DNA of 62,295 nucleotides, taken from IMG/VR virus record IMGVR_UViG_3300043435_000756, positions 1 through 62,295 of that record; one strand, 5' to 3'. Below the pieces are notes generated by a model. It had not been told where the DNA came from. It searched no databases and saw only the letters and a program-made list of their open reading frames with translations. Positions 1 to 62,295 of this stretch are shown here, piece by piece. The position numbers were made by a program, and so were the translations under genes. This DNA is from a virus. Every line of letters starts with the position of its first letter. Position 1 is the first letter of the stretch.

Positions 1-199
1 TTTCGCCTCGATAGAATACGCCTTCAGGCATTTCGATCTGTCGGTTGTAGTCATTTTCCCAATAGGCGTCAATAGCCTCGATGCAAGGCTCGACCATAGA
101 TAGTGGAACGGGCGGGTAATGATTACCCTGTAAGTGATAGCCTATTGCTAATTCTAAATCTAATTCATTAGCAAGGTCAAGCGCAGTGTTGTATCCCAT
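1..199 (-). CDS. hypothetical protein, 3' part cut by window edge
   Basis: The reading frame starts at the ATG at 199 and stays open to base 1, so only the first 66 codons are visible. The peptide begins MGYNTALDLANELDLELAIG and is acidic, with no recognised motif. It lies 2 bases beyond the stop of the preceding minus-strand gene (426-202), so it is the second gene of operon L1. No function is proposed. Confidence 0.75.
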   Translation of the reverse strand, partial: MGYNTALDLANELDLELAIGYHLQGNHYPPVPLSMVEPCIEAIDAYWENDYNRQIEMPEGVFYRGE

Positions 200-201
200 T
201 A

Positions 202-426
202 TTAGTTATCTCCCTTGATAGTTACTTCAGCCCAACTATTGTTTTCATTTGCAATTTGTAAGAATTTACTTTCGCTAATAGCATTTACTGTTGCTTCCTT
301 ACACATAGTAAGTAAATCTGTTTCAGTTAGTTTTAGTAATGCAGGTAGTAAGTTAGTAGGTATTTTATCAAGGTCAATAATGGCCTCGAATACTACGGAG
401 TGTGGAACTTTGATTAGATTAGACAT
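202..426 (-). CDS. small hypothetical protein (74 aa), first gene of operon L1
   Basis: A 74-residue acidic, leucine-rich, probably helical protein without a recognised domain. The start at 426 (MSNLIKVPHS) is preferred over an in-frame ATG at 456. It follows the AACAACGAAAGG leader that recurs in this arm, and the upstream ATG lies inside the predicted -10 box. It is transcribed from the conserved promoter at 456-477. Confidence 0.7.
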   Translation of the reverse strand: MSNLIKVPHSVVFEAIIDLDKIPTNLLPALLKLTETDLLTMCKEATVNAISESKFLQIANENNSWAEVTIKGDN

Positions 427-455
427 TTGTAGCCTTTCGTTGTTGGATAGTAGCA

Positions 456-477
456 ATTATAGCGTATGGCACTGACA
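456..477 (-). promoter_or_regulatory. conserved left-arm promoter of operon L1
   Basis: On the minus strand TGTCAG, 10 bases, TATAAT. The same hexamer pair at the same 10-base spacing precedes all six minus-strand operons between 1 and 4,740. The likely transcript start is near 449, followed by the leader CCAACAACGAAAGG (446-433) that places AAAGG before the 426 start. Confidence 0.75.
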
Positions 478-510
478 TTACCTAATCCATCCTCGGCGTG
501 TCGCAGCTTT

Positions 511-526
511 TGTGATTAACCTCACA
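511..526. promoter_or_regulatory. CRP/GlxR-like palindrome
   Basis: TGTGA-N6-TCACA, a perfect match to the consensus half-sites of CRP-family regulators. It lies about 35 bp upstream of the L1 promoter. It is one of six such sites, one per left-arm operon. Confidence 0.6.
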
Positions 527-542
527 ATTTCAGGGGTTGTGG

Positions 543-615
543 ATAACTCTCGTAACCCTGTGGATAACCCCCTACATATAGGGGCCGAGCTGACAATTGT
601 CAACTCGACACACCG
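543..615. repeat. degenerate operon-end repeat element
   Basis: This is a diverged relative of the 65-bp elements at 2853 and 3634. It begins with CTCGTAAC, contains the palindrome TGACAATTGTCA in place of CTTGACATTGTCAAG, and ends CGACACACC (one mismatch to CGACACGCC). Like the others it ends directly at the stop codon of the upstream operon (stop at 616-618). An operator or terminator role is inferred. Confidence 0.5.
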
Positions 616-768
616 TTATTGTTTCTCCCAACGATAGGGCACATCATCTTTGCCGTCATTATCATTATCAATCTTGGCCCCACGCCACATGTATACGGCT
701 AGCACAAGTGGTGAGCACAAGAATGCAATTAATATAATTGCAATTGCAGATCCGATCATGTCGGTCAT
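616..768 (-). CDS. small single-pass membrane protein (50 aa)
   Basis: The sequence starts MTDMIGSAIAIILIAF. A hydrophobic segment spans residues 5-27, followed by a polar Asp/Asn-rich tail (KIDNDNDGKDD) likely on the other side of the membrane. The start ATG overlaps the stop of the gp88-like gene (TAATG), indicating translational coupling. It is the last gene of operon L2. Function unknown. Confidence 0.7.
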   Translation of the reverse strand: MTDMIGSAIAIILIAFLCSPLVLAVYMWRGAKIDNDNDGKDDVPYRWEKQ

Positions 769-1487
769 TATTTTTTACTCGCAGAAAATCTTATATCCGC
801 TTTACCATAAACACACAATCCACACGATACGCAGGCGGACCCTGCAGAAGAGATAAGTGGAATTGATTTCATATTCTCAGGACACTTAGCGCCAGGCTTG
901 CCAGTCAATTCTTTCATTGTGCTTTCAGTCACGGCGAATGTCTTCCCTAGGTAGGCAAGACGAATTCCCTCATTTACTTTTAGTTCGTGACCGATTTCTT
1001 TATTATCATCGTCGGTAGAATAATAGAGAGATAGATTAGAGACATCCTTAAGAATAAGCGCTGCAGACTTAACACGTGTGTAAACCCAAAATTGAATGTC
1101 GGGATGATTTTCAATAATTACTTTCCATGCATATGTATAAGTATCATTGAAGAAGTCACCGTCCCAGTGTATACGGAATAACTTAGGAGCGTCTTTCTTT
1201 TCACAATCTGCAATAAATTCAACAATCATCTCATCTAATAGAATAAGCATTGTATCCATATCGGCATTGCGTAGCAATTCCCAATTGTGTAGCAGATTAG
1301 TTTTTACTCCAGGGAATAACTTTTCGAGTTTTCCTGCGTAGCAAACACTCTCACAAATACTAGTGGCACCAGGGCATGAATAATTCTTTCCTGCAGGGAG
1401 CCCGAACGTGTTCGCAATTGCGGCTTGCTTTCCATTTTTTGTGACAAGGTTAGCCACCTTTCTATCATTAGAACGTTTTAATTTCAT
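768..1487 (-). CDS. mycobacteriophage gp88-family (GP88) protein
   Basis: A 239-residue protein with the hallmarks of the Gene product 88 family first named in mycobacteriophages L5/D29. The N-terminal SCPGATSICESVCYAGK has Cys38, Cys45 and Cys49. The middle carries the conserved RIHWDGDFFND and FWVYTR segments, and the C-terminus has a CVSCGLC cluster. The clustered cysteines suggest metal or Fe-S binding, but no biochemical role is established for the family. The start at 1487 has GAGGT upstream (GATTGAGGTCCAATG). It leads operon L2 and is coupled to the membrane peptide downstream. The family is characteristic of actinobacterial phages. Confidence 0.88.
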   Translation of the reverse strand: MKLKRSNDRKVANLVTKNGKQAAIANTFGLPAGKNYSCPGATSICESVCYAGKLEKLFPGVKTNLLHNWELLRNADMDTMLILLDEMIVEFIADCEKKDAPKLFRIHWDGDFFNDTYTYAWKVIIENHPDIQFWVYTRVKSAALILKDVSNLSLYYSTDDDNKEIGHELKVNEGIRLAYLGKTFAVTESTMKELTGKPGAKCPENMKSIPLISSAGSACVSCGLCVYGKADIRFSASKK

Positions 1488-1514
1488 TGGACCTCAATCG
1501 TTGGTTGAATGGCA

Positions 1515-1536
1515 AGTATAGCAGAATGGACCGACA
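1515..1536 (-). promoter_or_regulatory. conserved left-arm promoter of operon L2
   Basis: On the minus strand TGTCGG, 10 bases, TATACT, matching the pattern shared by six left-arm promoters. The predicted start near 1508 gives a leader of about 20 nt. That leader contains CAACCAACGATTGAGG, the most degenerate copy of the shared leader motif. Confidence 0.7.
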
Positions 1537-1563
1537 TATTCCAATCCTGGCCCAGCTTTCCAG

Positions 1564-1579
1564 GGTGATTTTGATCACA
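1564..1579. promoter_or_regulatory. CRP/GlxR-like palindrome
   Basis: GGTGA-N6-TCACA, 9 of 10 half-site bases matching TGTGA-N6-TCACA. It is positioned upstream of the L2 promoter on the minus strand, as in the other five operons. Confidence 0.5.
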
Positions 1580-1581
1580 CC

Positions 1582-1614
1582 CGTAACGACACGCCCGACC
1601 CCGTGCCTTTGGGG
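1582..1614. repeat. partial copy of operon-end repeat element
   Basis: The first 29 bases (1582-1610) are identical to the 65-bp elements at 2853 and 3634, including CGACACGCC at 1587-1595. The copy then diverges and lacks the CTTGACATTGTCAAG palindrome. It sits between the end of operon L3 (1628) and the L2 promoter. Confidence 0.65.
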
Positions 1615-1627
1615 GCCAAGCTGCGGG

Positions 1628-1759
1628 CTATTGATCAAATTTATTTTTATGTTTTATTTTGCGTGTGTATTTTTTTTTATTACGAACAGGTTGCGCCGCA
1701 TTACTGCGACGCAATTCCTGAATTCGTTTAACTTTATCTCGAAGTGAAGTTTGGAACAT
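1628..1759 (-). CDS. small very basic protein (43 aa)
   Basis: The frame begins MFQTSLRDKVKRIQELRRSN and continues with a Lys/Arg-rich tail including a run of three lysines. Net charge is strongly positive, compatible with nucleic-acid binding, but no domain is recognised. Its start lies inside the last codons of the gene ending at 1734 (26-base overlap), and only a weak AGTGG ribosome site is visible. It fills the otherwise empty end of operon L3. Confidence 0.5.
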   Translation of the reverse strand: MFQTSLRDKVKRIQELRRSNAAQPVRNKKKYTRKIKHKNKFDQ

Positions 1760-1925
1760 TGTATCCACTCGCTTCGTGAAATCGTTTTACATCAAATCTT
1801 TCATTATCAACCGCAAACATTTCAGCAAAATCATTTACGATTTTAGAAAAAACAGCGGGGTGAATTTTATTGCTAGCATACTTTAGAATTTCTGCGGTAG
1901 CGACATAATCTTTTCGTGTCATCAT
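1734..1925 (-). CDS. small hypothetical protein (63 aa)
   Basis: A 63-residue mixed-charge helical protein beginning MMTRKDYVATAEILKYASN, without a recognised family. The start ATG at 1925 overlaps the preceding stop by the ATGA arrangement; an ATG three bases later is the alternative. Internal to operon L3. Confidence 0.7.
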   Translation of the reverse strand: MMTRKDYVATAEILKYASNKIHPAVFSKIVNDFAEMFAVDNERFDVKRFHEASGYNVPNFTSR

Positions 1926-2128
1926 TTTACTACGACCCTTCTACCTTCACGATAAAATAATTTCGTGTAGCATTTTCCGCTAGGTGTGTAAAGATTTACA
2001 GTTGAGTATTCATCAGCAAATCCCCAATCCACATACTTAGCAAATTCGGTGTGAGCCTCTAATTCATCTGAGTATTCTCTTACAAAGTGGATAGGCTCGC
2101 TATCATTGGCAACAGTTATTTTATACAT
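1922..2128 (-). CDS. small hypothetical protein (68 aa)
   Basis: The 68-residue product starts MYKITVANDSEPIHFVREYS, with alternating beta-like segments and a basic C-terminus (REGRRVVVK). An AGGAAAA ribosome site precedes the start. The leader motif AAACGAATAGG lies just upstream, overlapping the 3' end of the preceding gene. Function not recognised. Operon L3. Confidence 0.7.
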   Translation of the reverse strand: MYKITVANDSEPIHFVREYSDELEAHTEFAKYVDWGFADEYSTVNLYTPSGKCYTKLFYREGRRVVVK

Positions 2129-2136
2129 TAGTTTTC

Positions 2137-2280
2137 CTATTCGTTTGGGTTGTAGTGGTTATAGTTTGGAGTTAGGGCGCAATCGCAAGGCTCAACATCA
2201 TAGTCAAGGTCATTACCCCAAAAGATAAGACCTGAACTATCACATTCATCACAAGGGAAAGTCATTACTGAGTTTATCAT
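2137..2280 (-). CDS. zinc-knuckle-like small protein (47 aa)
   Basis: Starts MINSVMTFPCDECDSSG and carries a C-x2-C pair (CDEC) and a C-x-C pair (EPCDC), a plausible four-cysteine zinc site. The layout resembles the gene at 4684-4475 (CSNC and EPC), so the two may be diverged paralogues. The start overlaps the previous stop (TAATG); a second in-frame ATG at 2265 is possible. Operon L3. Confidence 0.65.
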   Translation of the reverse strand: MINSVMTFPCDECDSSGLIFWGNDLDYDVEPCDCALTPNYNHYNPNE

Positions 2281-2456
2281 TATTCATCACACTCGCATTT
2301 TGTTGAGTAATCAAATTCGCAATAGTAGCAACCCATAATTTCTCCGTGTGCTTTACAAGAGTAGCGGAATTGCTGTTCATCACAACAGAAAAATAGCAAA
2401 TCGTGAATTAGATAAAATTCGTTTTGGTCAATTACATCAGATGAAAAACTTTTCAT
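2280..2456 (-). CDS. cysteine-containing small protein (58 aa)
   Basis: Starts MKSFSSDVIDQNEFYLIHDL. It contains eight-tenths of its cysteines in clustered positions (FCCDE, YSCKAHG, GCYYC and KCECDE), suggesting one or two metal sites. It abuts the stop-start junctions on both sides: TAATG with the next gene, and the preceding stop occupies 2457-2459. Function not recognised. Operon L3. Confidence 0.65.
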   Translation of the reverse strand: MKSFSSDVIDQNEFYLIHDLLFFCCDEQQFRYSCKAHGEIMGCYYCEFDYSTKCECDE

Positions 2457-2666
2457 TTATTCACCGACCTTCACCGCAATAGTTGCGTATTGAGTTTTTA
2501 TTGAGCCACGATAATTTATTCCGATTAGATAGGCTTCAGTTTTATCGCCATACCAAATTTCGGGGCGTGGTCGAGCAGATACGATTTCACCCTCAAAGTG
2601 GCGATTTCGTGAGTTATAGTTTTTTCCTATAAGTAGGTTTTCTATTGTGTATAGTTTGGTAGCCAT
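2457..2666 (-). CDS. small beta-rich hypothetical protein (69 aa), first gene of operon L3
   Basis: Starts MATKLYTIENLLIGKNYNSR. The alternating hydrophobic pattern and short basic loops suggest a small beta-barrel, but no family is recognised. The leader AACAAACGAAAGAAGG precedes the start and provides the ribosome site. It is transcribed from the promoter at 2702-2723. Confidence 0.7.
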   Translation of the reverse strand: MATKLYTIENLLIGKNYNSRNRHFEGEIVSARPRPEIWYGDKTEAYLIGINYRGSIKTQYATIAVKVGE

Positions 2667-2701
2667 TGGCAGACCTTCTTTCGTTTGTTGTTATGTATGG
2701 A

Positions 2702-2723
2702 ATTATACACGAACCCACTGACA
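2702..2723 (-). promoter_or_regulatory. conserved left-arm promoter of operon L3
   Basis: On the minus strand TGTCAG, 10 bases, TATAAT. The expected start near 2695 is followed by the AACAAACGAAAG leader. Identical architecture to the L1 and L4 promoters. Confidence 0.75.
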
Positions 2724-2771
2724 TTTTCACATTACTAGCCAGTAATTCCAAATACTGAGACGCTCAAGCCG

Positions 2772-2787
2772 TGTGATACTAATCACA
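2772..2787. promoter_or_regulatory. CRP/GlxR-like palindrome
   Basis: A perfect TGTGA-N6-TCACA match upstream of the L3 promoter. A CGACACGCC motif (2815-2823) lies a little further upstream. Confidence 0.6.
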
Positions 2788-2852
2788 TCAAAATGTCCGA
2801 TTTGTCTGTCAAATCGACACGCCGCAAATTTCACGGGATTTTATAACAATCT

Positions 2853-2917
2853 CGTAACGACACGCCCGACCCCGTGCCTTTGCGGGCCAGCTTGACATTG
2901 TCAAGCCGACACGCCGT
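2853..2917. repeat. 65-bp operon-end repeat, copy 1
   Basis: Identical over 65 bases to 3634-3698. It contains two CGACACGCC motifs (2858-2866 and 2907-2915) flanking GCCCG/CGGGC-type complementary segments and the 17-bp palindrome GCTTGACATTGTCAAGC. It ends at the stop codon of the L4 operon (2917). It could act as operator, stoperator or transcription terminator; the sequence alone does not decide. Confidence 0.85.
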
Positions 2918-3111
2918 TATTCTTCTTCTAATTCTGCTAAATAATCTTCGTGCTCTACTAATCCAATCGCAAACGCAACAGGATCGCAACACTCTAGAAT
3001 TTCGGCGGGTGTGAAAGTTGAGTAGCCGATTTTTACAGTTGGGTAAAGGTCATTTAGTAAATCAATAAAACTTTCCTTGATTTCTAAATCTTTTTCAAAC
3101 TGCGATTTCAT
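2917..3111 (-). CDS. small acidic hypothetical protein (64 aa)
   Basis: Starts MKSQFEKDLEIKESFIDLLN and ends with an acidic tail (ELEEE). The start at 3111 is chosen because AAAGAGG sits directly upstream; a longer frame from 3159 would run through the preceding gene. It overlaps the 3' end of that gene by 17 bases. Function not recognised. Last gene of operon L4. Confidence 0.7.
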   Translation of the reverse strand: MKSQFEKDLEIKESFIDLLNDLYPTVKIGYSTFTPAEILECCDPVAFAIGLVEHEDYLAELEEE

Positions 3112-3247
3112 CTGCGACCTCTTTCCATTCAAAACAATAAGAGTCTGAAACAAAAGCATTTTTCACAACGCTATCAAATAAAGATAACGCCATTTCTTCA
3201 TCTTCTGCGTCTATGTCTAGCCAAACGCCAAATGTGTATTTTTTCAT
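3095..3247 (-). CDS. small acidic hypothetical protein (50 aa)
   Basis: Starts MKKYTFGVWLDIDAEDEEMA. The pattern of an initial beta strand followed by an acidic helix (AEDEEMALSLFD) resembles many small phage proteins whose function is unknown. It overlaps both neighbours: ATGA at its start, 17 bases at its end. Operon L4. Confidence 0.7.
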   Translation of the reverse strand: MKKYTFGVWLDIDAEDEEMALSLFDSVVKNAFVSDSYCFEWKEVADEIAV

Positions 3248-3369
3248 TCGAACGCACCTTCCTCTAATAATCCTAATTCGATGTTGAATAATTCATCGGG
3301 TGTTGCTTCGGATAAATCTACCCAACCCGCACCCTCGTTATCTATGCGAAAGATTTCTACATAACCCAT
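3244..3369 (-). CDS. small acidic hypothetical protein (41 aa)
   Basis: Starts MGYVEIFRIDNEGAGWVDLS and is strongly acidic. The stop overlaps the next start in the ATGA arrangement, and the start is one base beyond the previous stop, so this is a coupled chain. An AAGGAGG ribosome site lies upstream. Function not recognised. Operon L4. Confidence 0.65.
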   Translation of the reverse strand: MGYVEIFRIDNEGAGWVDLSEATPDELFNIELGLLEEGAFE

Positions 3370-3498
3370 TTAGTCTGCCTCCTTAGTATTGAATAGAGAG
3401 GACATCTTATCATTAGCCTCTGACATTGTTGCGATAGCCTTCAATAGGCTTTCCTTGCGTGTGGCTTCTACATAAGCCTTGTATTCATCAAGTGTCAT
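3370..3498 (-). CDS. small helical hypothetical protein (42 aa), first gene of operon L4
   Basis: Starts MTLDEYKAYVEATRKESLLK and is predicted helical throughout. It follows the leader CCAACAACGAAAGG (3520-3507) and the promoter at 3531-3552. Function not recognised. Confidence 0.65.
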   Translation of the reverse strand: MTLDEYKAYVEATRKESLLKAIATMSEANDKMSSLFNTKEAD

Positions 3499-3530
3499 TT
3501 TATCGACCTTTCGTTGTTGGTTATAATGGT

Positions 3531-3552
3531 ATTATACACGAGCACCCCGACA
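3531..3552 (-). promoter_or_regulatory. conserved left-arm promoter of operon L4
   Basis: On the minus strand TGTCGG, 10 bases, TATAAT. A TTGATA at 17-base spacing from the -10 box is also present here, so this copy additionally resembles a classical sigma-70 promoter. A CGACACGCC motif lies at 3562-3570, just upstream. Confidence 0.75.
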
Positions 3553-3591
3553 TTATCAACACGACACGCCGTATTTCAAGAAATCTTTTTA

Positions 3592-3607
3592 TGTGATAAA
3601 TCTCACA
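3592..3607. promoter_or_regulatory. CRP/GlxR-like palindrome
   Basis: A perfect TGTGA-N6-TCACA match, about 40 bp upstream of the L4 promoter's TGTCGG. Confidence 0.6.
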
Positions 3608-3633
3608 AAATTCCAGGGGCTCTATAACGTATC

Positions 3634-3698
3634 CGTAACGACACGCCCGACCCCGTGCCTTTGCGGGCCAGCTTGACATTGTCAAGCCGACACGCCGT
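3634..3698. repeat. 65-bp operon-end repeat, copy 2
   Basis: Perfect copy of 2853-2917, with CGACACGCC at 3639-3647 and 3688-3696 and the GCTTGACATTGTCAAGC palindrome between them. It lies 4 bases beyond the stop of the last L5 gene (3703). Identity between the copies implies recent duplication or strong constraint. Confidence 0.85.
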
Positions 3699-3702
3699 AG
3701 CG

Positions 3703-3813
3703 TTAGCGTAATTTATTGTGAATTAGATCACGAATTACTAGGCGTAGCATAATTAGGGCGGGGATACCGATACCTAATTGGACTAGCGTAGTTAGTATGC
3801 GATTAGTAGTCAT
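3703..3813 (-). CDS. membrane micropeptide (36 aa)
   Basis: Starts MTTNRILTTLVQLGIGIPAL. A hydrophobic stretch spans residues 6-26, followed by a basic tail (RDLIHNKLR). The start overlaps the previous stop (ATGA). Last gene of operon L5. Function unknown. Confidence 0.6.
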   Translation of the reverse strand: MTTNRILTTLVQLGIGIPALIMLRLVIRDLIHNKLR

Positions 3814-3965
3814 TTACGATTACTCCATTTCTTATAAGCCTTATACGCTACTACCGCTAGAGCGGTAAGAATAATAGTGTGCCAAGGTAGATAGATAGCC
3901 CCTAAGAAACTATCTAACTCTAATCCGTAGTCGTTTAGTTCTAGTAGTATTCCGCTTATTGTCAT
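3810..3965 (-). CDS. small membrane protein (51 aa)
   Basis: Starts MTISGILLELNDYGLELDSF. One transmembrane segment (about residues 23-42, LGAIYLPWHTIILTALAVVA) precedes a basic tail (YKKWSNRK), consistent with a C-terminus in the cytoplasm. It starts 2 bases after the previous stop. Operon L5. Function unknown. Confidence 0.65.
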   Translation of the reverse strand: MTISGILLELNDYGLELDSFLGAIYLPWHTIILTALAVVAYKAYKKWSNRK

Positions 3966-3967
3966 TA

Positions 3968-4150
3968 TTAGTTATCCCAACTTAGTGCGAATACTTTTGC
4001 TAATTCTTCATCATCAACATCATCAAAGTCATCAACGGGAGGTTGTTCCTCATCTACCTCATCAAGGTAAGCGTATGCGTCCGATATATCGGATTGTATT
4101 GACTCATATTTATTTATTGAGTTAGTATTGTAAGAGTATGCGTATGTCAT
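3968..4150 (-). CDS. small highly acidic protein (60 aa)
   Basis: Starts MTYAYSYNTNSINKYESIQS, with a long acidic stretch (VDDFDDVDDEE) in the C-terminal half. The start overlaps the previous stop (TAATG). Such acidic phage proteins can mimic DNA, but no family is recognised here and that role is only a possibility. Operon L5. Confidence 0.7.
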   Translation of the reverse strand: MTYAYSYNTNSINKYESIQSDISDAYAYLDEVDEEQPPVDDFDDVDDEELAKVFALSWDN

Positions 4151-4299
4151 TAGTTTTGTTCTACCTTTCTCATATGTGCTACAACATTTTTAGAAACCTT
4201 TTGTAGTTCTGTTAGTGTCTTATTCATTTCATCTGCGCTAGTAGCGGTGAAGAAACCGAGGAATTGTGCCCCGTCCCATAGTGAGTATGTTATTGTCAT
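4150..4299 (-). CDS. small hypothetical protein (49 aa), first gene of operon L5
   Basis: Starts MTITYSLWDGAQFLGFFTAT; a beta-hairpin-like N-terminus is followed by a helix. The start at 4299 is chosen because the leader AACTAACGAAAAGG sits just upstream (4330-4312). A longer frame from 4362 would run through the leader and the direct repeats. Function unknown. Confidence 0.65.
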   Translation of the reverse strand: MTITYSLWDGAQFLGFFTATSADEMNKTLTELQKVSKNVVAHMRKVEQN

Positions 4300-4343
4300 T
4301 TTATTTTCTATCCTTTTCGTTAGTTGGTTATTTTGTTGAGAGC

Positions 4344-4387
4344 GATTATTTGCTAGGCTCACCTTTCGGATTATTTGCTAGGCTCAC
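4344..4387. repeat. two 19-bp direct repeats in the L5 leader
   Basis: GATTATTTGCTAGGCTCAC occurs at 4344-4362 and again at 4369-4387, a 25-base period. The outer flanks GAGCG and CGCTC are complementary. It lies in the roughly 110-nt untranslated leader of L5, much longer than the other leaders. It may be a regulatory RNA segment or protein-binding site. Confidence 0.7.
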
Positions 4388-4418
4388 GCTCTAATTCTTT
4401 ATTTATTTGTATGTCGTA

Positions 4419-4440
4419 AGACTATCACGACCTACTGACA
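4419..4440 (-). promoter_or_regulatory. conserved left-arm promoter of operon L5
   Basis: On the minus strand TGTCAG, 10 bases, TAGTCT. The -10 box is weaker than in its siblings, but hexamer spacing and context are conserved. Confidence 0.6.
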
Positions 4441-4468
4441 TCTAGACCCATTTGGGGCTAGTGTCGTG

Positions 4469-4484
4469 TGTGATTTATACCACA
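4469..4484. promoter_or_regulatory. CRP/GlxR-like palindrome
   Basis: TGTGA-N6-CCACA, one mismatch. It overlaps the stop codon of the L6 gene and lies upstream of the L5 promoter. Confidence 0.5.
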
Positions 4485-4684
4485 CAAGGCTCAATGGTAA
4501 AGTCCTCGTCATTTCCGACATAGACCTCGCCCTTGCCGTGGCAATTTGAGCAATAGGTAGGGAGAGAGAATAAGTGTTTTAGCAACGCCTTTCGCTCATA
4601 GGTAGTCAATTCGGGGTGGTTAGACTTCACGCCCCCGTGTTGGTATTCATAGACAATTTTGTCTAGTGTATTTTGAGTGAGCAT
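4475..4684 (-). CDS. zinc-ribbon-like small protein (69 aa), operon L6
   Basis: Starts MLTQNTLDKIVYEYQHGGVK. It contains CSNCHGKG, a DnaJ-type C-x2-C-x-G-x-G knuckle, and ends with EPCVV, so the fourth zinc ligand seen in the related protein at 2280-2137 (EPCDC) is missing. The leader AACAAACGAAAGGAG supplies the ribosome site. It is the sole gene of L6. Function unknown. Confidence 0.7.
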   Translation of the reverse strand: MLTQNTLDKIVYEYQHGGVKSNHPELTTYERKALLKHLFSLPTYCSNCHGKGEVYVGNDEDFTIEPCVV

Positions 4685-4718
4685 TTATTTGCTCCTTTCG
4701 TTTGTTCTTATAGTAATA

Positions 4719-4740
4719 ACTCTACACTAGGGGACTGACA
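4719..4740 (-). promoter_or_regulatory. conserved left-arm promoter of operon L6
   Basis: On the minus strand TGTCAG, 10 bases, TAGAGT, with the AACAAACGAAAGG leader downstream. A GCCCG-N5-CGGGC hairpin and a CGACACGCC motif in the opposite orientation (4758-4766) lie immediately upstream. Confidence 0.65.
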
Positions 4741-4778
4741 TTTATGCCCGTTTCTCGGGCGTGTCGGTAAAAAACTTT

Positions 4779-4794
4779 TGTGAGTCGCATCACA
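4779..4794. promoter_or_regulatory. CRP/GlxR-like palindrome
   Basis: TGTGA-N6-TCACA, a perfect match, upstream of the L6 promoter. The region 4795-4937 beyond it is non-coding and AT-rich, with a G-run, and nothing else is recognised there. Confidence 0.55.
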
Positions 4795-4937
4795 CTCACG
4801 CTCAGCCCGATAAGCCTATGGGCGCACTATCGGACAAAACGGACATTGCTAAAGGTGTGTATCATACAAATTAAAATAATATTAACATTTTCTCAAATTT
4901 CAAAAAGGGGGGCGGGAAAAAATATTTCCTGGATCCA

Positions 4938-4967
4938 TTGACTTACGAAAATACGCAATGCTATACT
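4938..4967 (+). promoter_or_regulatory. sigma-70-type promoter for a non-coding RNA
   Basis: TTGACT (4938-4943), 18-base spacer, TATACT (4962-4967). It is oriented to the plus strand, opposite to the left-arm operons, with a predicted start near 4974. No good ribosome site or convincing ORF follows before the terminator at 5107-5133. Confidence 0.6.
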
Positions 4968-4973
4968 GTAAAC

Positions 4974-5133
4974 CTTGGACAGTTTTCGGAGATAATATCA
5001 AGGGGTTAAACTCCAAGTGCGATGATGACGGAAGTTGTATTCTACAATATCTTTCAGATAATAGCTAGGCCTACTATAGGTTCAACCGATGAATGGCGGA
5101 TTTATACTCCGACTATTTCGGGGTTCTTTTTTT
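4974..5133 (+). ncRNA. candidate structured non-coding RNA (about 160 nt)
   Basis: Bounded by a good promoter and an intrinsic terminator. Possible helices visible by eye: CTTGGA with TCCAAG enclosing the 5' part, TTGTA-UUC-TACAA, CCTA-N3-TAGG, and the terminator stem. The only ORF inside (5022-5138) lacks a ribosome site and runs through the terminator T-tract. I do not recognise an RNA family. Confidence 0.45.
5107..5133 (+). terminator. rho-independent terminator of the ncRNA
   Basis: CTCCGA-N5-TCGGGG stem (one G-T pair) followed by TTCTTTTTTT. Confidence 0.75.
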
Positions 5134-5262
5134 GTTAAATACAAAAAGGGGTATAGGGGTTGTATGCTTAAATTCTGGAAGTTATCATTAAAAAGATAAA
5201 AGCTAATATAGAATCTATAGCTCTAAAAAAATATTTTACTAACATTTAGTAGAATGTATAAA

Positions 5263-5274
5263 CTAGTCGACTAG
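5263..5274. promoter_or_regulatory. 12-bp palindrome CTAGTCGACTAG upstream of the small plus-strand operon
   Basis: Perfect palindrome placed directly after the probable -10 boxes (TAGAAT 5250-5255 or TATAAA 5257-5262), where a repressor would block transcription. Close variants occur at 5839-5850, 6678-6689 and 7850-7861. The span 5134-5262 is otherwise non-coding. Confidence 0.4.
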
Positions 5275-5282
5275 GATAAACA

Positions 5283-5432
5283 ATGACATTAAACGTATAC
5301 AAATACGACTTAGCACTAACAGTAGTAGTTATGGCATCTTCAGAAGATGAAGCTTTAACGAAGTTAGAACAAGGACAAGCTCAGCAAATCTCAATGGAGC
5401 AAACTCTCGTAAGCACAACTGAGATTGTTTAA
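5283..5432 (+). CDS. small hypothetical protein (49 aa)
   Basis: Starts MTLNVYKYDLALTVVVMASS. A beta strand is followed by an acidic helix (EDEALTKLEQGQ) and a Gln/Thr-rich strand, a fold pattern common among small phage proteins of unknown role. An AGGA ribosome site precedes the ATG. First gene of the plus-strand cluster. Confidence 0.65.
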   Translation: MTLNVYKYDLALTVVVMASSEDEALTKLEQGQAQQISMEQTLVSTTEIV

Positions 5433-5446
5433 TAAGTAATCTGTAA

Positions 5447-5452
5447 TATAAT
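5447..5452 (+). promoter_or_regulatory. -10 box for leaderless HNH gene
   Basis: TATAAT ends 6 bases before the ATG at 5459, so transcription would begin at or next to the A of the start codon. No clear -35 hexamer. Confidence 0.5.
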
Positions 5453-5458
5453 AGGGGT

Positions 5459-5743
5459 ATGTCTCCAGAGAAGATATCGATCAAGAAACAAAAAGAAACT
5501 CTGGCACGTTATTTAAAAGATATTAAAGAAAAGAATCCTTGTATGGATTGTAAGGTTTGGTATCCCTATTATATGATGGACTTTGATCATGTCCGTGGAA
5601 CTAAGCATTCAAATGTGGCGGAACTAATCAATACGTTATCCAAGAAACGCTTGGATGAAGAAATAGCCAAGTGTGAGATAGTATGTTCAAATTGCCACAG
5701 AGCTAGAACATATATAAGAAAAAACGGGAAGAAGACAAAATGA
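5459..5743 (+). CDS. small HNH-type nuclease-like protein (94 aa)
   Basis: It has the order C-x2-C (CMDC), FDHVRGTK with the catalytic-type Asp-His, and CSNCH with the final Cys-x2-Cys-His, matching compact HNH/zinc-finger proteins common in phages. A metal-dependent endonuclease acting on DNA is expected. The tail is basic (RKNGKKTK). The start fits a leaderless transcript from the TATAAT at 5447-5452. The stop overlaps the next ATG (ATGA). It stands alone, without a nearby terminase, so it is either a free-standing homing-type nuclease or a DNA-metabolism nuclease. Confidence 0.82.
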   Translation: MSPEKISIKKQKETLARYLKDIKEKNPCMDCKVWYPYYMMDFDHVRGTKHSNVAELINTLSKKRLDEEIAKCEIVCSNCHRARTYIRKNGKKTK

Positions 5744-5850
5744 ACTATTGTACATATTGCGAAAAGATCCCTTATACATCTAAGTTAACTCTAGAAGGTA
5801 AGATGATCTATTACTGTTCAGATCATGCATTAAATATTACAGTTGACTAG
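5740..5850 (+). CDS. zinc-finger-like micropeptide (36 aa)
   Basis: Starts MNYCTYCEKIPYTSKLTLEG. It contains CTYC and CSDH (C-x2-C and C-x2-H), a complete four-ligand zinc site in 36 residues. Coupled to the HNH gene by ATGA overlap. Role unknown; possibly an accessory to the HNH protein. Confidence 0.6.
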   Translation: MNYCTYCEKIPYTSKLTLEGKMIYYCSDHALNITVD

Positions 5851-5858
5851 GATTATGG

Positions 5859-5864
5859 TATAAT
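5859..5864 (+). promoter_or_regulatory. extended -10 box for leaderless microprotein operon
   Basis: TATGGTATAAT ending 6 bases before the ATG at 5871, with TTGACT 10 bases upstream of the -10. Same geometry as the starts at 5459 and 33841. Confidence 0.55.
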
Positions 5865-5870
5865 AATATT

Positions 5871-6020
5871 ATGCACGATCACGAGAATATAGTATTAGCC
5901 ACAGGTTCAGGAATAACTGAAATGCAAGTCATGTGGATACTTATGGGTTTAATGGCTATTCATCACGTATGGATGTGGCGTAAAATGAAACAAAAGAAAT
6001 GTACTTGTAAAAGACGATGA
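5871..6020 (+). CDS. small membrane protein (49 aa)
   Basis: Starts MHDHENIVLATGSGITEMQV. One membrane span (about residues 18-36, QVMWILMGLMAIHHVWMW) is followed by a very basic, Cys-containing tail (KKCTCKRR), predicted cytoplasmic. The stop overlaps the next start (ATGA). First of four consecutive coupled microprotein genes. Confidence 0.65.
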   Translation: MHDHENIVLATGSGITEMQVMWILMGLMAIHHVWMWRKMKQKKCTCKRR

Positions 6021-6163
6021 AGAAAATCTATGCTTTAATTGCGTTAACTGCGACAGCAGTCTTCTCAGGTCTTGCTATGTCTAAATTTTTAAATTGGGCG
6101 GGAAAGCAAGAAGATATCTTTGATTTTGACCTAAATGAAGATATAGACAATGAACAGTTCTAA
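6017..6163 (+). CDS. small membrane-anchored or secreted protein (48 aa)
   Basis: Starts MKKIYALIALTATAVFSGLA, which looks like a signal peptide or anchor, followed by an acidic tail (DIFDFDLNEDIDNEQF). Overlaps both neighbours. Function unknown. Confidence 0.6.
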   Translation: MKKIYALIALTATAVFSGLAMSKFLNWAGKQEDIFDFDLNEDIDNEQF

Positions 6164-6230
6164 ATCATTCCTTTGGTCATTATTAATCATCCTTGGTGCA
6201 TATTACTCATTGGTGATTATAGCTAAATGA
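6150..6230 (+). CDS. membrane micropeptide (26 aa)
   Basis: Starts MNSSKSFLWSLLIILGAYYS, a single hydrophobic helix of about 18 residues. It overlaps the 3' end of the previous gene and, by ATGA, the next one. At the lower size limit for a confident gene; the coupled arrangement supports it. Confidence 0.45.
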   Translation: MNSSKSFLWSLLIILGAYYSLVIIAK

Positions 6231-6340
6231 ATACAATATTAAATACAATCTATCTTGGTGTATATCATTTAATTCTTCCAGTAATGTCTCTGGTTATATT
6301 ATCCTCTATTGTTGTATATATAAAAAGTTTCAAATCTTAG
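6227..6340 (+). CDS. membrane micropeptide (37 aa)
   Basis: Starts MNTILNTIYLGVYHLILPVM, almost entirely hydrophobic with a basic end (YIKSFKS). The ATG overlaps the previous stop. Last gene of the plus-strand cluster. Confidence 0.5.
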   Translation: MNTILNTIYLGVYHLILPVMSLVILSSIVVYIKSFKS

Positions 6341-6542
6341 TTCTCCCGCCCTTTTCTGGGGTCTTAGTATCGGAGATACCAAATATGACCCGTTAGGGCT
6401 TGAGAACCCTCATAGAGGGCTTATAAAGCATATTCTAAAAATGATCACAGATGGGAATATGGCTCTTCTTTCGACGGCGCACTTTTTTCGCACTTTTTGC
6501 ACTATATGTCCATATTGCCCATATTATATATATCTTTCATAT
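6341..6542. other. non-coding stretch with small hairpins
   Basis: No convincing gene. Short hairpins are visible on the plus strand: GTATC-GGA-GATAC near 6370 and CCCTC-ATA-GAGGG near 6407. They may end or attenuate transcription of the plus-strand cluster, but lack a good T-tract. Confidence 0.4.
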
Positions 6543-6580
6543 AAAAGAAAAAATCCCATTCAGAGGCGGATCCGAATGGG
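6543..6580 (-). terminator. rho-independent terminator of the endolysin operon
   Basis: CCCATTC and GAATGGG form a 7-bp stem, followed on the minus strand by ATTTTTTCTTTT. It lies about 100 bases past the last minus-strand stop (6687). Confidence 0.75.
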
Positions 6581-6686
6581 ACTTTCTAGTGTATTACTAC
6601 ACATTATATAGGGAGACATTGCTGCCATCACCTACACATCTTAATTGTAATATGGATTATTTTCTATGTCAAGCATTCTAGTCGAC

Positions 6687-6887
6687 TTATTCTTCAGGTG
6701 CTGTAAATGAAGGAGTAGGTCCAAGTAGATATCCTTGTTCATGATACTCAATCATCTTTGCTGTTTTATCAGGATCAGCTTTATTTGCCAGGATAGTCAT
6801 CATGTCATAAATTCGGTGAAGCATTATATAATTCACCATAGGTAGGTTATCTTCTATATTTTGAGGTTGTTCTTTTTCTTCAGTCAT
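6687..6887 (-). CDS. small hypothetical protein (66 aa)
   Basis: Starts MTEEKEQPQNIEDNLPMVNY; acidic N-terminus, then a helical segment (YIMLHRIYDMMTILANKAD). The start at 6887 is chosen for the GGGAGAC ribosome site; a longer frame from 6920 lies inside the preceding gene. Last gene of the endolysin operon; the stop overlaps a CTAGTCGACT-like motif. Function unknown. Confidence 0.65.
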   Translation of the reverse strand: MTEEKEQPQNIEDNLPMVNYIMLHRIYDMMTILANKADPDKTAKMIEYHEQGYLLGPTPSFTAPEE

Positions 6888-7020
6888 CTTGTCTCCCAAG
6901 GTCTTCCCAAAACTTCTCACGCCCCATAGCGTCAGTTTCTAATAATGCAGTTGACTCAAATTCATATGTTGAGAATGTCTGTTCTATTTTCGGCGCACTT
7001 TCCTGCCGTTCATTATTCAT
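6880..7020 (-). CDS. small acidic hypothetical protein (46 aa)
   Basis: Starts MNNERQESAPKIEQTFSTYE. It overlaps the previous gene by 8 bases and the next start by a few bases, consistent with a coupled chain. No family recognised. Confidence 0.6.
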   Translation of the reverse strand: MNNERQESAPKIEQTFSTYEFESTALLETDAMGREKFWEDLGRQDD

Positions 7021-7228
7021 TAATTACTCTATCTACTAAGTTTACAAGATTCTTATAGTCGACAATTCCAATTGTATTCTTGTATGAGCAAGTTAGGCAA
7101 TATAAAAATATTTTCTCTTCAATATCCTGATTAGGATAAAGAGAGCCCTGATCCATGGGGCATAAAAGCTCTGGAACAAGGCCCTCTTTTGATAAAGAGA
7201 GATACTTCGATACATACTGTATCTTCAT
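7013..7228 (-). CDS. zinc-ribbon-like protein (71 aa)
   Basis: Starts MKIQYVSKYLSLSKEGLVPE. It carries LLCPMDQGS and LYCLTCSYKN, a C-x2-[D/C] and C-x2-C pattern reminiscent of a ribbon in which one ligand may be Asp. It sits between the endolysin and two small genes. Function unknown. Confidence 0.7.
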   Translation of the reverse strand: MKIQYVSKYLSLSKEGLVPELLCPMDQGSLYPNQDIEEKIFLYCLTCSYKNTIGIVDYKNLVNLVDRVINE

Positions 7229-7233
7229 TTATC

Positions 7234-7791
7234 CTACTTCTCTTTAGTTGTCGGGAATCGCAATAGCCATTCCTGCGCTTTTGGGGTCATACCCTTCCAG
7301 CTGGACCAATCTTGACCGCCATTGGTCATATAGTACGTTATCTCTGCGTTTGTTACTGGGTCGAATAACTCTTTGTTACTCTTTAGGTTGAATTTCTCCA
7401 GTCTTTCTGGACCGAGATTTCCAATCATGTTTATCTGGAACATTCCATAAGAATCGTCTCCAGTATTCCTATCCCCGTTATATGCAAGCGGTCTTCCGTT
7501 AGATTCACGCTTTGCTATGGACCAAGCTTTCTTAAGGCCTACTCCTTCGAATCCTACAGTCTTAAGTAGTAATACTAGCTCTTCGTCTGTAAGCATCTCA
7601 GATGGCTTGTAAATTTCTTTACTGAACTTATCTAAGACTTCTTGCTTTAGTTGGGCTTCAGTTTTCACTAAAGGTTTTACTTCTAGTGCATTCACTGGCT
7701 GTACAGGAAACATAAATAATGTTATCATTACTATTGTAACCATGTTGTGAGCCAGATCACTCACCTGTTGTTTTATTTTCTCCATTGGCAT
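7234..7791 (-). CDS. exported lysozyme/transglycosylase-like endolysin (185 aa)
   Basis: The N-terminus has a signal peptide: a hydrophobic stretch at residues 17-30 and a likely cleavage after VNA (residue 36). A short linker is followed by a goose-lysozyme/SLT-type fold with putative catalytic Glu96 (KRESNGRPLAYN), then DDSYGMFQINMIG (about 112-124) and a C-terminal TPKAQEW helix. It would cleave the glycan strands of peptidoglycan outside the membrane. A signal peptide means export could be holin-independent; the holin gene is 2.2 kb away on the other strand (10026). It leads a four-gene minus-strand operon with a good promoter at 7819-7848. An AGAGGAGGAAATG context gives a strong ribosome site. 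A virion-associated role is the alternative. Confidence 0.8.
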   Translation of the reverse strand: MPMEKIKQQVSDLAHNMVTIVMITLFMFPVQPVNALEVKPLVKTEAQLKQEVLDKFSKEIYKPSEMLTDEELVLLLKTVGFEGVGLKKAWSIAKRESNGRPLAYNGDRNTGDDSYGMFQINMIGNLGPERLEKFNLKSNKELFDPVTNAEITYYMTNGGQDWSSWKGMTPKAQEWLLRFPTTKEK

Positions 7792-7818
7792 TTCCTCCTC
7801 TAGAGATAACGAACTCTA

Positions 7819-7848
7819 AGCATAACATTAATTGCATAATCCTGTCAA
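7819..7848 (-). promoter_or_regulatory. sigma-70-type promoter of the endolysin operon
   Basis: On the minus strand TTGACA, 18-base spacer, TATGCT. A second TTGACA-like element and a CCAGTCAACTAG motif (7850-7861) lie just upstream. Confidence 0.65.
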
Positions 7849-7956
7849 GCCAGTCAACTAGAATAAATGTCAAGTATAAATGTAAGGTTTAGTAATAATA
7901 TATTAGATTTGAGCATAAAAAATATATTTTTGCTTCCCATATGAATAGTTGTTTGG

Positions 7957-7962
7957 TAGAAT
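7957..7962 (+). promoter_or_regulatory. probable -10 box upstream of the reductase gene
   Basis: TTTGGTAGAAT, an extended-10-like element. The leader of about 50 nt contains CCGCCAGGCGG followed by GGAGAAAAAAGG near the start. The same TGGTAGAAT string precedes the holin gene (9960). Confidence 0.45.
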
Positions 7963-8019
7963 AGGATCTTCACACTAAATTTACATTAACCGCCAGGCGG
8001 AGAAAAAAGGTACTATAAA

Positions 8020-9954
8020 ATGTCTAAGACTATTGCAAACCCATACGAAAATTTCATTGCGTTATCAAGATATGCAAGATGGATATCAGAAGATAATCGT
8101 CGTGAGACTTGGGGTGAAACAGTAGATAGATATTTTAACTTCATGCTTGGCCACTTAGAAAAGAATTATAATTATATTCCAAATGAGAAGCTTGTTGCGG
8201 AATTAAAAGAGTTTGTCTTTGAACGAAATGTAATGCCATCAATGCGTTCTGTTATGACTTCAGGAGTAGCATTGGAAAGAGACAATGTAGCAGGATATAA
8301 CTGTGCTTTCCTACCAGTTGATTCACCACGTTCATTTGATGAAACAATGTATATCCTTATGTGCGGTACAGGTGTAGGATTCTCTGTTGAGTATAAGTAT
8401 ATTAATAAACTTCCTGCCGTCCCAGAGTCATTGGAAAAGTCAACTACAGTAATTACAGTGGAGGACTCAAAGCAAGGTTGGGCTAAGGCGTACCGTGAGT
8501 TGCTAGCGCTACTTTGGTCTGGACAGATTCCAGCAATTGATGTTTCTAAGGTAAGACCAGCAGGAGCAAGACTTAAGACAATGGGCGGAAGATCATCGGG
8601 TCCACAACCACTTATTAATCTATTTGATTTTACAATTGCAAAGTTCAAGAGTGCCACAGGAAGAAACCTTAAGCCAATTGAATGTCACGATATTATGTGC
8701 AAGATCGGTGAAGTAGTTGTTGTAGGCGGAGTTCGTCGATCAGCAATGATTTCACTTTCTAACATTAACGATATTGAGATGGCACAGGCTAAATCAGGTA
8801 ACTGGTGGGAAGCCAATACACAACGTGCTTTGTCTAATAACTCTGTTGCGTACTCACGCAAGCCAGACATGGAGCAATTTATTGCAGAATGGAAATCTCT
8901 ATATGATTCAAAGTCAGGAGAACGAGGTATATACAATGTGGCCGCAGCTCAAGCCCAAGCAGCCAAGTATGGAAGAAGAGATCCAGATATACACTATGGA
9001 ACTAACCCGTGCTCAGAGATTATCTTACGTCCTTACCAGTTTTGTAACCTTTCAGAAGTCGTACTACGTGAAAATGATACAAAGAAAGATATTGAACGTA
9101 AGGTTGAGCTTGCAACTATTCTTGGAACGTGGCAGTCAACGCTTACAGACTTTAAATATCTTCGCAAGATCTGGAAAGACAATACAGAAGAAGAACGCCT
9201 GCTAGGTGTTTCTTTAACTGGACAATTTGGACACAAGTTTATGTCAGGCAAAGAAGATCTTGTTTCACTAGAATCTTTCTTGATGACTCTTAGAGAATCA
9301 GCAAGAGCAAAGAATAAAGATGAAGCTGAAAAGATTGGGATTCCTGAGTCTGCCGCTATTACATGCGTAAAGCCATCAGGAACAGTATCTCAATTGGTTG
9401 GGGTATCTTCAGGAATGCATGCTTGGCATTCTCCATATTATATTCGTACAGTTCGTGGAGCAAAAGGAGATCCAATCTCTACATTTTTAAAGGAAGTCGG
9501 AATTCCAGTAGAAGATGATGTTATGAAGCCAAACGATACATACGTATTTTCATTCCCAATTAAAGCACCAGAAGGTGCAATTGTTAGAAACGATCTTACT
9601 GCTATTGAGCACTTAAACATTTGGTTAGTTTACCAACGTGCATGGTGTGAGCACAAGCCTTCAATTACAGTTTCTGTAAAAGAAGATGAATGGATGGAAG
9701 TCGGTGCTTGGGTGTATAAGCATTTCGATGAGGTATCTGGAATTTCATTCCTACCGCATTCAGATCACTCATACAAGCAGGCTCCGTACCAAGAAGTATC
9801 AAAGGAAGAATACGATGCTCTTGTTTTAAAGATGCCAAAGGATATTCGCTGGGAAGACTTGTCTTTCTACGAGACAGAAGATGGCACATCTACTAATGCT
9901 ACGCTTGCATGTAGTTCAGACGGAAATTGTGAGCTAGTAGACATTTCTTCTTAA
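8020..9954 (+). CDS. nrdJ: class II (adenosylcobalamin-dependent) ribonucleotide reductase, 644 aa
   Basis: Catalyses reduction of ribonucleotides to deoxyribonucleotides for phage DNA synthesis, with coenzyme B12 generating the thiyl radical. Visible hallmarks: Cys95 in GYNCAFLP, the radical-site segment NPCSEI with Cys331 and Glu333, Cys342 in QFCNLSE, the loop CVKPSGTVSQL, and a C-terminal redox pair Cys631/Cys637 (ACSSDGNC). No small subunit follows, and no N-terminal ATP-cone is seen, fitting the monomeric RTPR-like subgroup. The gene has its own promoter and is followed by the holin. The length is a little below the bacterial enzyme, typical for phages. The host must make or take up cobalamin. 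Confidence 0.93.
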   Translation: MSKTIANPYENFIALSRYARWISEDNRRETWGETVDRYFNFMLGHLEKNYNYIPNEKLVAELKEFVFERNVMPSMRSVMTSGVALERDNVAGYNCAFLPVDSPRSFDETMYILMCGTGVGFSVEYKYINKLPAVPESLEKSTTVITVEDSKQGWAKAYRELLALLWSGQIPAIDVSKVRPAGARLKTMGGRSSGPQPLINLFDFTIAKFKSATGRNLKPIECHDIMCKIGEVVVVGGVRRSAMISLSNINDIEMAQAKSGNWWEANTQRALSNNSVAYSRKPDMEQFIAEWKSLYDSKSGERGIYNVAAAQAQAAKYGRRDPDIHYGTNPCSEIILRPYQFCNLSEVVLRENDTKKDIERKVELATILGTWQSTLTDFKYLRKIWKDNTEEERLLGVSLTGQFGHKFMSGKEDLVSLESFLMTLRESARAKNKDEAEKIGIPESAAITCVKPSGTVSQLVGVSSGMHAWHSPYYIRTVRGAKGDPISTFLKEVGIPVEDDVMKPNDTYVFSFPIKAPEGAIVRNDLTAIEHLNIWLVYQRAWCEHKPSITVSVKEDEWMEVGAWVYKHFDEVSGISFLPHSDHSYKQAPYQEVSKEEYDALVLKMPKDIRWEDLSFYETEDGTSTNATLACSSDGNCELVDISS

Positions 9955-9959
9955 TGTGG

Positions 9960-9989
9960 TAGAATTATAGTATTGGGGGAATACCCCAA
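9960..9989 (+). promoter_or_regulatory. -10 box plus hairpin before the holin gene
   Basis: TGGTAGAAT (-10 at 9960-9965) is followed by the hairpin TTGGGG-N5-CCCCAA (9973-9989). The hairpin lacks a T-tract, so it is more likely a leader structure than a terminator. A second small stem GAGC-N5-GCTC follows near 9997. Confidence 0.4.
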
Positions 9990-10025
9990 AATTCTGAGCA
10001 CCCCGCTCAAAATGGAGATGATAAT

Positions 10026-10268
10026 ATGGCTATCAAAAAATTTGATAAAGCTGATTTAAATAAAGATGGGAAAGTAACAATGCAAGAACAAATTTTAGCA
10101 GCAATTGGAACTTACGGAAGAGCATTTTTGGCAGCAGCCACAGCTCTATATATGACTGGCAACACAAATCCAAAAGATTTGATTGCAGCAGGAGTAGCAG
10201 CAATTGCTCCAGTTATTCTAAAGGCTTTGAGCCCAAGCAACAAAGAGTTTGGCTTCACAAGCAAGTAA
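10026..10268 (+). CDS. holin with N-terminal EF-hand-like loop (80 aa)
   Basis: Residues 5-20 read DKADLNKDGKVTMQE, a canonical EF-hand-like calcium loop. Two hydrophobic segments follow (about 25-43 and 50-68) separated by the NTNPKDL turn, then a short C-terminal tail. This layout matches small actinophage holins of the r1t-like type, which open the inner membrane at lysis. It is flanked by its own promoter and a terminator at 10284-10319. A calcium-responsive role is only suggested by the loop. A GGAGATG ribosome site precedes the ATG. Confidence 0.75.
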   Translation: MAIKKFDKADLNKDGKVTMQEQILAAIGTYGRAFLAAATALYMTGNTNPKDLIAAGVAAIAPVILKALSPSNKEFGFTSK

Positions 10269-10283
10269 TTATTATTAGATTAG

Positions 10284-10319
10284 AAGCGCCCTTATGGTAA
10301 AATATCCATAAGGGCTTTT
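10284..10319 (+). terminator. terminator after holin gene with embedded -10 element
   Basis: CCCTTATGG (10289-10297) and CCATAAGGG (10306-10314) form a 9-bp perfect stem followed by CTTTTCT. The loop reads as an extended -10 (TATGGTAAAAT, 10298-10303), so the same sequence may restart transcription for the fibre genes beginning at 10336. Confidence 0.75.
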
Positions 10320-10335
10320 CTAATTAGGGGTAACC

Positions 10336-10683
10336 GTGGCAGCGCAAAAAAACTTTGAAGTTGATCAAAATACTACTTTTTCATTTGTTGTTGAGTATAC
10401 AGACAACAATGACTTGCCAGTAAACCTTTCTGGAGCCACAGCAAAAATGCAGGTTAGAGATACAAAAGGCGGATCCAAGTTATCATTTACATTAACATCT
10501 CCTTTTGAAGGAATAGTTATAGATGGTCCAGCAGGCAAAGTTACTTGCACAATGACTCCAGCTCAAACTAGCAAATTATTTCACCCAAAGTCTTCTTATG
10601 ACATAATGGTGACAGACACCAACAATACAAAAATAAAACTTCTAGAGGGTTTTTTAACTCTAAGTAGATCGGTAACAGTATAA
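10336..10683 (+). CDS. BppU-like N-terminal domain fibre/baseplate protein (115 aa)
   Basis: Starts with GTG (MAAQKNFEVDQNTTFSFVVE). The pattern of an initial strand, DNNDLPVNLSGATAKMQVRD and a terminal strand resembles the N-terminal anchoring domain of phage baseplate upper/fibre proteins, which docks fibres on the tail tip. It is a single domain here. The TAATG overlap with the next gene indicates coupling. First gene of the 31-kb fibre region. Confidence 0.65.
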   Translation: MAAQKNFEVDQNTTFSFVVEYTDNNDLPVNLSGATAKMQVRDTKGGSKLSFTLTSPFEGIVIDGPAGKVTCTMTPAQTSKLFHPKSSYDIMVTDTNNTKIKLLEGFLTLSRSVTV

Positions 10684-11135
10684 TGGTTGATAATATTGTA
10701 AAGGTTACCGAACAGGTAAATAAAGTTGTTATTTCAACAACAGGACCCCAGGGCCCAAGAGGAAAAGGCATCCTTAATGGATCTACAGCTCCAGATAACA
10801 GCCTAGGAGTAGAAGGAGACTTTTACTTCAATACAGTAACAAATGAATTTTACGGACCAAAGCTTTCCAATTCAACCTGGAGCGGAGCTAATGTAATTGA
10901 CCTTGTTACCAAAGAAGATATAGCATTTGTCTACTCTTGGGAGATGTCTCAAGTACAAGGTCCAGTAAATGGCACATATTCTGTAACAGTAAATCACAAT
11001 TTAGGATTTAGCCCAAATGTGACCGTCAAATCTAGCGCAGGCGACGTATTGGAAACAGGAATAGATTATAATAGTCTTAACACTTTAACACTGACAATGG
11101 CCCAACCGTTTTCAGGGACAGCGCATCTGTCGTAA
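10683..11135 (+). CDS. minor tail/fibre protein with short collagen-like motif (150 aa)
   Basis: N-terminal coiled segment, then GPQGPRGKG and a short domain (GDFYFNTVTNEFYGPK) of the kind used in fibre heads, then a C-terminal beta domain (YSVTVNHNLGFSPNVTVKSS) repeated in the 468-residue fibre that follows (IIVTHNLGTDDVTVNV). Both share the binding-domain module at their C-terminus. Virion surface role inferred. Confidence 0.65.
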   Translation: MVDNIVKVTEQVNKVVISTTGPQGPRGKGILNGSTAPDNSLGVEGDFYFNTVTNEFYGPKLSNSTWSGANVIDLVTKEDIAFVYSWEMSQVQGPVNGTYSVTVNHNLGFSPNVTVKSSAGDVLETGIDYNSLNTLTLTMAQPFSGTAHLS

Positions 11136-11147
11136 GGGAGAAACAAA

Positions 11148-12554
11148 ATGGCAAGAAAATTTTTAGTTAGCGTAGACCTCAACAAGAATGAGCTCTTAAA
11201 TGCTAGAATCCAGAACTTAGGTTCTGCCCCATCAAGTCCAGTCACTGGTCAGATTTACTATGACACAGCAAACAACACCATGTATTACTACAATGGAAAA
11301 ACTGCTCCAGACGGCCCATGGATGCCGATGTCTGGTTCAACAGAAGTTGTTCAAGACATTATTGGTTCTTCAGTACTTGGCGGAACAGCATTAACTTCTA
11401 CATACAACGATGCCGCAGGAACAACAACATTAAGTTTAAATAATACAACAGTAACAGCAGGTTCTTATGGATCACAAACAAAGATCCCAACATTTACAGT
11501 AGATGCACAAGGACGCCTAACAGCGGCTGGAGAAGTAGATGTAGCAACAAACCTTTCTATAGCTGGAGATACTGGAACAGACACAGTTAACCTATTAACT
11601 GACACTCTAACAGTTGTAGGTGGAGAAGGTATTGACGTAGCTGTAACAAATAATACAATTACAGTATCAGCAGAAGATGCAACCTCATCCAATAAGGGTG
11701 TTGCAAGTTTTGATTCAACAGATTTTACAGCTACAGCAGGAAATATAACATTAAACGCTGAGCGTGTACAAGACATTGTTGGAGGAATGATTGATTCTAA
11801 TACAGAGTCAGGAATTTCAGTAACGTACGATGATGTAAATGGAAAACTAGACTTTAACGTAGCAGATCCTACAATTACTCTTTCAGGAGATGTAACTGGT
11901 TCTGCAACAATGACAAACCTTGGCAATGTTGAAATCACAGCAACAATTCAGCCAAATTCTGTAGCACTTGGCACAGACACAACTGGTGATTATGTACAAA
12001 ATATTCAAGGAACCGCTAATGAAGTAACAGTTTCTCCTACATCAGGTGAAGGCACAACAGTAACAATCGGCCTTCCAGATGATGTAACAATTACCAACAA
12101 CTTAAACGTAGGCGGAAACTTAAACGTTACAGGAACAATTAACTCTGTAAATACTACAGAAATTAATATTGTTGATAATAAGGTAAACCTTAATTCTAAC
12201 GCCACAGGAGCCCCAGTAGCAGATGCTGGAATTCGTGTAGAGCGTGGAACAGAAGCAGACGTAGAAGTTCTATGGAATGAAGCTTCAGACAAGTGGACAT
12301 TAACAAATGATGGAACAAACTATCATGCAATTGCAAGAAAGTATTCAGCAGACCTTGCAAATGGATCAGGCCTAACTTCAATAATCGTAACACACAACCT
12401 GGGCACAGATGATGTAACTGTTAATGTTTTTGAAACATCAGGATCTAAGGCTCTTGTTGAAACTGACGTAGAGCGTACATCAGCAAATACAATTACATTA
12501 AAGTTTGCCGAAGCACCTGCAAGTGGAGCATATAGAGTCGTAATTACTGGTTAA
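11148..12554 (+). CDS. tail fibre protein (468 aa)
   Basis: Beta-rich, Thr/Asn/Gly-rich protein with typical fibre modules: N-terminal GQIYYDTANNTMYYYNG, then PTFTVDAQGRLTAAGE (about 118-133), a widespread phage-fibre shaft motif, and repeated NITLN and GDVTGS segments. A trimer-like region IVDNKVNLNS and a C-terminal head (THNLGTDDVTVNVFE) shared with the 150-residue protein upstream complete it. A GGGAG ribosome site precedes the ATG. Expected to be a homotrimeric adhesive fibre. Confidence 0.8.
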   Translation: MARKFLVSVDLNKNELLNARIQNLGSAPSSPVTGQIYYDTANNTMYYYNGKTAPDGPWMPMSGSTEVVQDIIGSSVLGGTALTSTYNDAAGTTTLSLNNTTVTAGSYGSQTKIPTFTVDAQGRLTAAGEVDVATNLSIAGDTGTDTVNLLTDTLTVVGGEGIDVAVTNNTITVSAEDATSSNKGVASFDSTDFTATAGNITLNAERVQDIVGGMIDSNTESGISVTYDDVNGKLDFNVADPTITLSGDVTGSATMTNLGNVEITATIQPNSVALGTDTTGDYVQNIQGTANEVTVSPTSGEGTTVTIGLPDDVTITNNLNVGGNLNVTGTINSVNTTEINIVDNKVNLNSNATGAPVADAGIRVERGTEADVEVLWNEASDKWTLTNDGTNYHAIARKYSADLANGSGLTSIIVTHNLGTDDVTVNVFETSGSKALVETDVERTSANTITLKFAEAPASGAYRVVITG

Positions 12555-12565
12555 GGGAGTTTTAA

Positions 12566-12868
12566 ATGTCAGTTAAAAGATTAGTTCCCTTACACGCAGT
12601 AGCATTACCCGCCCACCCTTCTGAAGCTCGCATGGGAGATCTCTACTACAATACGCAAGACCAAGAATTAAAATTTCATGATGGTACCGAATGGCATTCA
12701 GTCGGCGCAGGAGCCATAACTGGACTTTTAGATCACGTTCACACATATGACGGACAAATATTTTCTGTTTCTGCAAACACTGTTGGCTCAACTGGCACAT
12801 TAGATGGAGGAACTCCATTCTCAGAGTACGGTAATCTGCCAGGAAATCTTGATGCAGGTGAAGCATAA
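12566..12868 (+). CDS. small fibre-associated protein (100 aa)
   Basis: Contains [26 protein letters not shown], the short beta module found at the ends of many phage fibre proteins, followed by a Gly/Ser-rich tail. Overlaps the next start (TAATG). Probably an adaptor or fibre segment. Confidence 0.6.
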
Positions 12869-14154
12869 TGGCTATTGTACAAATAAGGCGTGGAACTACA
12901 ACTCAATGGGCTCAATCTACTAAAATTTTAAAAGTAGGAGAGCTTGGTGTAGATTTAACATTAAATAAATTAAAAATTGGTAATGGTACAAGCCTTTGGG
13001 TAGACCTTCCTTTTATTGTAAAAGGTGACACAGGCGCAGCAAGCACCGTCCCTGGACCGCAAGGACCAATAGGACCGCAAGGACCGCAAGGTCCACAAGG
13101 TGTTGCCGTTGATTTGCAAGGAAGCGTTGCTTTGGTTGCAAGTTTGCCAACTACAGGAAACTCTGTAAACGATGCATACATTGTTGATGAAGACGGTGAC
13201 TTATATGTTTGGAATGGATTGTCTTGGTATAGCGCAGGACAAATTGTAGGACCTCAAGGTCCACAAGGTCCACAAGGGATTCAAGGTCCTAAAGGTGACA
13301 CTGGCAACGCAAGCACAGTTGCTGGACCAACAGGTCCACAAGGACCGCAAGGTCCACAAGGACCTAAAGGTGACACAGGTGACGCAAGCACAGTTGCTGG
13401 ACCAACAGGTCCAACAGGACCGCAAGGTCCACAAGGACCTAAAGGTGACACAGGTGACGCAAGCACAGTTGCTGGACCAACAGGTCCAACAGGATTAACA
13501 GGGCCAACAGGACCAACTGGGCCACAGGGTCCACAAGGACTCAAAGGCGATACAGGTTTAACAGGACCAACGGGACCAACAGGTCCACAAGGACCGCAAG
13601 GAATACAAGGACTTAAGGGTGATACAGGCGCAACAGGCGCAGCAAGCTCAGTTCCTGGACCAACGGGACCAACAGGTCCACAAGGATTAAAAGGCGATAC
13701 AGGTGACACTGGGCCTCAAGGACCAGCGGGATCTGCAAGTTTTAGCGGAACAAGCGACGCAACTACAGCTGGACTTACTATTGATAAAATTGCTTATCCT
13801 GCAATAACTATGTTAAATGTAACAAACAGTGGTGCTTCAGCGTATTTATTTACAAATCAGTATGGCGGAGGAAACCCAACTATCTATGCAATTTCAGGAA
13901 CTACTATTGCATTTAATTTAAACGTAGCGGGACACCCATTTTTAATTAGATTCTCTGGAGCTAACTATGACACTGGACTAATTCACGTTTCAACAACAGG
14001 AACTATATCTACTGGATCTATGGCCCAAGGAAAAACTAGCGGAACTCTATACTGGCAGGTGCCATATAGCATAAGTGGAAATTATGGATATTTATGCTCT
14101 TTCCATAGCGGAATGGCTGGAACAATAACTGTTAAGGATATAGCAACATTATGA
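12868..14154 (+). CDS. collagen-like fibre with Mtd-N-like and cupredoxin-like domains (428 aa)
   Basis: Residues 1-50 match the fibre-tip N-terminal module seen in major tropism determinant proteins ([28 protein letters not shown]). Collagen-like Gly-X-Y tracts follow, interrupted at about 90-130 by a globular module ([20 protein letters not shown]) that recurs in the genes at 33841 and 36383. The C-terminal domain (about 310-428) has cupredoxin-like residues His356 (AGHPF), Cys410, His413 and Met416 (LCSFHSGM). The DNA carries a 75-bp tandem repeat at 13291-13490. The stop overlaps the next ATG (ATGA). Trimeric collagen-type stalk with a metal-binding-like tip is inferred. Confidence 0.8.
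13291..13490 (+). repeat. 75-bp tandem repeat encoding 25-residue collagen units
   Basis: The string AAAGGTGACA recurs at 13291, 13366 and 13441, exactly 75 bases apart, within nearly identical units encoding GPKGDTG(N/D)[10 protein letters not shown]. Copy number can change by recombination without shifting the frame. Confidence 0.85.
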
Positions 14155-14393
14155 CAATAGAAACTACAGGGAATTGGGAATGGGAAGTAGAGGATAGTGA
14201 AACATCTCCTTTACTAAATCTTACTATTAAAAACATTTCTGAAAATAAAACAGTAAAACTACTTAATATTAATTGGGCTACTGGAAGAGAAGATTTTCTT
14301 GAGCATTCTTACAACATGGCAATTGAAACTCTTAGCGGAGGAGACAATTGTTGTCTTGAGGGAAAGGTTGTGATGATAGAAAATGGCATCTAG
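14151..14393 (+). CDS. hypothetical protein in fibre region (80 aa)
   Basis: Starts [20 protein letters not shown]. Beta-rich, acidic, with a CC pair (GGDNCCLEG). Overlaps the collagen fibre (ATGA) and the next fibre (11 bases), so it is translated in step with them; perhaps a fibre chaperone. No family recognised. Confidence 0.6.
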
Positions 14394-15696
14394 AATAAGA
14401 ATAAGAAGAGGCACAACTACCCAATGGAATTCATCTACTAAAATTTTAGAATCTGGTGAACTAGGACTAGATTTAACATTAAATAAATTAAAAGTTGGCA
14501 ATGGCACAAGCTTGTGGACATCTCTTCCATATATTAATATTTTGCCAAGCGAACTTTCAGAGCTTGCTCAAGATGCAGTTGAATCTGCAATCACAGCTGG
14601 AACAGGAATAACAAAAAGTTATAACGATACTGCAAATACAATTACCCTTGCAGTTGATAGCACTATTGCTAATAAGACTTATGTCGATACCGCCGTTTCT
14701 GGTTTAGGTAGCACGTCAGCAGCAAGCTATGTACCTCTTAGTATTGTTGGAAATGCAGACGGAGTTGCCTCACTTGATGAAACGGGTAAAATCCCAGATT
14801 CTGAAATACCAGCAGAAATTACAAGAAATACTTTAGCTCAAACTCTAACAAACAAAACAATTGGTCTTGGAACTGGGATTACATCAATTGCTCAATACGA
14901 TAACATATCTGGATTTTTTGGGCAAAGCGATATAGCAATTTATCAGGCAGGTCTTGATCGGGGCGGTAGAATAAGCATTAGCGCAGAAGGAGTTATTTCT
15001 GTAGTAAATTCTGGAATAGGATATGTATCAGGAATAGTAACAACTAGTGGCGGAACGAGACTTATTATATCAGTAGGAGGAAATACTCTTAGTGGAACCC
15101 TGGCTGAATTTAATGCAGCATTAACAGATGGAGATTTTGCTACACAGTCTTATGTTACTACAGCAGTATCAAATCTTTTAGATTCTGCCCCAGAAACATT
15201 AAACACTTTAAATGAACTTGCGGCAGCAATAAATGATGATGCTTCATACGCAGCAACTATTACTACCGCTCTAGGTAATAAAGCCCCAATTGCTTCACCA
15301 ACCTTTACTGGAACGGTAGGCGGAATCACAAAAGACATGGTTGGTCTTTCAAATGTAGACAATACCTCTGATAATACAAAAGCCTTGATTACTTATATTC
15401 CAGTATCATCTGCAACACGGACAATTAGTTCTGCAACAGATAAAAACACCCTTCTTGAATGCAGCGTTGCTTGCACAATTACAATTCCAAATGATACCCA
15501 AGATGCAGGATGGCCAATTGGATCAATGGTTGAAGTCAGACAAATCGGAACTGGGCAAGTCACTATAACAAAAGATGCAGCGGTAACAATGCAGGGAACA
15601 GATTCTCAATTTAAATCAAGAGTTCAGTGGAGCACGATTATGTTAGAAAAAAGAGCAGCAAACTCCTGGTTGGTTACAGGAGATACAACTGCATAA
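14383..15696 (+). CDS. tail fibre with Mtd-N-like domain (437 aa)
   Basis: Residues 1-50 form an N-terminal module nearly identical to that of the gene at 12868 ([20 protein letters not shown]), a duplicated anchoring domain. A shaft follows containing AITAGTGITKSYNDTANTITLAVD, a unit also repeated in the gene at 18716, then ASLDETGKIPDSEIP and LNTLNELAAAINDD motifs common in phage fibres, and a C-terminal beta domain (CTITIPNDTQDAGWPIGSM) resembling tail-fibre capping domains. Ends TAATG onto the cysteine-rich gene. Confidence 0.8.
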   Translation: MASRIRIRRGTTTQWNSSTKILESGELGLDLTLNKLKVGNGTSLWTSLPYINILPSELSELAQDAVESAITAGTGITKSYNDTANTITLAVDSTIANKTYVDTAVSGLGSTSAASYVPLSIVGNADGVASLDETGKIPDSEIPAEITRNTLAQTLTNKTIGLGTGITSIAQYDNISGFFGQSDIAIYQAGLDRGGRISISAEGVISVVNSGIGYVSGIVTTSGGTRLIISVGGNTLSGTLAEFNAALTDGDFATQSYVTTAVSNLLDSAPETLNTLNELAAAINDDASYAATITTALGNKAPIASPTFTGTVGGITKDMVGLSNVDNTSDNTKALITYIPVSSATRTISSATDKNTLLECSVACTITIPNDTQDAGWPIGSMVEVRQIGTGQVTITKDAAVTMQGTDSQFKSRVQWSTIMLEKRAANSWLVTGDTTA

Positions 15697-17042
15697 TGCC
15701 AAGAGGACCCAGAAGAAGACATAGCGCATCCGTCTCAAGGCTAAAAGCATTGCTTTCTCTTGTAGAAGATTTTGGTAGACTGACGCTAGTAAATGCAGGA
15801 TTGACTTCCGCAAAATGGAAGCATGTAGTTGCTGGTTGGACAATTGCTGCAGGAAAAGGAACATCTGTTGCATTAGGTTCATTAATTTCAACAACATTTT
15901 CATCTACAAATGCAAGTATTAAAGCAAAAAATCCAGCATCGGGTGTAGGCCCAGCTTTTTGGGTAACAGACTCTGGGAACTATTGGGCGGTAGTAAAAAA
16001 TACAACAAATATTTGTCAAACTTGTTCAGCATGCGGACAGTACAATAGCTGTTCTTATTGTAGCTCATACGCCTATGGGTCTAATGCATCTTGTGGTTGT
16101 GCTTCATATACTCAGACTACATGCTGCAACCAATACAATTATGGACCAGACGGAAGTTGCGGATGTGCTTCATATACTACAACAAGTTGCTGCAATGGAT
16201 ATGGAACATGTACCGTATGCTCCTCATATGGAACACAAACATGCTGTGTTGCTTATTCAAATTATGAGTGCTGCATAGCAAGTGTTCCATTTTACTATAC
16301 ATGCTGCACTGGCTATACGACAAGTAGTTGTTGTACAGAGTACTATACATACTATGGTAATTTTTGCTGTGCCGCATATGTTTATAATTCATACAAAGGC
16401 GGAGTTGTTTGTGGCCAGCCAACATTTTGTGCAGTAACATTATGCTTTAGTTATGGAACATGCACAACATGCTCTTCATACAGCGAATGCTCGGGATCAT
16501 ATTGTGCAGTGTACGGTAGCTGCCAACAATGTGTTGCATATGGAAGTTGTACAGTTTGTACAGGATATTCACAACAGTCATGCTGTACATCTTACACAAG
16601 CTGTACAGTTTGTGCTGCAAATAATTCATGTCAATATTGTACAGGATATACTTCATGCACAGTTTGTGGAGCATATAATCAGTGCCAATACTGCGACGGA
16701 TATTCCTATGGACCAAATGCATCTTGCGGATGTGCTTCATCCTACACTTATAATTGCAACTGTGCAGACCATCATAAAATAGATTTAATTAAAAAAGAAG
16801 GCGGTTCAGAAACAGTTATATCCTCAACAAGCAATTCAACTACAGCAATTGCTGGCATTAAGGTGACCACAGATGGCAATAGTGTTACAGCTCAAGCTTA
16901 TTCAGATGTAAATTATTCTTCCCAAGTTGGATCAGACCTAACTACAACAAATACTGGACAAAAGTCAAAAGATCATGGTATAATTTCAAGAGCTTCAAAC
17001 GCAAGCCAAGGATACACAATAGATGAATTTAGGGTAAATTAA
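15696..17042 (+). CDS. fibre-region protein with massive cysteine-rich insertion (448 aa)
   Basis: Start at 15696 (MPRGPRRRHSASVSRLKALL) chosen for TAATG coupling; a longer frame would run through the previous gene. Residues about 28-105 and 357-448 look like two halves of one concanavalin-like beta sandwich (FWVTDSGNYWAVVKN before, KIDLIKKEGGSETV and IAGIKVTTDGNSVTAQAY after). Between them lies a segment of about 250 residues with roughly 50 cysteines, plus Tyr, Ser, Thr and Gly. Short units recur: SCTVC, SCQYC, SCGCASY, TSCC. Six runs of CC pairs and many C-x2-C pairs give an almost periodic pattern. Disulphide cross-linking outside the cell or multi-metal binding are both possible; neither is shown. 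Confidence 0.7.
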   Translation: MPRGPRRRHSASVSRLKALLSLVEDFGRLTLVNAGLTSAKWKHVVAGWTIAAGKGTSVALGSLISTTFSSTNASIKAKNPASGVGPAFWVTDSGNYWAVVKNTTNICQTCSACGQYNSCSYCSSYAYGSNASCGCASYTQTTCCNQYNYGPDGSCGCASYTTTSCCNGYGTCTVCSSYGTQTCCVAYSNYECCIASVPFYYTCCTGYTTSSCCTEYYTYYGNFCCAAYVYNSYKGGVVCGQPTFCAVTLCFSYGTCTTCSSYSECSGSYCAVYGSCQQCVAYGSCTVCTGYSQQSCCTSYTSCTVCAANNSCQYCTGYTSCTVCGAYNQCQYCDGYSYGPNASCGCASSYTYNCNCADHHKIDLIKKEGGSETVISSTSNSTTAIAGIKVTTDGNSVTAQAYSDVNYSSQVGSDLTTTNTGQKSKDHGIISRASNASQGYTIDEFRVN

Positions 17043-17441
17043 ATGAATACTAAACTTAGTTTTACTCAAAGCCTTAAAGACTATTTAAGAGATATTCGTG
17101 TATATATAAAAACACATGCCAATAAGTATTTAAGGAACAATTTAAAAATAGGATACAAGGTTCCAAAAGATCATGAGTTTATTCCAGATCAGTCCAAGCT
17201 CGGAATGCACCTTGCCATATTAGACCCAACATCCATGATAGTGGAAGACATTATGACAACAAACCCAAAGTTTGGTAATTTGCTTAAAATGGGACCAATT
17301 TTTATTGAAATTAATCATGAGCAAAAAAATAAATTAGACTTAAATTCAAAAAATTGGATATACAACGAAGACGAAAAAGATTTTTTTGAAATCAAAGAAA
17401 TAGATCCAATACCACTAGAAGAATGGAACAAAAATGGCTGA
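17043..17441 (+). CDS. hypothetical protein (132 aa)
   Basis: Starts MNTKLSFTQSLKDYLRDIRV, a basic helix, followed by a compact mixed domain (GYKVPKDHEFIPDQSKLG) ending acidic. It begins directly after the cysteine-rich gene's stop and overlaps the next start by 8 bases. No family recognised. Possibly a soluble partner of the fibre genes. Confidence 0.65.
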   Translation: MNTKLSFTQSLKDYLRDIRVYIKTHANKYLRNNLKIGYKVPKDHEFIPDQSKLGMHLAILDPTSMIVEDIMTTNPKFGNLLKMGPIFIEINHEQKNKLDLNSKNWIYNEDEKDFFEIKEIDPIPLEEWNKNG

Positions 17442-17676
17442 TCCGTTTGAAAGACCAGCTAGGCCCTGGGATCTGTATAATAAAAAAATAGGCCGTGTAG
17501 ATACTTTAACGGCAGATCAAAGACTTGAGATTTGTAAAGGTTGTACCTTTTTTATAAAAACTACTAGCCAATGCAAAAAATGTGGTTGCCTTATGACGGC
17601 AAAAACAAAGCTACCAAATGCAGAATGCCCTATTGGAAAATGGGGACAAACAAAAATAGAGGAGGAAAAAATATGA
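17434..17676 (+). CDS. zinc-ribbon protein resembling DUF6171 (80 aa)
   Basis: CKGCTFFIKTTSQCKKCGC and AECPIGKW give six cysteines in the order C-x2-C, C-x2-C-x-C, C, the spacing of small phage zinc ribbons often annotated DUF6171. Role unknown. Its location inside a fibre operon next to a cysteine-rich fibre is notable. Overlaps both neighbours. Confidence 0.7.
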   Translation: MADPFERPARPWDLYNKKIGRVDTLTADQRLEICKGCTFFIKTTSQCKKCGCLMTAKTKLPNAECPIGKWGQTKIEEEKI

Positions 17677-17945
17677 CAGTATATGAAGAGTGGTTAGCCA
17701 CACAAGATGTTCCTGTTGCAGTGCCAGCAGAGAATATTAAAAAGTTAGCATATGTTATTGATGGCAAAGTTGTTCAGACCCTGGCTACAGACGAAAGAAT
17801 GTGGGCTATTATCTTGAGCAATCCAACAATTGTTGACATTACAGATATAACATTTCCAGATCGTGTAGAAGGCGAGCTTATTTCACAAGTTGCAATAGGC
17901 CAAGACTGGGCATACGACGGAACAACATTTACACCACCAGCTTAG
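17673..17945 (+). CDS. conserved phage hypothetical protein (90 aa)
   Basis: Start at 17673 chosen for the strong GAGGAAAAAATATG context. The core KLAYVIDGKVVQTLATDERMW with PTIVDITD is a small conserved domain met in other phage fibre regions; as far as I know its function has not been determined. Beta-rich. The C-terminus (WAYDGTTFTPPA) resembles the end of fibre-associated adaptor proteins. Confidence 0.65.
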   Translation: MTVYEEWLATQDVPVAVPAENIKKLAYVIDGKVVQTLATDERMWAIILSNPTIVDITDITFPDRVEGELISQVAIGQDWAYDGTTFTPPA

Positions 17946-17953
17946 GGGCATAA

Positions 17954-18694
17954 ATGAAAAAAATTAAGTTTGTGGCCTATCCAGACATGGTAGACATGCT
18001 TGAGCCTTCTCCTATGAAAAATCACATACCTCAATGGTATAAAGATGGAGAAACCTATGATGATAAAAAGTCTGCAGGATTAAAAACATGTGTACCATTT
18101 CTGGATGTAATGCTGACTGGCTACGCCTTAACGACTATCGATGATTTAAAGATATCAAGAGAAGATGGCTTTGTTGTTATTGAAGATGGCAAAATAAAAC
18201 AAGATGGATCATTTGAGCCTAATAAAAAAAGAACTTCGCATAACCATGCTCTTAAAGATAATCAAATTTTTAGCAGACTAGTAAATGAAAGAAAAGGTTC
18301 AAGTGGATCTACTATACCAAGACCACCAGGGCATATGCAAAATCATTTTGTTTGGAGCGGAAAGTGGGGATGGAAAGTTCCGAGAGGATATTCTGTACTT
18401 GTAACACATCCCTTTAATAGACTTGATTTGCCATTTACAACGCTGTCGGGAGTTATTGACAGCGATGGTTGGGTTCCATCTGGCAATATCCCGTTTTTTT
18501 TAAAAGAAGATTTTGAAGGTGTTATTCCAAAAGGAACTCCAATAGCTCAACTACTCCCATACAAAAGAGATTCTTGGGTCATGAAGATTAGTAAAATACT
18601 TGAAGCTCGTTATACAGTTGACATTAAAAGCCACTCAAAGGGTTCCGATGGGTATTACAAAAAGAAGTATTGGAACCGCAAGAACTATAACTAA
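17954..18694 (+). CDS. conserved phage protein with DUF6065-like pattern (246 aa)
   Basis: The motifs IPQWYKDG, GLKTCVPFLDVMLTGYAL, and THPFNRLDLPFTTLSGVIDSDGW followed by IPKGTPIAQLLPYKRDSW resemble a family of phage hypotheticals in T4-like marine phages and, loosely, bacterial DUF6065 proteins. The compact beta-rich C-terminal half looks like an enzyme or binding domain, but no catalytic residues are established. Located amid fibre genes, so a fibre-modifying role is conceivable but unproven. The stop is followed by a separate promoter (18703). Confidence 0.6.
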   Translation: MKKIKFVAYPDMVDMLEPSPMKNHIPQWYKDGETYDDKKSAGLKTCVPFLDVMLTGYALTTIDDLKISREDGFVVIEDGKIKQDGSFEPNKKRTSHNHALKDNQIFSRLVNERKGSSGSTIPRPPGHMQNHFVWSGKWGWKVPRGYSVLVTHPFNRLDLPFTTLSGVIDSDGWVPSGNIPFFLKEDFEGVIPKGTPIAQLLPYKRDSWVMKISKILEARYTVDIKSHSKGSDGYYKKKYWNRKNYN

Positions 18695-18702
18695 GCAAGG
18701 GG

Positions 18703-18708
18703 TATAAT
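18703..18708 (+). promoter_or_regulatory. -10 box for near-leaderless fibre gene
   Basis: GGGGTATAAT ending 7 bases before the ATG at 18716. No ribosome site between, consistent with leaderless translation. Confidence 0.5.
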
Positions 18709-18715
18709 ATAAGAT

Positions 18716-20986
18716 ATGGCAACTACATTCCCTACAACACTAGATCAACTGTTAAATCCAGCAGCTACTGATTCTGTTGAGTTTGTATCCCATTCTGCCC
18801 AGCATTCAAATGCCAACGATGCAATTGAGGCCTTAGAGGCCAAACTTGGTGTTGATAATTCTACAGATACCTCAACCATAGACTATAAGGTTCGGGACTT
18901 AATATCTAAAATATATACCAATGAAATGGCGCAAGACACAATCGCTGCCGCATTGGCCGCAGGAACCCACGGCAATATAACCGTTGCTTATGATGATGTT
19001 GCAAACTCACTAAGCTTAACCGCTACATATGATGACGAAGAAGTCATGGATGCAATTGCAACATCTTTAACAGCAGGCACAGGAATCACAAAAACTTATA
19101 ATGACGTTGCTAACACAATTACCTTAGCAGTAGATACATCAGTTATTGCCACATTGGTAAATGGGTTTGTTCCTCAATCCCAGCTTGATATCGATGAGAG
19201 AATTCAAGACGTAGCCGCAAAATTAATTACAGATGGAACCCACTATAATATAACCGTCTCATATGATGATACAACCGCAAAGCTAAGCTTAAGCGCAAAT
19301 TATGACGACGAAGAGGTCATGGACGCAATTGCTACATCTTTAACGGCGGGTAATGGAATAACAAAGACTTATGACGATGTCGCTAATACAATAACCCTGG
19401 CAGTAGATACTACCGTTATTGCAGATCGGACATATGTAAATACAGCAATATCCAATCTTATTGACTCAGCCCCAGCAGTTCTAGATACTCTAAATGAAAT
19501 TGCTGCCGCAATTGGGGATGATGCAAATTTTGTAACAACCATAACCAACGCTCTTTCTCTTAAAGCCCCTCTAGCTTCTCCAGTATTTACTGGACTGCCA
19601 ACAGCTCCAACTCAATCTTCAGATGACAATTCGACAACAATTGCCACAACCGCCTTTGTTCAAACAGCAAAAGCTGGCGCTACACAAAATGCAAAGACAT
19701 ATACAGATGCCGCCATCACAGCACTTGGAAGTAATACTGCTACAACATATGTCCCTTTATCAGAAGTAGGGGTAGCAGACGGAATTGCAACACTTGATGA
19801 AAATGGAAAGGTTCCATTAACTCAATTAGATATAGACGAGAAAATTCAAGATGTAGCGGCAGGACTAATAACATCTGGAACACACACAAATTTAACTGCA
19901 ACTTATGATGATGTAACGGGAAAGATTAACTTTGTAGCAGTAGCTCAATTAACACAAGAACAAGTTCAAGACGCAATAGGACCACTATTTGCACATGGAA
20001 CTAATCCTAATATTTCTGTAACTTATGATGACGAAGCAAACAAGATGATCCTGGAAGCGTACATTCCTCCATCTACTGCTAAAATGTCTCCTACTGCACC
20101 TTTAAGCCCTATAGATGGCCAGTTCTGGTTTGATACCGATGAGTATAGAAGCGGCAATACAAGGTCCTTAAAGGTTTGGAATGCATTAAGCTCCACATGG
20201 GAATATGTATCTACAGACTTATCTTTATCTACTACTAATACATGGACATCAAAGAATACTTTTACTAACGGAATTATTATTGGTCTTGATGCCGCCCCAT
20301 TGACACCAGTACATGGACAAATTTATTACAATAAAGCCTTAAATAAACTAAAGGTGTATGACGGATTGCTATGGCAAGATATTCAAGGAGGCGGCGGTGG
20401 AGGTGAAGGATTAACATTAATCCCAACAGATACCTCTCTTCCTCCAAGCACATTCTTTGTCGGATTAATTGCACCACCATCTGGAGCAACAACAGCAGGA
20501 GATCTTTGGATAGATGTTGACGATGACGCAGGATCTACTGAATTTGTTTTTGCTGGACCTAATCCTCCAGCTGAAGGAACTTATGGAATGGATACTCTGT
20601 GGATTGACACAGATGAACCAGATCTTCCTTTAATATACGCAGATGAAGAGCCTCCTGCATATACTACGGTTGAAGGAGATTTCTGGGTTGATTTAGATGA
20701 CACAAGTGGTCAATCTATTTTGTCTTCAACAACTCCTCCAAATCCACAGCAAACAGAGTTTTGGTTAGACTTAACAACAGAAGAGGGTGAAATAACTTAT
20801 TCTGATTTGTTTAAAAACAATGCTGCACAAATAACAAACTTTGCTAGTTTGCCAGCAGCATCTTTGCATGGCGGAATGATAGCATACGTGTCATCAGAGG
20901 CTTCTTTATATGTGGCAGCTGCGGGACAATGGATAAAGATATTCCCAACCTTCGATTCGGAAACGTTAATTTGGGCTGGGGTTTAA
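18716..20986 (+). CDS. large tail fibre protein (756 aa)
   Basis: The shaft is built from repeated units (YDDEEVMDAIATSLTAGTGI and TYNDVANTITLAVDTSVI), twice nearly identical at about residues 103-147 and 194-240. Further modules are ATLDENGKVPLTQLDIDEKIQ and VLDTLNEIAAAIGDDAN, shared with the 437-residue fibre. The C-terminal half contains several short WIDTDEP/DFWVDLDD units and a final domain (PASLHGGMIAYVSSEASLYV). All are typical of trimeric phage fibres. Own promoter upstream; start is near-leaderless. Confidence 0.78.
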   Translation: MATTFPTTLDQLLNPAATDSVEFVSHSAQHSNANDAIEALEAKLGVDNSTDTSTIDYKVRDLISKIYTNEMAQDTIAAALAAGTHGNITVAYDDVANSLSLTATYDDEEVMDAIATSLTAGTGITKTYNDVANTITLAVDTSVIATLVNGFVPQSQLDIDERIQDVAAKLITDGTHYNITVSYDDTTAKLSLSANYDDEEVMDAIATSLTAGNGITKTYDDVANTITLAVDTTVIADRTYVNTAISNLIDSAPAVLDTLNEIAAAIGDDANFVTTITNALSLKAPLASPVFTGLPTAPTQSSDDNSTTIATTAFVQTAKAGATQNAKTYTDAAITALGSNTATTYVPLSEVGVADGIATLDENGKVPLTQLDIDEKIQDVAAGLITSGTHTNLTATYDDVTGKINFVAVAQLTQEQVQDAIGPLFAHGTNPNISVTYDDEANKMILEAYIPPSTAKMSPTAPLSPIDGQFWFDTDEYRSGNTRSLKVWNALSSTWEYVSTDLSLSTTNTWTSKNTFTNGIIIGLDAAPLTPVHGQIYYNKALNKLKVYDGLLWQDIQGGGGGGEGLTLIPTDTSLPPSTFFVGLIAPPSGATTAGDLWIDVDDDAGSTEFVFAGPNPPAEGTYGMDTLWIDTDEPDLPLIYADEEPPAYTTVEGDFWVDLDDTSGQSILSSTTPPNPQQTEFWLDLTTEEGEITYSDLFKNNAAQITNFASLPAASLHGGMIAYVSSEASLYVAAAGQWIKIFPTFDSETLIWAGV

Positions 20987-21000
20987 TAAAAGATATGTTG

Positions 21001-21006
21001 TATAAT
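21001..21006 (+). promoter_or_regulatory. -10 box before the gene at 21026
   Basis: TTGTATAATAG, with GAGAGG ribosome site 7 bases downstream, so a short leader of about 15 nt is expected. Confidence 0.5.
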
Positions 21007-21025
21007 AGTGGAGAGGTAATCAAAT

Positions 21026-21643
21026 ATGTCATTAAAACGCTATAACGGAACTGAGTGGGTAGTCGTTGCAGGATCACGACCTGGCCCAACGGGAGCCACT
21101 GGCCCTCAAGGACCAGCAGGAACTGCCGCAGCCGTATCTGTAGGAACAGTAACAACAGTTGCAGCAGGTGCAAACGCAACAGTAACAAATTCAGGCACAG
21201 CAACAAATGCTGTTTTTAACTTTTCAATTCCACAAGGCGCATCAGTTACAGGCCCAGCGGGTGTTCCAGGTACAAGAGGAACAAAGACATACACAGCCCA
21301 ATCTATTCCACAAAATGCGGGATTAACAAATTTAATTGAAGGCGATAACTTTATAAATTTAAATACTGGAGAGTATTACGTTTATAGCGCATCAACAACT
21401 ACTTGGGTATTACAAGGTAACGTACGAGGACCTCAAGGTATTCAGGGAAATGCAGGACCAGCGGGACCACAAGGACCTATTGGTCCAATTGGAGATGTAG
21501 TTGTGGCGGACATTGAAAGAAGAGTTTCAGCCTATGAATTAGATTCATTACTTAATCTAGGTATTTATTATCCAAAATATGCACTAACATCATCTTTGGC
21601 ACAGATAAATGGTACAATTATGGCAACAAGTTTTATTTTCTAA
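21026..21643 (+). CDS. collagen-like fibre protein (205 aa)
   Basis: MSLKRYNGTEWVVVAGSRPG is a standard N-terminal module of phage fibres, followed by [13 protein letters not shown], an alanine/valine-rich beta module (VGTVTTVAAGANATVTNSG), a second short collagen tract, and a C-terminal segment with AYELDSLLNLGIYY. Expected trimeric. Translated with the 1165-residue gene downstream. Confidence 0.75.
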   Translation: MSLKRYNGTEWVVVAGSRPGPTGATGPQGPAGTAAAVSVGTVTTVAAGANATVTNSGTATNAVFNFSIPQGASVTGPAGVPGTRGTKTYTAQSIPQNAGLTNLIEGDNFINLNTGEYYVYSASTTTWVLQGNVRGPQGIQGNAGPAGPQGPIGPIGDVVVADIERRVSAYELDSLLNLGIYYPKYALTSSLAQINGTIMATSFIF

Positions 21644-21658
21644 GGGAGACTAACTAAT

Positions 21659-24600
21659 ATGGCAAGAAGAGCAATTAACGACCAGGGAATTATATTTTCA
21701 CCTGCAACATCCACAATTACAATTCCAAGAGTAGTCTTAAGACAAAATCTTCTTTTGATCACCAACGTCACCCAGAATAAAATCATTTATAATTTTTCAG
21801 ACCCAGCGGTAGGTCTAGTAAGCCACTCTTTAACCAGTAGCCAAAATGACCCATCAACAGTATTAGTTCTTGAATACAACACATCAGCAATGCAGTCAAC
21901 AGATAAACTTCAGATTATGGTTGATGAGCCATTTGAGTCATTTATGCCAGCCCCAGATCAGCTGGATGCAGTTGGAAAGTTCAAGATATCAGATCCAGAA
22001 TCTTTAATTGATACAGACTTTGAATACGGTGTTCAGGGCTCCAAGTGGGAATCACTTTCTCTTCAAAACAATTACCCAACATTCTTCTCAAGAAATACAG
22101 GAGGAAACTCCCTAGATGTAGTTAGCATTATTTCATCAGGAGGTTCTCCTAGATCTACAATTGTTGTAAACACAGCAACCCCACACGGATTAACTAATGG
22201 AGACGTAGTAAGCGTTAACGAGTCTTTAAGTCCATTAACTGATGGAACATTCCTGGTTACAGTGCTAAGCTCAACTATTTTTTCATATATTGCTAAAGGT
22301 TTTGTGGCAAATGGCACAAGCGTACAAGATGGAGTTTTGACAAATCTTTATGGTGGAGGAATTTTTGATAATGCTCACATTCCTGGAGGAAACACAGGTA
22401 ACCTAAATTCATGGTCAGCTACATCAGACGGTGCAGCCCTTTCTAGAATAAACGTAGTAACTACAAATCCACACGGATTATATCCAGGAACACCTATTTT
22501 GGTTTCAGCTCCATCAGGAAGTGCTATTAACGGAAGCTTTTTGATTGACAGAGTTACAACCCCAAATTCTTTCTCTTTTATGACACAAGGATTAATTCCA
22601 GTAGGAACAATTGTTACCACAGGAATTGGTTTGTATTGTAAGCCTGAAGGCTATGTAGAGCATAGACCTTTTGACGGTGGAGTGATTCTTACAACAGGAA
22701 ACAACGTGTGCGGAACACAAACACTTAGACAAACACGTAGATACTTTAGATATCAGTCAGGTAAGTCAATTACTTTTTCAACAGGAACAAAGTTTACGCC
22801 TTCATTTGATATATCATATATTGCATCATCAAGCACAGCAATCGGATCAAATACAATTACAATTCGTGTTTTGCAAGATCACAATTTACAAGCGGGAGCA
22901 ACAGTTAAAGTTGAAGGAATTGAAACGGTAGGAGCATACAATCCATTTAATGGTTTATTTACTATCAGCTCAGTACCAGATTCAAATACAATTTTATTAC
23001 AAAAAACATTTACATCTGCAATTACAGCAATTGATCAATTGCCAGGTGGAGTTAACTCTTTCGTAACAGCGTATCAATGGAAAGGCTCAGCAACAAGAGC
23101 AGGACTATATGATGATCAAAATGGATTCTATTTCGAGTATGATGGACGAACATTATATGCAGTAAGAAGATTCTCAAATAAAGAACTGTTCGGTAAAGTT
23201 TCAGTAACACAGTTTTCAAATGTAGTAACAGGTATAGACACTAGATTTAGAAAGCAGCTTCTTGTAGGAGACCTAATTGTAATTAGAGGACAATCCTATA
23301 GAGTTATCCAGATTAGCTCTGATACTGTACTTAACATTGCCCCAGCATATCGTGGACCAAGCGTTACAGCATCTCCTTACCTTAAGACACAGATTCAAAA
23401 GGTTCCACAGAATGAATGGAATATTGATACTATGGATGGAACTGGACCAACAGGTTATAATCTTGACATAGCAAAGATGCAGATGACATTCATTGACTAC
23501 TCATGGTATGGCGCAGGATCAATTAGATTTGGCATGAGAGCAAATGACGGAGCGGTTGTTTGGTGCCATAAGATGGTAATGAATAATAATAATACTGCTT
23601 CATATATGCGTTCAGGTAACTTGCCAGCAAGATATGAAACAATTAATGAGCCTTTAAACTCTGCAAAATTAATTGCAGGTGGATCAGGAATTAGCGGATC
23701 TACATTATTCCCTCAAGACACAGTAATTTATGTTAATGACGTAAGTTTCTGGCCTTCAAATGGATATTTAAGAATTGCAGACGGAGCTAACTTTGAAATT
23801 TGTGAGTATACATCAATTGGTGCATATAACCCAACAATTCAAGCAACAGCCGTTAATATTGTAAGAAGAGTTGCACAGCCATTAGTTTATGGAGGAGTTT
23901 CAATGAATCTTTTTGGAACAGCGTCTCAAGTAAACTTTGTTCCAGACTCAACAATTCCAGGCGGATCTGGAGTAGCGCAAGTTTCAGTACAAACAATTTC
24001 TCAAAACTGTGCACCAGTTATGTCACACTGGGGATCATCAGTTATTATGGACGGAAAATTTAATGATGATAAATCATTTATCTTTACTGCTGGTATGCAG
24101 AAATATCTTCAGGTCGGTGGATCTGGAACAATTTCAGCAACAATAACAAACCGTCAGTCACACAATAATATTGCAACAATGACAACATCTGGTCCCCACA
24201 CACTTGCAGCGGGAACAAATGTTACTATAAGCGGTGTTCAAGATATTTCAACTGTTATATATAAGCAGCTAACAAATAATATTGCAACGCTAACAACTTC
24301 TACTCCTCATTTCTACTCGGTTGGACAATCAGTAACCATAACTGGAGTAGATACAGTATTCAATGGAACATACACTGTTTCCCTTGTTCCAGATTCAACA
24401 AGAATTTCATTTAGCAAGGTTTCAAATAATATTGGATTCCAATTTGTTTCAGGAACCCCAAGAATTACAGCCGCAAGTAGATATAACGGCACATTCTTAA
24501 TTGATACAGTTACCCCAACATCATTTTCTTATACTTTAGCGGGGGCAGACGAATCAATTGCAGCAGTTAACCCTAACGGAACTGCAGTTCAGACTTTTGG

Positions 24601-25156
24601 AAGTACACCAACCCCACGTCCTCTTGTTTCAATTAGAGTGGCACCTTCAGCAGACAATGGTCTAGGAAGAAACTTCGGGCAACGTGAACTTGCTAATAGA
24701 ATGCAGATGAAGCTAGACTCTGTTGGAGTTCTTTCACAAGGACAGTTCTTGATTGAAGGAATTTTGAACCCAGCAACAATGAACGGTATTTCTATTCCTT
24801 CGGAATGGGAAGCGCTTAGAGTTGGTTCAGGTTCTCTTGCACAGGTAATTTACCATGACGGAACAGGTGTTAGAGGTACTGGAGCTCCAGTTACATCTCC
24901 TACAAATACCGTTACTGGTGGAGATCGTATCTTCGCTTTCTATACAGAAAACGCAGGTGGTACTAACTTCTCAGTTTCTACTTTTGATGCTAAGAAAGTT
25001 AGAGATCTTTCAAACTCAATTCTAAATGGAAATGGGTCTCAGACAAATCCATCTTTCCCTAACGGACCAGACATCCTAACAATTACAGCAACAAACCTCG
25101 GTTCAGGTGCTGCAAACATTCTTGCTAGAATTTCATGGACTGAAGCACAGGCTTAG
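21659..25156 (+). CDS. very large beta-rich baseplate/fibre protein (1165 aa)
   Basis: N-terminal domain (GIIFSPATSTITIPRVVLRQ, about 1-110) followed by several copies of a beta-sandwich unit with the recurring phrase TPHGLTNGDVVSVNE / NPHGLYPGTPILVSA / QDHNLQAGATVKVEG and the partner NGTFLV/NGSFLIDRVT, seen at about residues 175-230, 265-320, 390-450, 830-880 and 890-980. A central block (SGKSITFSTGTKFTPS, QYRYFRYQSG) may be a receptor-binding core. Proteins with these repeats are usually large structural proteins of marine phages. No enzyme motif seen. It may form a hub or long fibre. Confidence 0.7.
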   Translation: MARRAINDQGIIFSPATSTITIPRVVLRQNLLLITNVTQNKIIYNFSDPAVGLVSHSLTSSQNDPSTVLVLEYNTSAMQSTDKLQIMVDEPFESFMPAPDQLDAVGKFKISDPESLIDTDFEYGVQGSKWESLSLQNNYPTFFSRNTGGNSLDVVSIISSGGSPRSTIVVNTATPHGLTNGDVVSVNESLSPLTDGTFLVTVLSSTIFSYIAKGFVANGTSVQDGVLTNLYGGGIFDNAHIPGGNTGNLNSWSATSDGAALSRINVVTTNPHGLYPGTPILVSAPSGSAINGSFLIDRVTTPNSFSFMTQGLIPVGTIVTTGIGLYCKPEGYVEHRPFDGGVILTTGNNVCGTQTLRQTRRYFRYQSGKSITFSTGTKFTPSFDISYIASSSTAIGSNTITIRVLQDHNLQAGATVKVEGIETVGAYNPFNGLFTISSVPDSNTILLQKTFTSAITAIDQLPGGVNSFVTAYQWKGSATRAGLYDDQNGFYFEYDGRTLYAVRRFSNKELFGKVSVTQFSNVVTGIDTRFRKQLLVGDLIVIRGQSYRVIQISSDTVLNIAPAYRGPSVTASPYLKTQIQKVPQNEWNIDTMDGTGPTGYNLDIAKMQMTFIDYSWYGAGSIRFGMRANDGAVVWCHKMVMNNNNTASYMRSGNLPARYETINEPLNSAKLIAGGSGISGSTLFPQDTVIYVNDVSFWPSNGYLRIADGANFEICEYTSIGAYNPTIQATAVNIVRRVAQPLVYGGVSMNLFGTASQVNFVPDSTIPGGSGVAQVSVQTISQNCAPVMSHWGSSVIMDGKFNDDKSFIFTAGMQKYLQVGGSGTISATITNRQSHNNIATMTTSGPHTLAAGTNVTISGVQDISTVIYKQLTNNIATLTTSTPHFYSVGQSVTITGVDTVFNGTYTVSLVPDSTRISFSKVSNNIGFQFVSGTPRITAASRYNGTFLIDTVTPTSFSYTLAGADESIAAVNPNGTAVQTFGSTPTPRPLVSIRVAPSADNGLGRNFGQRELANRMQMKLDSVGVLSQGQFLIEGILNPATMNGISIPSEWEALRVGSGSLAQVIYHDGTGVRGTGAPVTSPTNTVTGGDRIFAFYTENAGGTNFSVSTFDAKKVRDLSNSILNGNGSQTNPSFPNGPDILTITATNLGSGAANILARISWTEAQA

Positions 25157-25164
25157 GAGAAAAA

Positions 25165-25830
25165 ATGCCAGACTATACAACGTTATCGAGTCAAGTAGAC
25201 TTATTTAAAACAAAAGTAACTGCCCTGGCTTCAACAACCCTAGATGCAAATGACTTAGTTCTTATAGCATCAGCTTTAGACACTTTGGCAAAATCAATGG
25301 GCGTTAATGATATCTTAGCAGTCACAAATGAAAGAATTGCTGCTATAACTGCAGCAAAAGATGCAGCAATAGTATCAATTAATACATCTGTAAATGGAAC
25401 AAGATTAACAGATCTTGAAGAAACAGCAGCCGAATATGAAACAAGAATTTATGCTGTAGAGAATTACGTAAATACCGCAGGTGGAAACATATCTGCGCTT
25501 TCATCATTAGTAACAGCCCTAGATTCATCCATTACCCCAAACGTAATGAAATCCTGGACAACAGTAACTGCTAACTACCAAGCTTTAGTAAGAGACAGAC
25601 TTCTTGTGGTTCCCGCAGAAGGAATGATTATAACCTTGCCAGCTGCACCAGTTGCTGGAGATACAATTAGATTTTTAGATGCTGCAGGTACTGCAGGAAC
25701 AACTAATTTTACAATAGCAAGAAACGCAAAGCCAATACAGTCTTTGTCAGAAGACTTAATTGTTGATGTTGCCTCAGCATCATTTGATTTAGTATATTAC
25801 GATAACGCAACAGGATGGAGAATAGCATAA
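25165..25830 (+). CDS. fibre-associated coiled-coil protein (221 aa)
   Basis: N-terminal coiled-coil-like half (LSSQVDLFKTKVTALASTTL) is duplicated in the gene at 27684. A capping beta domain follows (MIITLPAAPVAGDTIRFLDA) like those ending fibres. The ATG of the adhesin overlaps its stop (TAATG). Likely a trimerising fibre segment adjoining the first adhesin. Confidence 0.65.
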   Translation: MPDYTTLSSQVDLFKTKVTALASTTLDANDLVLIASALDTLAKSMGVNDILAVTNERIAAITAAKDAAIVSINTSVNGTRLTDLEETAAEYETRIYAVENYVNTAGGNISALSSLVTALDSSITPNVMKSWTTVTANYQALVRDRLLVVPAEGMIITLPAAPVAGDTIRFLDAAGTAGTTNFTIARNAKPIQSLSEDLIVDVASASFDLVYYDNATGWRIA

Positions 25831-27371
25831 TGTCAAATTTAAAAACGATACTTGGCGGAGGTAGCACAACCGCAACAAGCGCAGCAACAAACCTTACTAT
25901 CCCTATGACAGAGCTAATTCCTGGACCACTACCTACATTTGCTACATGGCAATGGTATTGGGGAGATTCAAATGAAAATAATGGCGGATACCAGGTTTAT
26001 GATAGCGGCTTGAATATGATTTCATCACAAAAAGCAGGATCAACACACTCAGACACTGGAGACGTAAACATTTCTGCTAGATGGACAATCTACGGTAATG
26101 GTAGAGCAGAAATTATGACAGGTGATCAAAATAATGGTCAAGGTGGATCTTCAGGACAAGCCTATTGGACACAATCAAACTATACATCAAACTCAGAAGC
26201 ATATGGTAATATGGGATGCTGGTCAAATGGACAATGGGGTAGTGCACACTTTAGATTCCCAACATATAATGCGGTTGGAAATACTTTTGCAAGAAACCCT
26301 TCCTACTTTGGTCCTTATAAAGCTAGAACTGGCGTAGTTATTTGCAAAGAGGGCGTAAGACCAAGATATAGTATCTGGCAAGATAATGCTGATATTCGTT
26401 TCCATATTCGTGGAGTTGCAGAGTCAAACGGCGGCTATATTGATAGAATTTCTAATATATCAAGTGCAACCTATTCAACATGGGGAAGCATTGGTAGTGG
26501 TTATGGACAGGTTGGATATAACGACAGAACTAGAACATTTGTTTTGATTGAATCAACAACCAATAACACTAATAGAATACACGTATGGAAAAACCTAAAT
26601 GATGGCAGAAGCCTTCAAAGCCCATTAATGGGTGCAGGATATGCTCACAACTTCTTTGCAGAAGCAAAGTCAGGCGGAACCAATGGGGTCAAAGCTTCAT
26701 ATCGATTCTATGATTTTACATGGGCGTCAGGCGGATCAACACAGGCAGAGCCTACATACAGGAAAAGAGTAATTGTTGGAGACAACGGTATAATTGGAAT
26801 GTCTAGAATGTGCCAACAGGGCAATGCAACAGAGTATGCGACACTAGATTTAGTTTCAGCTACACCAGGAGCTTCTGCTACGGCTCAATTAAATACCGCT
26901 TCTTATCGTCGTATGGGAAATACAACCTCATATGGAATTGATCAGGGTGACAGATACGGAATGAACCATAATATAACTTGGGACAATTCGGTTGTAGCAT
27001 GCTACGCTCCATATTACTACTATGGTTCTGGAATGCATGCTTATTACATTGATACTTATAACCCAACACGTACATTTGTTTCTGAAAATAACTCATCTAC
27101 TAATGGATGCTCAATAGTTCCAATTGGAGAAGGTTCATTTATGTGGAGAGCAAATGAGTGGAATATGGACAGCGGACAAGGATTTAGAATGGCCTGGCTA
27201 CCAATAAAGCAAATGTTTACAAACTTAAAAGATCAAAATGGTTCAGCAATTTCATTAAATGCAACTATTAACCCAGAGCTAACGGGAAGCAATGGCTACA
27301 TGTTTGATTCGTTTTATAATAGCACTCAATACGGAGCGCTACACGTTATGGATAGATGGGTAACAACATGA
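25830..27371 (+). CDS. adhesin A, first of three paralogues (513 aa)
   Basis: Start at 25830 (MSNLKTILGGGSTTATSAAT) chosen for overlap with the previous stop. Repeats of the family core: TFATWQWYWGDSNENNGGYQ, VICKEGVRPRYSIWQD, GYNDRTRTFVLIESTT, NFFAEAKSGG, VIVGDNGIIGMSRMCQQGNA, and TTSYGIDQGDRYGMNHNITWD. Genes at 28361 and 29933 share all of these at much lower identity elsewhere. Trp/Gly/Asn-rich surface-exposed beta structure suggests receptor binding, but a distant enzyme fold cannot be excluded. The downstream 81-residue gene overlaps by ATGA. Confidence 0.7.
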   Translation: MSNLKTILGGGSTTATSAATNLTIPMTELIPGPLPTFATWQWYWGDSNENNGGYQVYDSGLNMISSQKAGSTHSDTGDVNISARWTIYGNGRAEIMTGDQNNGQGGSSGQAYWTQSNYTSNSEAYGNMGCWSNGQWGSAHFRFPTYNAVGNTFARNPSYFGPYKARTGVVICKEGVRPRYSIWQDNADIRFHIRGVAESNGGYIDRISNISSATYSTWGSIGSGYGQVGYNDRTRTFVLIESTTNNTNRIHVWKNLNDGRSLQSPLMGAGYAHNFFAEAKSGGTNGVKASYRFYDFTWASGGSTQAEPTYRKRVIVGDNGIIGMSRMCQQGNATEYATLDLVSATPGASATAQLNTASYRRMGNTTSYGIDQGDRYGMNHNITWDNSVVACYAPYYYYGSGMHAYYIDTYNPTRTFVSENNSSTNGCSIVPIGEGSFMWRANEWNMDSGQGFRMAWLPIKQMFTNLKDQNGSAISLNATINPELTGSNGYMFDSFYNSTQYGALHVMDRWVTT

Positions 27372-27613
27372 GTAAAAAAATTACATTTGACGGATCTTTT
27401 CCAAGATTTTCCGAAGACGGCGAATACGAAACAGCGCTAGATACAAATCTTATACATAGATTTTATTTAGATGGAGAAGAACTAAAAGACAAGTACCCTG
27501 GAAAAACCGACGAGGAAATTGTCGAAATAGAGTTGGCGGCACATGAACAAAGGTTGGCCGATAACGCTGCTCAAAACGCAGCGATAGCAGCCGAAAGAGA
27601 AGCACAGCAATAA
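27368..27613 (+). CDS. small fibre-chaperone-like protein (81 aa)
   Basis: Start at 27368 for ATGA coupling. The core LIHRFYLDGEELKDKYPGKT, repeated as LIHRFSLVNGEVVDKYPGKT in the gene at 31530, with a following acidic helix. Each copy follows an adhesin gene, so both may be dedicated folding or attachment factors. No named family recognised. Confidence 0.65.
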   Translation: MSKKITFDGSFPRFSEDGEYETALDTNLIHRFYLDGEELKDKYPGKTDEEIVEIELAAHEQRLADNAAQNAAIAAEREAQQ

Positions 27614-27654
27614 AAAAATGGAAAAGTGTATAGGCGTCCTAAAAGACATTATGG

Positions 27655-27660
27655 TATACT
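27655..27660 (+). promoter_or_regulatory. extended -10 box before the gene at 27684
   Basis: TTATGGTATACT with AAGGAG ribosome site downstream. Confidence 0.5.
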
Positions 27661-27683
27661 TTACTAACAAGGAGATATAAAAA

Positions 27684-28016
27684 ATGCCAGATTATTCAAG
27701 TTTATCAAGCCAGGTCGACCTATTTAAGACAAAGGTCACGGCCCTATCAAGCTCAACGCTAAACTCTCAAGACCTAGTCTTTTTAGCAAAAGCGTTAGAA
27801 TCAATGGGCAATCTTCTAGGAGTTAACGATATTGTTTCTGCTACATCATCGAAGGTAACAGAAATTCAAACAGCTTCTTCGGGAGCCGTTGCAAGTGTTA
27901 ACACAGCAGGGTCTACACAGATCGTTGCGGTTAACTCGGCTGGAGTAGCAAATGTTGCAGCCATCCAATCTTCGATAGATAACTACACAATTTATACAAA
28001 CATGGGAGTAATTTAA
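27684..28016 (+). CDS. coiled-coil paralogue of the 25165 gene (110 aa)
   Basis: Begins MPDYSSLSSQVDLFKTKVTA, nearly identical to the 221-residue protein upstream, but lacks its capping domain. Ends with Ala/Val/Ser-rich helices. Trimerising fibre segment inferred. Confidence 0.65.
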   Translation: MPDYSSLSSQVDLFKTKVTALSSSTLNSQDLVFLAKALESMGNLLGVNDIVSATSSKVTEIQTASSGAVASVNTAGSTQIVAVNSAGVANVAAIQSSIDNYTIYTNMGVI

Positions 28017-28017
28017 T

Positions 28018-28335
28018 ATGGCAACAGTAAGCTTACCAAGCAGATTTTATGCAGACACAATTCCTGCATCAGAAACATCAGTTTATACAACACCAGCAGC
28101 ACAGATTGACGTTGTTACATCTTTAACATTTGACAATCTAACAAATGCAACAAGAACAGTAACACTAAAGATGGCAGGAAAGTTCTTTGTAAAGGCCTTA
28201 GATGTTCCACCACGTGCAATTATTGTTCTTGACGTTAAGCAAGTTCTTAACACAGCAGAGACTATTCAGATAAGCGCAGACGCTGCGGACTCTATCTCAG
28301 TATTTATCTCTGGCGTAAAAATCAATCAAGTATAA
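28018..28335 (+). CDS. small beta-sandwich virion protein (105 aa)
   Basis: Starts MATVSLPSRFYADTIPASET. The end IQISADAADSISVFISGVKI parallels the end of the gene at 33441 (SIWASANVTGGVSIMVSGVEI), a jelly-roll-like domain found in phage decoration or fibre proteins. No catalytic motif. Confidence 0.6.
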   Translation: MATVSLPSRFYADTIPASETSVYTTPAAQIDVVTSLTFDNLTNATRTVTLKMAGKFFVKALDVPPRAIIVLDVKQVLNTAETIQISADAADSISVFISGVKINQV

Positions 28336-28360
28336 TTTAACTATTTAAGGGAGAACTAAA

Positions 28361-29923
28361 ATGGCAGTAAATACAACAACAAACCAAGTCTATATACCAG
28401 GTTTTGAAACAAACATTCAAAACGTGGTTACTCCACTTGCTAATACAACAGCAACTGCCATTACAACGTTACAGAGCGGAATCCCAAATCAATTTGCAAG
28501 CATACTTGGAAAATTTCCAAGTGCTTCTACTTCAAGAGATAATACAGAGCCTTCTCCCTACCCACTTTTTGCTATCTGGACAAACCAGGATAACTCTAGA
28601 AAAGCGGGATACTCTGTAATTAACTCTGAAATGCAAGTTGTTGCAACAAGTAGATTAAATAACCGTCAAGGTGGATGGACAGATGTAGATCTTTCCGACC
28701 TCAGCAACTGGTACGAAGATTATAGAGGACAAACTTATACTAACGGTAACCCAACTTCTAACAACTGGAGCACACATTCAGGCGGCGGAACAAACATGAA
28801 TGGCCATGAAGGCAACATGCTATACAGCTTCCAGGTTTTCGGCAACTACGGAGGCACACAGTTTAATAGACAAGGCGACTGGGGACAATTTACATCAAGA
28901 AGCGGAACAATTATTGGTGCAAGAGGAGTTCGACCAAGAGCCAGCCACTACTCAACAGATTCAACTTTTCAGATAAGACTGAGAGGTCAAGTTTACGGAT
29001 ATCTTGATCAAGTTAACCTAAACTCAGCAACATACGCAAATTGGGCTGGACGATCAAATCGTGGAATGTCATCATACAACGACAGAACAAAAACATTAGC
29101 AGTAGCTGAATCAAATACAGCAAATCAAATTCGCTTACACATTTGGAGAAACACAAACCCTCTACATAATTTAAATGCTAATAACTATGAGGCTGGAGAC
29201 CTTCATAACTTCTTATCAGAAGCAAAGACGGCGGGGCCTTCAGGAACAACAGCTAGATATTCATTCTATGATTTCACATGGACATCATCTGGTTCAACAC
29301 AAAATGAGCCTTCTTATGTAATGAGACTTATCATGGGAGACAATGGAACAATTGGTTTTTCAAGAAATTCTCAGCAAGGAAACGCTCATCAATATGGATG
29401 GTATATTCCAACAAACCCAGGAACCCCTGGTAACTCTGGAACTGGAGCATTTACAGATAGCGGATCAAACCTAGCAAACACTACTTCATATGGCATTGAT
29501 CAAAGAGACGGTGCTGGAATTAGAACAAATATTTCATGGGATAATAACTGGATCATTTCCTATGCCCCTTATTACTACTACCACTCTGGAATTAATTGTC
29601 ACGCTATTTACACACAAGATCCAACAAAGTTCTACTACTGGAGAAATACAGACCAAACTAATGGTTTGTCCCCAGTACCATTTGGAGAAAGTTCTTTCAT
29701 CATGTGTTACTCAGTACAAAACGGAGACACACCTGGGCCTCATTTATACTATGCAAACCCACAAGCTGCTTTTGAAAATGGATACAGAAATGATGGAACC
29801 ACTGTTGCAAACGCTGGAGATCTTCAACCATTCAACGTAAACATGCACTATATGTTTGATTCAATGTCTAATACAACACAGTACCCACACATTTCAGTAA
29901 TGCCACACTGGACAACGGTCTAA
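28361..29923 (+). CDS. adhesin B, second paralogue (520 aa)
   Basis: Family landmarks: PSPYPLFAIWTNQDN, WYEDYRGQTYTNGNPTS, VRPRASHYSTDSTFQ, SYNDRTKTLAVAESN, HNFLSEAKTAGPSG, SYGIDQRDGAGIRTNISWD. It shares blocks of identity with adhesin C (WYEDHRGQTYT, NFLSEAKTAGPS) that exceed those with adhesin A. Starts after GGGAG. Receptor-binding role inferred. Confidence 0.7.
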   Translation: MAVNTTTNQVYIPGFETNIQNVVTPLANTTATAITTLQSGIPNQFASILGKFPSASTSRDNTEPSPYPLFAIWTNQDNSRKAGYSVINSEMQVVATSRLNNRQGGWTDVDLSDLSNWYEDYRGQTYTNGNPTSNNWSTHSGGGTNMNGHEGNMLYSFQVFGNYGGTQFNRQGDWGQFTSRSGTIIGARGVRPRASHYSTDSTFQIRLRGQVYGYLDQVNLNSATYANWAGRSNRGMSSYNDRTKTLAVAESNTANQIRLHIWRNTNPLHNLNANNYEAGDLHNFLSEAKTAGPSGTTARYSFYDFTWTSSGSTQNEPSYVMRLIMGDNGTIGFSRNSQQGNAHQYGWYIPTNPGTPGNSGTGAFTDSGSNLANTTSYGIDQRDGAGIRTNISWDNNWIISYAPYYYYHSGINCHAIYTQDPTKFYYWRNTDQTNGLSPVPFGESSFIMCYSVQNGDTPGPHLYYANPQAAFENGYRNDGTTVANAGDLQPFNVNMHYMFDSMSNTTQYPHISVMPHWTTV

Positions 29924-29932
29924 GGAGAAAAA

Positions 29933-31513
29933 ATGAGCGAAAATACAACAGCAACAACAACATCACAGATAATTCACCCAGGACTTGAAGATTCAATCAG
30001 ATCTATTATTACACCTATAGTAGCTGCAAACAACACTGCGCTTACAGCAACTACATCAACAATTGCTGCAAGCATATCTACTCTTTCAGGTAAGATTGCA
30101 TCACCATTAATATCAAGAAACAATAACGAAGTTTCTCCTTATCCAACATTTGCTATATGGACAAACGATAATAACAATAAAGCTGGATTTAATATTATTA
30201 ACTCAGATTTCCAATCAATTGGTTCAAATTCTATGCCAGGATGGTTTGGAGGCTATCAGGATCCAGATCTTAATTCAATGCCTAACTGGTATGAAGATCA
30301 CCGTGGACAAACTTATACACAGGGAAATCAGTCATCTGGACAAAACACAACATACTCTGCAAACTCTACAGTTGCAGGATCTGCAGACGGACATAATTAT
30401 TACAGACCAAATCTTCACGGAGGATTTGCTGGAAACTGGATGAATCATTTTGGTCAACATGGACAGTTTACTACACGATGCGGAACAGTAATCGGAGTAA
30501 GAGGAGTTAGACAAAGAGTAAGCCACTGGTCAAATGATGCAGAATTTCAAGTAAGATCTAGAGGTATGGTAACAGGCTATTACGATAGAGTCTCTTTAAA
30601 TAACGCTGCTTACGCAACTTGGGCGGGACGCACAAACCGTGGAATGTCATCATACAACGATAGAACTAAGATGCTTGCTGTTGTAGAATCAACTACCACA
30701 GGAAATAACATTCGTTTACACGTATGGAGAAACACTAGCCTTAGCTTAAATGATTTTTCTCACAAGCCAGGAACGCTTCATAAGTTTTTATCAGAAGCTA
30801 AAACAGCAGGTCCTTCAACAGGAAACCAACTAAGTACTAATAAGAATTACGCATTCTATGACTTTACATGGACGTCACCTGGCTCAACAAGAAATGAGCC
30901 AGCCTACCACATGAAGATAATTCTGGGAGATAGTGGAGTAGTTGGATTCTCAAGATACAGCCACGATGGAAATGCTCAAAAATATGGATACTTCTTACCA
31001 ACATCGCAAGGCACTGCAGGTAACTCAGGAATCGGAACATTTACAGATACCAACATTGATCTAGGAAATACAACATCATACGGTATTGATCAATCTGAGC
31101 ACTTTGGACAAAGACACCAGATTACTTGGGATAATGAGTGGGTTGCAACATACTCACCTTACTACTACTATGAGTCTGGAATTAATTGTCACATTATTAA
31201 TACAATCGATCCAACTAAACTGTTCTACTTTAGAGTAACAAACTCAGGCTCAGGACACGGGCTTGTTCCATTCAAAGAAGATAAATTTATAACCATATAC
31301 TCCGAACAAAATGGAGACACACCTGGACCACATCTGTATGTAGTAGACCCAGGCTCTGCAGGAAAAAATTTAAGAAGAACTAATGGAACAACTCTATCGT
31401 TTGGCGGAGACCTTCAGCCACACAACGTAGTAAGTCACTATCAATTTGATACACATGGAAGCACTACCCAATATCCGCATATAGTAAGTATGCCACATTG
31501 GTCAAACCCGTAA
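29933..31513 (+). CDS. adhesin C, third paralogue (526 aa)
   Basis: Same architecture as adhesin B, with YPTFAIWTNDNNNKAGFNI, SYNDRTKMLAVVESTTTG, KFLSEAKTAGPS and GIDQSEHFGQRHQITWD. The N-terminal 50 residues are a helical segment (SIRSIITPIVAANNTALTAT) that should trimerise. It sits 10 bases after adhesin B with an AGGAGAAAAA ribosome site. The B/C pair is a recent duplication compared with A. Confidence 0.7.
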   Translation: MSENTTATTTSQIIHPGLEDSIRSIITPIVAANNTALTATTSTIAASISTLSGKIASPLISRNNNEVSPYPTFAIWTNDNNNKAGFNIINSDFQSIGSNSMPGWFGGYQDPDLNSMPNWYEDHRGQTYTQGNQSSGQNTTYSANSTVAGSADGHNYYRPNLHGGFAGNWMNHFGQHGQFTTRCGTVIGVRGVRQRVSHWSNDAEFQVRSRGMVTGYYDRVSLNNAAYATWAGRTNRGMSSYNDRTKMLAVVESTTTGNNIRLHVWRNTSLSLNDFSHKPGTLHKFLSEAKTAGPSTGNQLSTNKNYAFYDFTWTSPGSTRNEPAYHMKIILGDSGVVGFSRYSHDGNAQKYGYFLPTSQGTAGNSGIGTFTDTNIDLGNTTSYGIDQSEHFGQRHQITWDNEWVATYSPYYYYESGINCHIINTIDPTKLFYFRVTNSGSGHGLVPFKEDKFITIYSEQNGDTPGPHLYVVDPGSAGKNLRRTNGTTLSFGGDLQPHNVVSHYQFDTHGSTTQYPHIVSMPHWSNP

Positions 31514-31529
31514 GGAAAAGGAGAAAGAA

Positions 31530-31811
31530 ATGAAAATAAAGTTCTGTGGACCACAAAATGTTGTCGCAATTGACGTAGATGGGGATCATGAAGTTGTTGA
31601 AACAAAGCTAATTCATAGATTTAGCCTAGTCAACGGAGAAGTTGTAGACAAGTATCCAGGAAAGACAGATCGTGAGATCACTGAAATTGAATATGCAGAG
31701 GCTACTGCAAGAGTAGTAGCAGCACAAGAAGCATGGGATGAAGATGAGTCTGAGCACAAGGGGCCAAGACCAGAAAACTTGCCACCGCTACGTGCTCCAG
31801 AGGAGGACTAA
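31530..31811 (+). CDS. small fibre-chaperone-like protein (93 aa)
   Basis: Starts MKIKFCGPQNVVAIDVDGDH and shares LIHRF-x-L-x2-GE-VVDKYPGKTD with the gene at 27368. Acidic C-terminus (DEDESEHKG). Directly after adhesin C. Confidence 0.65.
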   Translation: MKIKFCGPQNVVAIDVDGDHEVVETKLIHRFSLVNGEVVDKYPGKTDREITEIEYAEATARVVAAQEAWDEDESEHKGPRPENLPPLRAPEED

Positions 31812-31813
31812 TA

Positions 31814-32260
31814 ATGCCAATAACAAGCGTACCTCAACAGGTAACACCAGGTCTTTGGACATACACATACCTTCAAGCACCTCTTAACGGACAAGCTCGT
31901 CCATATCTAAATGTGCCTTCAGCACAGCTAGATCTTGGAACAATTGCCGCTTCAGGAGTTGCAACATGCAACTTAGCACTTGCTAACGTATTTAAGATGG
32001 TTGCAGGCGGAAACTGCACAGTAGCATTTAGCAATATTCCAGCAACAGGAACAGAGCCAAAAGCACAATTCTGGCAACTAGAAATTAAAACTGGTGGTAG
32101 CTATACAATCACATGGCCAGCATCAATTAAATGGGATGGTGGAGGAGCTTCTAACGTAGCACCACTTCTATCTACAAACACAACCGTTCTTAACTTTATG
32201 ACAAGAGACGGTGGCACAACAATATTCGGTGCATACGCATTCGCTGATTTGAACGTTTAA
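31814..32260 (+). CDS. fibre C-terminal-type domain protein (148 aa)
   Basis: ITWPASIKWDGGGAS and NFMTRDGGTTIFGAYAFADL are the signature of the beta domain that closes many phage fibres, here as a stand-alone gene after a short N-terminal part. May bind the fibre shaft or the receptor. Confidence 0.65.
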   Translation: MPITSVPQQVTPGLWTYTYLQAPLNGQARPYLNVPSAQLDLGTIAASGVATCNLALANVFKMVAGGNCTVAFSNIPATGTEPKAQFWQLEIKTGGSYTITWPASIKWDGGGASNVAPLLSTNTTVLNFMTRDGGTTIFGAYAFADLNV

Positions 32261-32270
32261 AGGAGACAAT

Positions 32271-32726
32271 ATGTACGCCATAGTTGAAGACAAAAAAGTG
32301 GTCAAGGTTGGCGCACTATCTCAGTTATTTCCAAATCTTTCTATACCTCAATCGGTAAACGAAAAAGAGTTTGCAAAAGAAAACGGGTTACTAGAAGTAG
32401 TAACACCAGAGTTTGATGATTTCCAAGAAAAGATTGTACCTTGTGAACCATTTATTAAAGATGGCAAGGTATACTCAGTAGAAGTACAGAAGATGTCAGA
32501 TGAAGAAAAATCAGATAACGTAAATGCACATATTAGTTTTGAGCTAATGTCTACAGCATGGGTCGAGACAGACCCAGATATGGACAAGAAATCTCTTGAT
32601 GAATGGAAAGAATATAGAAAGAAGATTTCTTCTTTTAAAAACAACAAAGATGTATCTGAGATTACATGGCCTAAAAGACCAGCAGTAGAATTAGTGAAAA
32701 TAATGGAGGAAGATCCAATTGCTTAG
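32271..32726 (+). CDS. tail fibre assembly chaperone-like protein (151 aa)
   Basis: The N-terminus MYAIVEDKKVVKVGALSQLF matches fibre assembly factors (Tfa-like) found next to fibre genes. The C-terminal ISFELMSTAWVETDPDMDKK-SLDEWKEYRKKISS and PKRPAV resemble the chaperone tail region. Overlaps the next TTG start by 8 bases. Role: helping fibre trimers fold. Confidence 0.65.
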   Translation: MYAIVEDKKVVKVGALSQLFPNLSIPQSVNEKEFAKENGLLEVVTPEFDDFQEKIVPCEPFIKDGKVYSVEVQKMSDEEKSDNVNAHISFELMSTAWVETDPDMDKKSLDEWKEYRKKISSFKNNKDVSEITWPKRPAVELVKIMEEDPIA

Positions 32727-33432
32727 TAATAACATTATTTTTAGAAGAAATAGATTCACAACAACTGGATTACAGCTATGGCTAGATGCCGCACTCCCAT
32801 CAACAATTACAAGAGACGGACTTGGAAAAGTATCACAATGGAATGACAAGTCAGGTCTAGGACGTAATTGCGTTCAAGCAACAGCAGCAGCACAACCAAC
32901 ATTTCAAGAAACAGGTATAGCAGGATTGCCTGCAGTTAACTTTGACGGAGCAGATGATTTCCTTCCATTTTCAGATCAGACCCTATCATGGATTGCTTCA
33001 TCTTCTTTTACAGTTATTTATGTTGCATCAAAGCCAGCAAATGCAAACACGTATGTAATTGGCGGAACAAACTCAGGAACAAGAAATAATCTTATTGCTG
33101 GGTACGTATCCGCAAACACATTTAAGTTTGGCTTTGGTAATGATGATCAGAATGCTATTGTTACAGTAGGAACAGTCGGAACACCAGAAATTTACACACT
33201 TGTTTATAGCAATGCTGATAACTCACGCAGAGTTAGAAGAAATGGGGCTGACGTTGCAGTCGGTGCTTCTTCAGGCGGACTTACAAGCATGACAGGACAA
33301 GTAATAGGAAGATACTCTGCAACATTCGGAGCATTTAAGTTAGGCGAACTATTAATTTATAACAGAGCTCTTACAGTAGGCGAATACATCTCAATCGAAA
33401 GAGATCTTATTTCTAAATGGGCAATTAGCTAG
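32719..33432 (+). CDS. LamG/concanavalin-like virion protein, TTG start (237 aa)
   Basis: TTG at 32719 with GGAGGA 8-9 bases upstream. Residues LQLWLDAALPSTITRDGLGK, WNDKSGLGRNCVQATAAAQP, VNFDGADDFLPF and the closing GELLIYNRALTVGEYISIE are classic for phage LamG-like domains that bind carbohydrates. Single-domain protein among fibre genes. Confidence 0.78.
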   Translation: MLSNNIIFRRNRFTTTGLQLWLDAALPSTITRDGLGKVSQWNDKSGLGRNCVQATAAAQPTFQETGIAGLPAVNFDGADDFLPFSDQTLSWIASSSFTVIYVASKPANANTYVIGGTNSGTRNNLIAGYVSANTFKFGFGNDDQNAIVTVGTVGTPEIYTLVYSNADNSRRVRRNGADVAVGASSGGLTSMTGQVIGRYSATFGAFKLGELLIYNRALTVGEYISIERDLISKWAIS

Positions 33433-33440
33433 GAGATCAA

Positions 33441-33767
33441 ATGGCATATAATCCAAACAGATTTATTGGGCCAGTACTTCTAAGCACAACAAATACAAAC
33501 CTTAAAACATTTACCAATAAGGCAATTGTTAAAAGTATATTCACAGCAAATACATTCAATGGACCAATTGCATTTAGCCTTTATTTAGTCCCAGTTGGAC
33601 AGACCCCAGGACTGGCAAATAGAATTTTTGGTGACGTTCTTCTTGGAGAAAATACATCAAGATCAACAGAGACTACGCTAATTGTTAATGCTGGAGAGTC
33701 TATCTGGGCCTCCGCAAATGTTACTGGTGGAGTAAGTATCATGGTTTCTGGGGTAGAAATAGTTTAA
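33441..33767 (+). CDS. small beta-sandwich virion protein (108 aa)
   Basis: Starts MAYNPNRFIGPVLLSTTNTN, same fold pattern as the gene at 28018 (ends in SIMVSGVEIV). A hairpin (33795-33813) and promoter follow, so it ends this transcription unit. Confidence 0.6.
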   Translation: MAYNPNRFIGPVLLSTTNTNLKTFTNKAIVKSIFTANTFNGPIAFSLYLVPVGQTPGLANRIFGDVLLGENTSRSTETTLIVNAGESIWASANVTGGVSIMVSGVEIV

Positions 33768-33794
33768 AAGCTAAGCAATGAAAGGCTCAAATAG

Positions 33795-33813
33795 TAAGCC
33801 TTACAAAGGCTTA
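33795..33813 (+). terminator. hairpin between transcription units
   Basis: TAAGCCTT-ACA-AAGGCTTA, an 8-bp perfect stem. Lacks a T-tract, so termination strength is uncertain. Confidence 0.5.
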
Positions 33814-33828
33814 TAACCCTGAGAATGG

Positions 33829-33834
33829 TATAAT
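33829..33834 (+). promoter_or_regulatory. extended -10 box for leaderless fibre gene
   Basis: AATGGTATAAT ending 6 bases before the ATG at 33841, with no ribosome site between. Confidence 0.6.
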
Positions 33835-33840
33835 TTAAAA

Positions 33841-36147
33841 ATGCCAGGAAATACAACACCTAAAGTATTCAGATATCCGACATTAGACATGTCGCCCGAT
33901 GTCCCAAGAGACCTTGGCTATTTAGCAACAGACATAGATAATTATTTAACAAACAATCCAGGACCTACAGGACCACAAGGTCCAGCGGGTCCACAAGGTG
34001 CACAAGGCCCACAAGGTATTCAAGGCCCTAAAGGTGATACAGGCTTAACAGGTTTACAGGGAAACACAGGAGCAGCAAGTACTGTCCCAGGACCGCAAGG
34101 AAACCCTGGCGTTAAGGGTGACACAGGTTTGCAAGGACCTAAAGGTGACACAGGTGAACAGGGTCCACAGGGTATACAAGGCTTGCAAGGTCCACAAGGC
34201 TTACAAGGCGTTAAAGGTGATACAGGAACAGCATTAACAATTCTTGGAAACTATGCAACACCATCTGCATTTACTTCAGCTAATTTAGTTGGAGCCGCAG
34301 GCGATGCTTGGTTAATTCTTTCAACTGGCGTACTTATGGTTTGGGATACAGTAACAAGTTCATGGTTTGATGCAGGAGCTCTTCAAGGCCCAGCAGGACC
34401 AACAGGAACAACAGGTCCACAAGGTTTGCAGGGAATACAAGGACTTAAGGGCGACAAAGGCGATCAAGGTGAGCAGGGGCCAGTTGGTCCACAAGGTAAC
34501 ACAGGATTGCAAGGCCTACAAGGAATTCAAGGCATACAAGGTTTACAAGGTTTGCAAGGCCTTAAGGGTGATCAAGGAAATGAAGGAAGCAAAGCAACTT
34601 TTTCTATTACAGCCGCAACTCCTCCTGCAAATCCAGTAAATGGACAAGCCTGGTTTAATTCAGACAACGGAAGAAGTTATACATACTACGACTCTTACTG
34701 GGTAGAAACTGGATCTTCATTGTCTGGCCCCCAAGGACCTAAAGGCGATACAGGAGATCAGGGAATTCAAGGCCCGCAAGGAGTTGCTATAAATCTTAAA
34801 GCATCTTCTTTAACTGTTGCAGCATTGCCTTCAACAGGAAACGTTGTAAACGATGCAAGAATTGTAGAAGCAGATGGTGATCTTTATATTTGGGATGGTA
34901 CATCTTGGACTTCAGCAGGACAGATTGTTGGACCACAAGGTCCACAAGGTATCCAAGGACCTAAAGGTGATACAGGAAATCAAGGTATTCAAGGCATTCA
35001 GGGCCTCAAGGGTGACAAAGGCGATACTGGAGAGCAAGGCATACAGGGAATACAAGGGCCTACTGGTTTAACTGGCAATACTGGCCCACAGGGCGCACAG
35101 GGAATTCAAGGTGTAAAAGGTGACACTGGAGATGTAGGACCAGCGGGTACAAGCCAGTATGTAAGTAAATTAGGAAACAATAATATTTCATTAACACCTT
35201 CAGTGCCAAATACAAGCATGACTTTGGTTACAACAGGTACTCAAAACTTAGCTTTAATGTCATCGCTATCTAGAATAAGCACTGGATCCAATAACATTGC
35301 AATGGGAGTTCTTGCTGGGTTTGCAATAGAAACTGGTTCCAATAACATAGCAATCGGTAATACATCAATGTCTGGACTTCCAGAAGATATTCCATATGAC
35401 AAATCTGGTAATTACAACATAGGTATAGGTCCTGGTACATTAGATCTTGTTCATGGATCCTTTAACACAGCAATAGGAAGAGCAGCAGGAAATTCATTAA
35501 CTACTGGAGATAATAATATTATTTTGGGCAACTTGTCAAACCCATCATCAGCAACAGTTTCAAATGAGATAACACTTGGCAATGACGCTATAGACAGATT
35601 TAGAATTCCAGGACTAGGAATAGACTGGACATCTTCTACAAAACCAGGATCTCCTTCAGGTTATACAAAAATAGGTACTGTTACTTCAAATTCTGGCACC
35701 ACTGTTTCCTTTACTGGGCTAAGCGGTTATAATAAATATTTACTAGTGTGGAGCGGAGTTTATTCAGGCAGTGCTTTTACTATCCCTATTATAAGATTAA
35801 ATAATGCCTCAACTAACCATGAGTTTATATACTCTGTTGCATATAATAGCTCTTCAATACCAGCATTAACAAATTGGTCGTTCAAAGGAACAAATGCTGG
35901 AAGCGTTGGAAATGTTTTAGGAACACCAAATGCTTCAGGATATGTTTACATAGATGGTGCAAATACAACATCTGGGATATCATTTTATGGATCTTCTGGT
36001 GGAAAGTGGTCAGATGCGAACAGTTCTGGAATGGGTACATTTGCAGGAGTTTATACGGGATCCGCAAAGGTTACTTCAATAGTTGCCGCTACAAATGATG
36101 GAGCATCTTATTCAAGTGGAACTTGGGTTTTGTGGGGAGCACAATAA
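33841..36147 (+). CDS. long collagen-like fibre with YadA-head-like repeats (768 aa)
   Basis: N-terminal anchor, then Gly-X-Y collagen tracts separated by three globular modules (about 127-180, 250-295, 317-363; the last is the shared [20 protein letters not shown] module). From about 470-590 runs [40 protein letters not shown] and DNNIILGN, the left-handed beta-roll repeat of YadA/trimeric adhesin heads, then [18 protein letters not shown] and a C-terminal beta domain ending GTWVLWGAQ. Overlaps the next start (TAATG). Predicted leaderless. Long, flexible, surface-displayed adhesin. Confidence 0.8.
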
Positions 36148-36383
36148 TGAGCGATATTATAGAATTTAATTACGAGACTGGTGAGACAACAATACGTGAG
36201 TATACAGAGGCAGAAATATCAGTAAATGAAGAGGTCTCTATTCAGGTAGATGAAATTCTTTCGCAGATTCCAGTTGCCGACCAATCGGTTGTTGACAACT
36301 TACAGTCTGCTATAGACAAGCTAACCTCTTTAGGCTTAACAGAAGCCGAAGCAAAAGCAATAGCTGGAATAAGGGAGATATAA
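36147..36383 (+). CDS. small acidic helical protein (78 aa)
   Basis: Start at 36147 ([20 protein letters not shown]) for TAATG coupling. The remainder is a helical hairpin (DNLQSAIDKLTSLGLTEAEA) like the C-termini of fibre chaperones. Coupled to both flanking fibre genes (TAATG). Confidence 0.6.
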   Translation: MSDIIEFNYETGETTIREYTEAEISVNEEVSIQVDEILSQIPVADQSVVDNLQSAIDKLTSLGLTEAEAKAIAGIREI

Positions 36384-37459
36384 TGGCAATCGATTTTCCA
36401 AATAGCCCATCGTTGAATCAATTATTCACCGCTGGTGGAAGCACATGGATTTGGGACGGAATTGCATGGACCCTTCAAAGAATTACAACAGGTGCTCAGG
36501 GACCTCAAGGAGAAGTGGGTCCACAAGGGCCTGTAGGGCCTGTAGGGCCACAAGGAACATCTATTAATGTTAAAGCATCAGTAGTAAATGTAGCTGCCCT
36601 ACCAACAACTGGCAACAGCTCAAACGATGCAAGAATTGTACAGTCCGATGGAGATCTATATATATGGGGCGGCACATCTTGGACATCCGCTGGCCAGATC
36701 GTTGGCCCAGAAGGCCCACAAGGTATTCAAGGTCCTAAAGGAGATACTGGAGACACTGGTGCAACTGGAGCTTCAGGCGGAATAACTTTAGCCGTTACAA
36801 ACTCGGGATCTGGTTCATATACAATTAATGGTTCTGCTAATCCAACTTTATCTTTTATTCGGGGGCATAGATATGTAATTAATGTTAATGCAGTCGGACA
36901 TCCGTTTTGGATTCAAACAGTTTCAGGTGCATATAGCGCAGGAAATGTTTATTCTACTGGAGTAACATTATCTTCAGGAACACGGGATAATGGAACAATT
37001 ATATTTGAAGTTCCATTTAATGCCCCTCAACTTTATTATGCTTGCGAATACCACTCATCAATGGCTGGCTCTATTACAGTTTCTAATTTAGGTCCACAAG
37101 GTATCCAAGGACCAAAAGGTGACACGGGAGAACAAGGTATTCAGGGAATACAAGGCTTAACTGGTAACACAGGCGCACAGGGCACACAAGGTATACAAGG
37201 TATTCAGGGACCTAAAGGCGACACTGGAGCGGACGGACCAGTCGGAACCCCATCACCAGGATCAATTACTAATGCTATGCTTGTAAACTCATCAATATCA
37301 ATTAACAACGCCCCAGTAGCACTCGGTGCAAATATAAACCTTGCAACTACAGCATATTCAAACGGAACAAATACTGCAAACTCAAATAAAATATTCTATA
37401 ACACATCTGGAACGCCACCAACTGGCACTGCAGCTGGCGATTTATATATATTCTTTTAG
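36383..37459 (+). CDS. collagen-like fibre with cupredoxin-like domain (358 aa)
   Basis: N-terminal module (MAIDFPNSPSLNQLFTAGGS-TWIWDG) as in marine phage fibres, short collagen tract, the shared LPTTGNSSNDARIVQSDGDL module (about 75-120), then a cupredoxin-like domain (about 135-235) with His173 (VGHPF), Cys221, His224 and Met227 (ACEYHSSM), then a second collagen tract and a C-terminal capping segment (PPTGTAAGDLYIFF). Equivalent metal-site residues occur in the gene at 12868. Confidence 0.75.
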   Translation: MAIDFPNSPSLNQLFTAGGSTWIWDGIAWTLQRITTGAQGPQGEVGPQGPVGPVGPQGTSINVKASVVNVAALPTTGNSSNDARIVQSDGDLYIWGGTSWTSAGQIVGPEGPQGIQGPKGDTGDTGATGASGGITLAVTNSGSGSYTINGSANPTLSFIRGHRYVINVNAVGHPFWIQTVSGAYSAGNVYSTGVTLSSGTRDNGTIIFEVPFNAPQLYYACEYHSSMAGSITVSNLGPQGIQGPKGDTGEQGIQGIQGLTGNTGAQGTQGIQGIQGPKGDTGADGPVGTPSPGSITNAMLVNSSISINNAPVALGANINLATTAYSNGTNTANSNKIFYNTSGTPPTGTAAGDLYIFF

Positions 37460-37467
37460 GATAGCAT

Positions 37468-39312
37468 ATGACTATAAAAGCATATGATGGAACAACATGG
37501 CAAACACAAAAATCATTAAAGATTTATAATGGTTTGTCTTGGTCAACCGCAAAACAAGCATGGATTTTTAACGGAACGAGCTGGTTAATAAATTATCCAG
37601 AGTCTCCTCAAAATGTATCTGGAGCATCTATATCCACACTATCTGGAACTGCAGGAAGAATTGGTTGTGTATATATTGCATCGGTAGGTTCATGGAATTC
37701 AAATGATGCATATATTCCCACTTCTTATTCGTATCAATGGACAAGAGATGGTTCAGATGTAGCTGGTCAAACAAATAATACTTATACTACAGGTGCAGCC
37801 GATGCTGACAAAGTAATAGGTTGTAGAGTAACAGCAACTAATTTTAGAGGAAGTACTCCATCTTCAGCAACTACAGGGCTTCAAATGCTAACACATGTCT
37901 CATCTTTAACTGGATCAAATACGACACTAACAGTAGGTTCTCCAACAGTTTCATTTAATCCAAATGGCTTAAGCTATAGCGGATCTTGGAACCTTGTACC
38001 AAATGCAACTACCTATGAAACCACGTCTGGAGGAACCGCAGGATCACCTTCAGTAGATTTAGGAAACAGAATATTTAGTGGAACTGGAACTGCAGGAAAT
38101 GCATCATTTTCAGTAAGAGCGGTAAATACAAATAGGAGGATTTCTTTAAGTTGGACAGCAGCAACTGGGGCAACATCTTATGATCTTTACGTTAACGGAG
38201 GGTTTTTTGGAAATGTGGGTAACACAACAACCTATCCATATACTCCACCTGACGACAATGCCAGAAACTTTACCATATATCCTAGATCATCAGGAAATGT
38301 TCAAGGCTACGGAGCATCAGTAACATCAACTATAGCAGCACCAGCAACACGAAGCGATTATGGAACAGGATCAGGAAATCTTGTCCAACCTAATGCAACT
38401 TCTCCTACATCTGCTAACGCCAGCGTATCTAGCACTAACCTATCCGTATCTTGGAGCGGAGCAACAAATGCAACTAAGTACAGAGTATATTGGGCACAAG
38501 GATCTAGCATATCTTTAGATCCAGCCGTATCTTACGATGCCCCAGAATGGACAGGAACTTCTGCCAGCTACAATGGATCATATGGAGAAGGAAATACTTA
38601 TTATTTTTATATATCAGCATCTGGAGACAACAATGTTTGGACACCGTATGGAGGGTATAAGGCATCAGGCACAGTTCCTGTAACCGCTCCAGGCACTCCC
38701 TCTGTATCTATAAGCAGTATTACTGCATCTTCATTTTTAATATCTTGGGGTGCAACAGCTGGCGCTGATTCTTATGCGGTCTCAGTAGGTACGTCACCTG
38801 GCGGTAGCAATATATTAAATACGTCTGGAATTACAGACACATCACGTGGTGTTACTGGGCTGTCTGCATCAACTACATATTACGCAACAGTAACTGCTTA
38901 CAAGAATATATACGGGTTTGGTTCCCCTGGCTCTACATCTGCAACGACTACTCAATCACCAACAATAAACTTTGGGACACCAACAAGGCCAACATTTTAT
39001 CGAAGCGGAACAACAGTTAAATGGGGAATGGACAACCCATCATTTTCAGGTCCATTCGATCCTTATGGAATAGAATGGGAAGTTGGAAACAATGCGTCTA
39101 CTGGCAACATCTCATCTGGAAATACAAAAAGTTATAATACCAGCTATATCTCTACTTCAGGACTGGGATCAGTTTGGAACTATATTGTTGGTACTCATGC
39201 TGGAGATATTCCTGCAACCTCAAGCCCTAGATATTTAAGATTTAGGATATACGGATATAACACAGTTACTAATGCGTTTGTCGATGGACCGTGGTCACCA
39301 TGGTCACTCTAA
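37468..39312 (+). CDS. multi-domain Ig/FN3-like fibre protein (614 aa)
   Basis: Begins with repeated short units DGTTWQTQKSLKIYNGLSW typical of fibre N-termini, then an Ig-like domain (YQWTRDGSDVAGQTNNTYTT), another (LSWTAATGATSYDLYVNGGF), and two FN3-like repeats (ISWGATAGADSYAVSVGTSP; LSVSWSGATNATKYRVYWAQ). Ends in a variable domain. Expected to bind surface carbohydrates or proteins. A ribosome site is weak (GGATAGC). Confidence 0.7.
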   Translation: MTIKAYDGTTWQTQKSLKIYNGLSWSTAKQAWIFNGTSWLINYPESPQNVSGASISTLSGTAGRIGCVYIASVGSWNSNDAYIPTSYSYQWTRDGSDVAGQTNNTYTTGAADADKVIGCRVTATNFRGSTPSSATTGLQMLTHVSSLTGSNTTLTVGSPTVSFNPNGLSYSGSWNLVPNATTYETTSGGTAGSPSVDLGNRIFSGTGTAGNASFSVRAVNTNRRISLSWTAATGATSYDLYVNGGFFGNVGNTTTYPYTPPDDNARNFTIYPRSSGNVQGYGASVTSTIAAPATRSDYGTGSGNLVQPNATSPTSANASVSSTNLSVSWSGATNATKYRVYWAQGSSISLDPAVSYDAPEWTGTSASYNGSYGEGNTYYFYISASGDNNVWTPYGGYKASGTVPVTAPGTPSVSISSITASSFLISWGATAGADSYAVSVGTSPGGSNILNTSGITDTSRGVTGLSASTTYYATVTAYKNIYGFGSPGSTSATTTQSPTINFGTPTRPTFYRSGTTVKWGMDNPSFSGPFDPYGIEWEVGNNASTGNISSGNTKSYNTSYISTSGLGSVWNYIVGTHAGDIPATSSPRYLRFRIYGYNTVTNAFVDGPWSPWSL

Positions 39313-39322
39313 GGAATATGAT

Positions 39323-39523
39323 ATGATATCTAAAGAAGAAAAGATTTTTATTATAGATGGTTACCTAAAATCAAAAGGTGCTGAAAGAATTATGTTGAAT
39401 GATAGGATTACTCCTGACTTAACTCAGGAGGAGCTTGCTGAAATAAACCTCAGCATAGAGTCAATAGATCAAAAGATTCAAGCCATTGAGTCTGAAAGAA
39501 TAAAAATAGAAGAAGGAGAATAA
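39323..39523 (+). CDS. coiled-coil small protein (66 aa)
   Basis: Start at 39323 chosen after AAGGA; a longer frame overlaps the preceding gene. MISKEEKIFIIDGYLKSKGA followed by an amphipathic helix (INLSIESIDQKIQAIESERI). Companion of the next gene; role unknown. Confidence 0.55.
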   Translation: MISKEEKIFIIDGYLKSKGAERIMLNDRITPDLTQEELAEINLSIESIDQKIQAIESERIKIEEGE

Positions 39524-39524
39524 A

Positions 39525-39722
39525 ATGCCAACATATACAGTTCTAACAAATGATGAGAAAGCAGCAATTGCTCAAGCAGAAATTAGAAATCTAGAGTATC
39601 AGATGTATACACTTGAAGTAAGACTTATCGCAGAAAATGCAAAGTCAGACCCAGATGAAACAGCTGTTTCAACTTTAACTACATTAATTGCTGAAAAGCA
39701 AACACAAATAGCAGCACTTTAA
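39525..39722 (+). CDS. coiled-coil small protein (65 aa)
   Basis: MPTYTVLTNDEKAAIAQAEI then a predicted coiled coil (RNLEYQMYTLEVRLIAENAK and TTLIAEKQTQIAAL). Likely a chaperone or trimeriser for fibres; two small coiled-coil genes in tandem before the LamG-like protein. Confidence 0.55.
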   Translation: MPTYTVLTNDEKAAIAQAEIRNLEYQMYTLEVRLIAENAKSDPDETAVSTLTTLIAEKQTQIAAL

Positions 39723-39740
39723 TTAAAAGAGGAGGATGGA

Positions 39741-41546
39741 ATGTCATATAAAAATAGAGTCTTAAACGACTTTCCAAACTCATTTTATTTATTAGATGAA
39801 GTGCAGTCAGGTGCTACTGACACATACACCGAGCTGTTATCTCAATATGCAACATACCAGGCTTTAAAAGATAGCGGTATCACATACGGACAAATAAGCG
39901 GTCTAGAGATATATGACTACTCAGGTAGTTTAAATAATGGTACCGCTTCCTTTGCATCCACAAAAGAGATAATGCCTTTAGTGACAGGATCCGTAAGAGG
40001 AACTGAGCTTTTGACATCAACAGTAATTAATTATAGCCCTAAAGGAATTGCAACAAAATACTATAAAGATAATTCTTTTTCTATAGAGGCATGGTGTGCA
40101 CTTCCAGGTTATAGCACAAGCACAACAATAGTTGGAGATGTCACTAATAACATTGGAATATTTTATCAGAATGGTAATATTATATTTAAAGTCGGGGCTA
40201 ATCAAGTTCAGGCTACAGTATCAAATTCTGAAGTAGTATATATAGTTGCCATATTTCAAAGCAATATTTTGTCGCTATATATAAACGGATTAATTGCTGA
40301 TGCATTAGAGATAGACTCATATAAGTTTTCTAATGAGTTAGTTGCTTTTCAAAGTGGACCAGCATCTGGAAGAGTTGTAGTAGACTGTGTTGCATTTTAT
40401 AGATATGCACTATCTGGAACTCAGATATTAAATCATTACTCTGAGGGAACTCAAGAAGTAAATATATCTCAAATTGTGGCAGCAGATAATGGGTACCTAT
40501 TTAGCATGAACACGGAATCAATTAGACCTAAGTTTATATACTCATACCCAACATCAAAGACATGGTACGAGGTGGCAACGGGAGGAATCTCAATATCTGA
40601 TGACAATTCATTTATCTATATACCAGAAACAGAAACTTCAGCAACGGCATCATTTACATTTACTGACTACTTCATTGTCCCAAGCTATTTAAATATCGAT
40701 ACATCCCAGATCCACTGGAGCAATGATGTAACTGGAATTCTTGTAGAGGCCAGCATCGATAATATTACTTGGCGGACATGCAAGAATGGAAGTCCTCTTC
40801 CTTATATCAATAAGAACGATAATCAATTTTCAGAGATAGTTTATTTAAGGATAACTCTATCCTCTGCAGATACAAGTAAATATCTTCCAATTCTTAGATC
40901 CCTAGAAATAGCCTTCTATACTGGAAAGAACTTTTATAGCGACAACTCGGGATATTATGTATCCTCTGCATATGACTACTCTCTACCCAAGGTTAATAGC
41001 AAGACCCTTTCTTATAATAAATACAATGGGCTTGTTATGTATGACGGACATGGATTCTCATTGAATTCTATTCCCGCCGTTTCTTGCATAGAGATGATAT
41101 ACACCCCACAGTATAATCAGAATGTCTTATTTTCAGGAGCTACTAAAAAGTACGAGTGGGATAATACGGGGCTAATAACAAAGACAGGGATCTCCTCAAT
41201 TTATGTCAATGGCATAGATAGGACGGCGGATACAAATGTCTGGAACTTCCTAGTAGTAGATACCCCACACCATATTGTAATAAATCTAACATCAACAGAC
41301 ACCAACATAAAATTTAATCAAAATCAGAATGACTCCAAGTCTGGGCTGGGCCATATGTATAACAATGTAGCCGTATATGAGAGCACCTTGTCCGTAAATC
41401 GGATATTAAACCATTACCTGCTATATACTGGGAATACAATTAATCAAATAAATGACACATCCTTTTCTATAGTAGAGTCATCTTTAGGTGACGATTCGAC
41501 CCCATTCTTTATAACCGTGGTAGAGCCAGAGTCAGTTACCATATAG
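39741..41546 (+). CDS. minor tail protein with LamG-like domains (601 aa)
   Basis: NRVLNDFPNSFYLLDEVQSG-type start, then a concanavalin-like domain (SIEAWCALPGYSTSTTIVGD, ILSLYINGLIADALEIDS, VAFYRYALSGTQILNHYSEG). A central variable beta domain precedes a second LamG-like domain ending IMNNVAVYESTLSVNRILNH-like (YNNVAVYESTLSVNRILNHY). The typical repeated closing helix RILNHY/QILNHY fits phage LamG tail proteins. Last gene of the fibre region. Confidence 0.75.
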   Translation: MSYKNRVLNDFPNSFYLLDEVQSGATDTYTELLSQYATYQALKDSGITYGQISGLEIYDYSGSLNNGTASFASTKEIMPLVTGSVRGTELLTSTVINYSPKGIATKYYKDNSFSIEAWCALPGYSTSTTIVGDVTNNIGIFYQNGNIIFKVGANQVQATVSNSEVVYIVAIFQSNILSLYINGLIADALEIDSYKFSNELVAFQSGPASGRVVVDCVAFYRYALSGTQILNHYSEGTQEVNISQIVAADNGYLFSMNTESIRPKFIYSYPTSKTWYEVATGGISISDDNSFIYIPETETSATASFTFTDYFIVPSYLNIDTSQIHWSNDVTGILVEASIDNITWRTCKNGSPLPYINKNDNQFSEIVYLRITLSSADTSKYLPILRSLEIAFYTGKNFYSDNSGYYVSSAYDYSLPKVNSKTLSYNKYNGLVMYDGHGFSLNSIPAVSCIEMIYTPQYNQNVLFSGATKKYEWDNTGLITKTGISSIYVNGIDRTADTNVWNFLVVDTPHHIVINLTSTDTNIKFNQNQNDSKSGLGHMYNNVAVYESTLSVNRILNHYLLYTGNTINQINDTSFSIVESSLGDDSTPFFITVVEPESVTI

Positions 41547-41594
41547 TTTTGTCCATCTGATGTACAAACTCTAGACTTTAGCACGAAATAATGG

Positions 41595-41600
41595 TATGAT
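41595..41600 (+). promoter_or_regulatory. extended -10 box for the gene before the portal
   Basis: AATGGTATGAT, close to three alternative starts (41603, 41609, 41615). If transcription begins 7 bases after the box, the start at 41609 would be near-leaderless. Confidence 0.45.
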
Positions 41601-41602
41601 TT

Positions 41603-41950
41603 ATGTCTATGGATATGAGCAAAGCTAGATATAACATTAATGAAGAAGAATCGATTCTGGGCATATATGTCTGGGAAATGCCAGATGGCAGATGGATTGG
41701 AGACGATGATGGGAACTTTCTTTCGATCACGTCCAAAAAAGGTAATAGATCCAACATCGATGCTTTGGCTAGAGAAGTTCGCTCGTTCGGCGTATACGAA
41801 GGCGGGCCTAAATTTCTTTCCGCTAGAAGGAAGATTGACGATGAAGAGTTCCAGCATCAAAAGCAAAGACTCGACTGGGGATTAGTTCCAGATCCATACG
41901 ATATAGGAAACTATAAAGACGAAATGAAGAAACTAGGTGGTTTAAGATGA
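41603..41950 (+). CDS. conserved hypothetical protein upstream of portal (115 aa)
   Basis: Starts MSMDMSKARYNINEEESILG; 113- and 111-residue alternatives from 41609 and 41615. Core GIYVWEMPDGRWIGDDDGNF then a helical domain and a C-terminal GLVPDPYDIGNYKDEMKKLG. ATGA overlap with the portal gene suggests coordinated expression with head genes. Not a recognisable terminase subunit. Confidence 0.7.
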   Translation: MSMDMSKARYNINEEESILGIYVWEMPDGRWIGDDDGNFLSITSKKGNRSNIDALAREVRSFGVYEGGPKFLSARRKIDDEEFQHQKQRLDWGLVPDPYDIGNYKDEMKKLGGLR

Positions 41951-43530
41951 CAGTAGAATTTCTTGGTGAAGATAACTCAGAAAACATTATCGACATATCA
42001 AATACAGCAGATTGGTTTTCTTTTAAAAAAGACGAAAAGAATAATGACCCATTTGCAGTAGGCCTAGAAGACCTAAAGAAGTTTAGAGGCTTAGGCTCAT
42101 CATTTAAGCGCAGAATTAATAGAGAATTCTCAAAGTCTTTTACTGGCATAGATGAAACAGGAACACAACAAAATCTACTTGCACAAGCCATAACTGGCTA
42201 TGCAATGTTCGATCTTATTGAGCCTCCATACAATCAAGAATACCTTTCAAAGATATATGAAATTTCAACATATAACTATGCAGCAATTAATGCAAAGGTT
42301 GCCAACATTGTTGGCCTAGGATATGACTTTGTTGAGACAAAGAAAACAAACGATGCCTTTGACTCTATTACAGATGATAAGCAATTAGAAAGAGCCCGTA
42401 GAAAGTTAAACAAGCTACGCCAAGATGTACACGCTTGGCTAGATACAACCAACGATGAAGATACATTTACCCAGACCCTGATTAAGGTTTATACAGACCT
42501 AGAAGCAACAGGAAATGGCTATATTGAAATAGGAAGAACAACAGGCGGAGACATAGGGTATATCGGTCATATCCCAGCAAAGACAATGCGTGTTCGTAGA
42601 CTAAGAGATGGCTTTGTTCAACTACTATACGGCAAGGCAGTATACTTTAGTAACTTCGGAGACAATGAAGTAGAGAACCCAATCGCTGGTCAAGAAGATC
42701 GCCCAAATGAAATTATTCATTTAAAGAAATATACACCAATGAACAACTACTACGGTATTCCAGATATTATTGCAGCACAGGTAGCCCTTGCTGGAAATGA
42801 ATTATCTGGCCGTTATAACCTAGACTACTTTGAAAACAAGGCGGTCCCAAGATATATCATTACAGTAAAGGGAGCAAAGCTTTCTCCAGAGTCAGAGCGT
42901 AAATTGCTTGAATTTTTTCAAGTAGGATTAAAGGGGAAGAATCACAGATCTCTATATGTTCCACTTCCAGCAGATAGCCCAGACTCAAAGGTTGAATTTA
43001 AAATGGAGCCTATTGAAGCAGGAAATCAGGAAGGCTCATTTGAGAAATATCGTAAATCAAATAGAGACGAAATCCTATTGGCCCACCGTGTTCCAATTAA
43101 TAAAATAGGAACCCCAGAGGGAGTTAATTTAGCGGTAGCCCGAGATGCCGATAAAACATTTAAAGAGCAGGTTTGCCGACCAGCTCAAATGATATTAGAG
43201 AAAAAAATTAATGCAATATTTGACGAAAAGACAGATGCCCTAACTTTAAAGTTTAATGAATTAACTTTAACGGATGAGGATACCCAATCTCAAATAGATG
43301 AAAGATATTTAAGAATGCAGGTAATTACTCCAAACGAAGTTAGAATTAGAAAGGGTATGATCCCTGTAGATGGCGGAGATGAAATGGTTGATTTAAAGCC
43401 ACAGCAAGCCGCTGACCAAAGGGCAACCGCTGGGAAAACCAGGGCCCGAGATTCCGAAAGGTCTGCAGGTTCTTCTGATAAAGTCGGAGAAGGACGAAAT
43501 GCCAAAGGCGACGGAAGACAGGTCGACTAA
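41947..43530 (+). CDS. portal protein (HK97/PBSX type, 527 aa)
   Basis: Forms the 12-fold ring through which DNA enters the capsid. Family marks: LLAQAITGYAMFDLIEPPYN, INAKVANIVGLGYDFVE, ATGNGYIEIGRTTGGDIGYI-GHIPAKTMRVRR, HLKKYTPMNNYYGIPDIIAA, NEIIHL and RDADKTFKEQVCRP-AQMILEKKINAI. C-terminal acidic/basic tail (KTRARDSERSAG). The length and order agree with PBSX-like portal proteins. Followed by the protease and capsid genes in the usual head order. Confidence 0.9.
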   Translation: MTVEFLGEDNSENIIDISNTADWFSFKKDEKNNDPFAVGLEDLKKFRGLGSSFKRRINREFSKSFTGIDETGTQQNLLAQAITGYAMFDLIEPPYNQEYLSKIYEISTYNYAAINAKVANIVGLGYDFVETKKTNDAFDSITDDKQLERARRKLNKLRQDVHAWLDTTNDEDTFTQTLIKVYTDLEATGNGYIEIGRTTGGDIGYIGHIPAKTMRVRRLRDGFVQLLYGKAVYFSNFGDNEVENPIAGQEDRPNEIIHLKKYTPMNNYYGIPDIIAAQVALAGNELSGRYNLDYFENKAVPRYIITVKGAKLSPESERKLLEFFQVGLKGKNHRSLYVPLPADSPDSKVEFKMEPIEAGNQEGSFEKYRKSNRDEILLAHRVPINKIGTPEGVNLAVARDADKTFKEQVCRPAQMILEKKINAIFDEKTDALTLKFNELTLTDEDTQSQIDERYLRMQVITPNEVRIRKGMIPVDGGDEMVDLKPQQAADQRATAGKTRARDSERSAGSSDKVGEGRNAKGDGRQVD

Positions 43531-43570
43531 GTCCACTCAACTGTTATTTGCTTTATAGTCTATAACACTA

Positions 43571-43576
43571 TAAAAT
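43571..43576 (+). promoter_or_regulatory. -10-like box for leaderless protease gene
   Basis: TATAAAAT with TAAAAT ending 7 bases before the ATG at 43584. No ribosome site is visible upstream of the ATG. Confidence 0.4.
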
Positions 43577-43583
43577 TAAGCAT

Positions 43584-44936
43584 ATGAACATTGAAAAGTC
43601 TTTATGGACCAGTGACGGCAACGTTATTAATCTGTCGGTGCCTTTTACTAAGGTTAACCGTGAAAAAAGAACTGTTTCTGGATTCGCTACGCTAGACAAT
43701 ATCGATCAAACTGGAGATGTTGTAACAGCGGAATCAAGCCTCAAGGCATTCGAAAATTTCCGTGGAAACATTCGTGAGATGCATGGATCAAATGCAGTAG
43801 GAAAGATGGTTTCTTTTAAGCCAGAAACTTTCTACGACCCAAAGTCAAAAGAGTTCTTCAATGGAGTATATGTTGATGCATACATTTCAAAGGGTGCTCA
43901 AGATACTTGGGAGAAGGTTCTAGACGGAACACTATCTGGATTTTCAATCGGCGGAAAGATTCTTGAATCAGATAACGAAGTAAACAAGGCGAATGGTAAG
44001 ACCGTAAGATTTATTAAGAACTATGAACTAATTGAGCTTTCTATTGTTGATTCACCAGCAAATGAACTTTGTAACATTCTTTCTATTCAGAAAGTAAATG
44101 GACAATACATTGCTAAGGGAATTGCAGTAGGCGTAGTAACTGAAAACATATTTTACTGTGAAGACAGTGATTCTGTTTTTATCTCAACAGATAAAACATA
44201 CGACTCTCCAGTATCTGGAAAGCCAGCGGAATTAATAGGATGGGTTGAAAGCTCAGACGTTAATAAAGCAAAAGAGATAGACAAGATTCTTGATGCATAT
44301 AAGCATTCAAGATTTACGTTGCCTGAAACACAAACAATTGCAAAACAGGCAAACGCAGAAGGAGGTAATGAAATGTCAGATAATACAGAAAACGTAGTTG
44401 TCGAAGATGTTGCAGCAGAGGCACCAGCCGAAGCAGTAGCAGAAGAAACAGCCGTTGAAGATACAGCAGTAGTTGCAGATGATGCAGCTCCAGCTGAAGC
44501 TCCTGCAGAAGCAGTAGCAGAAGACGTTCCTGCCGAGACTCTGGAAAAAGCAGCCGAAGTATCAGAAGATAAGGTTGATGAACCTGATTTTGCGAAGATG
44601 TTAGGCGATCTAAAAGGCTTTTTCTCAGAAACTCTAAACAAGGCATCTGAAGCAAATGCAGCACAAGTAACAACAATCCAATCGACTGTTGAAGCTTTCA
44701 GCAAGAGCGTAGATGCTAGAATTTCAGAGTTGGCAGAACAACACACAGCACTTTCAAGCGCTGTAAATAACATCAAGAGCACGATTGATGGTGTACAAAA
44801 GCGTGTCGACGCAGTAGAATCAGAGACTGCAATTAAGAAGTCTTCAGATCTTGGCCGATTTGAAGAAGCAACAACAATCAAAAAATCTAAATGGAACGGT
44901 TCTTTCCTCGGTTCCGTAAACGAAATATTCAACTAA
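43584..44936 (+). CDS. prohead protease with C-terminal scaffold domain (450 aa)
   Basis: Residues 1-175: XkdF-like serine protease fold, with REMHGSN (His67), TLSGFSIGGKI (Ser121) and the conserved LIELSIVDSPANE. Residues about 255-340: alanine/glutamate/valine-rich acidic linker (AEAPAEAVAEET). Residues about 350-430: coiled coil (FSETLNKASEANAAQVTTIQ, SSAVNNIKSTIDGVQKRVDA). The C-terminal part is expected to scaffold the prohead and be cleaved. An internal in-frame start at 44373 with an excellent ribosome site probably gives the scaffold alone. Confidence 0.85.
   Translation: MNIEKSLWTSDGNVINLSVPFTKVNREKRTVSGFATLDNIDQTGDVVTAESSLKAFENFRGNIREMHGSNAVGKMVSFKPETFYDPKSKEFFNGVYVDAYISKGAQDTWEKVLDGTLSGFSIGGKILESDNEVNKANGKTVRFIKNYELIELSIVDSPANELCNILSIQKVNGQYIAKGIAVGVVTENIFYCEDSDSVFISTDKTYDSPVSGKPAELIGWVESSDVNKAKEIDKILDAYKHSRFTLPETQTIAKQANAEGGNEMSDNTENVVVEDVAAEAPAEAVAEETAVEDTAVVADDAAPAEAPAEAVAEDVPAETLEKAAEVSEDKVDEPDFAKMLGDLKGFFSETLNKASEANAAQVTTIQSTVEAFSKSVDARISELAEQHTALSSAVNNIKSTIDGVQKRVDAVESETAIKKSSDLGRFEEATTIKKSKWNGSFLGSVNEIFN
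44373..44936 (+). CDS. probable separate scaffold protein from internal start (187 aa)
   Basis: The sequence GAAGGAGGTAATGAAATG places GGAGGT 6 bases upstream of an in-frame ATG, at residue 264 of the protease-scaffold protein. The product would begin MSDNTENVVVEDVAAEAPAE and contain only the acidic linker and coiled coil. This arrangement is known for lambda C/Nu3. Expression is predicted, not shown. Confidence 0.5.
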   Translation: MSDNTENVVVEDVAAEAPAEAVAEETAVEDTAVVADDAAPAEAPAEAVAEDVPAETLEKAAEVSEDKVDEPDFAKMLGDLKGFFSETLNKASEANAAQVTTIQSTVEAFSKSVDARISELAEQHTALSSAVNNIKSTIDGVQKRVDAVESETAIKKSSDLGRFEEATTIKKSKWNGSFLGSVNEIFN

Positions 44937-44949
44937 GGTAGGTATAAAA

Positions 44950-45999
44950 ATGAGCAATGAAACATTAGAAAAGGCCGTAGCAGCTGGTACTCAGGTATCA
45001 ACAGGATTCGGTTCAACAACTGGTGGAACAGGAGTACACGTAGGGTCTGAACTAGGCAACGGTGGACTTCTTAACCCAGAACAGTCTGCTCGCTTCCTTG
45101 ATTATATGTTCGACGCAACCGTTATCGGTAAGGTCGCACGTACAGTTCGTATGAAGTCAGACACAGCCGAGATTGACCGTATGTCCGTTGGTGAGAAGCT
45201 TATGAAGCTTGCATCAGAGGCAGACAACACCGCAATAAACAGTGGTGTAACTTTCTCAAAAATCTCTTTAACAACAAAGAAACTCCGCATGGACTGGGAG
45301 CTTTCAACAGAGTCTCTAGAAGATAACATCGAAGGTGCAGATCTAGAAGATCACATTGCACGTTTGATGGCGACACAAGCAGGAAATGACATCGAAGATG
45401 TTCTTCTTAACGGTGACACATCTCTAACAGGAGACGCTCTTTACAAGTCATTCGATGGCGTTGTAAAGAAGGCAAAGGCAAATGGCCGTGTCGTAGACGC
45501 AGCAGGAGCCGCAGTATCACGTGAAGTATTCAACAAGGCACTTAAGGCTATGCCACGTAAGTACAAGCAACGTCGTGGAGACCTTCGCTTCCTTGCTGGA
45601 TCAAACTTGATTCAGGATTTCCTATATGCTAACAGCATTGGAACAAACCAAACAATTCCACAAGATATCGCTTCAAGCGTAATCCGTGGTGGAGTTGCAC
45701 CACTAGGTGGACCAGCAGGATATGTGGCACCATTCGCATTCGGTATTCCGATTGTTGAAGTTCCACTACTTAATGAGACACAGACTGGTACATACGCAAC
45801 ACCAACAGGTTCACATGGAGATATCCACTTGACATTCCCAAATAACGTAGTTATTGGTATCAAGCGTGATGTAACCGTTTACCGTTTCTTCCAGCCACGT
45901 AAGGACACAATTGAGTACACAATGTATACTCGTGTTGGCGTTCAAATCGAGCAGGCAGACGCTTGGGTAGTTGTAAAGAACGTTAAGGTTGCTTCTTAA
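44950..45999 (+). CDS. major capsid protein (HK97 fold, 349 aa)
   Basis: Position directly after protease/scaffold, length, and sequence marks: GNGGLLNPEQSARFLDYMFD, TVRMKSDTAEIDRMSVGEKL, MDWELSTESLEDNIEGADLE, GIPIVEVPLL, HLTFPNNVVIGIKRDVTVYR and EQADAWVVVKNVKV. The initial about 40 residues may be the removable part. Codon use richer in preferred codons (CGT, GGT) fits high expression. A terminator follows (46026-46054). Confidence 0.9.
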   Translation: MSNETLEKAVAAGTQVSTGFGSTTGGTGVHVGSELGNGGLLNPEQSARFLDYMFDATVIGKVARTVRMKSDTAEIDRMSVGEKLMKLASEADNTAINSGVTFSKISLTTKKLRMDWELSTESLEDNIEGADLEDHIARLMATQAGNDIEDVLLNGDTSLTGDALYKSFDGVVKKAKANGRVVDAAGAAVSREVFNKALKAMPRKYKQRRGDLRFLAGSNLIQDFLYANSIGTNQTIPQDIASSVIRGGVAPLGGPAGYVAPFAFGIPIVEVPLLNETQTGTYATPTGSHGDIHLTFPNNVVIGIKRDVTVYRFFQPRKDTIEYTMYTRVGVQIEQADAWVVVKNVKVAS

Positions 46000-46025
46000 T
46001 TAATTTAAGATAAAACCCTCGAAAG

Positions 46026-46054
46026 GCCCCTAATTAATTTTAGGGGCTTTTCAT
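46026..46054 (+). terminator. rho-independent terminator after the capsid gene
   Basis: GCCCCTAA-N6-TTAGGGGC stem followed by TTTTCATTTT. The strong terminator after the capsid gene and the fresh promoter at 46071 should reduce read-through. Confidence 0.85.
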
Positions 46055-46070
46055 TTTAATTTATCAATGC

Positions 46071-46076
46071 TATAAT
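46071..46076 (+). promoter_or_regulatory. -10 box of the connector operon
   Basis: GCTATAATTG, with AAAGGAG ribosome site before the ATG at 46103, giving a leader of about 20 nt. No clear -35. Confidence 0.5.
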
Positions 46077-46102
46077 TGAAGAACCTAACAAAGGAGAAAT
46101 AT

Positions 46103-46510
46103 ATGTCATTTGAGACATTGAAGGTCGCAGAACTCAGAAAAATTGCAGAGGACTTTGCAGTTGATACTGATGGTATTAAAAGTAAGACAGATATCGTAGC
46201 CGCCCTTGCGGAAGAGGGAGTCACTTGGTCTGTTTATCAAAAAACTATTAAAGATATGGAAGACGCAACAGATGAATTTAACGAAGACGCAGAAGAGATT
46301 CTTCCTAGATTTAACCTAGATGCTCAGCCAGAAGATACAGTTCTAGTTAGAATGACTAGAGATAACTTCAGATACGATATCATTGGATTTACATTTACAA
46401 AAGAGCACCCTTTTATTGCAATGACAGAAGAAAATGCTCAAGAAATTTTTGATAAGGAGGAGGGCTTTAGATTAGCAACTCCAAAGGAAGTTCAGGAGTA
46501 TTACAACTAA
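46103..46510 (+). CDS. capsid-associated protein with SAP/Rho-N-like N-terminus (135 aa)
   Basis: Start at 46103 chosen for AAAGGAG; a longer frame from 46076 lies inside the promoter. Residues 1-35 (LKVAELRKIAEDFAVDTDGI-KSKTDIVAALAEEGV) are a helix-extended-helix motif frequent in phage proteins downstream of the capsid gene. The acidic rest (DTVLVRMTRDNFRYDIIGFTF) may be a small beta domain. Possible decoration or connector role. Confidence 0.7.
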   Translation: MSFETLKVAELRKIAEDFAVDTDGIKSKTDIVAALAEEGVTWSVYQKTIKDMEDATDEFNEDAEEILPRFNLDAQPEDTVLVRMTRDNFRYDIIGFTFTKEHPFIAMTEENAQEIFDKEEGFRLATPKEVQEYYN

Positions 46511-46524
46511 TCTAAGCTTATAAA

Positions 46525-47511
46525 ATGGCAGAGATATATGTAAACAGCAATTCACCAATCAGAACGAAGATCTACTGGGAGGGTGAATTAGCATCACCTA
46601 CAGGCAACGTAACCGCAAAGGTTTATGACATTACTCAAAACCCTGCCAACGTTATATCTTCTACCAATTTATTACTTACCTTAACTGGAACAGCTGTTGA
46701 AACAGATGTCGGCACATATCAAGTCGTGCTTCCATTTTCTTATTCAGGGTATCCCAGAAAACTAAAACTTGTCTGGGAATACACCATAGCTCCATCAAAG
46801 ATAGGAACTCATACAACTTATGTAAATGTTGTAACTCCATATATTTCTATCAATGAGCAAATAGATGAATTGAACTTTGGGTCGGATCCAAGTGATCCTA
46901 ACTATAAGACATACGCAGATCTTCAGATGGCTGAACGATATGCAAGAAAGATAGTTGAAGACTACACAGGACAAGAGTTCTACTTATATCCAGATACTAA
47001 GATTATCTACGGAGACGAATCAGATACCCTTCCATTATCATCTAAGTTAAATCGGATTTATCAAATCTATTCTAATGATATCTTGTTAGTGGATAATCTA
47101 TCTACTCCAAAGGTAAATAACTGGCTATATGACCCAATCGTTTCAGAGACAGGTTTTGGAATAAGAGTTAATAGAGTAAACCTTTTAGACAATTCAGTAT
47201 ATGTCGCAAACGGTCTAGTTCCTCCAACAATTAATGACACATACAATGGAGTCTTTTCTAAGAATGTTAAGTACAAGATTGTTGGCGAATTTGGATGGGA
47301 CCTAGTTCCTGCTCAAGTACAGATGGCAACAGTTGAACTAATGAAAGACTATTTCTCAAAGGACAAGGTCTGGAGAAACAAGTACATTAAGTCTATTAAG
47401 ACATTTGACTGGAGTTTTGAATATAACAGATCAGCGTCAACAGGAACAGGTAATCTATATGCAGATCAATTGCTTGCTCCACATGTTATATCTCAAATGG
47501 TCCTTATCTAA
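46525..47511 (+). CDS. head-tail connector (adaptor), Ig-like N-terminus (328 aa)
   Basis: N-terminal Ig-like domain (about 1-105, NSPIRTKIYWEGELASPTGN), then the helical adaptor domain (ADLQMAERYARKIVEDYTGQ) with the C-terminal region VPAQVQMATVELMKDYFSKD typical of gp6-like connectors that bind the portal ring. Position after the capsid gene supports this. Ig fusion is unusual for adaptors. Confidence 0.78.
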   Translation: MAEIYVNSNSPIRTKIYWEGELASPTGNVTAKVYDITQNPANVISSTNLLLTLTGTAVETDVGTYQVVLPFSYSGYPRKLKLVWEYTIAPSKIGTHTTYVNVVTPYISINEQIDELNFGSDPSDPNYKTYADLQMAERYARKIVEDYTGQEFYLYPDTKIIYGDESDTLPLSSKLNRIYQIYSNDILLVDNLSTPKVNNWLYDPIVSETGFGIRVNRVNLLDNSVYVANGLVPPTINDTYNGVFSKNVKYKIVGEFGWDLVPAQVQMATVELMKDYFSKDKVWRNKYIKSIKTFDWSFEYNRSASTGTGNLYADQLLAPHVISQMVLI

Positions 47512-47939
47512 TGTATGATCTTGTCGACTCCGTTCTTCCAATGCTTATTGATATATATAGGCAATTTGAAACACAGGACCCAGCGACTGGATCTTTAAAG
47601 AAAGAGTGGCAATTTAATAGAACTATTGCATGCAGTGCAAAAGGAACTATTAGTAATTCTACAGCCAATAGATCTGGAGACAAGCAGACCTTTTCAAACA
47701 AATATGTTAATGAGCAGATGATTCAAATAAGAACTACATCCAAGTTAGTATTTAACGAAAAGGTTACAAACATTAGAAATTTAGACGGAACTGTTATTTG
47801 GGAAGAGATTAACTTTCCAAGCAACACGCCAACAGTATTTGAAGTAATGGGAGTTACTCCAATTACAGAACCGATGGGCGGAATTATTGGTTACAATACA
47901 ACCGTTAAAAGATCGGAGAACCAGGTAATTGGACAGTAG
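47511..47939 (+). CDS. head-tail stopper/connector (142 aa)
   Basis: Starts MYDLVDSVLPMLIDIYRQFE directly overlapping the adaptor. Its small beta-barrel-like sequence (VNEQMIQIRTTSKLVFNEKV, FEVMGVTPITEPMGGIIGYN) and order fit a head-completion or stopper protein. Overlaps the next TTG start. Confidence 0.68.
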   Translation: MYDLVDSVLPMLIDIYRQFETQDPATGSLKKEWQFNRTIACSAKGTISNSTANRSGDKQTFSNKYVNEQMIQIRTTSKLVFNEKVTNIRNLDGTVIWEEINFPSNTPTVFEVMGVTPITEPMGGIIGYNTTVKRSENQVIGQ

Positions 47940-48717
47940 CGTAGCACTATTACAAACCGCCAGTGGTCTAGAAAGATTAATGGCAGGGTCAGCTCCAGGA
48001 GTAATAAGAGATAGCACAGTAGCACAGATATCTGCATTCTTGTATTATGAAGCAGCGGTTCTTTCTAAGTTAACATCTAATGCTGAGTTTAAGAATTTAT
48101 TTAAAACAACGATATTCAATCAAATAGAAAAAGACTTTGGCCAATATGTGGATGCCCAAGCAAGAACAAAGCCCAGAAGCCTGCACCATGTATATGAATG
48201 GAACAAGACTGGAAATCCTGCATTTAGATTATTTGATTTATATTTAATAGACACAGGCGGACTTTCATTTAGAATAGGCCGTAATTTTAAATTATCTAAA
48301 TCAGCCGTGCCATCTAAAAATAAAAAACAAAAGAGAAAATATGTATTTGCAAACAAGGCTTCTGTAATGGAAGAAGGAATGCCCATAGTAATTCGTCCAA
48401 AGTCCGCAGAGCGCTTAGTATTTGAATTAGATGGCTCAACAGTCTTTATGCCTAAAGGTACCTCTGTGACCGTTAAGAGGCCTGGAGGTAAGGCTGCAAC
48501 AAATCAATTTGCACTTACGTATGGGAGATTCTTTGGCGGGCAACTAGTAAACTCTTCAATAAAATCTTCTGGTTTTCAAAGGATATTTAATTCTAAGATC
48601 ACAAGGGCTTTAAGCGTTCCAATTAATATTAAAAAGGTGCAGTATAGCTTTAGTGCTGGTAAAATAAGAATGCAGGCAGATGCAGCATTAAGCTCATCAT
48701 TTGGAGGGTCACTATGA
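47929..48717 (+). CDS. tail-connector-like protein, TTG start (262 aa)
   Basis: Starts with TTG at 47929 after GGAGAACCAGG. MDSSVALLQTASGLERLMAG; a basic central stretch (SKNKKQKRKYVFANK), and a region PIVIRPKSAERLVFELDGST seen in neck/connector proteins of the HK97 gp10-type. Role: bridging stopper and tail tube. Overlaps the terminator protein gene by ATGA. Confidence 0.65.
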   Translation: MDSSVALLQTASGLERLMAGSAPGVIRDSTVAQISAFLYYEAAVLSKLTSNAEFKNLFKTTIFNQIEKDFGQYVDAQARTKPRSLHHVYEWNKTGNPAFRLFDLYLIDTGGLSFRIGRNFKLSKSAVPSKNKKQKRKYVFANKASVMEEGMPIVIRPKSAERLVFELDGSTVFMPKGTSVTVKRPGGKAATNQFALTYGRFFGGQLVNSSIKSSGFQRIFNSKITRALSVPINIKKVQYSFSAGKIRMQADAALSSSFGGSL

Positions 48718-49223
48718 CAGCAGATTACAAGATAGATGCAATGTTTGAGCTTCGCAAGTTTTTGTGGGCACAACTAAAGCTGACTGGCCTATTTGATCCA
48801 GATGACTACTACTCAGATAACTTAGGGTCTGAGATAGTTCCTATTGTCCCAGTTCAACAATTGCCAGAGATGGATCAATTCCTAAATGGCAAGAAGCATA
48901 TCGTATATGATAAGATCGGAATGTCATACGAAGAAAACTGGCTCATATGCTGTGAGAAGGTTTTATTTACCCTATATTCAACAGATGTTACAGAGTTATA
49001 TGAGATGAGAAACCTCATGACCGACCTATTTAGAAGAATGGACGAATCGGCAAATGATGTCAATATATCAAAGACTAGCAATAATCTAATTTTCCACAGC
49101 ATTTATATTTCGGAAACATCTCCAATTGAACCATCCCAAGAACTTCAGGGGTTCCTATCAACTGACGTAATCCTGGAAGTCAAGTACTCTAGAGTTACAG
49201 ATAGGCTGGGAAGATTCGCCTAG
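48714..49223 (+). CDS. tail terminator-like protein (169 aa)
   Basis: Helical N-terminus (DAMFELRKFLWAQLKLTGLF), then a beta domain (EENWLICCEKVLFTLYSTDV, NNLIFHSIYISETSPIEPSQ, VILEVKYSRVTDR) in the place where tail terminators (gpU-like) occur. No cysteine-mediated function proposed for the CC pair. Confidence 0.68.
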   Translation: MTADYKIDAMFELRKFLWAQLKLTGLFDPDDYYSDNLGSEIVPIVPVQQLPEMDQFLNGKKHIVYDKIGMSYEENWLICCEKVLFTLYSTDVTELYEMRNLMTDLFRRMDESANDVNISKTSNNLIFHSIYISETSPIEPSQELQGFLSTDVILEVKYSRVTDRLGRFA

Positions 49224-49334
49224 TTGCTTTTAAAGGGGTAATCCAGTAAAATTGGACTAAGAGGAAATGAGCCTAGCCAGCTTGATTTACAGCAAGTCAA
49301 TATATATATATTTATTTAATGGAGGTTTTACAAC

Positions 49335-50096
49335 ATGGCACAAAACACAGGTAATGCTAGAAATATTCTTGTTGGTGCGTCACCACTATTCTTGTCAGTA
49401 GAAGATTCTACTACATCAGGATACGTAGAAAACTTGATTCCAGGCACAGCAGTATCAGGTGCAACTGGACGCAACAAGACAGTTCCAGCATTTAAGAACG
49501 GTACAGCAGGCTCTGGAACACCAGTAGTCGGTTATGTAGCAGGTGAGTCATACATCACAACTCTTAACGGAGTAGACGTAGACGCATCAGGAGCAGCATC
49601 AGCAACTACAGGAGCTGCATACCGTAACGTAGGTTACACAAATAACGGTCTTCAAATTACTTACAACCCATCATACGGTTCAGTAACAGTAGATCAGCTT
49701 CTTGACTCAGCAAAGCTATTCAAGGAGACAATGGAAGTTATGATTGCAACAGAATTCGCAGAAGGTACTCTTGAGAACGTTCTTGGCGTATTCGGACAAT
49801 CAGCAGCAACTCTTACTGAATCAGGTAAGAAGCTAGGTCTTGCAGCAGGTGCACTAGGAGAAGCTCCAGTTGAGCGTCAATTAGTTGCAGTCGGACAAGC
49901 TCCAACAACTGCAGCATCATCAAAGACAGAGCGTGTATATTATGCTCGTCGTGTTCTTTCTGTACAACAGTCACAGTTCTCTTTGGCTCGTAACGCAGCA
50001 TCAACATTCCCAGTAACATTCCGTTTGCTTCCATCAGGAGCATCAGCAGACGCAGGCGCAGAATACGGTACAATCGTAGACCGCACCTGGCTATAA
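49335..50096 (+). CDS. major tail tube protein (253 aa)
   Basis: Position between connectors and tail chaperones, highly expressed codon use, strong TGGAGG ribosome site and a terminator afterwards. Sequence: NARNILVGASPLFLSVEDST, GLQITYNPSYGSVTVDQLLD, KLFKETMEVMIATEFAEGTL. Length fits siphoviral tube proteins. Forms the hollow tail tube by polymerising on the tape measure. Confidence 0.82.
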   Translation: MAQNTGNARNILVGASPLFLSVEDSTTSGYVENLIPGTAVSGATGRNKTVPAFKNGTAGSGTPVVGYVAGESYITTLNGVDVDASGAASATTGAAYRNVGYTNNGLQITYNPSYGSVTVDQLLDSAKLFKETMEVMIATEFAEGTLENVLGVFGQSAATLTESGKKLGLAAGALGEAPVERQLVAVGQAPTTAASSKTERVYYARRVLSVQQSQFSLARNAASTFPVTFRLLPSGASADAGAEYGTIVDRTWL

Positions 50097-50121
50097 TTAA
50101 TATTAATTAATTAATAAAATT

Positions 50122-50150
50122 CCCCTCAAGCAATTGGGGGGTTTTTTATT
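50122..50150 (+). terminator. terminator after the major tail protein gene
   Basis: CCCCTC-N8-GGGGGG (6-bp stem with one T-G pair) followed by TTTTTTATT. Confidence 0.85.
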
Positions 50151-50205
50151 GCCCTTATATTGTCAATATGATACAATAATTAAGACTAGATCCGAGGAGG
50201 ATTAA

Positions 50206-50538
50206 ATGGCAACAACAGTATACGATGTTGAAGAAATTCAGCTACAAAATGGCGCAACAGTTAAACTTAAGCCTTTAACAATTAAAGAGCTTCGCAAGTT
50301 TATGAAAGTCATTCAGAAGACACAAGAAGTAACATCAGAAGACGAAACACTCACGATTCTTATCGAAGCATGTGCAGTAGCCCTAGAAAAGCAATTGCCT
50401 GAGCTCGTAAAGGATAAAGACGCATTTGAAGATACACTTGACGTTCCAACAATCAACCGCATTCTTGAGATCTGCGGAGGAATTAAGATGGACGACCCAA
50501 ACCTACTAGCGGCAGCAGTACTGGCTGGTCAGAACTAG
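50206..50538 (+). CDS. tail assembly chaperone, short form (gpG-like, 110 aa)
   Basis: Starts MATTVYDVEEIQLQNGATVK after CGAGGAGG. A short beta start, then helices (LTIKELRKFMKVIQKTQEVT) and RILEICGGIK as in siphoviral tail chaperones. Together with the frameshifted long form it coats the tape measure before tube assembly. Confidence 0.85.
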   Translation: MATTVYDVEEIQLQNGATVKLKPLTIKELRKFMKVIQKTQEVTSEDETLTILIEACAVALEKQLPELVKDKDAFEDTLDVPTINRILEICGGIKMDDPNLLAAAVLAGQN

Positions 50539-50870
50539 ATCTAGCCGCTTTAGAAGGGGAAGTATTTCTTTTAGGTAATTGGAAAAATTACGAAGAACTA
50601 GAAGATAATCTTTCAATGCCAGAGATGGTCCAGACTTTTAAGTCAATGCAAAAAACGGAATCAGAGAAAAGAAAGTTCTTAGCTTCGATTCAAGGTGTTG
50701 AGTTAAATGAAAGCAGTAACCAAAATAAGGAGGAGTCGTCTTTCGAAGATGTTAGAAGAAAAGCACTTGGAATCAACGCATCAGCAGATGATATTGTTGG
50801 ACTACAAGGAGCATTTGCCAGCGAAGCTGGATTCGGCATTGGAGCAGGATTAGGATACTCTATAGAGTAA
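50206..50870 (+). CDS. tail assembly chaperone, long form by -1 frameshift (gpGT-like, about 221 aa)
   Basis: The reading frame shifts at CCCAAAC (50496-50502). Zero frame up to 50502 gives 99 residues; from 50502 in the -1 frame 122 more follow, to 50870. The -1 frame is open from the slip site through EVFLLGNWKNYEELEDNLSM and MPEMVQTFKSMQKTESEKRK. The arrangement upstream of a tape measure gene is the classical one for gpG/gpGT. The ATG at 50616 in that frame is inside the fusion and need not be a separate start. Confidence 0.82.
50496..50502 (+). promoter_or_regulatory. slippery heptamer for programmed -1 frameshift
   Basis: CCCAAAC read C-CCA-AAC in the zero frame, matching X-XXY-YYZ. 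Lies 12 codons before the zero-frame stop. No strong stimulatory structure was identified by eye. Confidence 0.75.
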
Positions 50871-50879
50871 CATATACAT

Positions 50880-53800
50880 ATGGCAGATAATTTAATCACC
50901 ACCAATATTACCGCCAACGCAGACTTTACGGGCTTAAGAACCCAACTGGCTGCGACTACTGCCCAACTCTTAAAGTTACAAGAAGTTACAGCGGGAACTA
51001 ACGCTAAGCTTGCAAATCAAATTGCAGTAATGAATAAGGCGTTTGCAACAACGCTTACATCAACAGGCCAGTTCTCGCAACACTTCGTATCCCTCACTTC
51101 AGATGTAGAAAAGTTTGGCAAAAATTTAGACAGAGGCAGACTAAAGCTAAATGACTACTACAACACATGGAGCGGGCATACAAAGAGGACTAGCAATCTA
51201 GTTAGAGACCTTGCAAAACAGCAAGTAATGCTTGAGCAAGCAATTATTCAACCTGTAGGTAAAAACGCACAGGGCTTGATGCAGTATAACGTAATGGTTG
51301 CAAAGGGTCTAGACGAAGTAAAGAATAAGACAGCAATAGCAAGACAAGAGCTTGCCATCATGAACAAAGTGATGAATGATGGAGCAACGAGTCTTATTAA
51401 CTGGGGTAAGAATACTCAGTGGGCAGGTCGTCAGTTAACAGTAGGATTAACCGTACCACTAGCAGCATTCGGTATGGCTGCACAAAAAGCTTTTAGAGAA
51501 GCTGATCAAGAGTTAGTCAGACTGCAAAAGGTTTACGGTGGGCTATCTTCAGTATCTGCAGTAGAGCTTGCAAAAGTAAGAAAAGATGTTTCAGAAACAG
51601 CAAGAGAAATTGCGGGAGCATACGGCATTGCATATAAAGATACAATCGGACTTGCCGCAGATTTAGCTGCAACTGGACAACAGGGACAAGCACTACTTGA
51701 AGCAACAAAAGAAACTTCTAGACTTGCGATCCTTGGAGAAGTAGATAGACAAGAGGCCATGAAGGCAACTCTTGCTATTCAGAATGCATTTAAGTCAAGC
51801 ACTGAAGAACTTACACAGTCTATTGACTTCCTTAACGCAGTTGAAAACCAAACCTCAACAAGCCTAGCAGATTTAGTTGAAGCAATTCCTAAAGCAGGCC
51901 CAGTCGTAAAGTCTCTTGGAGGAGACGTAAAAGATTTAGCATTGTATTTAACTGCAATGAAAGAAGGCGGAGTAAACGCATCAGAAGGTGCTAACGCAAT
52001 TAAGTCAGCAATGGCTTCTCTTATCAACCCAACAAAGGTTGCTAAAGAAATGTTTAATGGCTTTGGAATAGATATTGATCAGATTGTAACATCTAACGCA
52101 GGCAACCTAACTGCGACAATTATGGATCTTCAATCAGCCCTAGACAACTTAGACCCACTAAGCAAATCAAGAGCAATTGAGCAGCTATTCGGTAAATTCC
52201 AGTATGCAAGAATGTCCGCTCTATTTGCAAACTTAGGAAAAGAAGGATCCCAGACGCTTCAGGTAATGGATTTGATGAAGTCAAGCGCAACGGATCTTGC
52301 AAATATTTCAGCCCGAGAATTAGGTATGTTGACAGAGTCAGCATCTGGTAAATTTAAGAGAGCTCTTGCTTCAGTTCAAGCAGATCTTGCATCAGTAGGA
52401 AATCAATTTTTAACAATTAGCACAAAGGTTTTGGAAGTGGTAGATGGAATTATTAAGTTCTTCCAGAAGCTTCCACAGCCAGTAAAGACATTCCTAAATG
52501 TACTAGGAGGAATAACCGCAGTATCTGGACCAATTATTATGTTGGCTGGTGTTATGGGCAACTTTATTGGATATGTCATCAAGGGAATATTTCACCTAAG
52601 ACAGCTAGTAAAAGGCGGACAAGGATTTAAATTACTTACTCCAGAAATTATGGCAGCAGATGCTGCAGCTAAAGGTCTTGCTACATCATTCTACTCGGAT
52701 ACAGAAGCAACTGTTGTATTAACAAATGCAATAAATACTCTTGCCGCATCATTTGATACTCTTGAAATAAAGGCTAACTCTGCAAAGGTTGCAGTACAGC
52801 CAGGAATCTCAACACTTGCAGGCGGAGTAATTGCAGCTGGAACTCCAGGCGGACAAAGGTATGTTGATAAGAATAACCCACTAGTTGGCGAAGCATACAC
52901 AAGAGATATGTCTCATATGATTCCAGCTCAGACACAACAGCCAGGAACTATATTTGGAACAGTGCCAGGAGCGTCTCCAGTAAATATTAGAATTGGTAAA
53001 AATCCACAGGCTTACATGAATCAAGATCTTCCAAAGATTCCAGGTGTTACATCTGTAAATGGAATATCAACAGGTGTTGTTGCACAAGAAGCAGCAAAGT
53101 GGCATGCAATGACAGCGGCAATTGCAATGCAATCGGAAGCAGAAATTAAAGTATTAAAGGCTGAGGTCATGGCAACAGGCACAATTACCTCTGGACTATC
53201 AGATTCATATCAAGCATTGCTACCACAATTTTCTGAAATTACTCAAATGGCCGCATTAGAAACCGAAGCAATTGTTAAGCAGCTTCAGGCAAGCAAGATA
53301 ACAGTAGATCAAGCAAGAGCAAAAGTAATACAGCTAAATGCAACAGTTGAGGCAATGCTTGCCGAAACGACAGCAATGACCGCAACGTCAATGGGAAGAA
53401 CAGCAAACTTAACTACAGTACCACTTACATCTCAACCAGTAGTTGATCCAGTCAGCGGTAAGTCAAATATGAAAGAAATGTTCCACAAAGGCTCAACAAA
53501 AACCCTTGTAGATAGAATTGCAAGAGCACTTGGTGGAGTAAGAACTTCAGGCGCAGGATATAATATTCAAACAACAAAGCCTAAGTTTGCTCGGGGTGGC
53601 ATTGTTCCTGGTACAGGCAACACAGACACATACCACACAACAGCAGAACCAGGCGCATTCGTAATTAATAAAAAATCTACAGAACAAAATATGCCAACAA
53701 TTAGTAAGCTACTTGGGGGCACCCCAACATTTAGAAATGCTGGGGGAGCGGTACCAGTTGTTCTAACTCCTGGAGAAGCGGTTATTCCAGCAAATATTGC

Positions 53801-56800
53801 TCAACGTGACCCAGGGTTAATGCTTCAATTAAATGGCGGGCCAGGCAATACCTCGGGCATGGGAAGATTTGATGGCGGCAAAATAAGAGCACAAGCAGAG
53901 CGAAATATAAGAATGGCATCTGCATATGCTTCAAGGCTATATGTTCCAAAAAACTTTTTAGAAGATAATCAAGTAAGACATGTTATGCATGATGCAGCAG
54001 TCCTTAATAGCTTAGGTATGTCAGAAGTTGAATCTGTTCGTACTGCAAAAAAACTATACGACGAAGCAAGACAGTATTCCTATGATCCTAAAACAGATAC
54101 TATTAATGATGACAGAATGCGTGAAATAAAAGAAAAGCAAACAAGAGAGCTAGATAAAAAAATAGGCGGAGGGCTTATAAAAGCACCATTAAGAAGTGGC
54201 AGTGGAAAAATGCAGCCTACTCCAGTAGCTAAAAGAGACTCAGCTGTTCATCCATCACCATCTTTGCTTTCCACATTAACAAAAATGGGATTTGCAAATG
54301 CAGGAGAAGTTAAAAGATTACAAATGGAATTATTTGGTAGATCCGCATGGGATGACAAAATTCAAAAGTGGGTTCCAAACACGCATGGCTATGCTACAGA
54401 GCATGACAGAGTCATGGCACAGAATACATTAAGCACTAAAGGTAATTTTGGTCAAGCACAAGCAGGAAATGATGAAATAAATAAATGGACAAACACTTTT
54501 TCAAGACTAACACAAGGAAGCGACAATCCTTTTGAAGACAGATTACCACAAACTGAAACAGAAAGACGAATGGCTATTGATACAATAGGAAAAGTTTTAG
54601 GTTTAGGAACTGGTCCTGGAACTGAAGAAAGAATTATTAAAGCTCCTTTAAGATTAAAGCATAACTTCGGAATAACAAAAGTATTTATGGATTTCTTAAA
54701 ATCTAAAAAAGGTAGAAAGCTAAATGCTGGAGGAATGGTACCAGGACAGTTTGCACAAAAACTATTCCGTGGCGGCAAAGCCCTGTTCTTGGGAATGCCT
54801 AGAACTATTAAGCAAGTAGAGGCTCAAAGAGCAGCAAAAGCTGCAATGGAAAAGGCAAATCAAGCAGTCAAAGATTCTAGATTTAGCAAGACTCCAGTAA
54901 CTGATTATGATGGATTACTAGAGCCAACATCGGGAAGAAGTTTCCCTGTTGCTGGAATCGGTGGAATTTATAATAAGGGCGGAGATAAAGTTTTTGTTAA
55001 GCCAGTACTAGATGAGAAAGCGGCACTTGCTGAATTAAGAGCAACAGAGATTGCTCGTGACGTACATGGACTACAGACTCCTAACCAGAGAGTTGTTGTG
55101 ATGAGAGACCCAACAGATCCAACGGGATCCAGAACGCTTCTTGCCTTGGAGTCAAAGTATAATCCAGCTATAGCAAATCAAGATGGCAAGTTTACATCCG
55201 ATCAATACTTCAGACAACTAGTAGCGTCAGCATTGCGTGGAGATAAAGATCTAGGTAGAGGAAATCTATCAGGCAATATCCTTGCAGATGTAGGACCAGC
55301 AGGTGTGTTTGGGGCAGCTTCTGGACCAAGAGATTACTCTGCAACAATGCCTTCATTTAAACACCAAGCAATGGTTAACTTAATGGGAGTAAAGGGAAGC
55401 GGAGCAAAGAAATTCTTTGCTGAGTCAACTGCAGGTATTCCAAAGGGTATGACAGCAGATCAATACAATGATCGTATGCTTCAAGAGATTAATGAGGCTT
55501 TGCCTAAGCTAAAACAAACAATAAGTAGATTCGATTTAAACTCAGAAGAGAAGGTTGTTTATAATGCAATGATTCAAAGACTCTCTGACGCAAGAAGACA
55601 AACATATGGAGATTTGCACGGAGTTCATTCATCATTAAAGATGTCTCCAGAAAAAACAATGACTCCAGCAGCTATTGCTAAAATGATTGCAGCAGATGAA
55701 TTAAAGCGCAGACAAAAGGGTCATTCTGTTAGCCTATCGGATAACGCATTCAAAACTGCAGAAAATGGATTTAATATTGGCGGAATGATTGGTAATGTTC
55801 TTAAGGGTAGAGCAATGCATAGAATTGGCGCAGGGTTTGGCCCAACAGGAGCACCTAAGCCTAGTATGTATGAGTCTGCTCCATGGGGTGTAAACTCTCT
55901 ATCTATTAAGATGGCTGAAACATTATTTGCTAGCACGGGATTAAGAAAGAATACTCAAAAGTTATTCTATGATAAGTTTGCTGCAGCTCTTGCAAAAGAA
56001 AAACCTTACGGTTATGTTAAAGATGCACAGGGGTCTTTAAAGAATGCTCTTGAGCCAGAAGTATTGGATTCGGTTATAAGATCTGCTGCTTCGGATCTTA
56101 TAGGAGATAGAGCTGTCTTATCTCAATTATCACCAATTGATAAAGACATACTAAGAAAGAAATTTTTAAATTGGGAATCTAAAAAAGATACACCACTTAC
56201 AGACTCTTTAAAGAAAGTTATATTTGGTTTAGAAAAAAGAGAAATGGGCGGACCAGTTAATGCTGGACAGCCATACGTTGTGGGAGAAAAAGGCCCAGAA
56301 GTTTTTGTTCCTAGAAACGCTGGAGGTATTATTCCAAATAGATCGACAATGGCTCAAGGATATAATATAGGCGGAATGATTGCCCCTATGCTTGCAGCAC
56401 TTGTTGCACAACTTCTTGGCGGTAAGATTGGTGGAATGGGAGGAACAGCACTATCTACTTTAGGTGGAATTATTCCATTTATGATGATGGGCGGCGGTGG
56501 CGGGAAGCAAAGGCCAGAAGGATTTACATATTCAGGTGCAGTTTCTGACAGAAAGACTGGACCAGTAACATCAAGAATGGGCGGACTTGGAAATACATTA
56601 GCACAATCACTTCCAGGTGCGGGTAAAGCAGCATTACAAGCGGACAAGCTAGCAGCTAGCGGTTCTAAACTTGCACCAATGCTTGGAAGAGTAGCATTAA
56701 TGGCAACTAGGGCAAATCTTGTAGTTGCAGGACTTTCTACAACTATTGCTTTGGGCATTAAGAGAATGAGAGACCATAACGAGCATTTAAGAATTGGAGC

Positions 56801-59099
56801 AACACGTTATGGCCTTACAGCAGAAGCTGCTCAAAAGGCAGGACTTAAGTTTACTGATTATAACTCTAAGCTTGCTGATACAGTTAAAAATATAGAAGCC
56901 ATACGAGAAAGAAACCAAATGCTTTTTGAAAGCATGCAAGATGCGGGGCTTCCTATTTCTATGACAATTGAAGAGTATAAAAAGCTTAAGAAAGAAGTTA
57001 AGGAAACCTATACCGATCAAATTAAATTAATTAATCAATCTAAGGAATCAGAGCTTCCGCAGGTAGCAATCGATATTAAGACCGCATTGATGGCCGCTGG
57101 AATGTCAGCGGATGAAGCAAGCAAAAAAATATTTGCAATGTTTAAGCTTTCTGATCAGGCAGAAAAGGCTGGAGCATTTACTGTAGGCAACCGTGCATTT
57201 AAAAATATTAGAACAGGCCAGGATGCAGCAGAATCTGCAATAAACAATTATGTTTCTGCTTCAGCAAATAATGGACGTGAAGGCGCAAAGGCAGTCAACA
57301 CTGGTCTGATGGCTATACAGGCTGGAATTATAGATGAGATTGAAAAAAGCAAGAAGGCTGCAAAAGCAGACAAGAGCGGAAACACAAAAGTATTAACTGA
57401 GTATCAAGCACAAGAAGCAATGCTTAAAAAGTTAAATAAACTAGAGTCTTCTAAGGCCGTACTTACTGCAGGAACTAGAGCAGAAATGATTAAACAAAAT
57501 CCAGAACTTAGAAAAATTATTAACCCTATGGATACAGTTGTTAGCCTATTTGAAAAAATGAGTCTTGGGGCAAAGGGTTTTACTGGAGATCTTTCACAAC
57601 TAGGCGCCGAAGCAGTAAGGAATTTGTCTATGGTTGCCGATTCAGTTGCCGCATCGGTTGCTTCAGCAAACAAAGAAGGACTATTAAAAGAAAATTATAA
57701 AGCTTTAAAAAAGTTAACAGATCAGAGAGATGTTCTAGAGAAAGCGGCTAAAGGCCAAAGCGCTCAAAAACAAATTGATACTAAAAACGAATTAAAGCGT
57801 TTACAAAGTCAGATAGATGCAAACAACAAGCTAGCAGATGCAAGGCTAAAAGCCCTTGATGCAGCAAAGCAAGAGGGTGACATTGGCAGAGAGATTGCTA
57901 AAAAGCAGGCGGAATACGATGCTGCAATTGCAACTGGAAATACAGCAGGTGCTCAGCAGGCAAGCCTTGATATGGAAGGACTTCAGTCTACCCTACAATA
58001 TAATTCACAGAAGAAAGCAATTGAAGATGCAAACAAATTGGCCAATGCTCCTCTTGAAGCTAAAATTAAAGCAATCAACGCTGGACAAGAAAAGATGTCA
58101 GATAATGCAGCTCTTGCAGCAGAAAATTTAGGTGCATTAAATAAAAAGATTGCAACACAGACGCAACAAATTAATGATGTTAATCAAGCAATGACTACAT
58201 TAAGAATTAATGCCTATGCTTTAGGAATGACTCTAGAGGAATATGCAAAAACACCTGAAGGCCAAGCCGCTTCAGCAGGTGTAGTTGGAACCGTAAACAC
58301 AGCAAGACCAGAAACAATTGTCACGCCTAAGTTGCAATTAAAGAGATCTCCTAGGGTAAATAATCCAAGCGTGACAGACCAGGCTGCAGGTTTTATGGGC
58401 GGAGTAGAAGGCGCTATTACAAAAGGCTTAGCCTCAAAGGGAATTACTGTCGACGCAATGACAGGAGACATTAATATTAATGGCAAGAAAATGGACATGA
58501 GTCCGTCAAAGGCTACCGCTAAGATTAGTTCTGTTCCTACAACTCTGGGAGCAACTGCTGGAGCCTATGCAGGAGCTACAATTGTTCATCCATCTACCTT
58601 AATCGCAGCAGGTGCAACACAAACAACAAATACTAAAAATGGAAGGCCAAGCTCTACCTGGATTGGTGTTGAGTTCTTAGATAAGAATGGTAAAAAATGG
58701 AAAGTAACAGGTGATGGTTCACCAGCAGGCCTTAATGTTCAAGCAGTAAAAGCTGGATATGGAACCATGAAGCTTAATCCAAAGGTTCCTACAATTGTTG
58801 GAGACCGTGGACCAGAAATGGCGTTTGGAGGAATGGTTATCCCTAATATGGCTAAGCTACCATTTGCATCTCCAAGATATGATGTAGGTCAAGCAGCCAA
58901 AATGTTTGAGCCAATGAGCGATTCTAGAGGCGGCGGAAACGTAATTAATCTTACACAGAACATATACCCATCTGAAGGTATGAATACTGATGCATTTGTA
59001 AGACAAGTGGTATCAATGACAAAGCAGGCCATTGGACAAGATACAAAGTTAAATGCTAAAATGAAGGGTAACCCAATGAATGTGAGTATTAAAACATGA
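50880..59099 (+). CDS. tape measure protein, 2739 aa, with embedded kinase-like segment
   Basis: Sets tail length; by its size (about 1.5 A per residue) a tail of roughly 400 nm is implied. N-terminal helical part (1-540), hydrophobic segment (about 537-570), a TP901-type region, and repeated short motifs with GGIVPGTGNTDTYHTTAEPG (about 905), VVLTPGEAVIPANIA (about 960), QPYVVGEKGPEVFVPRNAGG (about 1795) and PTIVGDRGPEMAFGGMVIPN (about 2640). A second hydrophobic zone lies at about 1830-1960. Residues about 1355-1590 contain a distinct globular segment: Lys1374 (VFVKP), Glu1385/Glu1390 (AELRATEIAR) and GDKDLGRGNLSGNILADVG (Asp1455, Asn1462/Asn1466, Asp1470), an order like the catalytic K-E-D-N-D of protein/lipid kinases. 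Coiled-coil sequence dominates about 2060-2480. Confidence 0.85.
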   Translation: MADNLITTNITANADFTGLRTQLAATTAQLLKLQEVTAGTNAKLANQIAVMNKAFATTLTSTGQFSQHFVSLTSDVEKFGKNLDRGRLKLNDYYNTWSGHTKRTSNLVRDLAKQQVMLEQAIIQPVGKNAQGLMQYNVMVAKGLDEVKNKTAIARQELAIMNKVMNDGATSLINWGKNTQWAGRQLTVGLTVPLAAFGMAAQKAFREADQELVRLQKVYGGLSSVSAVELAKVRKDVSETAREIAGAYGIAYKDTIGLAADLAATGQQGQALLEATKETSRLAILGEVDRQEAMKATLAIQNAFKSSTEELTQSIDFLNAVENQTSTSLADLVEAIPKAGPVVKSLGGDVKDLALYLTAMKEGGVNASEGANAIKSAMASLINPTKVAKEMFNGFGIDIDQIVTSNAGNLTATIMDLQSALDNLDPLSKSRAIEQLFGKFQYARMSALFANLGKEGSQTLQVMDLMKSSATDLANISARELGMLTESASGKFKRALASVQADLASVGNQFLTISTKVLEVVDGIIKFFQKLPQPVKTFLNVLGGITAVSGPIIMLAGVMGNFIGYVIKGIFHLRQLVKGGQGFKLLTPEIMAADAAAKGLATSFYSDTEATVVLTNAINTLAASFDTLEIKANSAKVAVQPGISTLAGGVIAAGTPGGQRYVDKNNPLVGEAYTRDMSHMIPAQTQQPGTIFGTVPGASPVNIRIGKNPQAYMNQDLPKIPGVTSVNGISTGVVAQEAAKWHAMTAAIAMQSEAEIKVLKAEVMATGTITSGLSDSYQALLPQFSEITQMAALETEAIVKQLQASKITVDQARAKVIQLNATVEAMLAETTAMTATSMGRTANLTTVPLTSQPVVDPVSGKSNMKEMFHKGSTKTLVDRIARALGGVRTSGAGYNIQTTKPKFARGGIVPGTGNTDTYHTTAEPGAFVINKKSTEQNMPTISKLLGGTPTFRNAGGAVPVVLTPGEAVIPANIAQRDPGLMLQLNGGPGNTSGMGRFDGGKIRAQAERNIRMASAYASRLYVPKNFLEDNQVRHVMHDAAVLNSLGMSEVESVRTAKKLYDEARQYSYDPKTDTINDDRMREIKEKQTRELDKKIGGGLIKAPLRSGSGKMQPTPVAKRDSAVHPSPSLLSTLTKMGFANAGEVKRLQMELFGRSAWDDKIQKWVPNTHGYATEHDRVMAQNTLSTKGNFGQAQAGNDEINKWTNTFSRLTQGSDNPFEDRLPQTETERRMAIDTIGKVLGLGTGPGTEERIIKAPLRLKHNFGITKVFMDFLKSKKGRKLNAGGMVPGQFAQKLFRGGKALFLGMPRTIKQVEAQRAAKAAMEKANQAVKDSRFSKTPVTDYDGLLEPTSGRSFPVAGIGGIYNKGGDKVFVKPVLDEKAALAELRATEIARDVHGLQTPNQRVVVMRDPTDPTGSRTLLALESKYNPAIANQDGKFTSDQYFRQLVASALRGDKDLGRGNLSGNILADVGPAGVFGAASGPRDYSATMPSFKHQAMVNLMGVKGSGAKKFFAESTAGIPKGMTADQYNDRMLQEINEALPKLKQTISRFDLNSEEKVVYNAMIQRLSDARRQTYGDLHGVHSSLKMSPEKTMTPAAIAKMIAADELKRRQKGHSVSLSDNAFKTAENGFNIGGMIGNVLKGRAMHRIGAGFGPTGAPKPSMYESAPWGVNSLSIKMAETLFASTGLRKNTQKLFYDKFAAALAKEKPYGYVKDAQGSLKNALEPEVLDSVIRSAASDLIGDRAVLSQLSPIDKDILRKKFLNWESKKDTPLTDSLKKVIFGLEKREMGGPVNAGQPYVVGEKGPEVFVPRNAGGIIPNRSTMAQGYNIGGMIAPMLAALVAQLLGGKIGGMGGTALSTLGGIIPFMMMGGGGGKQRPEGFTYSGAVSDRKTGPVTSRMGGLGNTLAQSLPGAGKAALQADKLAASGSKLAPMLGRVALMATRANLVVAGLSTTIALGIKRMRDHNEHLRIGATRYGLTAEAAQKAGLKFTDYNSKLADTVKNIEAIRERNQMLFESMQDAGLPISMTIEEYKKLKKEVKETYTDQIKLINQSKESELPQVAIDIKTALMAAGMSADEASKKIFAMFKLSDQAEKAGAFTVGNRAFKNIRTGQDAAESAINNYVSASANNGREGAKAVNTGLMAIQAGIIDEIEKSKKAAKADKSGNTKVLTEYQAQEAMLKKLNKLESSKAVLTAGTRAEMIKQNPELRKIINPMDTVVSLFEKMSLGAKGFTGDLSQLGAEAVRNLSMVADSVAASVASANKEGLLKENYKALKKLTDQRDVLEKAAKGQSAQKQIDTKNELKRLQSQIDANNKLADARLKALDAAKQEGDIGREIAKKQAEYDAAIATGNTAGAQQASLDMEGLQSTLQYNSQKKAIEDANKLANAPLEAKIKAINAGQEKMSDNAALAAENLGALNKKIATQTQQINDVNQAMTTLRINAYALGMTLEEYAKTPEGQAASAGVVGTVNTARPETIVTPKLQLKRSPRVNNPSVTDQAAGFMGGVEGAITKGLASKGITVDAMTGDININGKKMDMSPSKATAKISSVPTTLGATAGAYAGATIVHPSTLIAAGATQTTNTKNGRPSSTWIGVEFLDKNGKKWKVTGDGSPAGLNVQAVKAGYGTMKLNPKVPTIVGDRGPEMAFGGMVIPNMAKLPFASPRYDVGQAAKMFEPMSDSRGGGNVINLTQNIYPSEGMNTDAFVRQVVSMTKQAIGQDTKLNAKMKGNPMNVSIKT

Positions 59100-59563
59100 G
59101 CTATCCAATGACACTTCCTGTAGGATCATTAATTTATTTTGACACAGGCACAGACGCAAATACCCCAACTTGGACAAAATTGTCTGAGCATAATAGAGGC
59201 TCAGCGTCGGTAGACGTAGACAGAATTGAAAAGACTCAAAGAATGTCAAATGGCTCATTGAGAAAAATATGGATTGCAGATAAAAAAACAGTATCCGCTT
59301 CTTGGGGAGATATCCCTACATATAGCACCATGACCGTGGACGGTGGAATGGGTGCAGAAGATATAAGAGCATTCTATTTAAATAAAGGTAAGGGAACATT
59401 TAAGGTTAAGATATCCTATAATGCAGTTTCTGCAAGAGATGAAATTATCCTAGCCTCCTTTACATCATGTAGTTTTACTGTATCTAAAAGAAATGTTAAA
59501 TCTACTACAGCCTCAGTCCCGCAAGAGTTTTGGGATGTATCTTTATCTTTAGAAGAGGTATAA
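59096..59563 (+). CDS. tail protein following the tape measure (155 aa)
   Basis: Starts MSYPMTLPVGSLIYFDTGTD, overlapping the tape measure stop (ATGA). TWTKLSEHNRGSASVDVDRI-EKTQRMSNGSLRKIW and a SFTVSKRNVKSTTA segment are consistent with a beta-sandwich tail protein, possibly a tube-like distal tail component. Family assignment not certain. Confidence 0.7.
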   Translation: MSYPMTLPVGSLIYFDTGTDANTPTWTKLSEHNRGSASVDVDRIEKTQRMSNGSLRKIWIADKKTVSASWGDIPTYSTMTVDGGMGAEDIRAFYLNKGKGTFKVKISYNAVSARDEIILASFTSCSFTVSKRNVKSTTASVPQEFWDVSLSLEEV

Positions 59564-59564
59564 A

Positions 59565-62295
59565 TTGATATCAGTATCAAATACCGTCAAAAACGCATTA
59601 AATAAATCCGTTAGCGTCTCTGTGACCAATGGATGCCACCTTGAGTATAATATGAACGACTTGATCCTGGGAGCGTCTGTAACAGCCCCAGAAGGCGTTA
59701 TAACGGCAACTCTGACCTCTAAAGACGGAACATACACCTATAGACCATTTGAAAAGCTATTTCCAATAACAAGCATAATTGATCCAAGACGCCCAAAGAA
59801 GGCTGGAATCCAGTATATGATTTCGGGAGACCCAAGCATACCCTCAACACTTTCTACTACGGGCATTGGAAGCGCAGCCACATATGCTTCTGCAAAAGAA
59901 TTTAGCAAAAGACTTTATTTTTCTAGCACAAAAACAGCCTATAAATATTGGGTAACTCCCAAAGCGGCAGGCATGCTTTTGTCTAACTGTATTCTATCTG
60001 TATCTTACCCAGCAGATAAGACTGCTGCTACAAATAAGATTGTTGTTAAATTTGAAACATCGCATTCTAAGCCAACATCATGGACTGTTAAACTAGTTAA
60101 CTTGGCGGGAGCAGAGTCATTAATATATACTGGAACAACTTGCCCAGATTCTGGAGTAGTAAATTTATACTATAACGGAACATCTTGGTCAGAGACAGAG
60201 CCTGCTACGGTATCTGAAGGAATAAATTTAAGCGGATTAAAGCTGCAGATTAACTCTATTGATGCTTCAGGCGGGTATCTAGGAATAATTGAAATATCAG
60301 CAAGACTAGTAAGAGATGTTACGGCATCCTTAGAGTCATTTAATATATCTCAGAACTCATCAGATCAAATAGATGGATTGGTTCCAGTAGGTGATGTTAC
60401 AGCAAACTCATTAAGAATGAATTTAAATTCATATGATCGGTCATATGCCTACCATGACAGAGATATTCCTTTTAATAAAGCAAAGATTAATATGTATAAG
60501 AATGTAATCATTAGACCATTCACCATAGTCGAATCAGAAAAAATAAATCTTGGAGTTTTTTATATGGACTCCTATGAGGTAGACGAGTTTGGAGAAATTT
60601 CAATAAATGCGCTAGATGGCGCTAGGGATCTTCAATACATTAAACCGCCTGATATTGTAACAAAGGATATGTCATCAGTTGCAATTATTAGAAGGTTGCT
60701 AGACTCAGTTGGATTTACAAACTATAAGTTTAATTTAGCTACAAATGACAATTCAATTGTAACCCCGTTTTATTGGTATACCGATCCCTCAAAGACGGTC
60801 TGGCAACACGTTCAAGACTTATGTAAAGATACACAGATGATTGCAGTATTTGATAATAATGATATCTTACAGTTCTACCCTAGAGGATATATTTTTGATA
60901 ATACAAAAACTCCAGTGGCATCTTTTAGATATAATAACACATCAGATGGCAAGCTTGCAAACATAGCATCAATTGCAATTGAAAATATACCAAGCGTAAA
61001 GGCAATTAAAGTTCTTTACAGTCCACAAACTACATCTAATTACGATGGAGATGGAGACAAGGTCTACACATCTCCAGTAGTTCAACTAGGAGCCGCAGCC
61101 TTAATTGAGGACTTAGGTCCACCGCCAACAACTCCAGGTGCAAGTCTTGGAGTAATTAAGCTATCGCCTGTTCAGATAACTTCAGCTGCTGCAACACTTT
61201 ATTCTTATACTGGATATTTAGTTTTAGGAAAAGAAATAATTGAATACGATGCTATTCAGTATACTTATGAGCCTTCTCCACCGATAGCTGGACAGCCTAC
61301 TGTTGAAAAATGGATCACATCTGATTCGGATATACAGTCAAGTCAAGCACTTGCAAAGCCAAATAGCTTTAAGCCAACAGGTCAATATAGAATTAAAAAA
61401 AGAAATGCCTTTGATGTTGTTAAGAGCGATGATCTTACATCTTTAACCCACAGTGCTGACATAGCATCTTTGCAGGCAGAGTGGGAAGGAAGAAAGTGGG
61501 ATTCTACAGTAGGGGGAGCAGGAGCATACACTACAGATAACTCTGTGTTTACCTTAAAAGAGGTTTCAATTAAAGACGCAGATGGCAAAGGGGTGGGAAA
61601 GAATAATGATTTATTCTACTCAGTTCCTAGATCAATGATGACCGTATTTGCTCCAGTTGTTGAGTCAAAGCCAAGTGCACTAGATGCAAACCTAACTGAA
61701 TATATTCAAAATACAAAATACAGCCTTGTAACAGAAAAAACTGTTTCTCCAAAATACGCTAAGACAGACGGATCGGCCACAGAAAATTTTGTTATAGGTA
61801 CGAACATGTACTTCCCTCTCTTGAAGAAGCCAAGCGATAGTCGTGCTACGGGAGAACAAAGAACCATCTCTGGACTTGCATTCTCATTAAATGCAAATAA
61901 TACAAGCGGATATTTTCTGTCTATTGCTACATCACAAAATAGTAACGCAGATAAATCATACAGGGATATTAATTTTTATAAAATTGTAAATGGCAAGCCT
62001 GTAAAGATGACAGATCAGCAAAAAGAAGATGACGGATCTATTGTTACAAACATAAATGGCGGAAAAATGTATAGGGTAGATATTCGTGCCAACTATTCAA
62101 CTCCCACTGTTGCTGCAGGACAGCCAACACCAGGCAAAGTTTTAACTCTTAGGGTTTCTATTAACAACAAATCCTTTGTAGTTGTTGATCAAGATCCTTT
62201 TACTATAACTCAAAAGATAGGCCTTATGTCTCTTCAAGGAGTTTCAGCTTTTGACTACATCTATGCTGCTCCATTAACAATTGAAGAATTTACTG
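59565..62295 (+). CDS. large minor tail protein, TTG start, runs off window edge
   Basis: The frame is open from the TTG at 59565 (after AGAGG, one base after the previous stop) to the end, 910 codons visible. Sequence begins LISVSNTVKNALNKSVSVSV and includes IIDPRRPKKAGIQYMISGDP, NINMYKNVIIRPF-like YKNVIIRPFTIVESE, and AAVFDNNDILQFYPRGYIFD-like DNNDILQFYPRGYIFDNTKT. The mixture fits a central tail hub/baseplate protein (Tal-like). TTG is used in place of ATG. C-terminus missing. Confidence 0.75.
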   Translation, partial: MISVSNTVKNALNKSVSVSVTNGCHLEYNMNDLILGASVTAPEGVITATLTSKDGTYTYRPFEKLFPITSIIDPRRPKKAGIQYMISGDPSIPSTLSTTGIGSAATYASAKEFSKRLYFSSTKTAYKYWVTPKAAGMLLSNCILSVSYPADKTAATNKIVVKFETSHSKPTSWTVKLVNLAGAESLIYTGTTCPDSGVVNLYYNGTSWSETEPATVSEGINLSGLKLQINSIDASGGYLGIIEISARLVRDVTASLESFNISQNSSDQIDGLVPVGDVTANSLRMNLNSYDRSYAYHDRDIPFNKAKINMYKNVIIRPFTIVESEKINLGVFYMDSYEVDEFGEISINALDGARDLQYIKPPDIVTKDMSSVAIIRRLLDSVGFTNYKFNLATNDNSIVTPFYWYTDPSKTVWQHVQDLCKDTQMIAVFDNNDILQFYPRGYIFDNTKTPVASFRYNNTSDGKLANIASIAIENIPSVKAIKVLYSPQTTSNYDGDGDKVYTSPVVQLGAAALIEDLGPPPTTPGASLGVIKLSPVQITSAAATLYSYTGYLVLGKEIIEYDAIQYTYEPSPPIAGQPTVEKWITSDSDIQSSQALAKPNSFKPTGQYRIKKRNAFDVVKSDDLTSLTHSADIASLQAEWEGRKWDSTVGGAGAYTTDNSVFTLKEVSIKDADGKGVGKNNDLFYSVPRSMMTVFAPVVESKPSALDANLTEYIQNTKYSLVTEKTVSPKYAKTDGSATENFVIGTNMYFPLLKKPSDSRATGEQRTISGLAFSLNANNTSGYFLSIATSQNSNADKSYRDINFYKIVNGKPVKMTDQQKEDDGSIVTNINGGKMYRVDIRANYSTPTVAAGQPTPGKVLTLRVSINNKSFVVVDQDPFTITQKIGLMSLQGVSAFDYIYAAPLTIEEFT

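Follow-up and report, generated by a model that had tools for sequence, protein, structure and literature searches.

Domains with a concanavalin-like (ConA/CBM-like) beta-sandwich are found both in phage fibres and in bacterial enzymes. The closest described viral counterparts of the protein analysed here are the C-terminal domains of the mycobacteriophage proteins Douge gp20, a central fibre, and TM4 gp23, which share its fibre location and for which receptor binding has been shown or named; when fibre domains of Douge with this fold were expressed, they attached to M. smegmatis and did not attach to E. coli (PMC13033339). CBM66 and the GH43-associated ConA-like modules have the same fold and belong to bacterial enzymes. 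With respect to disulphides, Agrobacterium phage Milano sets a precedent for extensive bonding in phage structural proteins (PMC10491603), and with respect to variation, BPP-1 Mtd and other DGR adhesins place a hypervariable part on a constant scaffold. Outside the viruses, the bovine ultralong CDR-H3 is a stalk-and-knob rich in Tyr, Ser, Gly and Cys, with a bias towards even Cys numbers (84% of VH) (PMC7366855).

In the window, by which we mean the whole 62,295-base stretch of viral DNA analysed, we find a fibre-region gene whose scaffold is thus already known in kind. We found no description of its insertion, packed with Cys and always at one hairpin, of the even-Cys rule that its relatives follow without exception or of the linked zinc-ribbon gene in the literature searched (outside subscription papers and preprints), family libraries, cultured phages or prokaryote genomes. 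Whereas the bonds of phage Milano are mostly between subunits (neck, collar, capsid) and Cys makes up 2.4% of its structural proteins, here it makes up 20% of one domain. The likeness to the bovine loop is one of outline: a sandwich loop on what would be a two-stranded stalk, a Cys-rich knob and an even-Cys bias. There is no homology, and variation arises by somatic hypermutation in the one and between lineages in the other, so that the analogy may indicate how the phage loop works, not its ancestry.

The insertion and its scaffold

The Cys-rich gene lies in a tail-fibre cluster, with Mtd_N, collagen-like and tail-fibre PHROG genes as neighbours. The same virus record also encodes a portal protein, a maturation protease and a tape measure. 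Cyanophages have relatives of the fibre-type protein encoded at 21659-25156. The features of the locus are as follows.

14383..15696, + strand: preceding fibre protein with an Mtd N-terminal domain (Pfam Mtd_N 1.6e-11, tail PHROGs); its stop overlaps the adhesin start
15696..17042, + strand: Cys-rich fibre/adhesin gene (448 aa, 50 Cys), from its translation and relatives L001-L026, the divergence being mostly synonymous
15762..15992, + strand: N-terminal half of the ConA/CBM-like beta-sandwich (~residues 23-99, ending GVGPAFWVTDSGNYWAV); N-flank profile E ~3e-22, homologous to residues 5-90 of the high-confidence L168 model
15993..16775, + strand: insertion (~residues 100-360) at the tip of the longest beta-hairpin, placed by flank alignment; the empty site is the D97-G98 turn of the L168 model
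16014-16763, + strand: Cys block (residues 107-356) inside the insertion
16097..16173, + strand: repeat family D13, copy in the insertion's first arm (CASYTQTTCCNQYNYGPDGSCGCAS), 71% identical to 16664-16740
16664..16740, + strand: repeat family D13, corresponding copy in the insertion's second arm
16776..17030, + strand: C-terminal half of the same scaffold (~residues 361-445, KIDLIKK...YTIDEF); C-flank profile E ~4e-29
17043..17441, + strand: 132-aa protein between adhesin and ribbon, without a family match
17434..17676, + strand: companion gene for an 80-aa, six-Cys, zinc-ribbon-like protein with N-terminus RPARPWDLYNKKIGRV; phrog_13558

All 50 Cys of the adhesin fall within residues 107-356, mainly at spacings of 1, 2, 3, 6, 8 and 11 residues. 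The rest of the window has 48 Cys in the 14,157 residues of 30 proteins (0.34%), a background at which 250 residues would be expected to hold 0.85; the block is enriched about 60-fold (binomial P ~1e-71). The preliminary description of this DNA, made from the letters alone, had reported some 50 Cys in about 250 residues, and the reading frame, its coordinates and its composition bear this out. The limits it gave for the Cys block also hold, the insertion defined by profiles being slightly wider. The near-periodic Cys repeats that it noted in the window block, where the tandem-repeat signal is weak, are not a constant of the family, as the Cys repeats of the relatives are quite different. Its central proposal, that the block is inserted in a single domain whose two halves are the flanks, is upheld by a relative with an empty site that folds as one sandwich and by the finding that every insert-bearing relative is Cys-rich.

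Direct searches returned close relatives, about 13 in number, whose blocks contain 32-50 Cys. An alignment search added proteins that are alike in the flanks only (GVGPAFWVTD... and ...QGSTxDNF), the Cys-rich sequences between these being very different. Using two flank profiles, together with the loci of a ribbon-anchored and a scaffold-anchored scan, we assembled a family of 100 distinct phage proteins in 69 insert clusters, all on one scaffold and with one insertion site, between the strand that ends in NWWA and the strand YxLxLLSSVxGT. The inserts that contain Cys range from 66 to 492 aa and from 6 to 64 Cys, and are unrelated in sequence between lineages. The exception is the L168 group, in which the flanks are joined by a Cys-free linker of 14 residues. 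The relatives come from uncultured aquatic phages. The Cys-rich protein has no match in Pfam, PHROG, NCBIfam or PDB sequences. Among 50,697 cultured-phage records, no relative was found with the whole protein, the block, the flanks or the relatives as queries, the block searches being limited by the BLAST low-complexity filter; one of the cultured-phage searches gave matches at chance level only. Two scans of 84,980 prokaryote genomes, for a prophage or host link, returned no relative either, and the literature searched (outside subscription papers and preprints) yielded no description of such a phage protein.

The naturally empty site of L168 allows the scaffold to be modelled. AlphaFold2, given this domain and an alignment of 54 relatives that included the window protein, produced a model with a pLDDT of 93.6 and a pTM of 0.90, which shows one ConA/CBM-like sandwich covering the scaffold, to which the window flanks are joined through the profiles. 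The insertion point falls in the turn between strands 85-96 and 99-110, which form the longest beta-hairpin. Among solved structures, CBM66 (Z 17.4) comes closest to the model, ahead of the Douge gp20 C-terminal domain (Z 16.9), GH43-associated ConA-like modules (Z ~15) and the receptor-binding domain of TM4 gp23 (Z 14.5). The two phage domains match over nearly the whole scaffold, although at about 10% identity and through the empty scaffold alone; the bacterial modules are about 12% identical and lack a Cys-rich insert. Among viral models, Foldseek finds uncultured-phage proteins and minor tail proteins of actinophages. From the L168 fold, these Z scores and the binding data for Douge, we conclude that the flanks form one lectin-like sandwich of the kind used in host binding. 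The model of the window protein itself, with 10 close relatives, has a mean pLDDT of 32.6 and captures the C-terminal half and two strands on either side of the block (96-107 and 356-368, at low confidence), the insert having a pLDDT of about 20.

Some proteins carry Cys-rich parts in other arrangements. L168 / L172 (3827-5920), which have no loop insert, bear C-terminal Cys-rich modules on polyproline linkers with 44 Cys, again an even number; in these proteins the tail appears to have taken over the Cys-rich part from the loop. In addition, L109, L131, L137, L138, L128 and L132 encode ribbon-linked Cys-rich proteins (up to 51 Cys), upstream of the ribbon gene, that match the two flank profiles incompletely; Cys-rich parts of this kind may also sit on scaffolds other than the sandwich.

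Cysteine number and conservation

The number of Cys in the insert is even in all 97 Cys-bearing proteins. The same is true of 68/68 clusters at 70% identity and 50/50 at 55% identity, clusters that are not fully independent; at 45% identity the low-complexity sequences chain into one group and the clustering becomes uninformative. The other residues of these inserts have even counts in 30-42 of the 68 clusters, that is, about half. A prediction of evenness set down before three further scans held for 8/8 new inserts, bringing the total to 105 of 105 distinct loops. The flanks have almost no Cys, and multiples of four are not preferred (55 versus 45 of 100). Even counts could partly be inherited through duplication of two-Cys units; however, evenness also holds in L105, L190 and L193, whose inserts consist of one-Cys units. 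Since evenness is limited to Cys and shows no bias towards multiples of four, it argues for complete disulphide pairing rather than metal sites or free thiols. In loops without clear sequence similarity, such a rule is a strong genomic signature of complete pairing, and proteins of this kind are rare in this class of virus.

Cys numbers change by twos, sometimes at two distant places. In the window family, what distinguishes the form with 50 Cys from that with 40 is a pair of five-Cys segments, separated by about 125 residues, which suggests that the two arms are coupled, with at least one bond between them. The motif CxCxxC starts eight inserts and ends eight, compared with 0.3% of inner positions. 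The simplest account that the sequences offer would be complete intrachain pairing on a two-stranded stalk that is cross-linked close to its base.

The Cys are also conserved. Across close pairs, Cys is retained at 1192 positions and substituted at 27, against 6521 retained and 1496 changed for the other residues. Between the window and its nearest relative L001 (92% identical), all 50 Cys are kept despite silent changes in 14 of the 50 Cys codons, and dN/dS is 0.16 in the block as against 0.08 in the flanks. The Cys block is thus a selected protein sequence and not an accident of reading frame; its non-synonymous change is faster than that of the flanks. That it might be a meaningless low-complexity expansion of a repeat-prone gene, as its repeat-like sequence and variable length could suggest, is barely credible given this selection, Cys held while other residues change, an evenness confined to Cys and the weak tandem-repeat signal.

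The companion zinc-ribbon gene

The small six-Cys gene noticed nearby in the preliminary description proves to be a conserved companion. Over residues 23-70, including the six ribbon Cys, its product matches phrog_13558 (E 1.6e-15), a family whose function is unannotated; against DUF6171 it scores 24.7 bits, below the Pfam gathering cut-off of 27. Neither the PWDL-type N-terminus of the companion nor the link to a Cys-rich adhesin was found described for the six-Cys ribbon proteins of phrog_13558 or DUF6171. The ribbon gene lies downstream of the adhesin in 49/53 clusters and upstream in 0/31. When clusters with any member selected through the ribbon are removed, the figures are 23/27 and 0/30. 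Conversely, loci anchored on the ribbon have a Cys-rich ORF upstream in 43 of 48 cases and downstream in none of the 48. The 132-aa protein that separates the two genes in the window is found with the same spacing in close relatives and is absent from distant ones, where the ribbon gene often follows the adhesin directly.

Fibre chaperones are often encoded just 3' of the fibre gene, as with gp37 and gp38 of T4. Because of this arrangement, our guess is that the ribbon protein may be a folding or thiol-protecting factor for the adhesin, probably aiding its synthesis, for example by shielding or metallating thiols in the reducing cytoplasm until lysis. A widespread small protein is thereby nominated for a role in assembly or thiol protection. 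Alternatively, the gene may be a passenger that encodes a small protein common in fibre regions and functionally unconnected with the Cys-rich loop, a reading compatible with the role of the loop that we prefer below. We consider this quite plausible while leaning slightly against it: some cultured phages, such as Stenotrophomonas phage Yut2 and syn9, have a ribbon relative without a Cys-rich neighbour, but the linkage is specific in direction and position over diverse loci, and the ribbon also stands beside Cys-containing adhesins of another build.

The latter are found in two Synechococcus phages. In S-SRM01 (L056, 2820-3908), a Cys-rich patch lies in a glycine-rich 'gp37-gp38 adhesin tip', and in Sf-FP1 (L055, 4130-7852) in a virion protein of 1240 aa, each adjoining a ribbon gene. 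The two adhesins may represent the same principle on a second scaffold, and they offer a cultured system for experiments.

Roles of the loop and other features of the window

Among the three functions offered in the preliminary description, a disulphide-bonded adhesin tip is favoured by the even Cys numbers, the receptor-binding fold and the fibre cluster, while a redox or metal-loading surface has lost ground. We think it fairly probable that the loop, hypervariable and held by disulphides, is the tip with which a lectin-like receptor-binding domain contacts its receptor. The protein would be the receptor-binding subunit of a tail fibre, with the ConA/CBM66-like sandwich as its last domain and the turn of the longest hairpin replaced by a long loop rich in Tyr, Ser, Thr, Gly and Cys. 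In the mature particle all loop Cys would be paired as internal disulphides, and the loop would stand as a stable, sequence-tolerant knob or ladder on a two-stranded stalk, contacting the host surface. With the sandwich fixed and the loop varying in sequence, length and bond pattern, Cys being gained or lost in even numbers, lineages could swap binding surfaces. Counting against this explanation, disulphides would normally form after lysis because fibres assemble in the reducing cytoplasm. The explanation predicts particles sensitive to reducing agents and raises the question of how 50 Cys escape misfolding in the bacterial cytoplasm.

If the receptor-binding reading is right, disulphide rewiring in one loop is a possible route to fast evolution of a binding surface on a fixed scaffold, and the inserts would be a natural library of disulphide-rich scaffolds of up to about 490 residues. 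A bolder proposal, which we put forward as possible without calling it probable, is that uncultured aquatic phages have a previously undescribed two-gene recognition module: a constant sandwich, a hypervariable and fully paired knob at one hairpin tip, and a dedicated ribbon helper for the reducing cytoplasm, as a convergent counterpart of the bovine ultralong CDR-H3.

In the main rival reading, the loop is fully disulphide-bonded but serves to resist mechanical stress or proteases, or to act as a rigid spacer, with no part in recognition. Any disulphide structure would satisfy the even-Cys rule, the repeats make antifreeze-like or solenoid rods conceivable, and in phage Milano disulphide networks confer stability to sonication and heat (PMC10491603). 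We nevertheless find this unlikely, if worth taking seriously. Stability alone does not account for inserts at one site that are unrelated in sequence and length across lineages while the scaffold is kept, nor for the faster non-synonymous change of the insert, and the scaffold is one used in receptor binding. Far more improbable is a metal-loading or redox-active surface, whether metallothionein-like or with Fe-S or zinc clusters, to which the CxxC, CC and CxC motifs and the adjoining zinc-ribbon gene might point. Cys counts are never odd and do not favour fours, and the composition of the insert (Tyr 11%, His 0.4%, Lys 0.5%) is unlike that of metallothioneins; on parity and composition the protein falls outside both the metallothionein-like and the Cys4 metal-cluster classes.

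As for the source of the variation, the DGR adhesins offer a comparison, and genes with Mtd_N neighbour the adhesin in the window. Adenine-specific substitution operates there, whereas here we see insertion, deletion and Cys pairs. Diversification by a DGR was rejected: the 62-kb record, itself possibly incomplete, has no RVT_1 (reverse transcriptase) match.

Elsewhere, the window has no Rfam match and no tRNA. A GC-rich repeat with core CGTAACGACACGCCCGACCCCGTGCCTTTGCGGGCCA occurs in three copies of 77-100% identity (1558-1618, 2829-2889 and 3610-3670, with longer copies at 2825-2917 and 3606-3698) in the left part, where there are few long ORFs; it too is without an Rfam match. Beside the fibre cluster, the translation of a long ORF (8020-9954) resembles by eye the large subunit of ribonucleotide reductase. 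Next to each other at 28361-29923 and 29933-31513 are the genes of two paralogues of structural type (520 and 526 aa) that share DNA blocks about 71% identical (repeat families D7, D9, D15), an apparent tandem duplication.
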